Below, piece by piece: positions 1-62,909 of a stretch of DNA of 62,909 bases. Location of the stretch: positions 1-62,909 of the forward strand of contig CAJWCP010000004.1 of the NCBI GenBank assembly GCA_913031595.1. The letters are read 5' to 3'. The stretch's first letter is position 1. The number at the start of each line of letters is the position of its first letter. Source of the DNA: an uncultured Flavobacteriales bacterium (lineage in GTDB: Bacteria; Bacteroidota; Bacteroidia; Flavobacteriales; BACL11). Below the pieces are notes generated by a model, which searched no databases, was not told the origin of the DNA, and saw nothing but the letters and a program-made list of their open reading frames with translations. The position numbers and the translations under genes were made by a program.

Positions 1-52
1 CACGACCTGCTGATTACAAATCAGCTGCTCTAGCCAGCTGAGCTATATCGGC
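1..52 (-). tRNA. tRNA-Thr (anticodon TGT), 3' part cut off by window start
   Basis: Reverse complement GCCGATATAGCTCAGCTGGCTAGAGCAGCTGATTTGTAATCAGCAGGTCGTG: acceptor 5' strand, D-arm, and anticodon stem GCTGA/TCAGC with loop TTTGTAA. Confidence 0.9.
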
Positions 53-186
53 TTAAATAAATTAATGCTCTTTACAAAGAACTATTTCCTTCTTTAGAAG
101 GGCTGCAAATTTATTAAAGTTTTTAATACAAGCAATAAAAAGAATTGTTTTTTTTAAAAAGAAAATAAGAAGATAAGGAAATGATA

Positions 187-474
187 CTATTTTTCTTTGT
201 TTTTTAGGATTTGTTTACGTAAAGCTTGAGAAACCAAATCAGTCGATTCCTCAAAAGAATTTGATTGCTTTTTTGCAAAGTATTCAGAATTTGGAGAATG
301 AAGCTTTATTTCTACTATTTTATTATCATAAGAGCCTGGCTTATCTATTTTAAGAAATACGGTAGCACTAAGAATACTATCATCTATATCTATTAACTTA
401 TCTACTCTCTTATTAATAAAAAGTTTTAACTTATCATTTGCTGAAAAATGTATGGACTGTATTTGAATATTCAT
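187..474 (-). CDS. hpf: Ribosome hibernation-promoting factor / RaiA family
   Basis: 95 aa, MNIQIQSIHFSANDKLKLFINKRVDKL start typical of HPF/YfiA; next to xerC-rpsU as in other Bacteroidota. Confidence 0.85.
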   Translation of the reverse strand: MNIQIQSIHFSANDKLKLFINKRVDKLIDIDDSILSATVFLKIDKPGSYDNKIVEIKLHSPNSEYFAKKQSNSFEESTDLVSQALRKQILKNKEK

Positions 475-484
475 AATAATTCTT

Positions 485-1351
485 TTATGCTCTAGGATGA
501 GCTTGTTTATAAACTAATTTCAATTTATCAATTGTATTGTGAGTGTAAATCTGAGTAGCACTTAAATTAGCGTGACCTAACAATTCTTTTATCGCATTAA
601 TATCTGCTCCATTATTTAACATGTGCGTAGCAAAAGTATGACGTAATATATGAGGACTTCTCTTTTCCAAAGTACTAATTTCTCCAATATATTTATTAAC
701 GACCCTATATACGAGTTTAGTATATAATTTCTCAAACTTTGAAGTAGTAAATAAAAATTCTTTAAGTTGATATGTACTAATAAAAGACTCTAATCGTTCT
801 AGCATATTATCTAACAAGGGTATAAGTCTTTCTTTATTTCTTTTACCAATCACCTTAACAACTCCATTCTGGAAGTCTATAGATCTAACCCTAAGCTCTA
901 TAAGCTCAGATAAGCGAATACCTGTAAAATAAAAAAACTCTATGATCAATTTATCACGTTCACCAACAAATCCTGACTTAAAATCTATCTTATCTAATAA
1001 TTCTTTTATCTGAAATTCTTCAATGAATACTGGTAATCTTTTTTTTGATTTAGGAGGAATAATCTTTAACATAGGATTCTCTTTCACTACTCCTTTTTTA
1101 AGAAGAAATCTAAAGTATGTTCTTAAAGTAGATATTTTTCTATTTATAGAAACAGGCTGAATTCCCTCTTCTAACAAAGACGCAATCCAACTTCTAGTTA
1201 ACTGGAAATTAATTTCTGTTACATGCGAGATATTAAATTCTAAAGACAAATAATTACTAAATTGACTAAGATCAACGGAATAAGACTGGATAGTGTGATC
1301 CGAAAGTCTTCTCTCAGTAGTAATGTATTGAAGAAATTCATTAATAAACAT
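485..1351 (-). CDS. xerC: Tyrosine recombinase XerC/XerD
   Basis: 288 aa; SAM-like N-terminal domain, HILRHTFATHMLNNGADINAIKELLGHANLSATQIYTH catalytic motif. Confidence 0.93.
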   Translation of the reverse strand: MFINEFLQYITTERRLSDHTIQSYSVDLSQFSNYLSLEFNISHVTEINFQLTRSWIASLLEEGIQPVSINRKISTLRTYFRFLLKKGVVKENPMLKIIPPKSKKRLPVFIEEFQIKELLDKIDFKSGFVGERDKLIIEFFYFTGIRLSELIELRVRSIDFQNGVVKVIGKRNKERLIPLLDNMLERLESFISTYQLKEFLFTTSKFEKLYTKLVYRVVNKYIGEISTLEKRSPHILRHTFATHMLNNGADINAIKELLGHANLSATQIYTHNTIDKLKLVYKQAHPRA

Positions 1352-1353
1352 AA

Positions 1354-1395
1354 AAACCTTTTATCTGTATAACGAAATTACAAATAAAAAGGTTT
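1354..1395 (-). terminator. Putative terminator of rpsU; U-tract directly precedes the xerC ATG
   Basis: Arms AAACCTTTTAT (1354-1364) and ATAAAAAGGTTT (1384-1395), one bulge; on minus strand hairpin then TTTTT then ATG. Confidence 0.5.
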
Positions 1396-1420
1396 GAAAA
1401 CTATAGAAAAAATATATTTT

Positions 1421-1612
1421 CTAATCCAAATCTCTTAAAATATTCTGAGAATAAACAGCTTTCTGTTTTCTGACGCGTAATCTTTCAGACTTTTTAATAT
1501 ATTGTTTTCTTGCTCTAATCTGAAGCAAAGTTCCAGTCTTTAAAAACTTTCTTTTAAAACGCTTTAAAGCTCTATCAATATTTTCTCCGTCTTTTACTGG
1601 TATTACTAACAT
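1421..1612 (-). CDS. rpsU: 30S ribosomal protein bS21
   Basis: 63 aa MLVIPVKDGENIDRALKRFKRKFLKTG... Confidence 0.96.
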   Translation of the reverse strand: MLVIPVKDGENIDRALKRFKRKFLKTGTLLQIRARKQYIKKSERLRVRKQKAVYSQNILRDLD

Positions 1613-1642
1613 AAATTTTTTCTAATTCTAAATTTTGGTTTG

Positions 1643-1650
1643 CAAAAATA
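1643..1650 (-). promoter_or_regulatory. Candidate -7 element TATTTTTG for rpsU
   Basis: Matches Bacteroidota TAnnTTTG about 30 nt upstream of the rpsU ATG. Confidence 0.45.
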
Positions 1651-1676
1651 TAAATATCTTAAACACTAACAAATAA

Positions 1677-2813
1677 TTAGATGATTTGTTTAGCAATTAC
1701 CAATTTCTGAATCTCAGAAGTTCCTTCTCCAATAGTACACAATTTAGCGTCTCTGTAATATCTTTCTACCGAAAAATCTTTTGTATACCCATATCCCCCT
1801 AGTATTTGTACTGCATCATTAGCTGTCTTTACTGCTATTTCTGAAGAATAATACTTTGCCATAGCTCCCTCTAATGTAACCTTCTTACCATTATTTTTGG
1901 CCTCTGCAGCTCGATATATTAATAATTCAGAAGCTTCAATCTCAGTAGCCATATCTGCTAATTTAAACGCAATAGCCTGAAATTTTGATATTGGCTTCCC
2001 AAATTGCTCCCTTTCTTTTGAATATTGTAAAGCTACCTGATATGCTCCTTTTGCAATTCCTAAAGCAAGTGCTGCTATTGAGATTCTTCCCCCATCTAAA
2101 ACCTTCATCGCTTGAATAAAACCATCACCAACATTACCCAAGAGATTAGCATGAGGAACTTTACAATTATCAAAAATAAGCTCTGCAGTTTCTGAAGCTC
2201 TCATTCCTAATTTATCTAATTTATTAGCTGAGGTAAAACCCGGAGTTCCTTTTTCAACAACAAAAGCTGTCATGCCGTGAGAATCACCCTTCTCTCCAGT
2301 TCTAACCACAACTACAGATAGATCTCCTGACACAGCATGTGTAATAAAATTCTTACAACCATTTAAAATCCAATTATCTCCATCTTTTATAGCTGTAGTT
2401 GCCATTCCACCCGCATCTGAACCTGTGTTGTGCTCTGTTAAACCCCAGGCTCCAATCCATTCGCCTGTAGCTAATTTAGGTAACCATCTTTCTTTTTGTA
2501 ATTTATTTCCAAATTGAAGAATATGACCTGTACAAAGAGAATTATGAGCAGCCATGGACAAACCAATAGATGGATCCAAAATAGCTAACTGTTCTATTGC
2601 TGTAACATATTCGTTATAAGAAAAACCAGCTCCTCCATATTCCTCAGGAACAAGTACCCCCATTAAGCCAAGTTCTCCTAACTTCTTAAGAACTTCAATA
2701 GGAAAAATTTGATGATCATCCCATTCCCTAACAAAAGGGGTTATTTCTTTTTTACCAAATTGCTGAATCATATCAACAATCATTTTCTGATTATCATGAT
2801 AATTAAAATCCAT
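1677..2813 (-). CDS. Acyl-CoA dehydrogenase
   Basis: 378 aa; ACAD motifs (AWGLTEHNTGSDAGG, LDGGRISIAALALGIAKGAYQ, QILGGYGYTKDFSVERYYRDAKLCTIGEGTSEIQ). Confidence 0.95.
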   Translation of the reverse strand: MDFNYHDNQKMIVDMIQQFGKKEITPFVREWDDHQIFPIEVLKKLGELGLMGVLVPEEYGGAGFSYNEYVTAIEQLAILDPSIGLSMAAHNSLCTGHILQFGNKLQKERWLPKLATGEWIGAWGLTEHNTGSDAGGMATTAIKDGDNWILNGCKNFITHAVSGDLSVVVVRTGEKGDSHGMTAFVVEKGTPGFTSANKLDKLGMRASETAELIFDNCKVPHANLLGNVGDGFIQAMKVLDGGRISIAALALGIAKGAYQVALQYSKEREQFGKPISKFQAIAFKLADMATEIEASELLIYRAAEAKNNGKKVTLEGAMAKYYSSEIAVKTANDAVQILGGYGYTKDFSVERYYRDAKLCTIGEGTSEIQKLVIAKQII

Positions 2814-2814
2814 A

Positions 2815-3342
2815 TTAATAATTTATTAAACTAATTATATTATCTGAATATTGCTTTATTCTTTGTTCACCACTTAAATCTTCTAAATTAACAATAAATG
2901 TAAAACCCGCAATATTTGCCTCTAATCTCTGTATTAAAGCAGAAGCAGCACAAGCTGTCCCTCCAGTGGCTAAAAGATCATCATGAATCAATACATTCCA
3001 TCCTTCTTTAATATCAAATCTATGCACCTCTACTTCTGCAAAGCCATATTCAAGCTCATATTTACAACTTATAGTATCTCCTGGCAACTTACCTACTTTA
3101 CGAATTGGTATAAATGGTAAATTCATCTTATTTGCTAAAAGAAAACCAAATAAAAAACCTCTACTTTCTACTCCAACTATTACATCAATATCAATTCCAT
3201 CTAACTTATCGATAAAAGCATCTGTAATTTCATTACTAAGATCTGAATCCAATAATAACGAAGTAATATCCTTAAAATTAATACCTTGTTTAGGGAAATT
3301 AGGTACTTCGCGTATTATTTGATCAATTTTCTTTTCTATCAA
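2815..3342 (-). CDS. apt: Adenine phosphoribosyltransferase
   Basis: 175 aa; FPKQGINFKDIT, VESRGFLFG, VLIHDDLLATGGTA PRPP loop. Confidence 0.95.
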   Translation of the reverse strand: MIEKKIDQIIREVPNFPKQGINFKDITSLLLDSDLSNEITDAFIDKLDGIDIDVIVGVESRGFLFGFLLANKMNLPFIPIRKVGKLPGDTISCKYELEYGFAEVEVHRFDIKEGWNVLIHDDLLATGGTACAASALIQRLEANIAGFTFIVNLEDLSGEQRIKQYSDNIISLINY

Positions 3343-3354
3343 TTTTAATCTTTA

Positions 3355-4929
3355 TTATTTGTTAGACTTTATTCCTTTAAGATATTTAACCAATTCTTCT
3401 TTAACTTTTGGATATAAAAAGAAAAGACCTATCATATTAGGGAAAATAAGAGCTAAAATCATGGCGTCTGAGAACCCCCATACCGCATCCATATTGGCAG
3501 CAGCTCCTATTATAATAAAAAGTAAAAATAAAACTTTATAGGCTAAATCAGAAAACTTACTCTTACCAAACAAATACATCCAGGATTGTAATCCGTAATA
3601 AGACCAAGATATCATAGTAGAAATAGCAAATAAAATAATTGCAATAGTTAGGACAACTGGGAACCAAGGAATCGCATCTGCAAAAGCCATAGAAGTAAGA
3701 ACAGCTCCCTCTACCTTCTGCCCATCAATAATAACATCGCCGCCATATTCAAAAATACCTGCACTATTATACATTATAATCACTAATGCCGTCATTGTAC
3801 AAATAACAACTGTATCTATAAATGGTTCCAAAAGAGCAACAACCCCCTCAGAAGCTGGGTATTTTGTTTTAACAGCTGAATGTGCAATAGATGCTGAACC
3901 TGCTCCTGCCTCATTAGAAAAGGCTGCTCTTTGAAAACCTACAATCATTACTCCAATTAATCCTCCAAATCCTGCCTCCATACTAAATGCATTAGAAAAA
4001 ATAAGCCCAAAAGCATCATCAATATAACTAAAGTTAGAAAAAATAATAAATAAACATGCAAGCACATATATGATAGCCATAAATGGCACCACCTTCTCAG
4101 TAACTGAGGCAATCCTTTTTATTCCACCAATAATTACAATTCCAACTAATATTGCCAAAGCAATACCAATCAAAGTTCCTACACTACCTCCAGTCATCCC
4201 TAACATAGAGGCAATCTGTAAAGCAGCCTGATTAGATTGAGCTGCATTGCCTCCTCCAAAAGAAGCTCCCACACAAAGTATTGCAAAAAGTACCGCCAAT
4301 CCTTTTCCTAATTTCTCATAACCTCCTTCCTTAAGACCTTTGCTCAAATAATACATAGGTCCCCCATACACAGTACCATCTGCGCCAACATCCCTATATC
4401 TTACTCCTAAAGTACATTCTACAAATTTTGTTGACATACCTATAAGCCCACATATAATCATCCAAAATGTAGCACCAGGGCCCCCTAGAGCAATAGCTAA
4501 AGCAACACCAGCAATATTTCCAAGACCTACAGTACCTGAAACTGCAGTAGCTAGAGCCTGGAAATGACTCACCTCACCTTCTTTGCTCTCATCTCTTATA
4601 GTATCTACAATATCACCATCAATAGTCATTTCTGTCTTCCCTGTCCCATGTTCTAACTGATCATATTTTCCTCTAACTGTATTAATCGCTGTAGGAAAAT
4701 GAGTAATATTTACAAAAGAAAAACGAATCGTAAAAAAGAGTGCCCCAAAAACTAATAACAATAATACAAATGGAATACTGATCTCATCAGTAAATGATAT
4801 AGGATATAGAACAATATTTCCCCATGTATCTGCAATTGGCTTAAACCATTCGTTAATACGCTCATCTAAACCTTTTGCTTCTAACATAAAAGGTATTAAT
4901 AAAATAGATATAAGTAATAGTCTTTTCAT
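3355..4929 (-). CDS. Sodium:alanine symporter (AGCS) family protein
   Basis: 524 aa multi-TM; GTVGLGNIAGVALAIALGGPGATFWM, FSNEAGAGSASIAHSAVKTKYP. Confidence 0.93.
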   Translation of the reverse strand: MKRLLLISILLIPFMLEAKGLDERINEWFKPIADTWGNIVLYPISFTDEISIPFVLLLLVFGALFFTIRFSFVNITHFPTAINTVRGKYDQLEHGTGKTEMTIDGDIVDTIRDESKEGEVSHFQALATAVSGTVGLGNIAGVALAIALGGPGATFWMIICGLIGMSTKFVECTLGVRYRDVGADGTVYGGPMYYLSKGLKEGGYEKLGKGLAVLFAILCVGASFGGGNAAQSNQAALQIASMLGMTGGSVGTLIGIALAILVGIVIIGGIKRIASVTEKVVPFMAIIYVLACLFIIFSNFSYIDDAFGLIFSNAFSMEAGFGGLIGVMIVGFQRAAFSNEAGAGSASIAHSAVKTKYPASEGVVALLEPFIDTVVICTMTALVIIMYNSAGIFEYGGDVIIDGQKVEGAVLTSMAFADAIPWFPVVLTIAIILFAISTMISWSYYGLQSWMYLFGKSKFSDLAYKVLFLLFIIIGAAANMDAVWGFSDAMILALIFPNMIGLFFLYPKVKEELVKYLKGIKSNK

Positions 4930-5030
4930 TTTATTTAATTTTAATTATTTTTTCTACAGTTCCATAATCATAAATATAAAAGAACAGTCAATTCATGTCT
5001 TTTATATCCCCACCCAACAAGCCTACAATA

Positions 5031-5933
5031 TTAAGAATTTTTCAATTGTTTATCAACTATAGATAAAGCCTCTTTAAAGCTATGGGGTTTATAACCAAGT
5101 ATCTTTTTAGCTTTATCTAAAATAAAGCCTGTTTTAGGAGGTCTAGCAGCCTTTTGATTGAGAGTGCTAGTACTAATTCTATTTAGCTTATTTACATTAT
5201 AACCATAATAATTAGCAATATTTTCAACCATTTCATAAATACTCATAATATCTTTTCCTGATATGTGAAAGATGCCATGCGCTTTCTTTCTAGCTACTAA
5301 AAGACAAGCTTCCGCTAAATCTTCGGCAAGTGTTGGGGCACGAAATTGATCATCAATAATATTTAACTTTTCTTCTTTTTCTAAAGCCCCTTTTGCCCAA
5401 AGCACAATATTTCCTTTACTAAGATTCTCTCCCACACCAAACACAATAATAGTTCTAAGAATTGTCCAGTCTACATTATGATTATATAATATCTTCTCAG
5501 ATTTTAATTTAGAAAGACCATAATATGAAATAGGATTAGGCGTATCATCCTCACCATAAGGACCATCTAGACCGTCAAAAATGAAATCAGTTGAAATATG
5601 TATCAAATGTGCATTTATACTTGCACAGCTATTCGCTAGAAAGGAAACCGCATCAACATTAATCCTATCACATGATTCTTTTTCTTCTTCACATAAATCT
5701 ACATTAGTCATAGCAGCAGTATTAATAACAATATCAGGAGACTGATCAGATATAATCTTTTTTACCTCATTCTCAGATGTAACATCTAAAGAAAGATATG
5801 TGTATTTTTGACTCCTACTGAGTCTGTTCTCTCCTTTAGAAGTTGCAATAACTTCTATATTATCATCTTCAATTAATCTATGTAAAAGCTTTTGCCCTAA
5901 CAATCCATTACTACCTGTAATCAATATCTTCAT
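5031..5933 (-). CDS. SDR / dTDP-4-dehydrorhamnose reductase (RmlD-like) family
   Basis: 300 aa; MKILITGSNGLLGQKL Rossmann motif, STDFIFDG, YYGLSKLKSE. Confidence 0.85.
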   Translation of the reverse strand: MKILITGSNGLLGQKLLHRLIEDDNIEVIATSKGENRLSRSQKYTYLSLDVTSENEVKKIISDQSPDIVINTAAMTNVDLCEEEKESCDRINVDAVSFLANSCASINAHLIHISTDFIFDGLDGPYGEDDTPNPISYYGLSKLKSEKILYNHNVDWTILRTIIVFGVGENLSKGNIVLWAKGALEKEEKLNIIDDQFRAPTLAEDLAEACLLVARKKAHGIFHISGKDIMSIYEMVENIANYYGYNVNKLNRISTSTLNQKAARPPKTGFILDKAKKILGYKPHSFKEALSIVDKQLKNS

Positions 5934-6097
5934 TAATACTGACTAGGTTTTATTAAATACAATAAGAAATATAAAAGAAGTGGAGATCCAAACCCAAACA
6001 GTAAAGCAGCAATAAAAATAATTCTTAAACCACTCACATCAAGATCAAACCTTTCTGAAAGCCAAGAACAAACTCCAAGCATTTTTCGTTTACTCAT
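5933..6097 (-). CDS. PspC domain protein, 54 aa (absent from supplied ORF track)
   Basis: Translated by hand: MSKRKMLGVCSWLSERFDLDVSGLRIIFIAALLFGFGSPLLLYFLLYLIKPSQY; stop overlaps next ATG (TAATG) and its start overlaps the upstream ORF end. Confidence 0.85.
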   Translation of the reverse strand: MSKRKMLGVCSWLSERFDLDVSGLRIIFIAALLFGFGSPLLLYFLLYLIKPSQY

Positions 6098-6308
6098 CTT
6101 TTCTTAATCGAATTAATTGCTCAATCTTATCAAGTATAACCTCTTCAAGACCCATAATAGAATCTTCTACTTTTAAAATCTGTTTCTCCAACTCAATAAT
6201 TTTATCTTGTTTCTTCTTAGATTTTTGAATATCAATAATAAGCCACGCAAAAGCTACTAACTCTATAACTAATAATAATATGGTAAGTATAAGTTGAAGA
6301 TTATCCAT
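6090..6308 (-). CDS. Small membrane protein: N-terminal TM helix plus coiled coil, PspB-like architecture
   Basis: 72 aa MDNLQLILTILLLVIELVAFAWLIIDIQKSKKKQDKIIELEKQILKVEDSIMGLEEV...; sandwiched between two PspC-like genes. Confidence 0.7.
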   Translation of the reverse strand: MDNLQLILTILLLVIELVAFAWLIIDIQKSKKKQDKIIELEKQILKVEDSIMGLEEVILDKIEQLIRLRKDE

Positions 6309-6310
6309 TT

Positions 6311-6532
6311 TTACAAATCAAATACACTTCTACGTTTTTTATATCTGAGATAATCTCTTAACTTCAATGAGAATAACATACACAAATATATTAAAATAGT
6401 GATAGTATTAGTAAAGGTTGCATAAATAAAGAACAATCGAATAAAAGAAGTTTTAATACCTATTCTAGCACTCCACCAGGCACTAACACCAAAAATCTGC
6501 TTTTCAAAAATATTCCTTAAAAAACTTATCAT
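6311..6532 (-). CDS. PspC-like domain protein
   Basis: 73 aa; IFGVSAWWSARIGIKTSFIRLFFIYATFTNTITILIYLCM resembles the PspC core. Confidence 0.75.
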   Translation of the reverse strand: MISFLRNIFEKQIFGVSAWWSARIGIKTSFIRLFFIYATFTNTITILIYLCMLFSLKLRDYLRYKKRRSVFDL

Positions 6533-6535
6533 AAA

Positions 6536-7354
6536 CTAACCCTTATACTTCAACAAAATTTTTTGCATCTGCTCCTGTATTTTACTTGCTTCCTCTCTAG
6601 ATTTATCTGCAAAATCAATATCCGATCCAGCATAAATTATAGACCTTGAAGAATTAACCAACAAACCACAATCTTTATTCATAGCAAAAGTAGCAACCTG
6701 CTCTAAATCTCCCCCCTGAGCTCCAACACCAGGCACTAATAAGAAATGATTTGGGATTATATTTCTAATTTTTTCTAATTCTCTGGTCCTAGTTGCCCCA
6801 ACAACATACATCATATTATTCTCAGAACCTAATTTTGCAGATACTTCTAACACATGTTCAAAAAACTTTTTTCCATACTTATCTTCTAAATGTTGAAAAT
6901 CTAAACTACCATTATTAGAGGTAAGTGCTAAAAGAATCACCCACTTCCCTTTAAATTCTAAAAAAGGATGTATAGAATCTGAACCCATATATGGAGACAC
7001 AGTAATAGAATCAAAATCTAAAGTTTCAAAGAAAGTCTTAGCATACATATTAGAAGTGTTTCCTATATCTCCTCTTTTAGCGTCAGCAATAGTAAAAATA
7101 TCATGAGGAATATAATCTAAAGTCTTCTTAAGAGATTGCCAGCCTTTCTCCCCTAAACTTTCATAAAAAGCAATATTAGGCTTATATGCCACACATAAAT
7201 CCTTAGTAGCATCTATTATCTTCTTGTTAAATTCAAAAACTGGATCTTCAAATCTTAAAAGATGATTGGGAATTTTAGAGATATCTGTATCTAAACCTAT
7301 ACATAAAAAAGATTCTTTAAGTCGTATCTGATCTATAAGTTCTTTTCTAGTCAT
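6536..7354 (-). CDS. pyrF: Orotidine-5'-phosphate decarboxylase
   Basis: 272 aa; FCIGLDTD-like start, [16 protein letters not shown] active-site motif. Confidence 0.95.
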
Positions 7355-8423
7355 TAACCTTTCCTTCTTTTAATTTTTCTGTATTTTCTGCTAATTGCAA
7401 CTCATCGATAAACTCTTGAATATCACCTCCAAGAGCAGCTTGCAGATTATATTTTGTCAATCCTATTCTATGTTCTGTAATTCGTCCCTGAGGATAATTA
7501 TAAGTCCGAATCTTTGCGGATCTATCTCCTGAAGAAACCATTGTTTTTCGATTTTTTGCATCTTCTTCTAATTTCTTTTGAAGCTCTATCTCATATATAC
7601 GAGAACGTAAGACTTTTAGAGCTTTATCATAGTTCTTATGCTGAGATTTTTGATCCTGACATTGAGCAACTACTCCTGTAGGAATATGTGTTAAACGTAC
7701 CGCAGAATAAGTCGTATTTACTGATTGACCTCCAGGTCCGGAAGAACAATAAGTATCCTTACGTATATCTGAAGGTTTTAATTCAATATCAAATTCTTCA
7801 GCTTCAGGTAGTACTATAACTGTTGCAGCAGAAGTATGCACTCTTCCTTGTGTTTCTGTTTGAGGTACTCTTTGCACTCTATGTACTCCTGATTCAAATT
7901 TTAATTGTCCATACACATCATCTCCTGTTATATTAAAAATAATCTCTTTATAACCTCCTACTGTTCCTTCTGCAATATCTACAAGTTCAGTCTTCCAAGA
8001 TTTAGATGATGCAAATGCAAGATACATCTTATATAAATCACCTGCAAAGATACTAGCCTCATCACCTCCTGTTCCTGCCCTAATCTCCATAACTGCATTT
8101 TTAGAGTCAGCAGGGTCCTTAGGAATTAACAACATTTTAATTTCTTCATCCATCCTTTCCTTTCTAGTTAAATTATCCTCTAATTCTAACTTTGCCATAT
8201 CTTTCATTTCTGTATCATCAGAATCAGAAAGTATCTCTCGAGCTTCAGTAATATTATCTATTAAATTTTTATAATCTTTATATGTTTTAATAATAGGCTC
8301 TAAATCTTTATATTCCTTACTCAATTGAACATACAACTTCATATCATTCATAGCTTCTGTAGAAGAAATAAATTTTTCAACTTCTAAATATCTTTTATGA
8401 ATATCTGCTAATTTATCTAACAT
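7347..8423 (-). CDS. prfA: Peptide chain release factor 1
   Basis: GGQ motif in [24 protein letters not shown]; start trimmed from 8444 to [12 protein letters not shown] (ATG at 8423). Confidence 0.95.
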
Positions 8424-8424
8424 A

Positions 8425-9594
8425 CTAATAAATAAAATCTCCAAATTCAGAATTAATAGTTAACTTCTTACCTTCATAATCCTCTACTCTTCCAATAATC
8501 ATCGCATCTACATTAAATGAAGTAGAAATAGAAATAATATCTTGTGCTATTTCTTCAGGGACATATAATTCCATTCTATGACCCATGTTGAACACCTTAT
8601 ACATCTCTTTCCAATCTGTATTTGACTCAGCTTGTATCAACCTAAACAAATTAGGTATTGAAAACATATTATTCTTAATAATATGTAAATTATTTACAAA
8701 ATGTAAGACTTTAGTCTGCGCTCCTCCCGAACAATGTATCGCCCCATGTATTTGATTACGATACTTATCAAGTATCTTCTTCATAATAGGCATATATGTT
8801 CTTGTTGGTGACAAAACTAACTTGCCTGCATCTAAAGTCATATCCTTGATTCTCTCCGTTAATAATTTAGTGCCTGAATAGACTAAATCCTTAGGTAAGG
8901 AATCATCAAAACTCTCAGGGTATTTATTTGCTAAAATTTTGGAAAAAACATCATGTCTTGCAGAAGTAAGTCCATTACTTCCTATGCCACTATTATACTC
9001 TTTTTCATATGTTGCTTGACCAGAAGAAGAAAGTCCAACAATAACATCACCAGATGTTATATTCGCATTATTAATAACATCACTTCTTTTTAATCTGGCA
9101 ACAACTGTTGAATCAACAATAATTGTCCGTACTAAATCGCCTACATCAGCTGTCTCTCCTCCTGTTGATATTATATTAATACCTTGTTTCTGATAATCAT
9201 CTAATAATTCTTGTGTCCCATTAATAATCTCTGCAATTACTTCTCCTGGAATTAACCTTTTATTTCTACCAATAGTAGAAGAAAGCATAATGTCATCACA
9301 AACCCCAACACATAATAAATCATCAATATTCATAATCAAAGCATCCTGGGCTATTCCCTTCCATACAGAAAGATCACCTGTCTCTTTCCAATACATATAA
9401 GCTAATGAAGATTTTGTGCCAGCCCCATCAGCATGCATAACAACACAATAATCTTTATTATTTGCTAGATAATCTGGAACTATCTTACAAAAAGCTGATG
9501 GAAATAAACCTTTATCTACATTCTTAATCGCATTATGAACATCTTCCTTGTCAGCAGAAACACCTCTTTGGATATATCTTTCTAATTGTTTCAT
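8425..9594 (-). CDS. purM: Phosphoribosylformylglycinamidine cyclo-ligase (long Bacteroidota form)
   Basis: 389 aa; [34 protein letters not shown]. Confidence 0.85.
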
Positions 9595-9600
9595 ATGTAC

Positions 9601-9632
9601 AAAAAAAGCATCCTAATAATTAGGACGCTTTA
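9601..9632 (-). terminator. Rho-independent terminator after the OmpA-family gene, abutting purM start
   Basis: Minus strand AAAGCGTCCTAATTATTAGGATGCTTTTTTT: stem AAAGC(G)TCCTAA/TTAGGA(T)GCTTT with one mismatch, then a T-tract. Confidence 0.8.
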
Positions 9633-9650
9633 ATAATATTAATTTACTAT

Positions 9651-11771
9651 TTACTTATTAGCTCCATTACTATCAACAGGCTCATAATCTTGTTCAAGAA
9701 CTTTAAAAGAAGTTCGTCTATTATACTGATGCGCCTTTTCTTTATTCTTTTTCGAAAATATTCTTTTAATGTAACGTTCTGTCAATACATCTCCAACATC
9801 AAACCTCCCATCCTTTGCTTCAATTACAAATGGTTCAGTCTCTCCCATACCTTTTGCAATTAATCTTCCTGGCTCTATTCCTTGACTAATTAAATATGCT
9901 ATACACACATCGGCTCTTTGCTGTGATAACACCATATTCTGAGTATACGTTCCTACAAAATCAGTATGAGATTTTAATTCAATCATTACCTCTGGATTTT
10001 CTTTTAAAGTTTCAGTTAAAATATCTAAATCAATAATAGATTGAGGTCTAAGATCCCACTTAGCAAAGTCATATTCTATTCTAGGTAAAATAATTTCCTT
10101 TTTTATTGGATCTATAGGTATGTTAATCTCAAAAATTGAATCATTTTCAATACCTAAAGTAGTTTCACTAACAGTTTTAGAAAGATATCCCTCTATATCA
10201 ACTACAATCTTGTATGTTGTTAGCGGTTCTAAATCAAACTGATATGTCCCCGTATTATCTGTAAAAGTTTGACGAACACCTCCTTCATTAGATAATAATT
10301 GAATAGGTGCTCCTGTAAGAATAGCTCCGCTTTTAGAATCAGTTAAAATTCCAGTAACAGAAAACTCTAAACCAGGAAGAGTAAACTGATATATATCATC
10401 TTTTCCTTTATTCCCTCTCTTTCTACTTGAAATAAGATACCCCTGCTCTCCATCATCTTCAACAATAATACCAAAATCATTAGCTGGAGAATTAATTGGG
10501 AATTTTAAATTAATTGGATCTATCCAATTATTAAATTCATCTTGTGATGTTTTATAAATATCAAGTCCTCCCATTCCTACATGACCTGTTGAAGCAAAAT
10601 AAAGAGTACCATCTTTATGTAAGAAAGGAAACATCTCGTCACCATTCGTATTAACAGAAGAGCCTAAATTCTTAGGCTTACTCCAATTATTTCTTTTTTC
10701 TTTATTAACCACCCATAAATCTTTCCCTCCATAACCTTCTTCTTTATTTGTAGACATCTCAGAAGAAAATATTAACATAGTTTCTTCTTCATTAAGTGTA
10801 GGGTGACCAATAGAGATATTACTATCAATATCAATCTGTAACAACTCTGGTTCTAACCAACTTCTACCACTTTTACTCTTCTTGGAAACATATATATGAC
10901 AATTATTAATTTTCTTTTTTTCAGCCTTACATCTAGTTAAATACATTCTTGTACCGCTTGAATTAAGGAAAACAGAACCTTCATTTCCTTCTGTATTAAT
11001 AGGTTCAGGTAAAATTTCCGGAATACTCCATCTTCCTTTTTTATCCATTTTTGTTTGATATATATCTGAGAAAAACTCTCCAGTCCATGGGTCAGTCTTT
11101 TCAGAAACTCCTCCAGCTCTTGAAGAAGTGAAATAAAGACTTAGGTAATCTTCGTCCCCAAAAGAAACTCCGTATTCAATATACTCGGTATTCAATAAAG
11201 GCATTGACTTTACTTTATACCTTGTAGGCATATTCTTCCATTTTAATGCAAAATTACACGATCTTAAACCCATCTCTCCTGGCACATAATCCTCAATTTT
11301 ACGATCTTTTTCTACTAAATCCTCAACAGTAGATTTATTCATGCCATTTGCAACTAAAAATTTTGTATAATATCTTTTTGCAGTCTTATAAGCCCCTCTC
11401 ATTCTAAGAACATCCGCATATTTTAAATATTTTATTGAAGCATCGTATTTAATAGGATCATTAATTCCATTAAAATTTGATTCAATAGCTCTCTTATAAT
11501 AGGTTTCTGCCTGATCTATATCTCCTGAAAATAGATAACATTCTGCTTGCATAAAAGTAATCTGAGCCTTTAATGCTTTATCATCATCACTTTCACCGTC
11601 AATCTTTTCATAAACTTTTTTATATAATTCTACTGCTTCATCATATTTTTCTAACACAAAAGCTTCATCTGCCTTAATTAATTTTCTACTTCGCTTTTGC
11701 CCATAAATATCATTCCCAACAAAAAAGAAAAGAATAAGGGAAATTGAACTTAAACGCAAGAATCTTCTCAT
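9651..11771 (-). CDS. OmpA-family protein with TPR, PD40/WD40-like, carboxypeptidase-regulatory and C-terminal OmpA domains (PorE-like architecture)
   Basis: 706 aa; signal peptide, SSRAGG.../FASTGHVGMGGLDIYK PD40 repeats, GILTDSKSGAILTGAPIQL, C-terminal ELKSHTDFVGTYTQNMVLSQQRADVCIAYL. Confidence 0.85.
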   Translation of the reverse strand: MRRFLRLSSISLILFFFVGNDIYGQKRSRKLIKADEAFVLEKYDEAVELYKKVYEKIDGESDDDKALKAQITFMQAECYLFSGDIDQAETYYKRAIESNFNGINDPIKYDASIKYLKYADVLRMRGAYKTAKRYYTKFLVANGMNKSTVEDLVEKDRKIEDYVPGEMGLRSCNFALKWKNMPTRYKVKSMPLLNTEYIEYGVSFGDEDYLSLYFTSSRAGGVSEKTDPWTGEFFSDIYQTKMDKKGRWSIPEILPEPINTEGNEGSVFLNSSGTRMYLTRCKAEKKKINNCHIYVSKKSKSGRSWLEPELLQIDIDSNISIGHPTLNEEETMLIFSSEMSTNKEEGYGGKDLWVVNKEKRNNWSKPKNLGSSVNTNGDEMFPFLHKDGTLYFASTGHVGMGGLDIYKTSQDEFNNWIDPINLKFPINSPANDFGIIVEDDGEQGYLISSRKRGNKGKDDIYQFTLPGLEFSVTGILTDSKSGAILTGAPIQLLSNEGGVRQTFTDNTGTYQFDLEPLTTYKIVVDIEGYLSKTVSETTLGIENDSIFEINIPIDPIKKEIILPRIEYDFAKWDLRPQSIIDLDILTETLKENPEVMIELKSHTDFVGTYTQNMVLSQQRADVCIAYLISQGIEPGRLIAKGMGETEPFVIEAKDGRFDVGDVLTERYIKRIFSKKNKEKAHQYNRRTSFKVLEQDYEPVDSNGANK

Positions 11772-11972
11772 CTTAGTAATTTTAAAATTCGTGCTAAAAT
11801 AAACATTAATTTATAATTAGAAAAGAAAGTGCTATGTATATAAAAACATTAAAATGTTAATAAACTATTAGTAAATTCTACAAAAACACCATTAAGAGAC
11901 AATTTAAAAACATAATAATATTGTTTTTTTGTGCTAAATAGTTCGTATAATTCCTTTTAAAAAATATAAAAC

Positions 11973-12977
11973 ATGAGATCAAAATTAGAATACATTTGGC
12001 TAGACGGATACACTCCTACTCAAAATATGAGGAGTAAAACAAAAGTAATCGAAGACTTCTCTGGTAAACTTGAAGATTGTCCAACATGGTCTTTTGATGG
12101 CAGCTCCACAAAACAAGCTGTAGGAAATTCATCAGACTGCCTATTAAAACCTGTAGCTATATATCCAGACCCTGAACGAGAAAATGGGTTTTTAGTTATG
12201 ACTGAAGTATTAAATGCAGATGGGACTCCACATGCATCAAATGCAAGAGCAACTATTGATGATGATGATAATGATTTCTGGTTTGGATTTGAACAAGAAT
12301 ATTTTATCATGGATGTAGAAACACAACTTCCTTTAGGATTTCCATTAGGAGGTTACCCTGGTCCACAAGGACTTTATTACTGCTCTGTAGGAGGAAAAAA
12401 CACACATGGAAGACACTTTGTTGAAGAACATGCAGATCTTTGTATACAAGCAGGACTAAACTTTGAAGGAATTAATCAAGAAGTTGCATGCGGACAATGG
12501 GAATTCCAACTATTTGCAAAAGGAGCTAAAAAAGCTGGAGATGAAATATGGATAGCAAGATACTTATTAGATAGATTAACTGAAAATTATGGCTATTATA
12601 TTGAATATCATCCAAAACCAATTAAAGGAGATTGGAATGGTTCAGGAATGCATGCAAATTTCTCTAACTCTACTTTAAGAGAATGTGGATCTCAAGAAAC
12701 ATATGAAAAAATCTGTGAAGCTTTTAGACCAGTAACGAAAGAACATATCGATGTTTATGGAGCTTATAACGATCAAAGATTAACAGGATTGCATGAAACT
12801 GCCTCAATTAAAGATTTTAGCTATGGTATTTCAGATAGAGGAGCCTCAATAAGAATTCCTATTATCACAGTAGAAAAAGGATGGAAAGGATGGCTCGAAG
12901 ACAGAAGGCCAGCATCAAACGCAGATCCATACAAAATAGCAAGCCGTATTATTAAAACTGTAAAAGGAGCTGAATAA
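11973..12977 (+). CDS. glnA: Glutamine synthetase, type II (eukaryote-like)
   Basis: 334 aa; YIWLDGYTPTQNMRSKTKV, WSFDGSSTKQA, GFEQEYFIMD, GQWEFQLF. Confidence 0.93.
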   Translation: MRSKLEYIWLDGYTPTQNMRSKTKVIEDFSGKLEDCPTWSFDGSSTKQAVGNSSDCLLKPVAIYPDPERENGFLVMTEVLNADGTPHASNARATIDDDDNDFWFGFEQEYFIMDVETQLPLGFPLGGYPGPQGLYYCSVGGKNTHGRHFVEEHADLCIQAGLNFEGINQEVACGQWEFQLFAKGAKKAGDEIWIARYLLDRLTENYGYYIEYHPKPIKGDWNGSGMHANFSNSTLRECGSQETYEKICEAFRPVTKEHIDVYGAYNDQRLTGLHETASIKDFSYGISDRGASIRIPIITVEKGWKGWLEDRRPASNADPYKIASRIIKTVKGAE

Positions 12978-13033
12978 GTATTAGTTGCATAAGGTGGTCT
13001 GCAAAAGCATACTCTATTAAAGTACTTGTTTAA

Positions 13034-13246
13034 TTACGATTCATTTCGTTTCTCTTCTGAAGCGCTGTCTTGTATCTCTTTTCTGATATCATTTGACGCA
13101 TCCCGCATCTCACGAACAGCCTTACCTAACCCTTTAGCTAACTCAGGTATTTTTTTTGAACCAAAAAACATAACAATAAATAATAATATCACAACGATTT
13201 CCTGTCCACCAATAAATAATAAAAGATTAGAAATAATAACTTTCAA
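13034..13246 (-). CDS. tatA: Twin-arginine translocase TatA/TatE-family subunit
   Basis: 70 aa; GGQEIVVILLFIVMFFGSKKIPELAKGLGKAVREMRDA. Confidence 0.9.
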   Translation of the reverse strand: MKVIISNLLLFIGGQEIVVILLFIVMFFGSKKIPELAKGLGKAVREMRDASNDIRKEIQDSASEEKRNES

Positions 13247-13254
13247 TAGTAAGT

Positions 13255-16200
13255 TTATTTTGTATTACCTTCTTTCTTTCTTATTGTATCAAGCATTATA
13301 GGAGAGGCAACAAACAAAGAAGAATATGTTCCAATCACAACACCAACCATCAATGCAAACATAAATCCTCTAATCACTTCTCCACCAAATATGAAAATTA
13401 TTAAAAGAACAACAAAGGTAGTCAAGGATGTATTAATAGTTCTACTCAAAGTACTATTAAGCGCTCCATTAATAATTTCATGCACTTCTTTCTTCTTGTT
13501 ATTATTAATATATTCTCTTACTCTATCAAAAACAACCACAGTATCATTCAATGAATATCCAATAATTGTTAAAATAGCTGCAATAAATGCCTGATCTATC
13601 TCAAGAGAAAAAGGCAATAACCCATACATTACAGAAAAAACTGAAAGAACAATCAACACATCATGAAATACTGCAGCAACAGCTCCAAGACTAAACTGCC
13701 ATCTTCTAAACCTAATTAAGATATACATGAAGATTACGAGAAGTGAGAATATAATTGACCAAAAAGCTGCATTTTTAATATCATCTGCAATAGTAGGCCC
13801 TACTTTTTGAGAACTCATAATTTCATATTGAATGCCTGTACTAGATAACCCTTCTGAAAGTTTTGACTCTACAATCTCATCAGCTGTAAGCTCACTATTA
13901 GAAATCATAAAAGAAGTAGTAATCTTAAGCTGATTTTGATCCCCAAAAGTTTTAACTTGAGGAGCATACTTTAATCCATTCTTATCAACAAAGACATCTG
14001 TTAATGTAGATCTTAGTTTTTCACTATCAATTTTATCATCAAAACGAACAACATATGTACGCCCACCAACAAAGTCAACACCATAATTCAACCCTTTTGT
14101 AAAAAGTGAGCCAATACCTAAAAGAATAAGAATAGAAGAAATAATATAGAATCGTTTCCTTTTACCTATAAAATCAATATTAATATTCTTAAATGCTCCA
14201 TCAGTTAGCTTAGTAGCAAAAGTCATTATCTTCCCCTTATTCAATCTAGCAGATATAACTAATCTTGTAATAAATATTGCTGCAAAAAGTGAAGTTAAGA
14301 TTCCTATAACAAGAGTTGTCGCAAACCCTTTTATAGGACCAGTCCCAAAATAATAAAGAATAATCCCTGTTAGTAGTGTAGTTACATTAGCATCAATAAT
14401 AGAACTATACGCACTATTATACCCATCTGATATAGCTAAACGTATACCCTTCCCATTTCTAAGCTCTTCCCGAATACGTTCATAAATAAGAACATTAGCA
14501 TCAACAGACATACCAATAGTTAATACAATACCCGCAATACCTGGTAAAGTAAGAACAGCTCCTAATGAAGAAAGGACTCCGAAAATAAAGAAAATATTTG
14601 CTAATAATGCCACATTAGAAACTAAACCTGCTCTACTATAATAAAAAATCATATAAACTAACACAAGACACAAAGCAAAAATAAATGACCTTAATCCTGA
14701 ATTTATTGCTTCCTCACCAAGAGAAGGACCAACAATAGCCTCCTCAATAATACGAGCAGGAGCAGGCAGCTTTCCAGACTTTAATATATTTGCTAAATCC
14801 TGAGCCTCATTAACCGTAAAGTTTCCTGTAATCTGTGATTGTCCTCCTGAAATTTCAGATTGCACTGTAGGAAAAGAATAAACATAACCATCCAAAACAA
14901 TAGCAATAGACTTGCCTATATTCTCTGCTGTTAATCTTTTCCATTGTTTTGCTCCTTCTGCGTTCATACTCATTGAAACTTCTGCTGAAGCGCCTAATTG
15001 CCCAAAACCCTGATTTGCATCAGTCACAACATCTCCTTGCATAGCAGATAGGCCATTTCTATCAGATTTCAGAGCAACTAACTGAACAAAACGACCCTCC
15101 CCATCAGATGATTTAACGGTATATGCAAATTTAACATCAATAGGAAAGAAATTCTTAATTGCTTCATCATTAAGATATGTATTTAAAGTAGCGGTATCTT
15201 TTACAGCGCAAAAACCCACAACAGGACCTGTATTAAGTTGACCTGTTTGTTGATTAACATTTGGATATAATAGTGCATATAAAGGATTCTGAGCAGAGAA
15301 CTCCTCTAAACTAAGTTCTAAAGATGAAGTGTCAGAAGAAATAGAGTCTTCTGACACTCCCTCTAAAAGTGAGGCAATTTCCTCCTCAGATTCTAAATCT
15401 TTAGAATCAGTATCTGTAACCAGCTCATCTTTCGATGCTAAACTTTTTTCTTCCTCAGTCGATTTTATATCTCTAAGAAAAGTATTTACATTCTCAAGAG
15501 ATTGAAACAACTCGCTATACTCATAAGTCTCCCAAAATTCCAACTGTGCTGTTGACTGTAATAACTTCCTTGCTCTTTCAGTCTCTTTAATACCAGGTAA
15601 TTCTACTAGTATCCTTCCCGAACCTTCTAACCTCTGAATATTAGGCTGAGTAACTCCAAAACGATCAATTCTACTTCTTAAAATATTAAAAGAACGATCA
15701 ATTGCTGCTTCTACCTCAATAGATATAATTTCTATAACTTCTTGATTAGTAGAAGAAAATTGGATTTTATCGCGTAAATCTGGAGTTGCAAAAATAGCTG
15801 AAAGACCTACATTTGGTGCAGGCGCTAATTTTTCATACTCAAGCTGAAATAATGTCACAAAATTATCTTGACTATTCTCTTGTGCCTTTAATGCATTAGA
15901 AATAGCAACATTAAAAATAGAATCATTACTATTATTTGACAATGCCTTTACAACATCAACAACCATAACTTCTAAAGTCACATTCATACCCCCTTTAAGG
16001 TCAAGACCAAGATTAATCTCCCTTTGTTTACATTCAGCATAAGTATATGATGTCAAAAGAATATCATATACTTTTTCACTATTTATAGAATCAAGATAAA
16101 ATTTCTTTTTATTTTCTTCAATAGAAGCCAGAGTTATTCCTAGCTGTAAACTGTCAACTAAAGAATCTTGAGAAAAATTCTCTGAAATTATCTCTTGTAA

Positions 16201-16338
16201 ATTATTATCTATATGAGCACGAGCATACTCATTTGCATCATTTTCAACTCCATCGGCAACCCAAGTAAAGGATAACTGATATAAACAAACTACAGCCAAA
16301 ACGATTGCAAAAATCTTAATAACATTTCTGTTTTGCAT
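13255..16338 (-). CDS. secDF: Protein translocase subunit SecDF (fused)
   Basis: 1027 aa; LGLDLKGGMNVTLEV, GMSVDANVLIYERIREEL (SecD), NYGVDFVGGRTYVVRF and GYSLNDTVVVFDRVRE (SecF). Confidence 0.95.
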   Translation of the reverse strand: MQNRNVIKIFAIVLAVVCLYQLSFTWVADGVENDANEYARAHIDNNLQEIISENFSQDSLVDSLQLGITLASIEENKKKFYLDSINSEKVYDILLTSYTYAECKQREINLGLDLKGGMNVTLEVMVVDVVKALSNNSNDSIFNVAISNALKAQENSQDNFVTLFQLEYEKLAPAPNVGLSAIFATPDLRDKIQFSSTNQEVIEIISIEVEAAIDRSFNILRSRIDRFGVTQPNIQRLEGSGRILVELPGIKETERARKLLQSTAQLEFWETYEYSELFQSLENVNTFLRDIKSTEEEKSLASKDELVTDTDSKDLESEEEIASLLEGVSEDSISSDTSSLELSLEEFSAQNPLYALLYPNVNQQTGQLNTGPVVGFCAVKDTATLNTYLNDEAIKNFFPIDVKFAYTVKSSDGEGRFVQLVALKSDRNGLSAMQGDVVTDANQGFGQLGASAEVSMSMNAEGAKQWKRLTAENIGKSIAIVLDGYVYSFPTVQSEISGGQSQITGNFTVNEAQDLANILKSGKLPAPARIIEEAIVGPSLGEEAINSGLRSFIFALCLVLVYMIFYYSRAGLVSNVALLANIFFIFGVLSSLGAVLTLPGIAGIVLTIGMSVDANVLIYERIREELRNGKGIRLAISDGYNSAYSSIIDANVTTLLTGIILYYFGTGPIKGFATTLVIGILTSLFAAIFITRLVISARLNKGKIMTFATKLTDGAFKNINIDFIGKRKRFYIISSILILLGIGSLFTKGLNYGVDFVGGRTYVVRFDDKIDSEKLRSTLTDVFVDKNGLKYAPQVKTFGDQNQLKITTSFMISNSELTADEIVESKLSEGLSSTGIQYEIMSSQKVGPTIADDIKNAAFWSIIFSLLVIFMYILIRFRRWQFSLGAVAAVFHDVLIVLSVFSVMYGLLPFSLEIDQAFIAAILTIIGYSLNDTVVVFDRVREYINNNKKKEVHEIINGALNSTLSRTINTSLTTFVVLLIIFIFGGEVIRGFMFALMVGVVIGTYSSLFVASPIMLDTIRKKEGNTK

Positions 16339-16478
16339 AATCTTTATTTTTTATCTAGTCTTTTAAATAGTCGGCAAATATAACCTTTAACAACAAATAA
16401 TACAATTTGTCCAAGTAAAAACTTATAATTGTATAAGAGAATTCATGACAAGACTTTTATACTTAAAAAAATATCTAT

Positions 16479-16486
16479 TACTTTTG
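16479..16486 (+). promoter_or_regulatory. Candidate -7 element TACTTTTG
   Basis: TAnnTTTG 14 nt before the ATG at 16501. Confidence 0.45.
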
Positions 16487-16500
16487 CATAAAACCATCTT

Positions 16501-18660
16501 ATGTATAGATTTCTTATCCTATTTTTTATATTATTTTACAATTCAGTTTCAGCACAAATAATATTGAACAGAGATACTAGCCTTAAAATATATGAAAATG
16601 GAGAGCGCTTTAACTCTCCTTTTATAGGAGGAATTAATTCAGCACAAATCTCAGAAATAGATTTAAATTTAGATGGAATACTTGATTTAGTTGTTTTTGA
16701 TAAATCAGGCAATAAAATTATTCCATTTGTCAATAACAATAATCATTATATTTATGAGCCAAAATATCGTGATAATTTTCCAGAAACACACGACTGGATG
16801 TTACTAGCAGATTATAATTGTGATGGAAGAAATGATATCTACACATATTCTTCAGGAGGGATGGCTATTTATGAAAATACTTCAACCAACGAACTAAATT
16901 TCACATTAATTTCTCCTCTTGTTATGTCTGATTATGGCAATAATAATCTAAATATATACATTAGTCCAGTCGATATTCCTGCAATCACTGATGTAGATGA
17001 TGATGGGGACCTAGATATCTTAACCTTCTCAATACTAGGAGGATTTGTGGAATATCATAAAAATACCGCTATTGAACTGTCAGGAAGTTGCGATACAATT
17101 GCTTTTGAATTATCTGAAAATTGCTGGGGACTATTTTATGAAGGACTTAATAATTATGTCTTAAATTGTCCTAATTGTCAATGTCCTTCAATAATAAATA
17201 ATATTAATCAAAAAAAACAAAAACATGCTGGCTCAACACTATGCGCTATTGATATAGACAATGATAATGATCAAGACCTTATATTAGGAGATGTTAGTTT
17301 TAACAATGTTAATTTACTAATAAATGGAGGAGACAATCAAAATGCTTTCATGGTTAATGTTGACTCTATTTTTCCTCAAAACTACAACAATACAACTGGT
17401 GCTAATATTCAATACCCAGCCTCATACTATATAGATGTTACAAATGATGGCATAAAAGATCTATTAGTAACGACAAATAGTGAAAATAATTCAGAAAATT
17501 TTGAGAGTATATGGCTATATACGAACAATGGTCAAAATAATAATCCTAATTTCACTTTTGAAAAAAATAATTTCCTGCAAGATGAAATGATTGACTTAGG
17601 AACATCTGCCTTCCCCTCCTTTTATGACTATAATGGTGACAGTCTATTAGATATAGTAGTAGGAAATTATGGTTATCATAATGTAAATGGGAATCCAACA
17701 TCTTCCTTAGCTTTGTTTAAAAATATAGGAACAAGTAACAACCCAAAATATGATCTTATTGACAGGGATTGGCTTGGAATATCTTCTATAAATTTAAACA
17801 CTACACTAAATATGCCTTCATTAAACATCTACCCCTCATTTGGCGATCTAAATGGAGACGGGAATGATGACTTGCTTATTGGTGACGCAAATGGTAAATT
17901 ACATTTTTTTACAAATACAGGAGTAGGAAGTTTCCAACTTACATCTGCAGATTATTTCAATATTGACGTAGGATATTTTGCGCAACCTCAAATAATAGAC
18001 GTTAATCGTGACGGATTAAATGATATTATAATTGGAGAGCAAAATGGAACAATTAATTATTGTCCAAATAATGGAACTAATAATATAGCATTATTTGACA
18101 CAGTCATCACTAATCTAGGAGGCATTAATGTAGATGACTCATTAATTAGCACTGGCTTTAGCAGTCCTTTTATGATAGATATCAATGGCTCATACCAACT
18201 ATTTGTAGGGTCTTACTCAGGAAATATTTATCAATTTAATAATATTGACAATAATCTCACTGGAACATTCAACAATATAAACAGTGCAATATCAGAAATA
18301 TGGGATGGAGGAAAATGTGCATTAACACTTGCTGATATAACAAATGACAATAAGTTGGATATGATATTAGGCAATGTTTCAGGAGGGATATCTTATTTTA
18401 GTAGTGATTCTGCCTTAATTAATGATTTTAATCAAGAGCAAAGTAAAAATGATATATTACTTTTTCCAAACCCAGCAAGTCAGCAAGTCACAATAATTAA
18501 TAATGAATTAAACAAAATAAAGATAATAGATCTGTATGGAAGGACCCTATACTCTCAAGAATCCCAAGACATATCTACTCTAATTAACATAGAATTTCTC
18601 ACAAAAGGAATATATATTGTCCAATCAGGTAACAGAACAAGCAAGTTGATTATAAAATAA
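16501..18660 (+). CDS. FG-GAP/VCBS repeat protein with T9SS type A sorting domain
   Basis: 719 aa; repeated DxDxDGxxD-like motifs (DLNGDGNDDLLIGD, DVNRDGLNDIIIGE), C-term LLFPNPASQQVTI...LTKGIYIVQSGNRTSKLIIK. Confidence 0.9.
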   Translation: MYRFLILFFILFYNSVSAQIILNRDTSLKIYENGERFNSPFIGGINSAQISEIDLNLDGILDLVVFDKSGNKIIPFVNNNNHYIYEPKYRDNFPETHDWMLLADYNCDGRNDIYTYSSGGMAIYENTSTNELNFTLISPLVMSDYGNNNLNIYISPVDIPAITDVDDDGDLDILTFSILGGFVEYHKNTAIELSGSCDTIAFELSENCWGLFYEGLNNYVLNCPNCQCPSIINNINQKKQKHAGSTLCAIDIDNDNDQDLILGDVSFNNVNLLINGGDNQNAFMVNVDSIFPQNYNNTTGANIQYPASYYIDVTNDGIKDLLVTTNSENNSENFESIWLYTNNGQNNNPNFTFEKNNFLQDEMIDLGTSAFPSFYDYNGDSLLDIVVGNYGYHNVNGNPTSSLALFKNIGTSNNPKYDLIDRDWLGISSINLNTTLNMPSLNIYPSFGDLNGDGNDDLLIGDANGKLHFFTNTGVGSFQLTSADYFNIDVGYFAQPQIIDVNRDGLNDIIIGEQNGTINYCPNNGTNNIALFDTVITNLGGINVDDSLISTGFSSPFMIDINGSYQLFVGSYSGNIYQFNNIDNNLTGTFNNINSAISEIWDGGKCALTLADITNDNKLDMILGNVSGGISYFSSDSALINDFNQEQSKNDILLFPNPASQQVTIINNELNKIKIIDLYGRTLYSQESQDISTLINIEFLTKGIYIVQSGNRTSKLIIK

Positions 18661-18675
18661 ACGAAATCAAAAACA

Positions 18676-18683
18676 TATATTTG
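18676..18683 (+). promoter_or_regulatory. Candidate -7 element TATATTTG for dapD
   Basis: TAnnTTTG ending 4 nt before the dapD ATG. Confidence 0.45.
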
Positions 18684-18687
18684 CCTT

Positions 18688-19506
18688 ATGAAGAAAAAAT
18701 GGAAAGAAATAGTTAATTCAGCCTGGGAAGAAAGAGAATTACTTCAAAAAAAAGAAGTAAAAATATGTATAGAAAAAATCATAGAAGAAATAGATAAAGG
18801 AACGTTACGTCCAGCTGAACCAAAAAATTCTGGATGGCAAATCAACGAATGGGTAAAGAAAGCTATTATTCTCTACTTTCCAATACAAAATATGAATACA
18901 ATAGAAGTGGGACCACTAGAATTTCATGATAAGATGAAATTAAAAACTGGCTACAAAGACCTTAAAGTGCGTGTTGTTCCTCATGCGATAGCGCGTTACG
19001 GATCATTTCTAGCTCCTGGTGTAATCCTAATGCCTTCATATGTAAATATTGGCGCCTATGTAGATTCTGGCACTATGATAGACACCTGGGCAACTGTTGG
19101 ATCTTGTGCTCAGATTGGTAAAAATGTACATATCTCAGGAGGAGTAGGAATCGGAGGCGTACTTGAACCTATTCAAGCATCACCAGTCATTATTGAAGAT
19201 AATACTTTTATCGGATCAAGAGCAATTATAGTTGAAGGAGTAAAAATTGAAAGAGAAGCTGTAATAGCAGCCAATGTAGTATTAACATCCTCTACAAAAA
19301 TCATTGATGTTACAAAAGAAAAACCTATTGAATATAAGAAAACTGTTCCTAAAAATTCAGTAGTAATTCCTGGAAGTTACAATAAAAAATTTCCAGGAGG
19401 TGAGTACGGAGTAAATTGTGCTTTAATTATTGGTCAAAGAAAGGAAAGCACAAATAAAAAAACATCACTAAATGAAGCACTTAGAGAATATAATCTTTCA
19501 ATCTAA
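18688..19506 (+). CDS. dapD: 2,3,4,5-tetrahydropyridine-2,6-dicarboxylate N-succinyltransferase
   Basis: 272 aa left-handed beta-helix; GAYVDSGTMIDTWATVGSCAQIGKNVHISGGVGIGGVLEP. Confidence 0.95.
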   Translation: MKKKWKEIVNSAWEERELLQKKEVKICIEKIIEEIDKGTLRPAEPKNSGWQINEWVKKAIILYFPIQNMNTIEVGPLEFHDKMKLKTGYKDLKVRVVPHAIARYGSFLAPGVILMPSYVNIGAYVDSGTMIDTWATVGSCAQIGKNVHISGGVGIGGVLEPIQASPVIIEDNTFIGSRAIIVEGVKIEREAVIAANVVLTSSTKIIDVTKEKPIEYKKTVPKNSVVIPGSYNKKFPGGEYGVNCALIIGQRKESTNKKTSLNEALREYNLSI

Positions 19507-20621
19507 TGAGAATAGGATTTGACGCTAAAAGAGCTTTCTTCAATAGGAGCGGATTAGGTAATTATTCACGTGACACTATTAATATACTTTGCGAACAATA
19601 TCCTGAAAATAAATACTTTCTTTACACTCCAAAAAATCTTACCCAAAACTTCTTAGATAAAGAGAAGATTAATTATACAATCTGTACGCCAAGCAATATA
19701 ATTAACAGAATATTTCCATCTTATTGGAGAACAAAAACAATAACAAATGATCTGCTATCTAATAGAATTGACATATACCATGGTCTTACACATGAATTGC
19801 CTCTAGGTATTGAAAAAACAAATATAAAAACAGTTGTAACAATTCATGACCTTATATTCTTAAGACATCCTGAATTTTTTAATAAGATTGATAGAAAGAT
19901 TTATTATTCTAAAGTTAAATCTTCATGCATAAGAGCAAATAAAATAATTGCAATAAGTGAAAACACAAAAAGAGATATTATAGAACTCTTGAATATTCCT
20001 GAAGAAAAAATAACAGTAATATATCAGGGATGTAATAAAGTATTCCATTCTTGTATCAAGAAAGAAGAAAGAGTAAAAACACTAAAAAAATATAAACTAC
20101 CCTCAGATTACCTCTTATATGTAGGGAATATAGAAGAACGTAAGAACTTGATGACATTATTAAAAACAATTAAATCATTAAAGACATTTAAGTTAGTTGT
20201 AATTGGTAATGGTAAAAATTATAAAGAAAAATGTGTAGAATACATCAAAAGAAACAATCTAACTAATAAAGTGTTCTTTATACATAAAATAACTCAACAA
20301 GAAATTGCAAGTATTTATCAAAGTGCCCAAATACTAATATACCCTTCTATATATGAGGGATTTGGAATTCCAATTCTTGAATCCTTATACTCTAAGACAC
20401 CTGTTATAACAACTAAGAATGGGTGTTTTAAAGAAACGGGAGGCCCAAACACTAAATATATAAACCCGCTATCAGTAGCAGAGATTAAAAATGAGGTTAT
20501 CAATATATCTTCATCTAAAGAAACTCAAAATAAAATGAAAGAAGAAGGGATAAAATATGCGCAAAAATTTAATAATGCTCATATTGGCAAAAACTTGATA
20601 ACTCTTTACAAAACTTTATAA
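19506..20621 (+). CDS. Glycosyltransferase family 4
   Basis: 371 aa; C-term YPSIYEGFGIPILESLYSKTPVIT; TAATG overlap with dapD. Confidence 0.92.
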   Translation: MRIGFDAKRAFFNRSGLGNYSRDTINILCEQYPENKYFLYTPKNLTQNFLDKEKINYTICTPSNIINRIFPSYWRTKTITNDLLSNRIDIYHGLTHELPLGIEKTNIKTVVTIHDLIFLRHPEFFNKIDRKIYYSKVKSSCIRANKIIAISENTKRDIIELLNIPEEKITVIYQGCNKVFHSCIKKEERVKTLKKYKLPSDYLLYVGNIEERKNLMTLLKTIKSLKTFKLVVIGNGKNYKEKCVEYIKRNNLTNKVFFIHKITQQEIASIYQSAQILIYPSIYEGFGIPILESLYSKTPVITTKNGCFKETGGPNTKYINPLSVAEIKNEVINISSSKETQNKMKEEGIKYAQKFNNAHIGKNLITLYKTL

Positions 20622-21377
20622 ATGACTAAGATATCAGTAATAATCCCTACTTACAATGAACAAGACAATATTATCGAAGCTATAAAGTCTATTGACTTTG
20701 CAGATGAAATTATTATTGTAGATTCTTTTAGTAAAGACAATACAGTCTTTCTTGCTAAACCATTAGCTAATAAAATTTTACAAAGAGAATATATCCATTC
20801 TGCTTCTCAAAAAAACTGGGCAATACCTCAAGCAAAACATGAGTGGGTGTTAATTTTAGACGCTGATGAAAGAGTAACTAGTAGATTAAAGAATGAAATC
20901 TTAACAACAATAAATTCAAATAAGAAATATAGTGCATTCTGGATTAAACGTCAAAATTATTTTATGAATAAAAAGATAAACTTTAGTGGATGGCAAAAAG
21001 ATAAAGTAATTCGATTATTCAAACGTGATGAAAATAAATATGAAGATAAACATGTACATGCAGAAATTATTAGTAAAGGAAAAATAGGAATATTAAAAAA
21101 TAAATTAATCCATAATACTTTTAAAAGCAAAAAAGATTATTTAAGAAAAATAGATTTCTACGCTCAACTACAAGCAAAAGATTATGATAAAACTACAAAA
21201 AGAATAACCTTTTTCCATACTATAGCAAAGCCTATGTTTCGCTTTTTTAAACACTATATTATTAACTTAGGATTTTTAGATGGATATATAGGTTTTATGA
21301 TTTCATTTTATCAATTAAAAGCTGTAAAAATGCGTTATGAATATTTAAAAGAATACCGTGAATCAAAAAGAAATTAA
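20622..21377 (+). CDS. Glycosyltransferase family 2
   Basis: 251 aa; ISVIIPTYNEQDNIIEAIKSI, ILDADERV. Confidence 0.92.
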   Translation: MTKISVIIPTYNEQDNIIEAIKSIDFADEIIIVDSFSKDNTVFLAKPLANKILQREYIHSASQKNWAIPQAKHEWVLILDADERVTSRLKNEILTTINSNKKYSAFWIKRQNYFMNKKINFSGWQKDKVIRLFKRDENKYEDKHVHAEIISKGKIGILKNKLIHNTFKSKKDYLRKIDFYAQLQAKDYDKTTKRITFFHTIAKPMFRFFKHYIINLGFLDGYIGFMISFYQLKAVKMRYEYLKEYRESKRN

Positions 21378-21900
21378 AGATACTATTACAACTCTAAAAA
21401 ATGGAGGGGTAATATTATATCCAACAGACACAATATGGGGAATAGGTTGTGATGCTACAAATCCTGAAGCAATAAAAAAGATCTTTAAAATTAAAAAAAG
21501 GGCAGACAATAAAGCCATGATCTCATTAGTCGCTGATAAAGAACAACTTAAAAAAATAACACAACTAATTCCTAAATTTGATATTACATCTGTACCCACC
21601 ACAATAATTTACCCTTCTGTTAAAGTAATAGACAAAAGTCTATTAGTAAATGGATCAGCTGCCATTAGAATTGTACAAGATAAATTCTGTCAGAAGATTA
21701 TTAGCGCACTTAAAAAACCTATTGTCTCAACATCTGCTAACATAAGTGGCCAAAATCCACCCACTCAATTCTCAGAAATAACAAAAGAAATTACTGATCA
21801 TGTTGATTATATAGTAAATTTGCGAAAAAATGAGAAAAGGATAAAATCATCACAAATTTTTAAATTAATTAGTGATGGAAGCATGCAAAAAATAAGATAG
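21358..21900 (+). CDS. tsaC: L-threonylcarbamoyladenylate synthase (Sua5/YciO/YrdC)
   Basis: 180 aa, GTG start; GGVILYPTDTIWGIGCDATNPEAIKKIFKIKKRA; STSANISGQNPP. Confidence 0.93.
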   Translation: MNQKEIKDTITTLKNGGVILYPTDTIWGIGCDATNPEAIKKIFKIKKRADNKAMISLVADKEQLKKITQLIPKFDITSVPTTIIYPSVKVIDKSLLVNGSAAIRIVQDKFCQKIISALKKPIVSTSANISGQNPPTQFSEITKEITDHVDYIVNLRKNEKRIKSSQIFKLISDGSMQKIR

Positions 21901-23321
21901 TGAACCTTTCTGAAAAATTAAAAAATCCAATCTTTAAGACTGTACATTTAGCTGCAGAAGAATTGAATTATCCAACCTATGTAGTAGGAGGATGGGTAAG
22001 AGACCTTCTACTTAAAAAAACCCAAACATCAACAGATATAGATTTTGTTTGTATAGGAAGCGGTATTAAATTAGCTAAAAAGGTAAAAGAAAAATTAGGA
22101 AAGAATGCTTCATTCAAAGTATTTAAAAAATTTGGAACAGCAATGATTAATGTGGAATCAGAAAATTATGAATTTGTAGGAGCAAGAAAAGAATCTTATA
22201 GAAATAATAGTAGAAAGCCAATAATAGAAGATGGAACATTAGAAGATGACCAAAATAGAAGAGACTTTACAATCAATGCTATGGCTATTCAACTAAATAC
22301 TAATAATCATGGGGAATTAATTGATCCTTTTAATGGGATTTCCGATCTGAAAAATAAGATTATACGTACCCCTCTAAATCCAATAAAAACATATTCAGAT
22401 GATCCATTAAGAATGATGCGAGCAATAAGATTTGCAACACAACTAAATTTCAGGATTGAAGAAGAGTCATATCAAGCAATTAGCAAAAGTCATAAAAGAT
22501 TATCAATAATCTCACAAGAAAGAATAACAGAAGAACTAAATAAGATAATACTCTCAGAAAAACCTTCTATTGGATTTAAAATGTTATTTGACACTAAATT
22601 ACTACACATTTTTTTTCCTAAAATGACCGAATTACATGGAGTAGAATATAAAAATAATCAAGGGCATAAAGATAATTTTTATCACACTCTTGAAGTTCTA
22701 GACAATATTAGCACAAAAACAGATAATTTATGGCTAAGATGGTCTGCCATATTACATGATATAGCAAAACCTGACACAAAAAGATATGAAGTAAAAAATG
22801 GATGGACATTTCATTCACATGAATTTATTGGAGCAAAAATGATTCCCAAAATATTTAATGATTTAAAACTTCCTTTAAACAATAAAATGAAATATGTCAA
22901 GAAAATGGTATTACTACACCTTCGCCCTATTGTTCTAGCCCAAGAAATTGTCACAGATTCTGCAATTAGAAGACTATTATTTGATGCTGGAGATGATATC
23001 GATGATTTAATGATGCTGTGTGATGCTGATATAACATCAAAAAATCCAAAAAAAGTTGAGAAATATCTTAATAATTTTCAAATAGTTAGAAAAAAACTAA
23101 AAGAAGTAGAAGAAAAAGACCATATTAGAAATTTTCAACCACCTGTAAATGGAAATGAAATAATGAAATTATTTAATATTCAAGCTTGTAAAGAAATAGG
23201 TGTTCTAAAAAATGCAGTTAAAAATGCTATCCTAGATGGAGAAGTAAAAAACAATAAGAAAGAAGCTTTAAAATTTATAATCAATAAAGCAAAAGAATTA
23301 AATATAAAACAAAAAAAATAA
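21900..23321 (+). CDS. cca: CCA tRNA nucleotidyltransferase, HD-domain type
   Basis: 473 aa, GTG start overlapping tsaC stop; VVGGWVRDLLL, RRDFTINAMAIQL, HD motif ILHDIAKPDT. Confidence 0.93.
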   Translation: MNLSEKLKNPIFKTVHLAAEELNYPTYVVGGWVRDLLLKKTQTSTDIDFVCIGSGIKLAKKVKEKLGKNASFKVFKKFGTAMINVESENYEFVGARKESYRNNSRKPIIEDGTLEDDQNRRDFTINAMAIQLNTNNHGELIDPFNGISDLKNKIIRTPLNPIKTYSDDPLRMMRAIRFATQLNFRIEEESYQAISKSHKRLSIISQERITEELNKIILSEKPSIGFKMLFDTKLLHIFFPKMTELHGVEYKNNQGHKDNFYHTLEVLDNISTKTDNLWLRWSAILHDIAKPDTKRYEVKNGWTFHSHEFIGAKMIPKIFNDLKLPLNNKMKYVKKMVLLHLRPIVLAQEIVTDSAIRRLLFDAGDDIDDLMMLCDADITSKNPKKVEKYLNNFQIVRKKLKEVEEKDHIRNFQPPVNGNEIMKLFNIQACKEIGVLKNAVKNAILDGEVKNNKKEALKFIINKAKELNIKQKK

Positions 23322-23325
23322 CATA

Positions 23326-23679
23326 ATGATAGACGTATTTGAGAATATCAATAAATTCGCAATAGCTTGCGATCAAAAGCCAAACAAAAAAAATTATACG
23401 ATGTATCTTGATCTAATTCGTGAGGAAATAAATGAATTAGAAGATGCTATTAAAGACAATGACAGAGTAGAGCAATTAGATGCACTAATTGACATCTTAG
23501 TTGTTACACTAGGTGCTGTTAGAGCAGGTGGTTTCAACGGTAAAGGTGCATGGAAAGAAGTGATGAACACAAACTTTGCTAAAATCAATCCAAAAACAGG
23601 AAAAGTCATCAAACGTGCAGATGGTAAGGTGTTAAAGCCAGAAGGGTGGAAAGCTCCTGAACTAAAAAAGTTTATTTAA
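23326..23679 (+). CDS. MazG-like / phosphoribosyl-ATP pyrophosphohydrolase-like NTP pyrophosphatase
   Basis: 117 aa; EExxE...ExxD motif REEINELEDAIKDNDRVEQLDALIDILVVTLG; C-term NPKTGKVIKRADGKVLKPEGWKAPEL. Confidence 0.75.
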   Translation: MIDVFENINKFAIACDQKPNKKNYTMYLDLIREEINELEDAIKDNDRVEQLDALIDILVVTLGAVRAGGFNGKGAWKEVMNTNFAKINPKTGKVIKRADGKVLKPEGWKAPELKKFI

Positions 23680-23687
23680 AAATTTTA

Positions 23688-24587
23688 ATGGATATTAATA
23701 GTAAAACAATTATCTTTATTGTTGGTCCAACAGGAATTGGGAAAACTGCCCTCAGTATAAATTTAGCAAAACAACTAGAAACAGAAATCATCTCATGTGA
23801 TTCTAGGCAATTTTATAAAGAATTATTAATTGGTACCGCTCCACCTAATAAAAAACAACTTAATGAAGTAAAACATCATTTTATTCATAATATATCCATA
23901 AAGAAAAAATATAATGCTGGAAAATTTGAAAATGATGCAATGAAATTAATAACAAAACTACATGAAAAAAAAGATATTATTATAGCTGTAGGAGGATCGG
24001 GTCTTTATATAGATGCAATTTGCAAAGGATTAGACCACATACCTGATATTTCAGATAATATAAGAGATGAACTAAATCATGAATTCAAATTAAAAGGAAA
24101 AGAGTGGTTAAAAAATGAGGTAAAAAAAATAGATCCAGAATATTATAATAATTGTGATAAAGAAAATAAACAACGTTTATTAAGAGCTTTAGAAGTATTT
24201 CGAGAAACTCAACAACCTATTTCTATTTTTAGAAACAAAGAAACAAAGAAAAGACAATTTAGGATAATTAAAATTGGGTTAAATACAGAGAGAGAAAAAT
24301 TATATAAGAAAATTAATACTAGAGTTGAAAATATGATAAAGGAAGGTCTCTTAGAAGAAGTGCGCGGATTAATCCCATATCAAGATCTAAATGCATTACA
24401 AACAGTTGGATATAAAGAATTATTTGCTTTTTACAGAAACCAAACAACATTAAAAGAAGCAGTAGAAAATATTAAGAAAAATTCAAGAAGGTTTGCAAAA
24501 AGACAAATCACTTGGTTTAAAAGAGATAAGGATATAGTATGGTTTGAACCTGATCAAGTTAAAGCAATACAAAATTTTATCGTATAA
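23688..24587 (+). CDS. miaA: tRNA dimethylallyltransferase
   Basis: 299 aa; GPTGIGKTALSINLAKQL, SCDSRQFYKELLIGTAPP, FAKRQITWFK. Confidence 0.95.
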   Translation: MDINSKTIIFIVGPTGIGKTALSINLAKQLETEIISCDSRQFYKELLIGTAPPNKKQLNEVKHHFIHNISIKKKYNAGKFENDAMKLITKLHEKKDIIIAVGGSGLYIDAICKGLDHIPDISDNIRDELNHEFKLKGKEWLKNEVKKIDPEYYNNCDKENKQRLLRALEVFRETQQPISIFRNKETKKRQFRIIKIGLNTEREKLYKKINTRVENMIKEGLLEEVRGLIPYQDLNALQTVGYKELFAFYRNQTTLKEAVENIKKNSRRFAKRQITWFKRDKDIVWFEPDQVKAIQNFIV

Positions 24588-27516
24588 TGGTAACTGTTCC
24601 TTGAATGGGATCAAATCCATGACCAACCTCAATATGATAAAAATAAACCCCATCAGGAACGTCATTACCCATTCTATTTTTTCCATCCCAAGGGTCAGAA
24701 TACCCAACAGATTGAAATAATAAGCGCCCATATCTGCCATAAATCTTCACTTCTGTCTCAGAATATAAAAAAGTATCTTCCAAACTCCATACATCATTTA
24801 TATTATCATTATTTGGAGAAAAAACATTAGGAATACATTCTGGACTCATTGTAGCGATAACAAATGTAGTGTCTCTAATACACTCATTATAATCACTAAC
24901 CAAAATACTATAATTACCTGGATCTAAAGAAAGATTCAAAGGATTTTGTGTGGAACCATTAGACCATTGATATGTATAAGGAGGTGTTCCTCCTGTCGCA
25001 CTTGCTTCTATATCCACATCAAGATTTTCAAGATTACATTCAATAATAGCAGATGCAGGATCAAGGGTAATAATAATTTCTTCAATATCAAAATCTTGTC
25101 TCACCATACATCCTATACTATCTGTCACTTCAATCCAATGATTACCCGGACAAAGATCAGCATGTTGTAAAATAGTTCCATTATCCCATAAATATGTATA
25201 AGGAGCATGGCCCCATAAATCTTCAGCAGCAAAAACAGTGGTTGTTTCTATATCAATTATACCATTAGGTAAATCAAAAAACACATCTATTGTATCTTGA
25301 ATAGAGCAGCCAAAAGTAACATCGGTTATTGTTATAAAATATGTTTCTTGACATAAGCTCCCTGAAGAAGGATTTAAACTAATAATATTCCCAAAAATAT
25401 CTTGCCATTCAAAAGAAAAAGGCCCTACTGAAGAAGAGTTAGAAATAGAAGCAATATAGGCGTTTAGTAAAACTGTATCAGCATCTAAAGATGATTGTAA
25501 TATATACGGATCTACTGTATAACCTATAGAATCAGTATTTCCACAAGAGTCCACAGCTATTACCCAATAAGTAGACCCATATAATGAATCTATAAAGTAA
25601 GTTGTATCTCCAGTACTCCACAAAAGAGTAATAGGCTCTACTCCTCCTAGAACTTCTACACTTGCATTACTTCCGGATGAATCACAAGGAAGGTAATTAA
25701 AAGTTAAAGATAATTCTAAAGAATCAGGTTCTTCTATAATTAAAGTATCATTAAATAAACAACTATTTATATCTGTTACTTGACAAAAATAAGATCCTGC
25801 ATTAAGCACTCTTTGCAAATCTGTATTGCCATCATTCCAAAGTAAACTATAAGGTCCTACCCCACCATTGATTAAAACATCAACAGTGGTTAAAGCTCCT
25901 GTACATAAAACAGGTGTTTGATAATTATCAAATAAGAAATTTAGCTCCTGAGGTTCTTCTAATATAATATTAATGGTATCAATACAATTTAGAGTGTCAG
26001 AAACAAATAAAGAATATTCTCCTGCTATTAAACCATATATCGAATCTGATGAACTACTAACATTCAACCAACTATATATTAGTGGTCCAGATCCCCCTGA
26101 AGGATTAATAATAATACTTCCATCTGAATCTCCATTGCAAGTAGGAGGAGATAGGATTGTGTTAGGATCAAATGCATCAGGCTGATTTATTAAAAACTCT
26201 TCTGCATGAATGCAGCCAATATTATCTACAAAAAGAACTGAATAAGTATCAGCAATTAGACTAGTAGGATCAAGCCCTCCCCATTGCACATCATAAGGCT
26301 CATTTCCTCCAGTAATAGAATCAATAGTAACAACTCCTGAAGTATCTCCAAAACATAAAGGATGAATAATACTTTCGTAAACAATAATTTCATATTGAGC
26401 ATAACATCTCACAGAAACTGTATCAAGACAAGAATAAGTAGAATCATATATATATATATCATGCCAACCAGCAGAAACATATATCGAATCTAAATTGGAG
26501 CCTAAAAATCCGTATGAGATATTACCTCCACCTATCACACTATCAAGATGTAGAAAACCACTATCAGACTCACAAATAAAAGGGAAGTCTGTAGAAGAAA
26601 AAACTTGATACGGTGGCGGTTCATTTAATAAAAAAGTATCAGACATTAAACATTCATTATCATCAACTACATGTAATATATACTCTCCTGCTAATAAACT
26701 ATCAAACATTATAGAATCAAATAAAGAATTCTGTAATCCTAAAGAAAGTGATAGATGATGGAAATTAGTTGAAGAACCATTAAGATCTGAAAAAGAAATA
26801 GTATCACTACCTAATAATAGATAATAAAAATATTTATTAAACACATCATTTGTTTTATTCCCTCCCTGTATTCTAAAACTAATAGTACCTTCATAAGTAC
26901 CTCTACAATTAATCTCAACTGTATTTATTAACTCTATATTTATTTGAGCAGGCTGTGATATTGTTGATAAAAGAGAATCACTACAACCAACTGAATCTGT
27001 AATAATAACCATATAAGAACCTATATCCAAATTATCATGAACAGTATCATTAAAACCTGAAGAGAATAAATTATTATCTTTATACCATTGATAAAAATAA
27101 GGGGAAGATCCGGAGTGTCCTATTGTTCTTATTAAGCCATTTGCATCCCCAAAACATTTTATATTCTCCTGTGCAGGGTTTACACCTAATGGACAATCTA
27201 TAAAGAATATTACAGAATCTATAAAAACTGAAGTCAGAGCATTAATTATCTCTAGTTTAAAATTACCACACCTTTGGCTAAATAGAGTATCACCACCTTG
27301 AGTATCAATATTTACTATAGTATCTGCATCTATCCAGCCAAGTAAATTATCTTTATAATACCAGTTCAATTCAAATTGCTCAACATTTGAAATGCTTAAT
27401 AAAATAGCTCCGGTATCAACATGACAATCTATCCCAACTAAAGAATCAGAAATAAGATTCTGACTATTTGTAAAAAAACCATTAACAATAAAAATAAATA
27501 GAAAAAGAAATCGCAT
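24577..27516 (-). CDS. SprB-repeat-type adhesin-like protein with gliding-motility-associated (T9SS type B) C-terminal domain
   Basis: 979 aa; repeated '..G..PY.Y.W..G' / 'C.D...I.V.D' units; C-term IPNVFSPNNDNINDVWSLED...DVPDGVYFYHIEVG. Confidence 0.9.
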   Translation of the reverse strand: MRFLFLFIFIVNGFFTNSQNLISDSLVGIDCHVDTGAILLSISNVEQFELNWYYKDNLLGWIDADTIVNIDTQGGDTLFSQRCGNFKLEIINALTSVFIDSVIFFIDCPLGVNPAQENIKCFGDANGLIRTIGHSGSSPYFYQWYKDNNLFSSGFNDTVHDNLDIGSYMVIITDSVGCSDSLLSTISQPAQINIELINTVEINCRGTYEGTISFRIQGGNKTNDVFNKYFYYLLLGSDTISFSDLNGSSTNFHHLSLSLGLQNSLFDSIMFDSLLAGEYILHVVDDNECLMSDTFLLNEPPPYQVFSSTDFPFICESDSGFLHLDSVIGGGNISYGFLGSNLDSIYVSAGWHDIYIYDSTYSCLDTVSVRCYAQYEIIVYESIIHPLCFGDTSGVVTIDSITGGNEPYDVQWGGLDPTSLIADTYSVLFVDNIGCIHAEEFLINQPDAFDPNTILSPPTCNGDSDGSIIINPSGGSGPLIYSWLNVSSSSDSIYGLIAGEYSLFVSDTLNCIDTINIILEEPQELNFLFDNYQTPVLCTGALTTVDVLINGGVGPYSLLWNDGNTDLQRVLNAGSYFCQVTDINSCLFNDTLIIEEPDSLELSLTFNYLPCDSSGSNASVEVLGGVEPITLLWSTGDTTYFIDSLYGSTYWVIAVDSCGNTDSIGYTVDPYILQSSLDADTVLLNAYIASISNSSSVGPFSFEWQDIFGNIISLNPSSGSLCQETYFITITDVTFGCSIQDTIDVFFDLPNGIIDIETTTVFAAEDLWGHAPYTYLWDNGTILQHADLCPGNHWIEVTDSIGCMVRQDFDIEEIIITLDPASAIIECNLENLDVDIEASATGGTPPYTYQWSNGSTQNPLNLSLDPGNYSILVSDYNECIRDTTFVIATMSPECIPNVFSPNNDNINDVWSLEDTFLYSETEVKIYGRYGRLLFQSVGYSDPWDGKNRMGNDVPDGVYFYHIEVGHGFDPIQGTVTIIR

Positions 27517-27522
27517 TATTTT

Positions 27523-27543
27523 ATATCTTTATTACAAAGATAT
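27523..27543 (-). promoter_or_regulatory. Candidate promoter/operator: -7 TATCTTTG inside a perfect dyad
   Basis: Minus strand ATATCTTT-GTAAT-AAAGATAT; 8-bp arms, 7 nt upstream of the ATG at 27516. Confidence 0.5.
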
Positions 27544-27549
27544 CAAAAG

Positions 27550-28476
27550 TTAAGCAGTTAAATTACTAAAATCTATAGTCATACCTGCCTCTGCCAATAT
27601 AGTATTCTTAAAAACTTTCTGAGTTTCTAAAAGCAATTCATCTAATTTCTTGTATCTCTGAGAAAAATGACCTATCATCAAGTGTTTTACACAGGCTTTG
27701 TTTGCTATATATGAAGCCTGTTGAGTAGTAGAATGTCCTGTCTCAAAAGCTCTTTCTAACATGTCATTCTTAAAAGTCGCCTCATGATATAATAAATCAA
27801 TCCCCTTTATTTTTGGAATAATTGATTCAGTATACCTTGTGTCTGTACAAAATGCATAAGTATTAGGTGGAGAGTTAGGGTATGTCATATCTTTATTCTT
27901 AACAACCTCACCTTTTAAGTTGATCCAATCTGCTCCATTCTTTATTGAGTTTAGTTTATCATGTGGAATATTCATCTGTTCAATTACTTTAGGCTTAATT
28001 TTTCTTGCAGATTTTTTTTCTTTAAAAATAAAGCCAGAGCAAGGAAGAGTATGGTCAAGAATCACATTTTCAACTGATATCATATCATCTTCAAATAAGA
28101 TACTTTCTCTTAACTCAGATATAGGGTGAAAAAATAATGGATAATTTAACTCTGTATTAGAAGCTGATAATTGATATTCTATAATCTTTTTGAGTTTCTC
28201 ATGTGCATAAATGTGTAACTCTTTCTTTCTACCTAAAAGATGCATACTACTAATTAAACCTATTAAACCAAAATAATGATCTCCGTGTAAATGACTAATA
28301 AAAATATGATTAATTCTCTGAAAATTAATCTTATATTTCCTCAATTGTATTTGTGTCCCTTCTCCACAATCTATCAGAAAAAAACGCTCATTAAGGTTTA
28401 ATAGTTGAGCAGTTGGATTATGATTAATGTTTGGAATAGCTGAACTACAACCTAAAACAGTTAATTTAAAAGGCAT
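27550..28476 (-). CDS. rnz: Ribonuclease Z
   Basis: 308 aa; FLIDCGEGTQIQLRKYKI, FISHLHGDHYFGLIGLISSMHLLGR. Confidence 0.95.
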   Translation of the reverse strand: MPFKLTVLGCSSAIPNINHNPTAQLLNLNERFFLIDCGEGTQIQLRKYKINFQRINHIFISHLHGDHYFGLIGLISSMHLLGRKKELHIYAHEKLKKIIEYQLSASNTELNYPLFFHPISELRESILFEDDMISVENVILDHTLPCSGFIFKEKKSARKIKPKVIEQMNIPHDKLNSIKNGADWINLKGEVVKNKDMTYPNSPPNTYAFCTDTRYTESIIPKIKGIDLLYHEATFKNDMLERAFETGHSTTQQASYIANKACVKHLMIGHFSQRYKKLDELLLETQKVFKNTILAEAGMTIDFSNLTA

Positions 28477-29244
28477 CTAATGTGATACGATCATTCTTTT
28501 TGTTAAAATAGATTCTCTATTGTTTATAGAATACATATATACTCCATCTGAAAAATCAGAAGTAGAAATAGTAATAGTATTAATTCCTGAATTTGCCGAA
28601 ATCTCATTAGAATAGATAACTTCACCTAATAAATTATATATCATAAAAGAAATATTCTGCGAAATACCAGAAATAAACTGAATATTTGTTTTATGACTTG
28701 AAGGGTTAGGAAAAGCTTCTTTTAATTCAAAAGTATGACTATAGTACTTATCAATAACAGAAGCAACATTGTCTTTTATCTCAATATAATATCCACTAGT
28801 AACATCATCTTGAGTCGTTGAACCTATAATAGGAATACCGCTCACTTGAGTCGTGGTGTTAAAAGTAATAGGATAAAGTCCTATATCTGCTGCTACAGGA
28901 TTTGAAGTGGAATAAATCTCAGCACATCCTGCAGAACCTCCAGGAAATGAGCAATCAATAGGGTCGCAATCATAAGCAAAATTAGGAGGTAAACCTGTTA
29001 CACCAGTTAAAGCAATATAATCAATGGTAACTAAAAGAGGGATACCTGAATAAACAATATTAGTATCTAAAGGAGTAATAGCTGTAATTAATTCACTATA
29101 AGCTTGACCAACCATAGCATCAGATAATCCAGTTGCTGTATCAGGATATATTCCTGGATCAGTATATTGAGGGTCAGGAATACATTGTGCATTAATATTT
29201 GACATTCCGATAAACAAAACCAAAATAAGTAATAATCTTTTCAT
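28477..29244 (-). CDS. Secreted protein with T9SS type A sorting domain
   Basis: 255 aa; signal peptide MKRLLLILVLFIGMSNINAQ, C-term EAFPNPSSHKTNIQF...SDGVYMYSINNRESILTKRMIVSH. Confidence 0.85.
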   Translation of the reverse strand: MKRLLLILVLFIGMSNINAQCIPDPQYTDPGIYPDTATGLSDAMVGQAYSELITAITPLDTNIVYSGIPLLVTIDYIALTGVTGLPPNFAYDCDPIDCSFPGGSAGCAEIYSTSNPVAADIGLYPITFNTTTQVSGIPIIGSTTQDDVTSGYYIEIKDNVASVIDKYYSHTFELKEAFPNPSSHKTNIQFISGISQNISFMIYNLLGEVIYSNEISANSGINTITISTSDFSDGVYMYSINNRESILTKRMIVSH

Positions 29245-29260
29245 AAGTATATTTGTTAAT

Positions 29261-29560
29261 TTATAGATTTAATTCTCTTTCTATTTCTTCCATTTCAATA
29301 TAATCGTAAGCTTCTTGTAAAGTAGGGACTATAACTAAATCATTATCAAAAGAAGTATCCGAAACTATTACAAACGAACCATTAATTTTAGAAATACTTG
29401 CATCAAAAGTAATAAATTTTTGCTTAATATTATTAATAACAGTTAAATCAACACCTCTAAGATCTGCAATAAAATTACTAACTTCATTACGCTTATTAAG
29501 ATTAGTAAAATCATTTTCATCTGTTAACTTAAATACTATAGTCCTGTCTACAATGTTCAT
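29261..29560 (-). CDS. Small protein, possibly STAS-like
   Basis: 99 aa ORF, single base overlap with pyrB start; fold assignment tentative. Confidence 0.65.
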   Translation of the reverse strand: MNIVDRTIVFKLTDENDFTNLNKRNEVSNFIADLRGVDLTVINNIKQKFITFDASISKINGSFVIVSDTSFDNDLVIVPTLQEAYDYIEMEEIERELNL

Positions 29561-30492
29561 TAGTTATCTTTTATTTTTCCTGCAAGTAAAAATAAAACAG
29601 CCATTCTAATAGCAACACCATTTTCTACCTGATCTAAAATAATAGATTGTTTAGAATCCGCAACATCAGAACTTAATTCAACACCTCTATTTATTGGTCC
29701 TGGATGCATTATAGTTATATGCTTGTTTAATCTGTTTAATATCTCTTTATTTATTCCATAAGTCATTGAATACTCTCGTAAAGATGGGAAGTATTTCAAA
29801 TTTTGTCTTTCTAGTTGAATACGAAGAACATTTGCTATATCACACCACTCTAAAGCCTCTTGAAGATTAGAAAAATGATCTACCCCTAAATCTTGAATGT
29901 TTATTGGCATTAAGGAAGAAGGACCACATACGCTAACATGAGCTCCTAATTTCTTTAAACAATAAATATTTGATAAAGCAACTCTTGAATGTAAAATATC
30001 TCCTATAATAACTACTTTCTTATTCTTAATATTACCATATTTTTCTCTAATAGAATATGCATCTAAAAGAGCTTGTGTTGGATGCTCATGAGAACCATCT
30101 CCAGCATTTACAATTCTTGCCCTAATATTTCTTGATAAAAAAACTGATGCACCAGGATCTGGATGACGCATAACAATAATATCAACTTTCATAGCTAATA
30201 TATTATTTACAGTATCTAACAGTGTTTCTCCTTTTTTTACTGATGATGATGAAGAGGAAAAATTAATAATATCTGCAGATAGTCTCTTTTCTGCAAGTTC
30301 AAAAGATAATTTTGTCCTTGTAGAATTCTCAAAAAATAAGTTGGCTATTGTAATATCCCTTAAAGAAGGAACTTTCTTTATAGATTGATTAATTATTTTT
30401 TTAAAATTATCAGCTGTGCTAAATATCAAGTTAATATCTGAATTACTAAGATATTTAATTCCCAATAAATTATTTACTGACAGACTACTCAT
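29560..30492 (-). CDS. pyrB: Aspartate carbamoyltransferase catalytic subunit
   Basis: 310 aa; FFENSTRTKLSFELAEKRL, GDGSHEHPTQALLDAYSI. Confidence 0.96.
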   Translation of the reverse strand: MSSLSVNNLLGIKYLSNSDINLIFSTADNFKKIINQSIKKVPSLRDITIANLFFENSTRTKLSFELAEKRLSADIINFSSSSSSVKKGETLLDTVNNILAMKVDIIVMRHPDPGASVFLSRNIRARIVNAGDGSHEHPTQALLDAYSIREKYGNIKNKKVVIIGDILHSRVALSNIYCLKKLGAHVSVCGPSSLMPINIQDLGVDHFSNLQEALEWCDIANVLRIQLERQNLKYFPSLREYSMTYGINKEILNRLNKHITIMHPGPINRGVELSSDVADSKQSIILDQVENGVAIRMAVLFLLAGKIKDN

Positions 30493-31028
30493 TATCTGAA
30501 ATTTGACATTACAATTCTATCTTTTCCACTAATTTCATTCCACTCTACCATTACTTTCTGTTTTTCTAACACATCTATTCTTTTACCAATATAATTAGCC
30601 TGAATAGGAAGATCTCTACTGAATTTCCGATCAATTAAAACTAATAATTCAACTGATTTAGGTCTTCCAAATGTCATTAATGCGTCTATTGCAGAACGTA
30701 CTGATCTTCCAGTATATAAAACATCATCTACAAGCACCACTTCCTTTCCTTCAACTGTTAAATCCATATCCATAACATTAGGAATAATTGGCTTTTCTCT
30801 TCTTCTTAGATCATCTCGATAAAAAGAAATATCAATATTACCTGACCTTATATCTTTTCTTTTCTTAGATAGATTCTCAAGAATTCTATTTTTTAACAAA
30901 GTGCCTCTTGGTTGTAATCCTACAATAACTGTATTATTAAAATTATCATGATGCTCGATTAACTCTTGACATAATCTCTCAATAATTATTTTAACATCTA
31001 ATTCGTTTAATAATTCTTTTTCTTTCAT
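30492..31028 (-). CDS. pyrR: Pyr operon regulator / uracil phosphoribosyltransferase family
   Basis: 178 aa; VGLQPRGTLLKNRI, VVLVDDVLYTGRSVRSAIDAL. Confidence 0.93.
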   Translation of the reverse strand: MKEKELLNELDVKIIIERLCQELIEHHDNFNNTVIVGLQPRGTLLKNRILENLSKKRKDIRSGNIDISFYRDDLRRREKPIIPNVMDMDLTVEGKEVVLVDDVLYTGRSVRSAIDALMTFGRPKSVELLVLIDRKFSRDLPIQANYIGKRIDVLEKQKVMVEWNEISGKDRIVMSNFR

Positions 31029-31038
31029 AATACAACTA

Positions 31039-31046
31039 CAAAAGTA
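31039..31046 (-). promoter_or_regulatory. Candidate -7 element TACTTTTG for pyrR
   Basis: TAnnTTTG just downstream of the rpsA terminator and 10 nt before pyrR ATG. Confidence 0.45.
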
Positions 31047-31078
31047 GCAAAAAAAAACCCCAAATAAATGGGGCTTTT
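31047..31078 (-). terminator. Rho-independent terminator of rpsA
   Basis: Minus strand AAAAGCCCCATTTATTTGGGGTTTTTTTTT: CCCC/GGGG core with A/T extension and T-tract. Confidence 0.85.
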
Positions 31079-31080
31079 CA

Positions 31081-33009
31081 TTATTCTTGTGTATCTAAAT
31101 CATTCTTAAGAGAGGAAAGCTGATCCAAATCTCCTAAAGTAGATTTCTGATTCTCAGACTCAATTTTCTCCGTCAACTTATTAATCTCTGCTTTCTTCTT
31201 TTTCTTCTTTTCATTATCCTTCTCCCTAAATGTTAATGTATGTGAAGCTAAGATCTTTCTATTATCTTTTGAAAATTCAATAATCCTAAAAGACAACTGT
31301 TCTCCCTCAGTAATAATCGATCCATCTGATTTTTCAGCATGTTTTCTAGGAACAAAAGCCTCAACCTCATTATCTAAAGATACTAAGACTCCCTTATCAT
31401 ACAATTCTAATACCTTACCTTCATAGTCATTTCCTTCGATAAATTTCTCTTCATAAGTATCCCAAGGATTCTTCTCTAATTGTTTATGTCCAAGACTAAT
31501 CTTCCTGTTTTCCTTATCTATATCAAGGACTTTCACATCTAACTTAGCATCAACCTGGGTGAATTCTGCTGGATGTTTAATCTTTTTAGTCCAGGAAAGA
31601 TCTGAAATATGTATTAAACCATCAATCCCTTCAGTAAGTTCAACAAAAATCCCAAAATTTGTAAAATTTCTAACTTTTACACTATGAGTAGATCCTGCAG
31701 GAAATTCCTTTTCAATATTAGCCCAAGGATCTGGTGTCATCTGCTTAACTCCTAATGACATTTTTCTTGTCTCTTTATCTAATGTTAAGATCTGTGCTTT
31801 TACAGAGTCTCCTTTCTTATAAAAATCGTTAGCTGATCTTAAATGCGTAGACCAAGACATCTCTGAAACATGTAAAAGAGCTTCTACACCAGCCTGAATC
31901 TCAACAAAAACACCATAATCAGCTACCACAACGACTTTTCCTTCCACTTCATCTCCAACTTTTAAGTTATCATCTAATTCATCCCAAGGATGAGATCCTA
32001 ATTGTTTTAGTCCTAATTGAATCCTACTTTTTCCTTCATCAAAATCAAGTATAACTACATTAATAGTTTGATCTAATGAAACTATTTCCTCTGGATGTGC
32101 TATTCTTCCCCAGGAAAGATCAGTTATATGTATTAATCCATCTATTCCCCCAAGATCTATAAAAACTCCATATGAAGTAATATTCTTTACAGTACCTTCA
32201 AGAACTTGACCTTTTTCTAATTTAGACATAATCTCTTTGGTTTGAACAGCTAAGTCTGCTTCAATTAATGCTTTATGTGATACAACTACATTTCTAAAAG
32301 CCTCATTGACCTTCACAACCTTAAATTCCATCTCCTTACCAACATACTCATCATAATCTCGAATAGGCTTAACATCTATCTGAGATCCTGGTAAAAAACA
32401 TTCAATTCCAAATACATCAACAATCATCCCTCCTTTTGTTCTACTTAAAATCTTTCCGTCAACTATTTCCCCTGAATCTAATGCTTCATTAACTTTCTCC
32501 CAAGCTCGTAACACTCTTGCTCTTCTATGTGACAAAATTAATTGACCATTCTTATCTTCTTGCTTTTCAACAAGAACTTCAACTATATCTCCTATCTTTA
32601 AATCAGGATTATATTTAAACTCATTAAAAGAAATAATTCCATCTGATTTAAAATTAATATCTACAACAACTTCTCTATCACTTATCATAACCACTACCCC
32701 ATCTATAACTTGTTTTGCAATAAGTTCAGGTAAAGTCGAACTATATTGATCTTCTAAATCTTTCTTTTCTTTTTCTGAATATTCATCAGTGCTTAAAACT
32801 GTATTCCAATCAAATTCAATAGAATCAATCTTCTCTAATGATTTACTCTTAACATTATCTGGTGCGACTTGTTTCTCTAACACCTCTTCTAAAACTAATT
32901 TTTCTTCTGATAACGCCTCTTCTTGTATATTGACCTTCTTCGAGGTTTTATTGATTCTAGGTTTCTTTGCTGCTTTTTTAGCAGTCTTTTTCTTTTTTAT
33001 ATCTGACAT
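31081..33009 (-). CDS. rpsA: 30S ribosomal protein bS1
   Basis: 642 aa with multiple S1 repeats (GVFIDLGGIDGLIHITDLSWGRIAHPEE, GVFVEIQAGVEALLHVSEMSW, GIFVELTEGIDGLIHISDLSW). Confidence 0.95.
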   Translation of the reverse strand: MSDIKKKKTAKKAAKKPRINKTSKKVNIQEEALSEEKLVLEEVLEKQVAPDNVKSKSLEKIDSIEFDWNTVLSTDEYSEKEKKDLEDQYSSTLPELIAKQVIDGVVVMISDREVVVDINFKSDGIISFNEFKYNPDLKIGDIVEVLVEKQEDKNGQLILSHRRARVLRAWEKVNEALDSGEIVDGKILSRTKGGMIVDVFGIECFLPGSQIDVKPIRDYDEYVGKEMEFKVVKVNEAFRNVVVSHKALIEADLAVQTKEIMSKLEKGQVLEGTVKNITSYGVFIDLGGIDGLIHITDLSWGRIAHPEEIVSLDQTINVVILDFDEGKSRIQLGLKQLGSHPWDELDDNLKVGDEVEGKVVVVADYGVFVEIQAGVEALLHVSEMSWSTHLRSANDFYKKGDSVKAQILTLDKETRKMSLGVKQMTPDPWANIEKEFPAGSTHSVKVRNFTNFGIFVELTEGIDGLIHISDLSWTKKIKHPAEFTQVDAKLDVKVLDIDKENRKISLGHKQLEKNPWDTYEEKFIEGNDYEGKVLELYDKGVLVSLDNEVEAFVPRKHAEKSDGSIITEGEQLSFRIIEFSKDNRKILASHTLTFREKDNEKKKKKKAEINKLTEKIESENQKSTLGDLDQLSSLKNDLDTQE

Positions 33010-33063
33010 AATCGTCTATAAATTTGTATCTTACTAGAGTGTCTAAGGTTTTAATTACTAACT

Positions 33064-33080
33064 ACTCTTACGGTAAGAGT
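33064..33080 (-). promoter_or_regulatory. Hairpin in rpsA leader
   Basis: Perfect inverted repeat ACTCTTAC-G-GTAAGAGT (7-bp stem, 3-nt loop) 55 nt upstream of rpsA ATG. Confidence 0.55.
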
Positions 33081-33135
33081 GATTATACTTTTATTTTAAA
33101 TTTCACAACCTTATTAGTAAAGTGAAAAATGCGCG

Positions 33136-33143
33136 CAAATATA
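33136..33143 (-). promoter_or_regulatory. Candidate -7 element TATATTTG for rpsA
   Basis: TAnnTTTG; implies a leader of about 120 nt. Confidence 0.45.
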
Positions 33144-33153
33144 CAATTATTAT

Positions 33154-34032
33154 TTAATTAGGAAGAATCTGCTCAATGGTGTCTTTAACGCTTTCCATAA
33201 GCCATCTTGGTGTTGAGGTAGCACCACATACACCTACACTCTTAGCATTAACAAACCATTCTTGCTTTATATCTTCTTCATTAGATATAAAATATGAATT
33301 TTTATTTTGCTTTTTACATGATTGAAACAACATCTTTCCGTTAGAACTTTTCTTTCCGCTTACAAATACTATAACATCATTATCATTAGAAAACTCTGTC
33401 AATTGAGGCTCTCTTCCTGAAACTTGCCTACATAACGTATCATGCACAACATAACCTAACCTATCGTTATTATTAAGTTTAAGTCTCTTTTCTATTTCTT
33501 GAACAATCTCTTTATAAGCATTTGGATTTTTTGTAGTCTGAGAATAAACAGATAAAGGCTTAGAAAAATCTATTTTATGTAGATCTTGTATACTCGCTAT
33601 CGTGATTGCATTACCTTTTGTTTGCCCTAAAAGTCCTTTTACTTCAGCATGACCTTCTTTTCCAAAAATCACTATCTGTCCTCCTACTTCTTCTAATTTC
33701 TCATAGCCTTCTTTTATCTGACGCTGTAACTTAAGAACCACAGGACAAGAAGCATCTAATAATTTAATATTATTTTTTAATGCAAGAGCATAAGTCTCAG
33801 GAGGCTCTCCATGTGCTCGAATTAATACAGTGGCATTAAAAATATGCTCTAATTCTTTATGAGTAATGATCTGTAAACCTAATTTTTTTAATCTATCTAT
33901 TTCTCTATTATTATGTACAATATCTCCTAAACAATATAATGTATCTTGTGTCTTTAAAATTTCTTCTGCCATTTCTATTGCATATACAACACCAAAACAA
34001 AAACCAGAATATTGATCAATAGTAACTTTCAT
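33154..34032 (-). CDS. ispH: 4-hydroxy-3-methylbut-2-enyl diphosphate reductase
   Basis: 292 aa; SGFCFGVVYAIEMAEE, IRAHGEPPETY, DASCPVVLKLQ, GVCGATSTPRWLME. Confidence 0.95.
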   Translation of the reverse strand: MKVTIDQYSGFCFGVVYAIEMAEEILKTQDTLYCLGDIVHNNREIDRLKKLGLQIITHKELEHIFNATVLIRAHGEPPETYALALKNNIKLLDASCPVVLKLQRQIKEGYEKLEEVGGQIVIFGKEGHAEVKGLLGQTKGNAITIASIQDLHKIDFSKPLSVYSQTTKNPNAYKEIVQEIEKRLKLNNNDRLGYVVHDTLCRQVSGREPQLTEFSNDNDVIVFVSGKKSSNGKMLFQSCKKQNKNSYFISNEEDIKQEWFVNAKSVGVCGATSTPRWLMESVKDTIEQILPN

Positions 34033-34725
34033 TTAAGAGTTTATTTTAGTATTTATAGTGTTATAAATAAATTGATTCTGCTCATTTAATGATAAATCAG
34101 AATTATCTAAAACAATTGAATCCTTTACTTTTACTAAAGGATTTAAAATTCGGCTAGTATCCTGTTCATCTCTCTTCTGTAGATTTTCTAATATGTCTTT
34201 AAACAATATGTTACTTGTGTATTCTCTCATTTGCTCATATCTTCTTTTAGCCCTCACATCTATTCGGGCTGTGATAAAGAATTTTATTCCAGCATCTGGA
34301 AATACTTTTGATCCTATATCTCTACCATCCATCACAACATTCCCATCTTTACCTATACTTCTCTGTACCATTACTAACTTTTTACGAACGATATCTAATT
34401 GAGCAATAATACTAACATTATTGGAAACTTCTATCCCTCGAATAATTGATTCTACATTTTCATTATTTAAAAATGTAGAAGAAATGGATCTTTTAGAATC
34501 AAACTGAAAATCCACCTCTATAGAATCTAAAGAGCTAGTTAGTCTCTTTATATCTATTTTCTTATCTTTTATTATTTCAGAACGCATACAATATAAGGTA
34601 AAAGCTCTATACATAGCCCCAGTATCTACATAACACATATTATACTTAGCAGCAATATTCTTTGCAATTGTGCTCTTACCACAAGATGAATGTCCATCTA
34701 TCGCTATATTAAAGGGCAAACTCAT
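34033..34725 (-). CDS. cmk: Cytidylate kinase
   Basis: 230 aa; IAIDGHSSCGKSTIAKNIA, VDTGAMYRAFTL, MDGRDIGSKVFPDAGIKFFI. Confidence 0.95.
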   Translation of the reverse strand: MSLPFNIAIDGHSSCGKSTIAKNIAAKYNMCYVDTGAMYRAFTLYCMRSEIIKDKKIDIKRLTSSLDSIEVDFQFDSKRSISSTFLNNENVESIIRGIEVSNNVSIIAQLDIVRKKLVMVQRSIGKDGNVVMDGRDIGSKVFPDAGIKFFITARIDVRAKRRYEQMREYTSNILFKDILENLQKRDEQDTSRILNPLVKVKDSIVLDNSDLSLNEQNQFIYNTINTKINS

Positions 34726-35750
34726 TAGATTCCAAAAGTACTAAGATTTGTTGCAATACTAAAATTATTTGTAACTCCTGACAAATGATAAGAAGATCGA
34801 CTATAATCTAACTGAAAATTAGAAAAAGAAAAACCAACTCCCCAAGAAAATCCAACCAAAGCAGGATAAGATCTTATAGTCATATCAAATCTTCTTTGAA
34901 AACTATATCCTGCCCTTAAAAAAAGATTTCTTCTAAAAGGATTTAACTCACCTCCAATTACTATATGTCTCAAAAATGTTTTAGCAATTGTTTCTTCTTT
35001 AACCTCAAGCTCTCCCGTTTCTAAATCAGTCTGTGTTATTAATTTATAAGGAGATTCTATAAAGAATTGATTAAGGTTATTATATGAAAGATGATATCTA
35101 AATGGTAAATGAGCTAACTTCTTACTAACACCCAATTGAATTTCAAAAGGAATTTTCTCAACATACTGAGAATAAGATTTTATCTGCCTACCTATGTTCT
35201 TGATAAGTAATGTTGATGTGAAATTTTTAGAAGAATTATGATAAGTAGTAGAAAGATTAGAACTTAATGCTAAAGAATGATATGTCTCATATTGAGAATT
35301 TAATATACTTAAATTCATTCCAATTGAAAGTCGATCATGTAATGTTTTCCCTATACCTAAAGTAAAAACTTGATCAGAGGCTGAAAAAGATCCATTTGTA
35401 TTACCAACTGGATCATTTAAATCAAAAGAACCATAATTTATAGACTTAATAGCTATAGAAAAAACACCTATTTCTTTTATCTCTCTAGCATAAGCAAATG
35501 ACAAAAGATTTATATCAGAGAAATAATCACAAAAAGCAAAAGCTATCTTATTATGCATATTTTGATTTAACAATGAAGGAGTAGTTTGTGAAAGTAATAA
35601 ATCACCATCATAGATAGATATAGCATTCCCTCCAATAGATTCAATTCTTGGTGAAGTTTCTATATTAACAAACGTAAAACCATTAACCCCACCAGTCTGA
35701 GATAAAAGACTAAATGGCAATAATAATATTAGAAAAATGATTATTCTCAT
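34725..35750 (-). CDS. porQ: Type IX secretion system protein PorQ
   Basis: 341 aa outer-membrane beta-barrel-like with signal peptide; directly upstream of cmk, the typical porQ-cmk context. Confidence 0.8.
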   Translation of the reverse strand: MRIIIFLILLLPFSLLSQTGGVNGFTFVNIETSPRIESIGGNAISIYDGDLLLSQTTPSLLNQNMHNKIAFAFCDYFSDINLLSFAYAREIKEIGVFSIAIKSINYGSFDLNDPVGNTNGSFSASDQVFTLGIGKTLHDRLSIGMNLSILNSQYETYHSLALSSNLSTTYHNSSKNFTSTLLIKNIGRQIKSYSQYVEKIPFEIQLGVSKKLAHLPFRYHLSYNNLNQFFIESPYKLITQTDLETGELEVKEETIAKTFLRHIVIGGELNPFRRNLFLRAGYSFQRRFDMTIRSYPALVGFSWGVGFSFSNFQLDYSRSSYHLSGVTNNFSIATNLSTFGI

Positions 35751-35834
35751 TAATAGATAGTAGCAATAAAAACGTGTATATATTTTAATTATTATATATA
35801 ATATTTGTCTATTATAAGACTATTTAAGTTTTGC

Positions 35835-38252
35835 CTACAACAATGCAATGTCAATAACTTCATTTAAGTTGTCGACATAATGAAAAACCATTCCTTTAAG
35901 ATACTTTTTATTAATTTCTATAATATCTTTCTTGTTCTGTTTAGATAAAATAATCTCATTAATCCCTACTCGTTTTGCTGCTAATATTTTTTCTTTGATA
36001 CCTCCAACAGGTAATACTTTTCCTCGTAAAGTAAGTTCTCCTGTCATTGCAATTTTCGCCTTAACTTTCCTTTCAGTAAAAGAAGAAACTAGAGATGTGA
36101 AAATTGTAATACCTGCAGAAGGTCCATCTTTTGGAGTAGCACCCTCTGGAACATGAATATGCACATTCCATTTCTCAAACATATCAGATGGAATATTATA
36201 ATTTTCTGAGTGAGCTTTTAAATATTCCATTGCAATAGTTGCAGACTCTTTCATCACCTTACCTAGATTGCCTGTTACAGAAAGTTTGCCTTTTCCTTTG
36301 CTTAAGGTACTTTCTACAAATAATACATCTCCACCAACAGCAGTCCAAGCTAAACCAGTGACAACACCAGCAATAGAATTATCTAATAAATGATCTCGAT
36401 CAAATTTTGGAGATCCTAATACTTTCTCAATAACTTCTTCTTTAGGAGAAAAATCAAAATTCTCATCCATTGCAATAGACTTTGCCACATTTCTAATCAT
36501 TTTACTAATCATCTTCTCAAGAGAACGTACTCCAGACTCTCTAGTATATTGATCGATGATTTTTTCTAAAGCTTTATCTGACAATGTAAAATCTTTATTA
36601 TCTAATCCATGTAATCTTAACTGTTTAGGTAATAAATGTTGTTTTGCAATCTGCACCTTCTCATCAATAGTATATCCATTAATTTCAATAATTTCCATTC
36701 TATCTCTTAAAGCAGGCTGAATAGTATTTAAACCATTAGCAGTTGCTACAAACATTACTTTAGACAAATCATAATCTAATTCTAAATAATTATCATGAAA
36801 GGCTTCATTTTGTTCAGGATCTAACACCTCAAGCAATGCAGAAGATGGATCCCCATGATTATCCCTTGTAACTTTATCTATTTCATCTAAAACAAACACA
36901 GGATTTGAAGATGCTGCTTTTTTAATAGATTTTATAATTCTTCCTGGCATTGCTCCAATATACGTTTTTCTATGACCTCTTATTTCTGCTTCATCTCTCA
37001 ATCCTCCTAAAGAAACTCTCTCATACTTTCTACCCAATGCCTCACTAATTGACTTTCCTAGCGATGTTTTCCCTACTCCTGGAGGGCCATACAAACACAA
37101 GATAGGAGATTTCATATCACCTCTTAGCTTTAACACAGCTAAATACTCTATTATTCTTTCTTTAACTTTCTCAAGCCCAAAATGATCTCTATCTAAGACC
37201 TTTCTTGCAACTTTAAGATCAAAATTATCTTTAGTATATTCATTCCAAGGCAAATCTAGCACTAATTCAATATAGCTTCTCTGCACAGCATAATCTGACA
37301 TTGAAGGATTCATTCTTTGCAATTTTTTAATCTCTTTTTCAAAAGATTTTGCAATATCTTGATTCCATTTTTTCTTTTTTGCCTGTCTTTTAAGCTCCTC
37401 AATTTCTTTATGAGAACCCGTGCCTCCTAACTCTTCTTGGATAGCCTTCATTTGCTGATTAAGATAATACTCTCTTTGTTGTTTATCAAGATCTGTCTGA
37501 ACCTTAGATTGAATCTTATTCTTCATTTCAAGTAATTGTAATTCTTTCGTTAGAAATTCAAGAACAGCAACTGCACGTTTTTTTAAATCGACCTCTTCTA
37601 ACAACATTTGTTTATCAGAAATACCAAGATTCATATTTGAAGAAACAAAATTAATTACAAAAGAATTATTCTTAATATTTTTAATTGCAATAGATGCTTC
37701 AGTCGGTATATTAGGAGACTCTTCTATTATCCGTAAAGCTAAATCCTTTATAGAAGAAACTAATGCATTAAATTCTTTATCTTCTTGCTTTGGCTTAACC
37801 TCATTTAAATCAGAAACTGTAGCCTTATAATATGGTTCAATATTTTTTATTTCTTCTAACTTAAATCGTTTTCTTCCTTGTATAACTGCTGTAATATTAC
37901 CATCAGGCATTTTAAGAGTTTTTAGGATATGTGCAACCGTACCAACTGAGTTAAGATCTTCTATTTTTGGTAATTCTGTGTCAAATTCTTTCTGAGATAG
38001 CACCCCTATAGTTTTATTACCTTCATCAGCTTCTTTAATCAACCTTACAGATCTTTCTCTACCAATAGTAATAGGAATAATAACGCCTGGAAATAAAACT
38101 GTATTTCTTAATGGTAAGATGGGTAATATATCTGGTGTATTCTCTTCTGATATCTTAGCCTCATCTTCATCACTCATTAAAGGTAAAAATTCAGTATCTT
38201 TCTCTATTAAATCTGAAAATAATTTTTGTTCTAATATATATTTCTTCTTCAC
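35835..38252 (-). CDS. lon: ATP-dependent endopeptidase Lon
   Basis: 805 aa; LYGPPGVGKTSLGKSISEAL, HVPEGATPKDGPSAGITIFTSLVS catalytic Ser. Confidence 0.97.
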   Translation of the reverse strand: MKKKYILEQKLFSDLIEKDTEFLPLMSDEDEAKISEENTPDILPILPLRNTVLFPGVIIPITIGRERSVRLIKEADEGNKTIGVLSQKEFDTELPKIEDLNSVGTVAHILKTLKMPDGNITAVIQGRKRFKLEEIKNIEPYYKATVSDLNEVKPKQEDKEFNALVSSIKDLALRIIEESPNIPTEASIAIKNIKNNSFVINFVSSNMNLGISDKQMLLEEVDLKKRAVAVLEFLTKELQLLEMKNKIQSKVQTDLDKQQREYYLNQQMKAIQEELGGTGSHKEIEELKRQAKKKKWNQDIAKSFEKEIKKLQRMNPSMSDYAVQRSYIELVLDLPWNEYTKDNFDLKVARKVLDRDHFGLEKVKERIIEYLAVLKLRGDMKSPILCLYGPPGVGKTSLGKSISEALGRKYERVSLGGLRDEAEIRGHRKTYIGAMPGRIIKSIKKAASSNPVFVLDEIDKVTRDNHGDPSSALLEVLDPEQNEAFHDNYLELDYDLSKVMFVATANGLNTIQPALRDRMEIIEINGYTIDEKVQIAKQHLLPKQLRLHGLDNKDFTLSDKALEKIIDQYTRESGVRSLEKMISKMIRNVAKSIAMDENFDFSPKEEVIEKVLGSPKFDRDHLLDNSIAGVVTGLAWTAVGGDVLFVESTLSKGKGKLSVTGNLGKVMKESATIAMEYLKAHSENYNIPSDMFEKWNVHIHVPEGATPKDGPSAGITIFTSLVSSFTERKVKAKIAMTGELTLRGKVLPVGGIKEKILAAKRVGINEIILSKQNKKDIIEINKKYLKGMVFHYVDNLNEVIDIALL

Positions 38253-38260
38253 AATTAGTT

Positions 38261-38566
38261 TTATAATGATCTATTATGTTTAAACGCCTTAAATAATCTT
38301 TCTTTGATATCTTCTTCTATTTTAGATTCTGCCTCTGAAAATCCAATTAATTTACCACACAATATACCTATAAGAGCAGCTTCTCTCACATTATTTCCCT
38401 GTTGAAGGATTTTCATTAATGTATCATAAGTAGTATCTGTATCCTTAAACACCTTCTCTGCTTGATCCGACAATTTAATCAAATCATCAAAATTACATTC
38501 TAATAAATGGCATATCTTTTCTTGTTCAAATTCGTTTAATTCTTCAAGTTTATTTATTGATGTCAT
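38261..38566 (-). CDS. Uncharacterised small protein upstream of lon
   Basis: 101 aa ORF, 8 nt upstream of lon; no family recognised. Confidence 0.7.
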   Translation of the reverse strand: MTSINKLEELNEFEQEKICHLLECNFDDLIKLSDQAEKVFKDTDTTYDTLMKILQQGNNVREAALIGILCGKLIGFSEAESKIEEDIKERLFKAFKHNRSL

Positions 38567-38649
38567 AATAAATCTGTTTTAATAATGATTACAATATAAC
38601 AAAAATGCAATTTATATGCCAAAAAGAAAAAAGAGCCTTTTTGTCAGTA

Positions 38650-39834
38650 TTACACTTCGTTTCGATAGCGTTTTGTCAGGTTATAAACCTCTAACAATAT
38701 ATCTTCTTCTATTTTACTAAACTCTACTCCTCTTCTAGAAAAAACTTTAGAAGCTACATTATACATCTTAGATAATTTATATATCATAAAACCTTTAGAA
38801 CCTCCCCAACTAAAAGAAGGAATGAAGTTTCGAGGAAAACCTGCTCCAAATATATTAGCACTAACTCCAACTACTGTTCCAGTATTAAACATAGTATTAA
38901 TACTACTTTTTGAATGATCTCCCATAATTAATCCACAAAACTGTAAGGCTGTATTTTCAAATCTCTCAGAGCTATAATTCCATAATCTTACATCTGCATA
39001 ATTATTCTTTAAATTAGATATATTAGTTCCAGCACCTAAATTACACCATTCTCCAAGCACAGAGTTGCCTAAAAAACCATCATGTGACTTAGAAGAATAA
39101 CCAAACAAAACAACATTATTAAGCTCTCCTCCTACTTTACAATAAGGCCCTAGAGTTGTAGCTCCATAAATCTTTGTCCCCATTTTGACAACTGAGTTTT
39201 GACCCATAGCAAAAGGACCTCTTATCATAGATCCTTCCATAATTTCTGCATCTTTACCAATATAGATAGGACCATCACTAGTATTTAAAATACTGTGCTG
39301 TAACTTAGCTCCATCTTCAATATAAATAGGATGATTCCCAATTTTAATATTAGAATCCTTAATGTCTTCTAATATTTTTTTATCTCCCATCCACTCCATC
39401 TTCAACATCCCCATAATTTTCATATCATTCTTTATTTGTTGTCCATTTAAAGAAAATATATCTGATATTTTTTCTAAAACACTAAACTGAGCATGGGAAT
39501 CAATTATATTTAATTTATCTATATCAAAGTCATTACTCCTAAATGCAAAAACCTGACCATTTTTTGACAAGCCTTCACCTACTCTTAAATTCTTTAACTC
39601 TGTAATCAACTCCTCTGAAGGAAGAATTGATGCATTAATCCATAAATTGTCATTTAAGACATTAATAGGATATTTTGTGGCTAAATAAGCTTCTGTTTTT
39701 ACCGAAACAGAATCGTAATATATATTCCATTTTTCTTTTATGGTTAATATACCTACTCTAAAATATGCTATAGGTCTTGTAAGACTTAAAGGGTAATAAT
39801 TAATTCTATTGTTATCGTATAAAATTACATTCAT
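38650..39834 (-). CDS. GlmU-like putative sugar nucleotidyltransferase with left-handed beta-helix
   Basis: 394 aa; N-term MNVILYDNNRINYYPLSLTRPIAYFRVGILTIKEKW, C-term hexapeptide repeats (IGKDAEIMEGSMIRGPFAMGQNSVVKMGTKIYG). Confidence 0.85.
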   Translation of the reverse strand: MNVILYDNNRINYYPLSLTRPIAYFRVGILTIKEKWNIYYDSVSVKTEAYLATKYPINVLNDNLWINASILPSEELITELKNLRVGEGLSKNGQVFAFRSNDFDIDKLNIIDSHAQFSVLEKISDIFSLNGQQIKNDMKIMGMLKMEWMGDKKILEDIKDSNIKIGNHPIYIEDGAKLQHSILNTSDGPIYIGKDAEIMEGSMIRGPFAMGQNSVVKMGTKIYGATTLGPYCKVGGELNNVVLFGYSSKSHDGFLGNSVLGEWCNLGAGTNISNLKNNYADVRLWNYSSERFENTALQFCGLIMGDHSKSSINTMFNTGTVVGVSANIFGAGFPRNFIPSFSWGGSKGFMIYKLSKMYNVASKVFSRRGVEFSKIEEDILLEVYNLTKRYRNEV

Positions 39835-39852
39835 TATGAGACAAATTTAAAT

Positions 39853-39884
39853 AAAAAAGCCTACAAGAAAACATGCAGGCCTTT
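39853..39884 (-). terminator. Rho-independent terminator of rpmE2
   Basis: Minus strand GCCTGCA-TGTTTTCT-TGTAGGC stem (one G-U) followed by TTTTTT. Confidence 0.7.
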
Positions 39885-39904
39885 AAAGAGTAATTTGAAA
39901 AATA

Positions 39905-40159
39905 TTATTTCTGAAACTTCTTGTATTTATTTTTAAACTTATCAATTCTCCCAGCAGTATCAATCATTTTTGCATTACCTGTATAGAAAGGATGAGAATC
40001 AGAAGATATCTCCATTTTTACTAGAGGATATTCCTTGCCATCCTCCCATTTAATAGTTTCATTTGTTTCTGCGCATGACCTAGTTAAAATTGAAAAATCT
40101 GTTGAAACGTCTTTAAAAACACATAATCTATAATTATCTGGATGTATATCTTTCTTCAT
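39905..40159 (-). CDS. rpmE2: 50S ribosomal protein bL31, type B
   Basis: [30 protein letters not shown]...[27 protein letters not shown]; start moved from 40204 to 40159. Confidence 0.93.
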
Positions 40160-40237
40160 TTTATTAAATCTTATTTGGGCTGCAAAAGTAATAAGTTTAA
40201 TCAATTCTACAAAAAACTAATAAGTAATTATATCAAA

Positions 40238-41164
40238 TTAGTTTTTAAGTAATGAATTTGTAGCTTTTACTCCTTCTGCAGAAGATCTTAATTGATCAAT
40301 CTCTTGGTCTGTTAAATTGATTTGAATAATTTCTTCAATTCCATTCTTACCCAATATTACAGGAACCCCTAAACATAAATCATATAAATCATATTCTCCA
40401 TCTAAAAATGAAGAACAAGGGAAAACCTTACGTTGATTACATGCTATTGATTGTACTAAAGCCGAAACTGCTGCTCCAGGAGCATACCATGCTGATGTTC
40501 CTAACATAGATGTCAAAGTAGCTCCACCCACCTTAGTATCTTCTAATACTCTTTCCAATCTTTCTTCTGACAAAAATTCTGAAACTCTGACACTATTTCT
40601 TGTCGCTAATCTAGTTAAGGGAACCATACCTTTATCTGAATGACCTCCTATCACCATACCATCAATATCTGAAGAGGGACATTGTAAAGCTTCTGCTAAA
40701 CGATATTTAAAACGTGCACTATCTAAAGCCCCTCCCATCCCAATAATCTTATTCTTAGGCAATTCTGTAGTTCTATGTACTAAATAAGTCATAGTATCCA
40801 TTGGATTACTAACAATAATTAATATCACATTAGGAGAAGTATTTACAACTTCTTTAGCAACTGACTGTACAATACCTGCATTAATACCTATCAATTCTTC
40901 TCTAGTCATACCTGGCTTCCTTGGTATACCTGAAGTAATTACTGCAATATCGCTTCCTGCTGTTTTGGAATAATCATTGGTTGACCCTATAATTTGCGTA
41001 TCAAATCCATTTAAAGATGCTGTCTGCATCAAATCCATTGCTTTACCTTCAGCAAATTTCGGTTTTATATCTACAAGAACAACTTCAGAGGCAAAATTCT
41101 TTATTGCTATATATTCTGCACAACTTGCGCCCACAGCACCAGCACCTACTACTGTAACTTTCAT
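40238..41164 (-). CDS. mdh: Malate dehydrogenase
   Basis: 308 aa; MKVTVVGAGAVGASCAEYIA, ITSGIPRKPGMTREELIGINAGIV, VSNPMDTMTYLV. Confidence 0.95.
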   Translation of the reverse strand: MKVTVVGAGAVGASCAEYIAIKNFASEVVLVDIKPKFAEGKAMDLMQTASLNGFDTQIIGSTNDYSKTAGSDIAVITSGIPRKPGMTREELIGINAGIVQSVAKEVVNTSPNVILIIVSNPMDTMTYLVHRTTELPKNKIIGMGGALDSARFKYRLAEALQCPSSDIDGMVIGGHSDKGMVPLTRLATRNSVRVSEFLSEERLERVLEDTKVGGATLTSMLGTSAWYAPGAAVSALVQSIACNQRKVFPCSSFLDGEYDLYDLCLGVPVILGKNGIEEIIQINLTDQEIDQLRSSAEGVKATNSLLKN

Positions 41165-41194
41165 ATTTTATTTGTTTCTAACATTATTATTATT

Positions 41195-43153
<1,959 letters not shown>

Positions 43154-43181
43154 TTAATTCACATCTATTTTAAAAAACAAA

Positions 43182-43189
43182 CAAATATA
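43182..43189 (-). promoter_or_regulatory. Candidate -7 element TATATTTG for gyrB
   Basis: TAnnTTTG about 38 nt before gyrB ATG. Confidence 0.45.
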
Positions 43190-43264
43190 CAAATTTAGCA
43201 TCTTAAATAGACCTTTAATAGAGTATAATAATAGCTTTATTTTATCAACAAAAGTTGATAACTT

Positions 43265-44941
43265 TTAGAAAGAATAACTTACTCCAAAAACTCCGTTAAA
43301 ACCAAAATTTTTATAATCTATCCAGAACTCATTTTTTGAGTTAGTTAAGTTATTGAGGTCAAAATAAAAAGATAGTTGTTTAGAATAATTATAATGCAGT
43401 TCTAAGTTTGCATGAAAGACTGAAGAAAGTGACATAACTTCTGGCAAAGGCGAATCTGCAGGTGAGTAATGAAATTCTTTACGTGAAAGTCGTTGCCCTA
43501 TATATGCAAAAGAAGGAGTAATATATATCTTTTCCCGCAAATTAATTGGAAGACTTAAATGAGACTCAATATTAGGATGATGATAAACCTCTTCATTCCA
43601 ATGATAAAATTTAAAAATAGCATCTAAGGACAATATTTTACTAAAAGTCAAATTGTAATTAGACTTAATAGTTAATTGCTGAAGATCCATGTAATTTATC
43701 TTAAACCTAATATAGTCATCAGTCTGAACAGCTACAAAATATGGGAAATCAGTTAAAAACCCATAAGAAAAATCTACATTAAAGAACTGACCTTTTCCTA
43801 AGATATTATAAATAGAGAAATAAAACTCATCATTCTCTGCCATTCTAACTTCTTGTTTCACTCTATCATCTGCATATCCCAAAACACTCTGATTCATTCC
43901 ATAAGAGTGAATATATGGATTCTCATTAAAAATAGATCTGAGAGTGTTCCTGTACTCTATATGGCGTAATCCTGTTTGGATTAATAATATATCTTCTACT
44001 ATTTCTTTAGAAATCTGAAAATGTGGAGCAAAACCAAAAGAAACATTAGTATCTTGCTCTAACTTTACCTCTAATCCTAATTGAAAATCAAAACCATATG
44101 TATTGATATCAAGTGAAGGAGCGAACCTGATTAAACTCACTCCCAAACCTTTATACGCAGTATCAATACTATTATAATTCAAATATCTGTTCAATTCTAA
44201 ACCAAGAGAAAAATCTAACCCATAAACATTCTTTTCAAGATTAGAATTGACGAAAAACTCATTCTCAACCCCCTGATTCAAATCAGAAGCAAAAAAAACA
44301 GTATGATGTCTCAACTTATTTTCGTCTCTTTCTTTAGATAATACTGAAAACAAGATTTCACTAAATGAAAATCGATTGTAGAAAGGATTATTCATCTTGG
44401 AATTATCATCTGTCCCCTTACCATAGGTGAAAAACCCTTTGTTCTCATATTCTAAATGTCCTGTATAAATATTCTTGTCTTTTATTATCTTACCAGAAAT
44501 ATTAATATCATATATACTACTGCCTGCCTCTTTCGCATCAATCTTAATGTTATTTGAATATTGATTAAGCAAGATACTATAAGAAGATCTTTTTGATCTT
44601 TTACTGTTGTACAAAAGAGAAGATCTAGAGGTAACTCCAAATCCAGTTCCAAGTGACATCCTAGTATTAAATAATTGAGAAATCTTACTTGCTTTCACTG
44701 TAGCAGGACGTAAAGGATTAATCTTAAAATCTGATTTAATATCAACATCTATAATATTATATTCTTGCATTCTATTTTCCTTTATTGTATCTATAAGAAT
44801 AGCATTCTCGTTGAGCCTATTAGCCTCGGGAATAGAAGGGTTAAAACCCTCTATCACTTTTACCTTAGTATTATTAATATCCTGAGCAAAAAGAAACTCT
44901 ACAGTCAAGATTAATATAAAAAATAGATTATTCGGTCTCAT
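43265..44941 (-). CDS. Outer-membrane beta-barrel protein (TonB-dependent-receptor-like)
   Basis: 558 aa; signal peptide, alternating beta-strand pattern, aromatic C-terminal FGVSYSF. Confidence 0.75.
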   Translation of the reverse strand: MRPNNLFFILILTVEFLFAQDINNTKVKVIEGFNPSIPEANRLNENAILIDTIKENRMQEYNIIDVDIKSDFKINPLRPATVKASKISQLFNTRMSLGTGFGVTSRSSLLYNSKRSKRSSYSILLNQYSNNIKIDAKEAGSSIYDINISGKIIKDKNIYTGHLEYENKGFFTYGKGTDDNSKMNNPFYNRFSFSEILFSVLSKERDENKLRHHTVFFASDLNQGVENEFFVNSNLEKNVYGLDFSLGLELNRYLNYNSIDTAYKGLGVSLIRFAPSLDINTYGFDFQLGLEVKLEQDTNVSFGFAPHFQISKEIVEDILLIQTGLRHIEYRNTLRSIFNENPYIHSYGMNQSVLGYADDRVKQEVRMAENDEFYFSIYNILGKGQFFNVDFSYGFLTDFPYFVAVQTDDYIRFKINYMDLQQLTIKSNYNLTFSKILSLDAIFKFYHWNEEVYHHPNIESHLSLPINLREKIYITPSFAYIGQRLSRKEFHYSPADSPLPEVMSLSSVFHANLELHYNYSKQLSFYFDLNNLTNSKNEFWIDYKNFGFNGVFGVSYSF

Positions 44942-47900
44942 TCTTAATAGAGTCGGTTTGTATTTTTAAACTGTCTGGCATCTCCACTTCATAATACTCA
45001 TCTATAATGTTCATACTAGAAGAAATAGAATCAAACTCATAATCTATATCCTCTTCAAAAATATTAATATAAGAGGAGGGCGCTTTAATTTTAGGCGGAA
45101 TAGACTCACTCTCTAAGATGAATTCCCATTTCTTACGAGCAATATTAACTAACTCCTGATCTCCTTCATAATTACTAATAATGCTTTCCAAAGCGGCTTT
45201 TGCTTGAAAACGATTACCTTGATCTATATAAATATCTGCAAGCAATAAAAAAGATTTAGCTATAAAGTAATCATTTGTATAATCTTCTGCTAATTTAAAG
45301 ATCATAGCTTCAGCTAAATTTAAGCTATCATCTAAATAAGTCAAATAAGTCAAATAGTATGCTGCTTCAGCGCCTTCATCATATTTGGACAACTGATGAA
45401 CTTCTGCAAATGTCTTACGAGATTTTGCATAATTACCACTTTTAAATTCATCTCTAGCAACAATAAGGCTTGCTTTACTAAGAAGCTTATTATCCTTCTT
45501 ATCTAAAGCAATAACCTTATTAGCATATTTAAGCGCTAAATTGCTGTCTAAGAATTCATTCCCATACATAAGATTAATAATTGCCTCTCTAGATAAAGTG
45601 TTATTTGAAGCTATTAGCTCTAACTCTTGATAATATTGGTTAGATAAAGTAAAATTATTTAAGAAATAATACCTTCTAGCTAAAAATACTAAAGCTGGTT
45701 CTTTATAATTATTAGAAGCATTAGACTTGACAATATCTTTATATAAAGTAATTGCTGAAGTCGTATCTTTAAGATTAATTAGACAAAGAGCATTATAATA
45801 CTTAGCATCATCAATAAAAACCCCTTCACCACCAAACTTACTAATATATTTATCAAATGTAGTATTAGCTAACTCATAATTTGCTTCTGAAAACTTTAAA
45901 AATGCTGCACTATATATTAATGAATCTTGCTCAAATGCTGAAAGAGTCATTTCAGGTAACTCCTCAATAATATTAAGATATTTATCAATCTCTCCTAAAG
46001 TTGTGTATGCAGATTGTAATCCAGCTAAACCTTCTCTAAAATATTTTGTTTTCTGATAATTATTAATTACAAATAAGAATTGATCAATAGCTTCCTCAAT
46101 ATTATTATTATTAAAAAAAATCATACCCTTACTTAATCTAGTTTCGGCTATTAAGTTTTCATCTTGACTAGAAGCTAATAATGCATCATAATAATTCAAT
46201 GATTCAGTATAATCTTCTATATTCTGATAATAACTTGCTAAAACATATAAAGCATCATCAAAATAAACAGAATTTGGATAACGACTTTGAAAGGTCTTTA
46301 ATAATTCTAACTGAGAATTATAATCACCTAGCAAAGCTAGACATGTTGATCGATTATACATAGCATAATCCGAATCAAAAAGATCATATTGAATAGCCTT
46401 ATTATAATATTTCTCAGCTAAAAGATAATTATTAGTCATAAAAAAACAATCTGCAATGCGTAAATAGGTGTCATTCAGCTTCATACTGTCTTTCGCTAAT
46501 TTCTCATATAATCTAAAATACTTATTTGATAATTCGAATTCTTGCTGATGGAAATAACAATATGCTATATTATATTTTTGCAAAACCTCATAATGTTCCA
46601 AATTAATATTATTTGATACCGGTAATTTACTATATATCTCAGCAGCTTTATTGTAATTAGAAAGCTGATAATAACAGTCGGCAAGCCAAAAATGAGATAA
46701 AAAAGAAAAGTCAGCATTAATCTTATACTGATTAGACTGACTAAAATAACTTAATGCTAATTTATAATCAAGAGAATTATATGCCTGTACACCAAGAAAA
46801 TAAGAAAGTTGCTGTATTGAAGCCTGTTGATCAAGATTTGGAAGATATATATTTTCTAAAGAGCTAAGAGCCTCTCCATATCTACTAGTTCCTTTTAATG
46901 TTTTAGCCATTAAAGTTTCGATATGCTTCCTATGCAAGGGATTGTCAAAGTCTTCTAAGTAAGTACGTAAAATATTTAAAGTATTATCGAAAGGTAATTC
47001 AAGCTGATAAGATAATTTCGCATAATTAAAATATGCCTCTTCTTTTATGATTAAATCATAATTATATGTTGATGCCTTCTTAAATGCCTGTAACGCATAA
47101 TAATAATTTTCATTCTTAAGATATGAAGAAGCTAAATAATATGTAGAGTTTTGCATTACACTATCTGGAGAATTAACAACTCTTTCTAAGAATAAAATAG
47201 CTTTATCATAATTCTCTATCCTAAAATAAGAATGTCCTAATAAAAAACAGATAATGGATGAAGGCTCTTCTATTACAGAAAGATAATTATTAAAATAACG
47301 AACAGCGTTCTTATAATCGTCAAGCGCATAATAAGACTCTGCTAGCAATCTATGCATTTCTTCTATTCTAGAGCCTTTAATATTATCTAAAATTGGCTTA
47401 GTAAAATCAATTAATTCACCATAACGCTTCTGAGCAAAATAAATATGTGTTATATAGTAAGGCACTATATGTTTGAATTTCTTGTCATCTAATAACTTAC
47501 TGAATTCGTTTAAAGCTGTTTTATATAACTCATTCTCGTATGCAATATAAGCGTAATAATATCGTGATGCAGCTGTATATTTACTATTTCTCTCTATTAA
47601 TTTTGAAAAATAATATGTTGCCTCAGAAAAAGCGTTAATGCGAAAATTAGCATAAGCCAGCTTAAACAATAAATCATTTTTCTGATCTATTTCCTCTATA
47701 CTAAGGAAAAAAGCAATAGCCTTTTCATAATCTTGATCGCGAAAATGAAGCAAGGCTATGTCTTGATGGGCCTGTGGAATAAATTTACTATAAGAATATT
47801 TATCCAAATAATCAGCATATAAATGATATGCATCTTCTAAGAAAAGCTCTTTTGAACACCTTGCATTATAATAATCGACAAATTCATTTGCCTCTCCATT

Positions 47901-48077
47901 ATTAATAATTTTCTGACATATAGATTGTACTGCACTGTACTTTCTATCCTGAAATAATTGCATGATTTCCTGCTTATTTAATGCTTGTCCAAAAACAAAA
48001 ACTTGAAAGTGAAGATAAAAAAGAATTAAAAATAATCGTCTAATCATCAAAAACATATATGATTTAAAATTAATCAA
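44928..48077 (-). CDS. Large tetratricopeptide repeat protein
   Basis: 1049 aa; many TPR units (e.g. YEKAIAFFLSIEEIDQKNDLLFKLAYANFRINAFSEATYYFSKLIE); overlaps the downstream barrel gene by 14 nt. Confidence 0.88.
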   Translation of the reverse strand: MINFKSYMFLMIRRLFLILFYLHFQVFVFGQALNKQEIMQLFQDRKYSAVQSICQKIINNGEANEFVDYYNARCSKELFLEDAYHLYADYLDKYSYSKFIPQAHQDIALLHFRDQDYEKAIAFFLSIEEIDQKNDLLFKLAYANFRINAFSEATYYFSKLIERNSKYTAASRYYYAYIAYENELYKTALNEFSKLLDDKKFKHIVPYYITHIYFAQKRYGELIDFTKPILDNIKGSRIEEMHRLLAESYYALDDYKNAVRYFNNYLSVIEEPSSIICFLLGHSYFRIENYDKAILFLERVVNSPDSVMQNSTYYLASSYLKNENYYYALQAFKKASTYNYDLIIKEEAYFNYAKLSYQLELPFDNTLNILRTYLEDFDNPLHRKHIETLMAKTLKGTSRYGEALSSLENIYLPNLDQQASIQQLSYFLGVQAYNSLDYKLALSYFSQSNQYKINADFSFLSHFWLADCYYQLSNYNKAAEIYSKLPVSNNINLEHYEVLQKYNIAYCYFHQQEFELSNKYFRLYEKLAKDSMKLNDTYLRIADCFFMTNNYLLAEKYYNKAIQYDLFDSDYAMYNRSTCLALLGDYNSQLELLKTFQSRYPNSVYFDDALYVLASYYQNIEDYTESLNYYDALLASSQDENLIAETRLSKGMIFFNNNNIEEAIDQFLFVINNYQKTKYFREGLAGLQSAYTTLGEIDKYLNIIEELPEMTLSAFEQDSLIYSAAFLKFSEANYELANTTFDKYISKFGGEGVFIDDAKYYNALCLINLKDTTSAITLYKDIVKSNASNNYKEPALVFLARRYYFLNNFTLSNQYYQELELIASNNTLSREAIINLMYGNEFLDSNLALKYANKVIALDKKDNKLLSKASLIVARDEFKSGNYAKSRKTFAEVHQLSKYDEGAEAAYYLTYLTYLDDSLNLAEAMIFKLAEDYTNDYFIAKSFLLLADIYIDQGNRFQAKAALESIISNYEGDQELVNIARKKWEFILESESIPPKIKAPSSYINIFEEDIDYEFDSISSSMNIIDEYYEVEMPDSLKIQTDSIKNETE

Positions 48078-48184
48078 TATAGATCTCCAATAAATTGATT
48101 ATAAATGGAGTTTTCAACACTATTTTTTAACAATTATTGATACGTGTTTTGTTAATATAACAATAAATTTATTTATTTGCTTGA

Positions 48185-48397
48185 ATGTTATATGTCTTAA
48201 AAATTAAAGGAACAGAAACCATTCCTGATTTTGTACAAATTAGAGACAAGGATCTTACCTTACTAGCTTATTTCAGATTAAGCCAAATAGAGAAAGGATT
48301 AAAAAAAAGTAACTTAGAAAAAGACCTAGAGGGATTATCACTACTAATCAAAAAAATTCCATTTGGAAAAATACATGAATACCCTAATAATGAATAA
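48185..48397 (+). CDS. Small conserved-looking protein upstream of ftsE
   Basis: 70 aa MLYVLKIKGTETIPDFVQIRDKDLTLLAYFRLSQIEKGL...; stop overlaps ftsE ATG (ATGAATAA). Confidence 0.7.
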   Translation: MLYVLKIKGTETIPDFVQIRDKDLTLLAYFRLSQIEKGLKKSNLEKDLEGLSLLIKKIPFGKIHEYPNNE

Positions 48398-49073
48398 ACC
48401 TATTATAACTTTAGACGAAGTAGATATATACCAAGATAAACAAAAAGTTTTTCAAAACATCTCACTAAGCATACTAGAGGGAGAATTTGTTTATCTAATT
48501 GGCCCAACAGGAAGTGGAAAAAGTTCTCTACTTAAAACTTTATATGGAGAAATAAAAGCCGATAAAGGAAAGATTACGTTATCAAATATGAATCTAAATA
48601 CAATAACTGCAAAAGATATTCCTTCTCTTAGAAGACAATTAGGTATCATATTTCAAGATTTTCAATTACTCAATGACCGTAATCTCTTTAAAAATCTAGA
48701 GTTTGTATTAAAAGCAACTGGATGGAAAGACGCAAACAAAATAAATACACGAATTGAAGAGGTTTTGGAAAGCGTTTATTTATCAGAATCTTTTAAAAAA
48801 ATGCCTTATGAGCTTTCAGGAGGAGAAAAACAAAGAGCCTCAATTGCTAGAGCTTTACTGAATCATCCTAAGATTATTCTAGCTGATGAACCCACTGGCA
48901 ATCTAGACCCTCTTAAGTCTGAAAAAATCATTCAACTTCTAAAAGAAATAAATAAAAAAGGAACTACAATTGTAATCGCAACGCATGATTATGATATAAT
49001 CAGAAAATATAATGCAAGAACGATCAAATGTGAGAATCAAAAAATATCTACAATTGAAACTTATGAGCTATAA
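48390..49073 (+). CDS. ftsE: Cell division ATP-binding protein FtsE-like
   Basis: Walker A GPTGSGKSSLLKTLYGE, signature LSGGEKQRASIARALLNHPKIILADEPTGNLDP; start trimmed from TTG 48363 to ATG 48390. Confidence 0.88.
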   Translation: MNKPIITLDEVDIYQDKQKVFQNISLSILEGEFVYLIGPTGSGKSSLLKTLYGEIKADKGKITLSNMNLNTITAKDIPSLRRQLGIIFQDFQLLNDRNLFKNLEFVLKATGWKDANKINTRIEEVLESVYLSESFKKMPYELSGGEKQRASIARALLNHPKIILADEPTGNLDPLKSEKIIQLLKEINKKGTTIVIATHDYDIIRKYNARTIKCENQKISTIETYEL

Positions 49074-50089
49074 TGTCTATTATTAAACAAAATTATTCTC
49101 TGAGAAATTATAATACTTTTGGAATTACTGCTAAAACAAAATATTTTACAAGCTTTACCTCAGAAGAGGAATTAATCAAGCTCTTAGAAAATGATATTTG
49201 TAAGTTAGAAAAAATGCTAATTCTAGGAGGAGGATCTAACATATTACTAAGTGAAGATTTTGATGGAATAACACTTTTAAATGATGTAAAAGGCATCAAT
49301 ATAATAAAAGAAAATTCCAAAGAAGTAATTATAGAAGTAGGTGCAGGAGAAATATGGCATGACTTTGTTCTATGGAGCGTAAAAAAAGGATTTTCTGGTA
49401 TTGAAAACTTAGCTCTAATACCAGGTTCTGTAGGCGCATCTCCTATGCAAAATATTGGAGCCTATGGAGTAGAAGTTAAAGATTTCATTACACAAGTCTA
49501 TTACATTGATATTGCAAAAAAGAAAAAGAAAGAGTTAAATAATAATGAATGTGGATTCGAATATAGAAACTCTATCTTTAAGGGCAGATTAAAAGGAAAA
49601 GGGATAGTAACAAAAGTCATATTTAAACTATATAAAACACCTATTAATAATACCGATTATGGAGACATTAAAGAAGAGTTGAAAAAACTCAAAAAGAATG
49701 CTTCTCCAATAAATATAACAGAAGCTGTTATTAATATTAGAAATAGAAAACTTCCAGATCCTGCTATATTAGGAAATTGTGGAAGTTTTTTCAAAAACCC
49801 TATTATTAAAAACTCCAAATTCAAAAAATTAAAAAAAGAATTTCCAAATGTAATTGGTTATAAAATATCAAATACAAAAACAAAAGTATCAGCAGGATGG
49901 TTAATTGATAATGCAGGTCTGAAAGGGTACAGAGAAAAAAACGTAGGCATCCACAACAAACAAGCATTAGTGTTAGTCAATCATGGAAATGCCAAAGGAA
50001 AAGATATCCTTAAGTTAGCTGAAAAAATTGAATTAATCATTAAAAAAAAATATGACATATCTCTTGAAAAAGAAGTAAATATTATATGA
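49073..50089 (+). CDS. murB: UDP-N-acetylmuramate dehydrogenase
   Basis: 338 aa; SLRNYNTFGITAKTKYF, LGGGSNILLSEDFDG, GNCGSFFKNP. Confidence 0.95.
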   Translation: MSIIKQNYSLRNYNTFGITAKTKYFTSFTSEEELIKLLENDICKLEKMLILGGGSNILLSEDFDGITLLNDVKGINIIKENSKEVIIEVGAGEIWHDFVLWSVKKGFSGIENLALIPGSVGASPMQNIGAYGVEVKDFITQVYYIDIAKKKKKELNNNECGFEYRNSIFKGRLKGKGIVTKVIFKLYKTPINNTDYGDIKEELKKLKKNASPINITEAVINIRNRKLPDPAILGNCGSFFKNPIIKNSKFKKLKKEFPNVIGYKISNTKTKVSAGWLIDNAGLKGYREKNVGIHNKQALVLVNHGNAKGKDILKLAEKIELIIKKKYDISLEKEVNII

Positions 50090-50100
50090 ATACTACTCAA

Positions 50101-50122
50101 TAAATAGAAATGTTGCTATTTA
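50101..50122. terminator. Possible weak bidirectional terminator between convergent murB and lipoprotein gene
   Basis: TAAATAG-AAATGTTG-CTATTTA inverted repeat; all A/T-rich, no long T-tract. Confidence 0.35.
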
Positions 50123-50130
50123 GAAACTAT

Positions 50131-50745
50131 TTACCTTTTAAAATAAGGCATCTTTTTACTTGCATGTCTCATTAACCCCTCAACTAACCTGCTTGGAGAA
50201 GATCCTATTCCTCCAGAATATTTATGATCATATTTCCATATTAAAGATTTATCTTCGCAATTCTTAATACTCAATGTTACAACAACCTCATTCGTGTTGG
50301 TTCCAACACCTGCCAATAACGCTAAAGCTATTGCTCCTCCAGCCGACATAGGTTTAGATAAGCCAAAATTAGAGGTGATAACACCATCAACTCCAAGTAT
50401 ATCACATATTTCGCTTGTTGTTAAAAATTGAATATCCTTACCTGACTTAGCCAACAATGCATTTGTCTCCTCTACATCTTGAATATCAACAAGTATTTTT
50501 CCTTTAGATTTTCTTTTTAACATATATTTATAAATTTCTTGTTGAAACTCAATTGAACTTGTTCGTTGAGATTCTTGAATTGCATCTGCATTATCTTTCT
50601 TTCTAGCTTTAATACTAACCTTAGGTTTTACAATGGCTATTATTTCATGCTTATTAGCAATAGTTTTTCCATTAGGTGCTAAATAAATTGAAGCACAACC
50701 TGAAAATATTATAGCTAAAATTAATAGTGGTAAAATTCTTTTCAT
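50131..50745 (-). CDS. Putative lipoprotein
   Basis: MKRILPLLILAIIFSGCASIYLAP lipobox (FSGC); start trimmed from 50784 to 50745. Confidence 0.8.
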   Translation of the reverse strand: MKRILPLLILAIIFSGCASIYLAPNGKTIANKHEIIAIVKPKVSIKARKKDNADAIQESQRTSSIEFQQEIYKYMLKRKSKGKILVDIQDVEETNALLAKSGKDIQFLTTSEICDILGVDGVITSNFGLSKPMSAGGAIALALLAGVGTNTNEVVVTLSIKNCEDKSLIWKYDHKYSGGIGSSPSRLVEGLMRHASKKMPYFKR

Positions 50746-50798
50746 TTGATTATTTTTTGACGGTGAATTTAGTAAAATTTTCATATAAACACTAACAA

Positions 50799-52028
50799 CT
50801 AAGAATTCATAGCAAATTGCAATCCCTTGTCTAAGGATTCAAGAAATGATTCCGTTGTAACATAATGAGTTTCATTTAATTTATTACCATGAATACAAAG
50901 CGCTAAATCTTTTGTCATAACACCACTCTCTACAGTATCAATACATACTTTTTCTAATACGCTACAAAAATCTATTAAACGTTGATTATTATCTAGCTTT
51001 CCTCTAAACGAAAGTCCTCTAGTCCAAGCAAAAATAGAAGCAATAGGATTTGTAGATGTCTTCTTACCTTGCTGATGCTGACGGTAATGACGCGTCACCG
51101 TGCCATGAGCAGCCTCAGCCTCCATAACATCTCCCTCAGGAGTAAGCAAAGTAGAGGTCATTAATCCTAAAGAGCCAAATCCCTGGGCCACCGTATCAGA
51201 CTGAACATCTCCATCATAATTCTTACATGCCCAAACAAAATTACCATTCCATTTAAGTGCAGAAGCTACCATGTCGTCAATTAATCTATGTTCATATATT
51301 AAATTATAAGAATCAAATTTTTGTTTAAACTCGTTCTGATACACTTCTTCAAAGATATCTTTAAATCGTCCATCGTAAGATTTTAAAATAGTATTCTTTG
51401 TAGATAAATACAAAGGCCACTTTTTATCAAAAGCCTGATTAAAACAAGAGCGAGCAAATCCATAAATAGACTCATCTGTATTATACATACTCATAGCTAC
51501 ACCGCCACTCCCTTTATAATCATAAACATCCCAAGTAACACTATCTCCATGCTCTGGAGTAAAAGTCATAGTAAGCTTCCCTTTACCTTTTATAACCTGA
51601 TCTGTAGCCTTATATTGATCTCCAAAAGCATGCCTTCCAATGCATATAGGAGCAGTCCAATTAGGAACTAATCTTGGTATATTTTTACATATAATAGGCT
51701 CTCTAAAAACTGTCCCTCCTACAATATTTCGAATCGTCCCATTTGGTGAACGCCACATCTTTTTTAATCCAAATTCTTCTACTCTACCCTCATCAGGAGT
51801 AATAGTAGCACACTTAATACCTACTTTATATTTCTTAATTGCTTCCGCAGCATCTATTGTAATTTGATCATTGGTAGCGTCACGACTTTCTATACCTAAA
51901 TCATAATACTTTATATCTATTTCTAAATAAGGTAATATTAATTTATCTTTTATAAACTTCCAAATAATGCGAGTCATCTCATCGCCATCCATATCAACAA
52001 CAGGATTATCAACTTTAATTTTATTCAT
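50799..52028 (-). CDS. icd: Isocitrate dehydrogenase (NADP+), eukaryote-like dimeric type
   Basis: 409 aa; [77 protein letters not shown]. Confidence 0.95.
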
Positions 52029-52046
52029 AGGTTAATTTATTTATTA

Positions 52047-54977
52047 TTAATATCCAAACACGTCTTCTAAACTCAAATTGACTATTTCTCCATACTCTTG
52101 CAACACACTCAAATCTATATCTTCTTTAGATCCTAGAACTAAAATTGTTCTTGTTCCTTTAGAAATATAGGAATTATGAAACTCTCTTAGACTATTCATA
52201 TCAAAACGCTGCACCTGATTATATAATTGTTCTCTCATATCTGATTGAAGACCTAGCTTTTGATGTTTCTCATATTCAGTCAATATACGTGATTTTGTTA
52301 ATCTCTCTGTCCTAATTTTCTGTTCTATAGCTTCTTTTGCATTGTTCATATTAGATTCCGCTTCAGGCATTACATCTAATAACGCATTCATTCCAGCCAT
52401 AGCTTCAGATAATTTATCTGATTGAGTTCCTATATAACTCATTAAATAATGTGATTTCACGGTATCCTTTGGTAAAGTATAAGTACTATATACTGAATAT
52501 GCTAATGCTTTCGACTCTCTCATATCTTGAAAAACTATTGAGCTCATTCCTCCTCCAAAATATTCATTATGATATTTTATAATAGGTAGATTACTAGCAA
52601 TAAATTTTTGACCCTTAGAAAGAATCATAATTTCTGCCTGCTTCATATCATAATCAAGAAAATAAACTTTAGGCTTGTCCATTGACAACTCAACAAAAAC
52701 CTTCTTATTAGGAATATCTTTTAAATTTTCCTTATTCGTGTGCAGCTTATTCAAATCTCCTACAACTTTACTAATTTTATCAGGACCATAATAAGTTATC
52801 TTATGCTGATAAGATGTTAAATTATGTATTAAATCAAGTAGCTCATCTGAAGTAAGGCTATTAATTTCTTTATTAGAGAGAATATTTGTAAAAGATGATG
52901 ACTGGCCATATCTTGCATAATTTCCCATTGCTCTCCATAAGATAATCTGTTTATTTAATTTCGCATCTTCTCTAGATTTAATTTCATTTAATTTTAAATT
53001 TTCTAAAGCTTCTTCATCAGAAACTACTCCAGTTAGAATTTTCTCGAAAAGAGAAACAGACTCATCAAAATTATCTGACAACCCACTCAATGTAATTTCA
53101 ATCTTTTCCGAACTACAATTTACAGAGACATCACAACCTAATTTATAGAATTCTTCTTGTTTTTGAGAAGGAGACATGTTTTCAGTACCTAAAAACTTTA
53201 AATAATCAACAGCCAACTTTAATCTTTTATCATGATCTGTACCCATATCTAAGATATAGTTTAACTTGAAGATTTCGTTTTCCGTATTTTCTTTATACAA
53301 TAATTCAACTTCGCCAACATTTGATTTTTTAATATCTCTTGCAAAATCTAAGAATACAGGCTCAATATTTTGCGTTTCTTCTGCAAGCAATTGCTGTAAG
53401 AATTCTGATTGATCTTGTCTATTTACTGTGACTGGTGTAATCTCTGGCTTAGTAACCTTTCTAGTAGAATTATCTTCACCTAATCTCTTATACACTATAA
53501 CATAATTATCTTTATACTTCCTGTTTGCAAAATCTATAATATCTTCTTTACTTACTTTTTCTAATTCAGCCATTGTATTTTGATAATCATCCCATGAAAC
53601 TCCTAGAGTAAAAGCTGAAACAAATTCATTTGCTCTCCCACTATTACTTTCTAATTTCTTTATTTGCTGTAATTTTAGATCAGAAATAATTGCATCTGTT
53701 AACCAATCAGGAAAATTACCAGCCTTGACTTCATCAATTTGAGCTAATAACAAATCTTTTACTTCCTCTAATTTTTGGCCTTTTTTAGGACTACCATAAA
53801 AACCATGCATTGAATAATCTTCAAGTACATAAGGAAAGCACCCTCCTCCAATAATTTTTTGTGCCTGATTAAGATTTAAATCAATAAGTCCAGCAGCAGA
53901 ATTCGAAAGAATCATATCGACCATAGTTAACATAATAGATTCTTCTGTATTAGCTCCATCAAAACGAAAACCTATATATAATCTTTCTGCTTCAGGCCCA
54001 TATACTTCTTTAATTATTGGTTCATCTATTGGCTCTTCTTGAGCTGCATTAAATATAGGGTCTTCTTTTCTTTCAAACCCTCCCCAATATTTATCAATCA
54101 TACGTATAGTCTTATCAAAATCAAGATCTCCAGACAAACAAATTGCCATATTATTAGGGACATAGTATTTGTTAAAATATTTTCTAATCTCTGTTAATGA
54201 AGGATTCTTAAGATGTTCTATAGTTCCAATAGTAGTTTGCTGTCCATATTCATGAACAGGGAAAAGTCCATCAAGTAATGCCTCAAACATTTTTCTACCA
54301 TCATTATCTAAACCTCTATTCTTCTCTTCATATACTGTCTCTAATTCTGTATGAAATAATCTGAAAACAGGATAACGAAATCGCTCTGCTTCTAATTTTA
54401 ACCATTTTTCAAGCTGATTAGATGGGATATCATTAATATAAACTGTCTTTTCGTTAGAAGTATAAGCATTAGTCCCCTTTGCTCCCAAACCTGTGACCAT
54501 CTTATCATACTCATTAGCAATAGCATACTTAGCTGCTTCACCTGATATAGAATCAATTTGCTTCCATACTCGATCTCTATTTTTTACATCATCCATATCA
54601 ATAGTTCTATATTCTTCATAAAGAACTTCAATCCTATCTAGTAAAGGTTTTTCTAAATCATAATCTAATGTGCCGTAAATATCTGTCCCCTTAAATAGCA
54701 TATGTTCTAAATAATGAGCCAGTCCTGTAGCATCATTAGGGTCATGCTTGCTACCAGCGCGAACCGCAATATTTGTTTGTATTCTTGGCGCATCATCATA
54801 AGATGTCAAATATACTTTTAAGCCATTATCAAGAGTATATATTCTTGCATCTAATGGATCATTTTTTATAGCTTCATAATTATTCTCAATTGTATTCATT
54901 TGTTTTTTTGCATTAATTGTAAAAAAAGTTGCGGCGCAAACTATAAGCGCAAAAGTTACTATTTCTTCTATTTTCAT
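52047..54977 (-). CDS. M16 family metallopeptidase (insulinase-type)
   Basis: 976 aa; HxxEH motif GLAHYLEHMLFKGT, C-terminal second M16 half. Confidence 0.93.
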   Translation of the reverse strand: MKIEEIVTFALIVCAATFFTINAKKQMNTIENNYEAIKNDPLDARIYTLDNGLKVYLTSYDDAPRIQTNIAVRAGSKHDPNDATGLAHYLEHMLFKGTDIYGTLDYDLEKPLLDRIEVLYEEYRTIDMDDVKNRDRVWKQIDSISGEAAKYAIANEYDKMVTGLGAKGTNAYTSNEKTVYINDIPSNQLEKWLKLEAERFRYPVFRLFHTELETVYEEKNRGLDNDGRKMFEALLDGLFPVHEYGQQTTIGTIEHLKNPSLTEIRKYFNKYYVPNNMAICLSGDLDFDKTIRMIDKYWGGFERKEDPIFNAAQEEPIDEPIIKEVYGPEAERLYIGFRFDGANTEESIMLTMVDMILSNSAAGLIDLNLNQAQKIIGGGCFPYVLEDYSMHGFYGSPKKGQKLEEVKDLLLAQIDEVKAGNFPDWLTDAIISDLKLQQIKKLESNSGRANEFVSAFTLGVSWDDYQNTMAELEKVSKEDIIDFANRKYKDNYVIVYKRLGEDNSTRKVTKPEITPVTVNRQDQSEFLQQLLAEETQNIEPVFLDFARDIKKSNVGEVELLYKENTENEIFKLNYILDMGTDHDKRLKLAVDYLKFLGTENMSPSQKQEEFYKLGCDVSVNCSSEKIEITLSGLSDNFDESVSLFEKILTGVVSDEEALENLKLNEIKSREDAKLNKQIILWRAMGNYARYGQSSSFTNILSNKEINSLTSDELLDLIHNLTSYQHKITYYGPDKISKVVGDLNKLHTNKENLKDIPNKKVFVELSMDKPKVYFLDYDMKQAEIMILSKGQKFIASNLPIIKYHNEYFGGGMSSIVFQDMRESKALAYSVYSTYTLPKDTVKSHYLMSYIGTQSDKLSEAMAGMNALLDVMPEAESNMNNAKEAIEQKIRTERLTKSRILTEYEKHQKLGLQSDMREQLYNQVQRFDMNSLREFHNSYISKGTRTILVLGSKEDIDLSVLQEYGEIVNLSLEDVFGY

Positions 54978-54992
54978 AATATAATATTTTAA

Positions 54993-56693
54993 TTAATAAT
55001 CTGGATCAAGACCTAACTCTATTCTTAACCTCTGTAAATGATGATTATCTTTCAACATCTTATTAAACTTATCTCTATTAGTATATAACATGTCTTTTTT
55101 AACATCCTTAGTTATACGTTTTATAATAGTAATATAATCGTTTTGTAAGTTTTCTCTTAAAAAGTTGAGAACTGTATATTCTTCTTCTTCAAGAATTTCA
55201 ACTTGCGAACTATTAATTAAGGTAATATCAATAACAAAATCTTGTTTTAACTCTGGTTCATTAGCACCTAAAGCAATTGCAAGATTAGATTTCCCTTTAT
55301 TTCTAATTTCATTAATAAGATCAGACCATACTACAACCAATTCCTCTTCAGAAAACTCTCTTTTTCTCTTTTTTGTAATCTTAATATTTTCTTCGCTAAG
55401 ATCCTTATTAGCTTGTAAAAAATTAGAAATAGATATCGTCTTGGATTTCATCTCAGGACTCTTCTCATTTAATATAGCGCTAACGCTCATTCCTTTATCT
55501 AATGATGCTTCGTTCTTAACGCTCATTCCTTTATCTAATGACACTTCGTTCTTTATTAACATATTATTCAAACTAATCTTTTCGTTTTCTAATTTCTCTG
55601 ACGCTATAAACTTTTTAGACTTTTTTTTTTCAACCGAAAAATGTCCTATTGAAGAGATCTGTATTAAACATAACTCAACTAACAATCTTTTATTATTTGC
55701 GTTTTTATATTGAATATCACACTCATTACACATAGAAAGTGCTTCTATCAAAAAGTTAATATCACATAAAGAAGACTGCTCTAAATATCTTTCTTTTAAT
55801 AGATCACTTTTCTCTAATAATTTAAGAGTTTCCTTATTTTTTACAACTAATAAATCTCTTAGGTGTTTTGCAAGTCCGTTAATAAACTCCTGTCCATCAA
55901 AACCATTAACTAATATTTGATTAAAAACATCTAAAATAACACTAATCTCATTATTTAACAATGATTCAGTAATATTAAAATAATACTCATAATCTAGAAT
56001 ATTCAAATGCTCTATAACTTTTTCATAAGTTAGGTTGTCTGAAGAAAAACTAACTAAACGATCAAATAATGAAAGTGCATCTCTCATAGCCCCATCAGAC
56101 TTTTGAGCAATTAAATTAAGTGCTTCAGGTTCAAACTTAATATTCTCTTTACTTGCAACAAATGACAAATGATTTGAAATATCAGAAACAGTTACCCTTT
56201 TAAAATCAAAAATTTGACATCTAGAAAGAATAGTAGGTATAATCTTATGCTTCTCTGTAGTAGCCAAAATAAACTTAGCATGTTTTGGAGGCTCTTCCAA
56301 TGTTTTTAAAAACGCATTAAATGCGGATTGAGAAAGCATGTGTACTTCATCAATTATATAAACCTTATATTTACCTGTTTGGGGTGGCACTCTCACCTGA
56401 TCTGTTAAGTTTCTTATATCATCAACAGAATTATTAGACGCAGCATCTAACTCAAAAATATTAAATGAAAAATCATCTATCTCACTATCATTATTAAACT
56501 GATTGATTTCCTTTGCAAAAATTCTAGCACATGTAGTTTTACCAACACCTCTAGGGCCACAAAATAAAAAAGACTGAGCTAATTGATTAGATTCTATTGC
56601 ATTCTGTAGTGTTAAAGTAATTGAATTTTGACCAACTACAGCATCAAAACTCGTCGGCCTATACTTTCTAGCAGAAACAATAAAATCATTCAT
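54993..56693 (-). CDS. dnaX: DNA polymerase III subunit gamma/tau
   Basis: 566 aa; SARKYRPTSFDAVVGQ, FCGPRGVGKTTCARIFAKEI, DEVHMLSQSAFNAFLKTLEEPP, LATTEKHKIIPTILSRCQIFDF. Confidence 0.96.
   Translation of the reverse strand: MNDFIVSARKYRPTSFDAVVGQNSITLTLQNAIESNQLAQSFLFCGPRGVGKTTCARIFAKEINQFNNDSEIDDFSFNIFELDAASNNSVDDIRNLTDQVRVPPQTGKYKVYIIDEVHMLSQSAFNAFLKTLEEPPKHAKFILATTEKHKIIPTILSRCQIFDFKRVTVSDISNHLSFVASKENIKFEPEALNLIAQKSDGAMRDALSLFDRLVSFSSDNLTYEKVIEHLNILDYEYYFNITESLLNNEISVILDVFNQILVNGFDGQEFINGLAKHLRDLLVVKNKETLKLLEKSDLLKERYLEQSSLCDINFLIEALSMCNECDIQYKNANNKRLLVELCLIQISSIGHFSVEKKKSKKFIASEKLENEKISLNNMLIKNEVSLDKGMSVKNEASLDKGMSVSAILNEKSPEMKSKTISISNFLQANKDLSEENIKITKKRKREFSEEELVVVWSDLINEIRNKGKSNLAIALGANEPELKQDFVIDITLINSSQVEILEEEEYTVLNFLRENLQNDYITIIKRITKDVKKDMLYTNRDKFNKMLKDNHHLQRLRIELGLDPDY
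55482..55553 (-). repeat. 36-bp tandem duplication within dnaX
   Basis: Two adjacent units 55482-55517 and 55518-55553 differing at 2 of 36 positions; encodes KNEVSLDKGMSV / KNEASLDKGMSV. Confidence 0.95.
55621..55630 (-). promoter_or_regulatory. A10 homopolymer in dnaX coding strand, candidate transcriptional-slippage / -1 frameshift site
   Basis: GAA AAA AAA AAG TCT AAA AAG; -1 frame gives AAA GTC TAA, +1 frame gives AGT CTA AAA AGT TTA TAG. Confidence 0.55.
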
Positions 56694-56807
56694 TAATAAA
56701 CAAAATTAAAAATAGAAGCACAAAGCTAACATTTCTTATAAAATAAAAGCTAAATATTTTTCAAATTAAAAAAACAATTGTATTTGCAATTTATAGAATG
56801 TTTTTAC

Positions 56808-56815
56808 TAAATTTG
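56808..56815 (+). promoter_or_regulatory. Candidate -7 element TAAATTTG for rpsF operon
   Basis: TAnnTTTG with TTG at 56784-56786 (21-nt spacing), about 36 nt upstream of rpsF ATG. Confidence 0.5.
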
Positions 56816-56851
56816 CCGGCCAAATAAATTATTAACCATAAAAGATAAACG

Positions 56852-57193
56852 ATGAATACTTACGAAACTGTTTTCATTCTAAATCCCGTTTTATCTGATG
56901 ACCAGGTAAAGGAAACAGTACAAAAATTTACTAGCTTTATTAAAAAAAATAAAGGAGAAATAACGCATGAAGAAAGCTGGGGATTAAAAAAACTAAAGTA
57001 TGTGATCCAAAAGAAAAAAACAGGCTTTTACTATTTAATGGAATTTAAAGCTGCAGGAAATATAATTACTGATTTTGAGGTAGAATTAAAAAGAGATGAG
57101 CGAATTATAAGATGGCAAACAGTTAAACTAGACAAATTTGCACTAGAATATGCTGAAAAAAGAAAAAAGAAATTAACGAAAAAAACAGATTAA
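56852..57193 (+). CDS. rpsF: 30S ribosomal protein bS6
   Basis: 113 aa [26 protein letters not shown]... Confidence 0.96.
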
Positions 57194-57195
57194 TT

Positions 57196-57462
57196 ATGGC
57201 TGATAATGAAGTAAAATATTTATCTCCTGTAGATATTGAATTAAGAAGTAATAATAAATATTGTCGTTTTAAAAAATTAGGCATTAAGTATATTGATTAT
57301 AAAGATCCAGATTTTTTAATGCGTTTTTTAAATGAACAAGGAAAAATATTACCAAGAAGAATTACTGGCAACTCACTAAAATTTCAAAGAAGATTAGCTG
57401 TGGCAGTAAAAAGAGCAAGACAAATTGCACTTCTTCCTTACGTTGGTGATAATTTAAAATAA
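57196..57462 (+). CDS. rpsR: 30S ribosomal protein bS18
   Basis: 88 aa; [53 protein letters not shown]. Confidence 0.97.
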
Positions 57463-57480
57463 TCTTTAATTAAGAATATT

Positions 57481-57924
57481 ATGGATGTTATATTAAAAGA
57501 GGATGTTGAGAAATTAGGGTTTAAGAATGAAATCGTATCTGTTAAAAACGGATTCGGAAGAAATTATTTAATCCCAAAAGGGCTAGCTATTTTAGCAACA
57601 GAATCTTCTATTAAAGTTTTAGAGGAAAATTTAAGACAACAAGAGAATAAAGAAGCTTCTGAAATTGAAGAAGCTAACAAAATAAAAGAAGATCTAGAAA
57701 AAATAGATGTGGTAATAAAAGCTAAAGTAGCAGAAGGAGGAAGCAAATTATTTGGATCAATAAAAACAAATCAATTTGTTGAAGCGCTAGATAAATTAGG
57801 ACATAATATTAATTCAAAATTTGTTAAACTAACATCTATTAAAGAATTAGGTGAATATGAAGCAGAAGTTAGGCTACATAGAAAAGTTAGCACCTCTGTA
57901 AAATTTAAAGTAGTAGCAGAATAA
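57481..57924 (+). CDS. rplI: 50S ribosomal protein bL9
   Basis: 147 aa; MDVILKEDVEKLGFKNEIVSVKNGFGRNYLIPKGLA. Confidence 0.97.
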   Translation: MDVILKEDVEKLGFKNEIVSVKNGFGRNYLIPKGLAILATESSIKVLEENLRQQENKEASEIEEANKIKEDLEKIDVVIKAKVAEGGSKLFGSIKTNQFVEALDKLGHNINSKFVKLTSIKELGEYEAEVRLHRKVSTSVKFKVVAE

Positions 57925-57943
57925 AATAAAGAATAAAATAAAT

Positions 57944-57975
57944 ATAAAAGCCAAGCCATAGCGCTTGGCTTTTAT
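57944..57975 (+). terminator. Rho-independent terminator of rpsF-rpsR-rplI operon
   Basis: ATAAAAGCCAAGC-CATAGC-GCTTGGCTTTTAT, perfect 13-bp arms. Confidence 0.88.
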
Positions 57976-58017
57976 ATTTTTACATGAAATAAGAGCTAAT
58001 AATATAGTGCAAATCAT

Positions 58018-58025
58018 TACCTTTG
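58018..58025 (+). promoter_or_regulatory. Candidate -7 element TACCTTTG for aconitase gene
   Basis: TAnnTTTG 31 nt before the ATG at 58057. Confidence 0.45.
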
Positions 58026-58056
58026 CATACCAAAATTCAAACCAAAAAAACATACA

Positions 58057-60327
58057 ATGGCCTTTGACTTTAAAATGATTAAAAATGTTTATGAGAAGTA
58101 TCCTAGATCGGTAGAAATAGCTAGAAAAATTACTCAAAAACCTCTTACTTTATCAGAAAAAGTTCTTTATACTCATCTGTGTAACACAGATATAAAATCA
58201 GCTTTTACAAGAGGAAAAGACTATGTAGACTTTGCTCCAGACAGAGTAGCTATGCAAGATGCAACAGCACAAATGGCGTTATTACAATTTATGCAAGCAG
58301 GAAAGAAAAAAGTTGCGGTCCCTTCTACAGCTCATGCGGACCATTTAATTCTTGCTAAACAAGGCGCAGATAAAGATCTACAAAATAGTCTAAATACCAA
58401 TAATGAGGTGTTTAATTTTTTAAGTTCCGTTTGTAATAAATATGGTATTGGATTCTGGAAACCTGGAGCTGGAATAATCCACCAAGTAATATTAGAAAAC
58501 TATGCTTTTCCTGGAGGGATGATGATAGGTACAGATTCTCATACTGTAAACGCAGGAGGATTAGGAATGATTGCTATTGGAGTTGGTGGTGCTGATGCTG
58601 TAGATGTAATGGCAGGAATGCCTTGGGAACTTAAATTTCCAAAATTAATTGGTATTAAACTAACTGGTAAATTAAATGGTTGGACTTCTCCTAAAGATGT
58701 AATATTAAAAGTTGCAGGAATACTAACTGTTAAAGGAGGTACTGGATGTATAGTAGAATATTTCGGAGAAGGAGCAAAATCACTTTCCGCTACAGGAAAA
58801 GGAACTATTTGTAATATGGGAGCTGAAATTGGCGCAACAACATCTACTTTTGGTTATGATGAAAGCATGGAGAGATACTTACGAGCTACTGGAAGAGAAG
58901 ATGTAGCAGATGCCGCTAATAATATAAAAGACCACCTAACAGGTGATAAAGAAGTCTATGATAATCCTGAGAAATATTTTGATCAAGTAATAGAAATTGA
59001 TCTTTCTAAATTAACACCACATCTAAATGGTCCATTTACACCTGACTTAGCAACACCAATTAGTGAAATGCGAGAAAAAGCAAGGCAAAATGAATGGCCA
59101 TTAGAAATTGAATGGGCATTAATAGGATCATGTACAAATTCCTCTTACGAAGATCTAACAAGGGCCGCATCTATAATTGAAGATGCTATAAACAAAAACC
59201 TAAAAACAAAATCATTTTTAGGTATTAATCCTGGATCAGAACAAGTAAGATTTACCGCTGAAAGAGATGGATTGCTAAATATATTTAAGCAAGCAAAGAA
59301 AACCAAAATATTTACCAATGCATGCGGACCTTGTATTGGACAATGGGATCGTGAAGGAGCAAAAGATCAAAAAAAGAACTCAATAGTACATTCATTTAAT
59401 AGAAATTTTGCAAAACGAGCTGATGGCAACCCTAATACGCATGCATTTGTCGCTTCTCCAGAAATGGTAGCAGCAATTGCTATTGCAGGAAGATTAGATT
59501 TCAATCCTATAACAGACCTATTAACTAATGAAGCTGGTGAACAAGTAAAATTAAAAGAACCGAAAGGCATGGAATTACCTGAAAAAGGTTTTGATGTTGA
59601 AGACAATGGATATCAGCCTCCTGCAAAAGATGGAACAGATATTAAGATAAAAATAAATCCTGATTCAAATAGATTACAGTTATTAGAACCTTTTCCAGCC
59701 TGGGATAAAAAAAATATTATAGGAGCAAAATTACTTATAAAAGCAAGTGGAAAATGCACAACAGATCATATTTCTATGGCAGGCCCATGGTTGAAATACA
59801 GAGGACATCTTGATAATATTTCTAACAATTGTTTAATCGGAGCAGTAAATGCTTTTAATGGACAAACAAATTCTATAATTAATCAAATTGATGGTGTAAC
59901 TGGTGAAGTTCCAGATATTGCTAGAGAATACAAATCATATAACATTCCTACTATTGTGGTAGGTGATCATAATTATGGAGAAGGCTCTTCTAGAGAACAT
60001 GCTGCAATGGAACCTAGACATCTTGGTGTAAGAGCTGTTATTGTAAAGTCTTTTGCAAGAATCCATGAAACTAACTTAAAAAAACAAGGAATGTTAGCTC
60101 TAACATTTACAAAAGAATCAGACTATGATTTAATACAAGAAGATGATACATTTAATTTTATAGACTTAGAATCGTTCCAAGAAAATAAGCAAATAACACT
60201 AGAAATAATACATAAAGACTCTACAAAAGATCAAATTACATTAAACCATACTTATAATAAAACTCAAATTGAATGGTTTAAGGCTGGCTCTGCCCTTAAT
60301 TTAATTAAACAAGAAAATAATAATTAA
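58057..60327 (+). CDS. acn: Aconitate hydratase, mitochondrial-like type
   Basis: 756 aa; [89 protein letters not shown]. Confidence 0.96.
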
Positions 60328-60354
60328 ATAATATTGGTTGAATAAGAGTAAATT

Positions 60355-60382
60355 ATCTTAATAAGAATAGTCTTATTAAGAT
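60355..60382. other. Perfect 12-bp inverted repeat (possible terminator and/or operator)
   Basis: ATCTTAATAAGA-ATAG-TCTTATTAAGAT followed by TTTG. Confidence 0.6.
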
Positions 60383-60386
60383 TTTG

Positions 60387-60394
60387 TAATTTTG
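60387..60394 (+). promoter_or_regulatory. Candidate -7 element TAATTTTG
   Basis: TAnnTTTG ending 7 nt before the ATG at 60402. Confidence 0.45.
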
Positions 60395-60401
60395 CACACT
60401 T

Positions 60402-62513
60402 ATGAGAATAGCGTGCTTTATCTTATTATTACTTCCAGTACTTATATTTGGTCAGGCTCCTGGATGCCCTAATATACAGGTAGATGACGAAACTGTGGAT
60501 TGCAACAATCCGTGTGTAGACTTAACAGCCTCATTCCTGCAAACAGGAGAAACAACAAGTTATGAGGTAAGCTCAATTCCTTACGCCCCTCCTTATCCTT
60601 TTACTGGAGGTACCCCAACTTTTGTAGGAACTGATGATGTTTTCTCCCCAGTTATTACAATTCCATTTGATTTCTGTTTCTATGGCAATACATATAATCA
60701 GTTAATCATTGGAGCAAATGGTGTGCTTTCATTTGACTTAAGCTTAGCTAGTGGTTTTTGCACTTGGAATTTTTCAGATCCTATACCCTCAAACCCAAAC
60801 ATATCTGGACCTTATGAAAATGCTATACATGGCGCCTTTCTAGACATCAACCCAGCAATAGGAGGAGATATTAATTATGCAACCTTAGGTTCTGCTCCCT
60901 GCAGAACATTTGTAATTAACTTTAATGCTGTTCCAGATTTTGGATGTACTAATCAACTCATAACTCAACAAATTGTTATTTATGAAACAACTAACGCTAT
61001 AGAGGTATATATCGAAGATAAACCAACATGTGCGACCTGGAATTCTGGAAATGCTTTGATTGGCATCCAAAATATTGGAGCAACACAAGGAATATGCCCT
61101 CCTAATAGAAACACAGGGCCATGGACAGCTACACAAGAAGCCTGGAGATTCACTCCTAATGGCAATCCAAATTATACTGTAGAATGGTTTGACAATAGTG
61201 GTGTCTCTCAAGGATTTGGAGATACTCTATTTAACATTTGCACACAAACACAAGATAATTATACAGCCGAGATCACATATACAAACTGTAATGGAACTAT
61301 AGTGACTGAATCTGTAACAAATACAATATTTGTTAATAATGCAGCAGGACAGATACCATCACTAGGTCTAATTGATACAATAAAAAGTTGTACTACTAAC
61401 GTTATTGTCAATGCAGATAATACATTAGACACTTATCTTTGGAATACTGGAGAAACCACCTCCTCTATCACTATAAACCAAACAGGAAACTATATACTAG
61501 AAGCAACACAAGGAGGTTGTGATGGAGATGACACTGTATTTGTATCTATTGTAAATGCAGATATAATAGAAAATAACTCTGTTATCTGCGAACTAGATGT
61601 AATAGATTTAAATATAGCTGAAACTAATACATCAGTAAATTGGTCAACTGGAGAAACAATAGATAACATTACAGTCTCCCCTATTACAAGCACTGAATTC
61701 TGGGTTGAGGTAAGCGATGGTATAACCATTTGCAAAGACAGTATTCAAATTGATGTCAATCCACTACCTATAGTAGATATGAATGGTATTAATGAAATTT
61801 GTAATGGAGACTCTACAATAGTATCATTAGTGTTTTCTGGAAATCCACCATATACAATTGATCTTAATGGAAATATAGAGTTATACACTAATAATACTGA
61901 AAATTTTATAGTTAGTCCTGCAAATACTAACACATACACAATTAATTATGTAAGTGATATAAATTGTCAAAATGACACAGCTAAAACTTATACGTTAAAT
62001 GTTAACTCTCTTCCTGAACCAATCATAGACCCTGTGTTCTATGAAATATATCCAGGAGAAACTGTTGAACTATTTGGAGGAAATTATATGAATTATTGGT
62101 GGTTTAATAATGCTGATTCTCTTTTATCACAAAATGAAATCCTTATAGTAGACAGCACCTTAACAAGTTATTTAGTAGTTGAAGATTTAAATGGATGTAT
62201 TGGTATTTCAGAAAATGTAATTGTAGAATATATTCCAAGAGTTGTACTGCATATCCCTAACACATTTACTCCTAATGGAGATGAGCATAATGAACTATTT
62301 GTAATTATAGGTGATCAAATAAGAAGTTTTAACATGAAAATAATTAATAGATGGGGCGAAGAAGTTTATAGCACTACAAATATAGAAAAGCATTGGGATG
62401 GAAAATTCAATGGCAAACCAGTACCTGAAGGCACATATACATATCTAATAGATATAATTGGAGAAGATAAAAGAGCTTTTATTAAAACTGGAACAATAAA
62501 TGTATTATATTAA
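60402..62513 (+). CDS. Secreted protein with gliding-motility-associated (T9SS type B) C-terminal domain
   Basis: 703 aa; signal peptide MRIACFILLLLPVLIFGQ; C-term IPNTFTPNGDEHNELFVIIGD...INRWGEEVYSTTNIEKHWDGKFNGKPVPEGTYTYLIDI. Confidence 0.92.
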   Translation: MRIACFILLLLPVLIFGQAPGCPNIQVDDETVDCNNPCVDLTASFLQTGETTSYEVSSIPYAPPYPFTGGTPTFVGTDDVFSPVITIPFDFCFYGNTYNQLIIGANGVLSFDLSLASGFCTWNFSDPIPSNPNISGPYENAIHGAFLDINPAIGGDINYATLGSAPCRTFVINFNAVPDFGCTNQLITQQIVIYETTNAIEVYIEDKPTCATWNSGNALIGIQNIGATQGICPPNRNTGPWTATQEAWRFTPNGNPNYTVEWFDNSGVSQGFGDTLFNICTQTQDNYTAEITYTNCNGTIVTESVTNTIFVNNAAGQIPSLGLIDTIKSCTTNVIVNADNTLDTYLWNTGETTSSITINQTGNYILEATQGGCDGDDTVFVSIVNADIIENNSVICELDVIDLNIAETNTSVNWSTGETIDNITVSPITSTEFWVEVSDGITICKDSIQIDVNPLPIVDMNGINEICNGDSTIVSLVFSGNPPYTIDLNGNIELYTNNTENFIVSPANTNTYTINYVSDINCQNDTAKTYTLNVNSLPEPIIDPVFYEIYPGETVELFGGNYMNYWWFNNADSLLSQNEILIVDSTLTSYLVVEDLNGCIGISENVIVEYIPRVVLHIPNTFTPNGDEHNELFVIIGDQIRSFNMKIINRWGEEVYSTTNIEKHWDGKFNGKPVPEGTYTYLIDIIGEDKRAFIKTGTINVLY

Positions 62514-62518
62514 AAAAC

Positions 62519-62536
62519 AATATCTTTGTAGATATT
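62519..62536 (+). promoter_or_regulatory. Candidate promoter/operator: -7 TATCTTTG inside a dyad
   Basis: AATATC-TTTGTA-GATATT, 13 nt upstream of the ATG at 62550. Confidence 0.45.
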
Positions 62537-62549
62537 ACAAAAAATATAG

Positions 62550-62909
62550 ATGAGAAAAATCCTATACATAATACTTTTATTTTCTATAAGCGCATCCTCG
62601 CAAACAACTGATTGGGCTGTGTCTTTTGGTGGTCCTGATTCAGATAAGGGTATCTCAATAGGTGTAGACTCATTAGGATTTATATATGGAAGTGGTTTTT
62701 TTAATAACCAAGCTACTTTTGGAGGTATTACCTTAACCAACTCTCCTTTAAGTCAATGGGGTAATAATAAAGAGAATTTTGTCTTCAAAATGGATTCTAC
62801 AGGTAACGTATTATGGGCAGTTGCAGGAGGAAACCTTTCTGGGGGATGTTGTGATGATAGAGCACTTGGTATGCATGTAACACCTGGAGGAGATGTGTTT
62901 ATCACAGGA
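62550..62909 (+). CDS. Secreted beta-propeller/SBBP-repeat-like protein, truncated by window end
   Basis: Open frame from ATG 62550 to window end: MRKILYIILLFSISASSQTTDWAVSFGGPDSDKGISIGVDSLGFIYGSGFFNNQATFGG...; not in ORF track because it has no stop. Confidence 0.8.
   Translation, partial: MRKILYIILLFSISASSQTTDWAVSFGGPDSDKGISIGVDSLGFIYGSGFFNNQATFGGITLTNSPLSQWGNNKENFVFKMDSTGNVLWAVAGGNLSGGCCDDRALGMHVTPGGDVFITG

Follow-up and report, generated by a model that had tools for sequence, protein, structure and literature searches.

Comparative evidence that a three-gene PspC locus in Flavobacteriales is probably a channel-less derivative of a PspC/potassium channel cassette found across Bacteroidia

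Comparison of gene neighborhoods strongly supports the view that three small adjoining genes of an uncultured marine Flavobacteriales bacterium are a shrunken, channel-less derivative of a class-wide cassette with the order PspC73–2TM-RCK channel–PspC54–rmlD; this conclusion concerns the anatomy and history of the locus. The window, that is, the whole stretch of DNA that was analyzed, comprises 62,909 nucleotides. The three open reading frames (ORFs) that the initial annotation had placed between pyrF and an RmlD-like gene were found there, on the minus strand. In the order of transcription, the locus reads as follows:

6536..7354, minus strand: pyrF, the upstream neighbor in the same apparent operon (ORF list and synteny)
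6311..6532, minus strand: PspC73 gene (73 aa), encoding a small, divergent PspC-family protein with the C-terminal tail SVFDL
6090..6308, minus strand: 72-aa gene, encoding a predicted single-pass membrane protein with a cytoplasmic coiled coil, in the slot of the K+ channel
5933..6097, minus strand: PspC54 gene (54 aa), encoding a minimal PspC-domain protein
5031..5933, minus strand: RmlD-like dehydratase/reductase gene, the constant downstream neighbor of the cassette (ORF list)

From pyrF to the RmlD-like gene, the successive junctions are operon-like (3 bp, 2 bp, an 8-bp overlap, and a 1-bp overlap), and locus comparison showed that the RmlD-like gene also lies 3′ of the cassette across the order and in many Bacteroidia genomes. 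The triad occurred with the same genes in the same order in 21 genomes of the window's family and in one genome of a second family, indicating more than a chance arrangement. When dN/dS was calculated by the Nei-Gojobori method for the closest pairs of relatives, the values were 0.05–0.15 for the PspC73 gene, 0.09–0.33 for the 72-aa gene, and 0.06–0.15 for the PspC54 gene, similar to those of rfbD and pyrF (0.12–0.20), and third codon positions were the most variable in the close-pair comparison. All three small ORFs are genes under purifying selection. This includes the 54-aa ORF, proposed as a gene by the initial annotation, which is constrained rather than evolving neutrally with a ratio near 1. 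In many family members, pyrF and the cassette are separated by a DUF218-type gene encoded on the opposite strand (L074:4748-5491, L077:1834-2586, and others); the window does not have it.

The 54-aa protein had been called a second PspC, and this was confirmed by its score against the Pfam PspC model (PF04024) of 43.7 bits, above the cut-off of 25. For the 73-aa protein, described as PspC-like, the outcome was mixed: the window's own sequence scored 22.3 bits, below the same cut-off, whereas several of its orthologues scored 26–29 bits and the arginine characteristic of PspC is invariant, so that it is best regarded as a divergent member of the PspC family on sequence grounds. This arginine, reported as conserved in PspC in the text of Ravi et al. 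2024 (PMC11237479), lies between two hydrophobic helices, at R32 in PspC73 and R25 in PspC54, and is invariant in both. Neither protein reached the cut-off of the NCBIfam PspC equivalog TIGR02978 (35 and 19 bits against 104 bits), suggesting that they are PspC-domain proteins rather than equivalogs of proteobacterial PspC. In the alignments, PspC54 conserved G8, V9, C10, W12, R25, and Y43, and PspC73 was invariant over the order at V16, R32, F35, I36, Y37, F40, Y49, F54, S69, and F71, together with its C-terminal tail. The tail pattern [S/T][V/I][F/W]D[L/I] was found at the C-terminus of most PspC73 orthologues that adjoin a channel; it reads SVFDL in the order and often SVWDL, SIWDL, or TIWDI in other orders (A3; L214-L242).

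Across the class Bacteroidia, the usual gene order was DUF2851–PspC73–2TM-RCK channel–(PspC54)–rmlD. The slot was occupied in related families by a protein of approximately 340 aa in which Ion_trans_2, TrkA_N, and TrkA_C all exceeded their cut-offs, identifying it as a 2TM-RCK potassium channel. PspC73 was located directly 5′ of the channel at all 32 loci examined in the window's order, and of the 28 best loci found in other orders of Bacteroidia, 20 had a PspC gene in this position; PspC54 followed the channel in only part of the cassette loci. The initial annotation had suggested that the triad could be a minimal standalone complex of the PspB/PspC type. The neighborhood survey points instead to a cassette that has lost its K+ channel, and a reduced pspBC operon is likewise ruled out by comparative anatomy, which is that of a PspC/K+ channel/PspC cassette minus the channel.

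Among the 52 genomes of the window's family that were searched, the channel was represented by one intact copy (G009) and one decaying copy (G020), and the 72-aa gene was present in 34. The gap between PspC73 and the channel in G009 is only 3 bp and contains no relic. The G020 channel (L078:3137-3530) contains stops and is shortened, with both flanking PspC genes intact. In each of the 32 family genomes in which the flanks of the 72-aa gene were read, the next gene downstream was PspC54 or, in its absence, rmlD; PspC73 was directly upstream of the 72-aa gene in 27, and the exact triad of the window occurred in 21. Several lineages had the 72-aa gene without PspC73, and two genomes (G006 and G012) had the PspC genes with an empty slot between them. 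None of the 52 genomes carried the channel and the 72-aa gene together, a result that is not significant alone because approximately 1.3 such genomes are expected from 34 and 2 carriers. The family is a natural deletion series, with an intact channel, a decaying channel, a 72-aa substitute, and an empty slot. In G012 (L082:2227-3500), DUF2851 is apparently fragmented, and it is missing from many family members.

Other families add to this picture. In the second family (f9), the 72-aa gene was in the slot in one genome (G098) and elsewhere in five, of which three carried the channel in the slot and two had an empty slot. In a third family (f7), five genomes contained an open frame of 168–173 codons in which a part resembling the 72-aa protein is followed by the last ~100 residues of the channel; no PspC was found in these five genomes. 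Two of the fusions were read out (170 and 161 aa), giving a TrkA_C match of 45 bits at the channel's locus, before rmlD. The fusion copies at L079:4493-5005 and L089:1680-2165 combine a homologue of the 72-aa protein with TrkA_C and have no pore or TrkA_N. In a tree built from prfA, pyrF, and rfbD, in which several rows covered less than half of the columns, the channel-bearing genomes G009 and G020 fell inside the window's family and the channel-bearing families fell outside it. This topology is compatible with an ancestor that carried both genes, followed by differential loss, and also with repeated replacement. An earlier species tree was set aside because it was distorted by its inclusion of the AGCS gene, of which two types occur at that locus. 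This AGCS sodium:alanine symporter gene, at positions 3355-4929 of the window beside rmlD and also present in related loci (for example, L074 and L075), occurs in two length classes (~502 aa and 515–553 aa) that alternate at one locus across the family. The tandem arrangement PspC73–72 aa–channel was found in none of the approximately 300 genomes of the order.

The 72-aa protein, with 60–74% identity over two families, was examined in an alignment of 22 relatives, which contained 13 invariant columns, including E16, A19, F20, W22, L23, and I24 in the transmembrane (TM) helix. AlphaFold2 predicted a single helix over residues 2–71 (mean pLDDT, 90). The conserved TM residues are concentrated on one face, an arrangement that was as strong in 51 of 5000 shuffles. 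The basic stretch KSKKK that follows the TM helix suggests, by the positive-inside rule, a cytoplasmic C-terminus. No Pfam or NCBIfam model exceeded its cut-off for this protein, Pfam returned no Ion_trans_2 or TrkA match in the window's copy, and its profile matched no solved structure. It is one uninterrupted helix in which the pore loop, selectivity filter, and RCK domain of a 2TM-RCK channel are absent. A holin was also considered and rejected (NCBIfam holin_LLH, 18 bits against a cut-off of 34.75), as was a defense system, for which PADLOC gave only a chance-level match of 13 bits.

The protein had been described as PspB-like in size and architecture. The size and the layout of a TM helix followed by a further helical part do agree with PspB, but homology found no such agreement: Pfam PspB (PF06667) gave 11.4 bits for the window's protein, under the cut-off of 25.6, and BLASTP against E. 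coli PspB produced no alignment at E ≤ 100. Sub-threshold PspB matches did appear in 7 of the 22 relatives (best E, 0.0079), as might be expected if the triad were a minimal membrane stress complex of the PspB/PspC type and the 72-aa protein its true PspB homologue; however, every match was far under the Pfam cut-off, and a eukaryotic OST subunit model, that is, an unrelated TM/coil family, matched 20 of the 22, indicating that weak scores of the PspB type reflect a generic TM-plus-coil make-up. Synteny, moreover, ties the 72-aa gene to the K+ channel and not to psp genes. Identity with PspB was rejected on the basis of the Pfam score, the 22 relatives, and the E. coli comparison, a complex built on a true PspB homologue is very improbable, and the 72-aa protein appears to be a separate family, not PspB by any test run.

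Where this family came from may be read in several ways. The 72-aa protein could be a pore-less remnant of the channel that kept the inner helix (TM2) and the linker helix and lost TM1, the selectivity filter, and RCK_N, with TrkA_C also kept in the fusion family. Profile-profile alignment places its TM helix without gaps on channel TM2 with a score of 21.8, a value reached by none of 200 locally shuffled channel profiles (maximum, 18.7), by the reversed profile (11.7), or by an unrelated transporter (10.7), and the gene shares the channel's slot while its homologue is fused to the C-terminal domain of the same channel. On the other hand, hhalign assigned a probability of 3–5% over 24 columns, TM helices can resemble one another by convergence, and the occurrence of an intact channel alongside the 72-aa gene in some genomes requires a prior duplication or a separate origin. 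We treat descent from the channel as suggested rather than demonstrated, and as an explanation of the protein we consider it unlikely. A more specific proposal, slightly less probable still, is that the channel gene shrank in place to the inner helix and linker and was strongly selected because the product still assembled with the flanking PspC. If true, such shrinkage would expose a membrane complex of PspC and a K+ channel, connecting the sensing of envelope stress to ion flux throughout the class. The stronger variant, in which the 72-aa protein with its buried glutamate would be a minimal ion-conducting bundle replacing the channel, is even less supported. Alternatively, the 72-aa gene may once have been a gene of its own, immediately 5′ of the channel gene and encoding an accessory subunit (PspC73–72 aa–channel–PspC54); either gene was then lost in different lineages, and in the fusion family a deletion joined the 72-aa gene to TrkA_C. 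The nesting of the channel within a family in which the 72-aa gene predominates, the coexistence of both genes in three genomes of the sister family, and the fusion itself, in which the 72-aa homologue precedes TrkA_C in the order expected from such a deletion, all favor this route, but the tandem arrangement that it presupposes is absent among the ~300 genomes and the G009 junction holds no trace of it, making it distinctly unlikely.

As a working hypothesis for the biochemical function of the triad, we propose a PspA-independent, channel-less derivative of the PspC/K+ channel cassette in which the 72-aa protein takes the channel's place in a complex with the PspC pair; we give this reading a little less than an even chance. 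The absence of pspA, already remarked in the initial annotation, held in a wider sample: PspA/IM30 was above the cut-off in none of 37 family members, namely the window's genome (77% complete) and 36 sampled relatives, with one sub-threshold partial match (G019) not counted. The window's genome keeps a TrkA-like protein, indicating that K+ handling has not been wholly lost. The flanking PspC genes persist after loss of the channel in nearly all of the family, and the slot is held by the 72-aa gene. In the proposed scheme, its product would stand in structurally for the channel, joining both PspC proteins in a complex of the inner membrane, and would self-associate through its coil and its one conserved TM face. 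The putative complex may sense or buffer stress on the membrane or the ion gradient independently of PspA and PspF, and the three proteins may together form a membrane complex that stands alone, as first suggested. Against it, G006, G012, G076, and G084 retain both PspC genes side by side, suggesting that in these lineages PspC can do without the 72-aa protein; conversely, its occurrence without PspC73 in several lineages, or away from the slot in three second-family genomes, suggests that it can act away from PspC. The constancy of the gene order may be due simply to membership in one operon. Alternatively, the genes may be functionally unrelated passengers in the pyrF–rmlD operon, their order carrying no functional meaning, as the tight linkage with housekeeping genes and the independent loss of PspC, channel, and 72-aa gene in some lineages would allow. 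However, PspC and the channel remain neighbors across the order and in a large part of the class, and neither in-slot replacement nor fusion to a channel domain would be expected of passengers, so that we regard this as improbable.

To our knowledge, few partners of PspC are known outside the proteobacteria. That PspC is conserved in an operonic pair with a 2TM-RCK channel in much of Bacteroidia, most of which have no PspA, points to a specific candidate partner, and the pairing is testable because the family provides a natural deletion series and a related family provides a TrkA_C fusion. The main texts of Ravi et al. 2024 (PMC11237479) and Popp et al. 2022 (PMC9239133) describe PspA-free PspC networks in Bacteroidota and other groups and PspB as rare outside proteobacteria; a term search of these main texts returned no PspC beside a 2TM-RCK channel in Bacteroidota, and the lone "potassium channel" passage in PMC11237479 concerns a different, PspA-type operon. 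Literature searches on PspC with K+ channel, PspC with TrkA, and DUF2851, which left most subscription journals outside their reach, likewise found nothing on the pairing, which we provisionally regard as new.

With respect to known systems, the locus resembles the PspA-free PspC systems (PMC11237479 and PMC9239133) in having PspC without PspA. Both small proteins retain the invariant arginine and the Gly-Val/aromatic core of the PspC family (PF04024; E. coli PspC), but at 54 and 73 aa they are smaller than E. coli PspC (119 aa), have no counterpart of its cytoplasmic C-terminal region, and, unlike it, have no PspA or PspB partner that could be found; PspC73 differs further in its own SV[FW]DL tail and, in the window, in its sub-cut-off score. 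The 72-aa protein shares with PspB (PF06667) one N-terminal TM helix, a helical cytoplasmic part, and a length of approximately 72 aa, but it has an invariant glutamate in the TM helix, whereas the TM stretch of E. coli PspB contains no acidic residue. To the 2TM-RCK channels (Ion_trans_2/TrkA_N/TrkA_C) it is linked by the position of its gene and by the homologue joined to the channel's TrkA_C; unlike them, it dispenses with pore loop, filter, and RCK domain.
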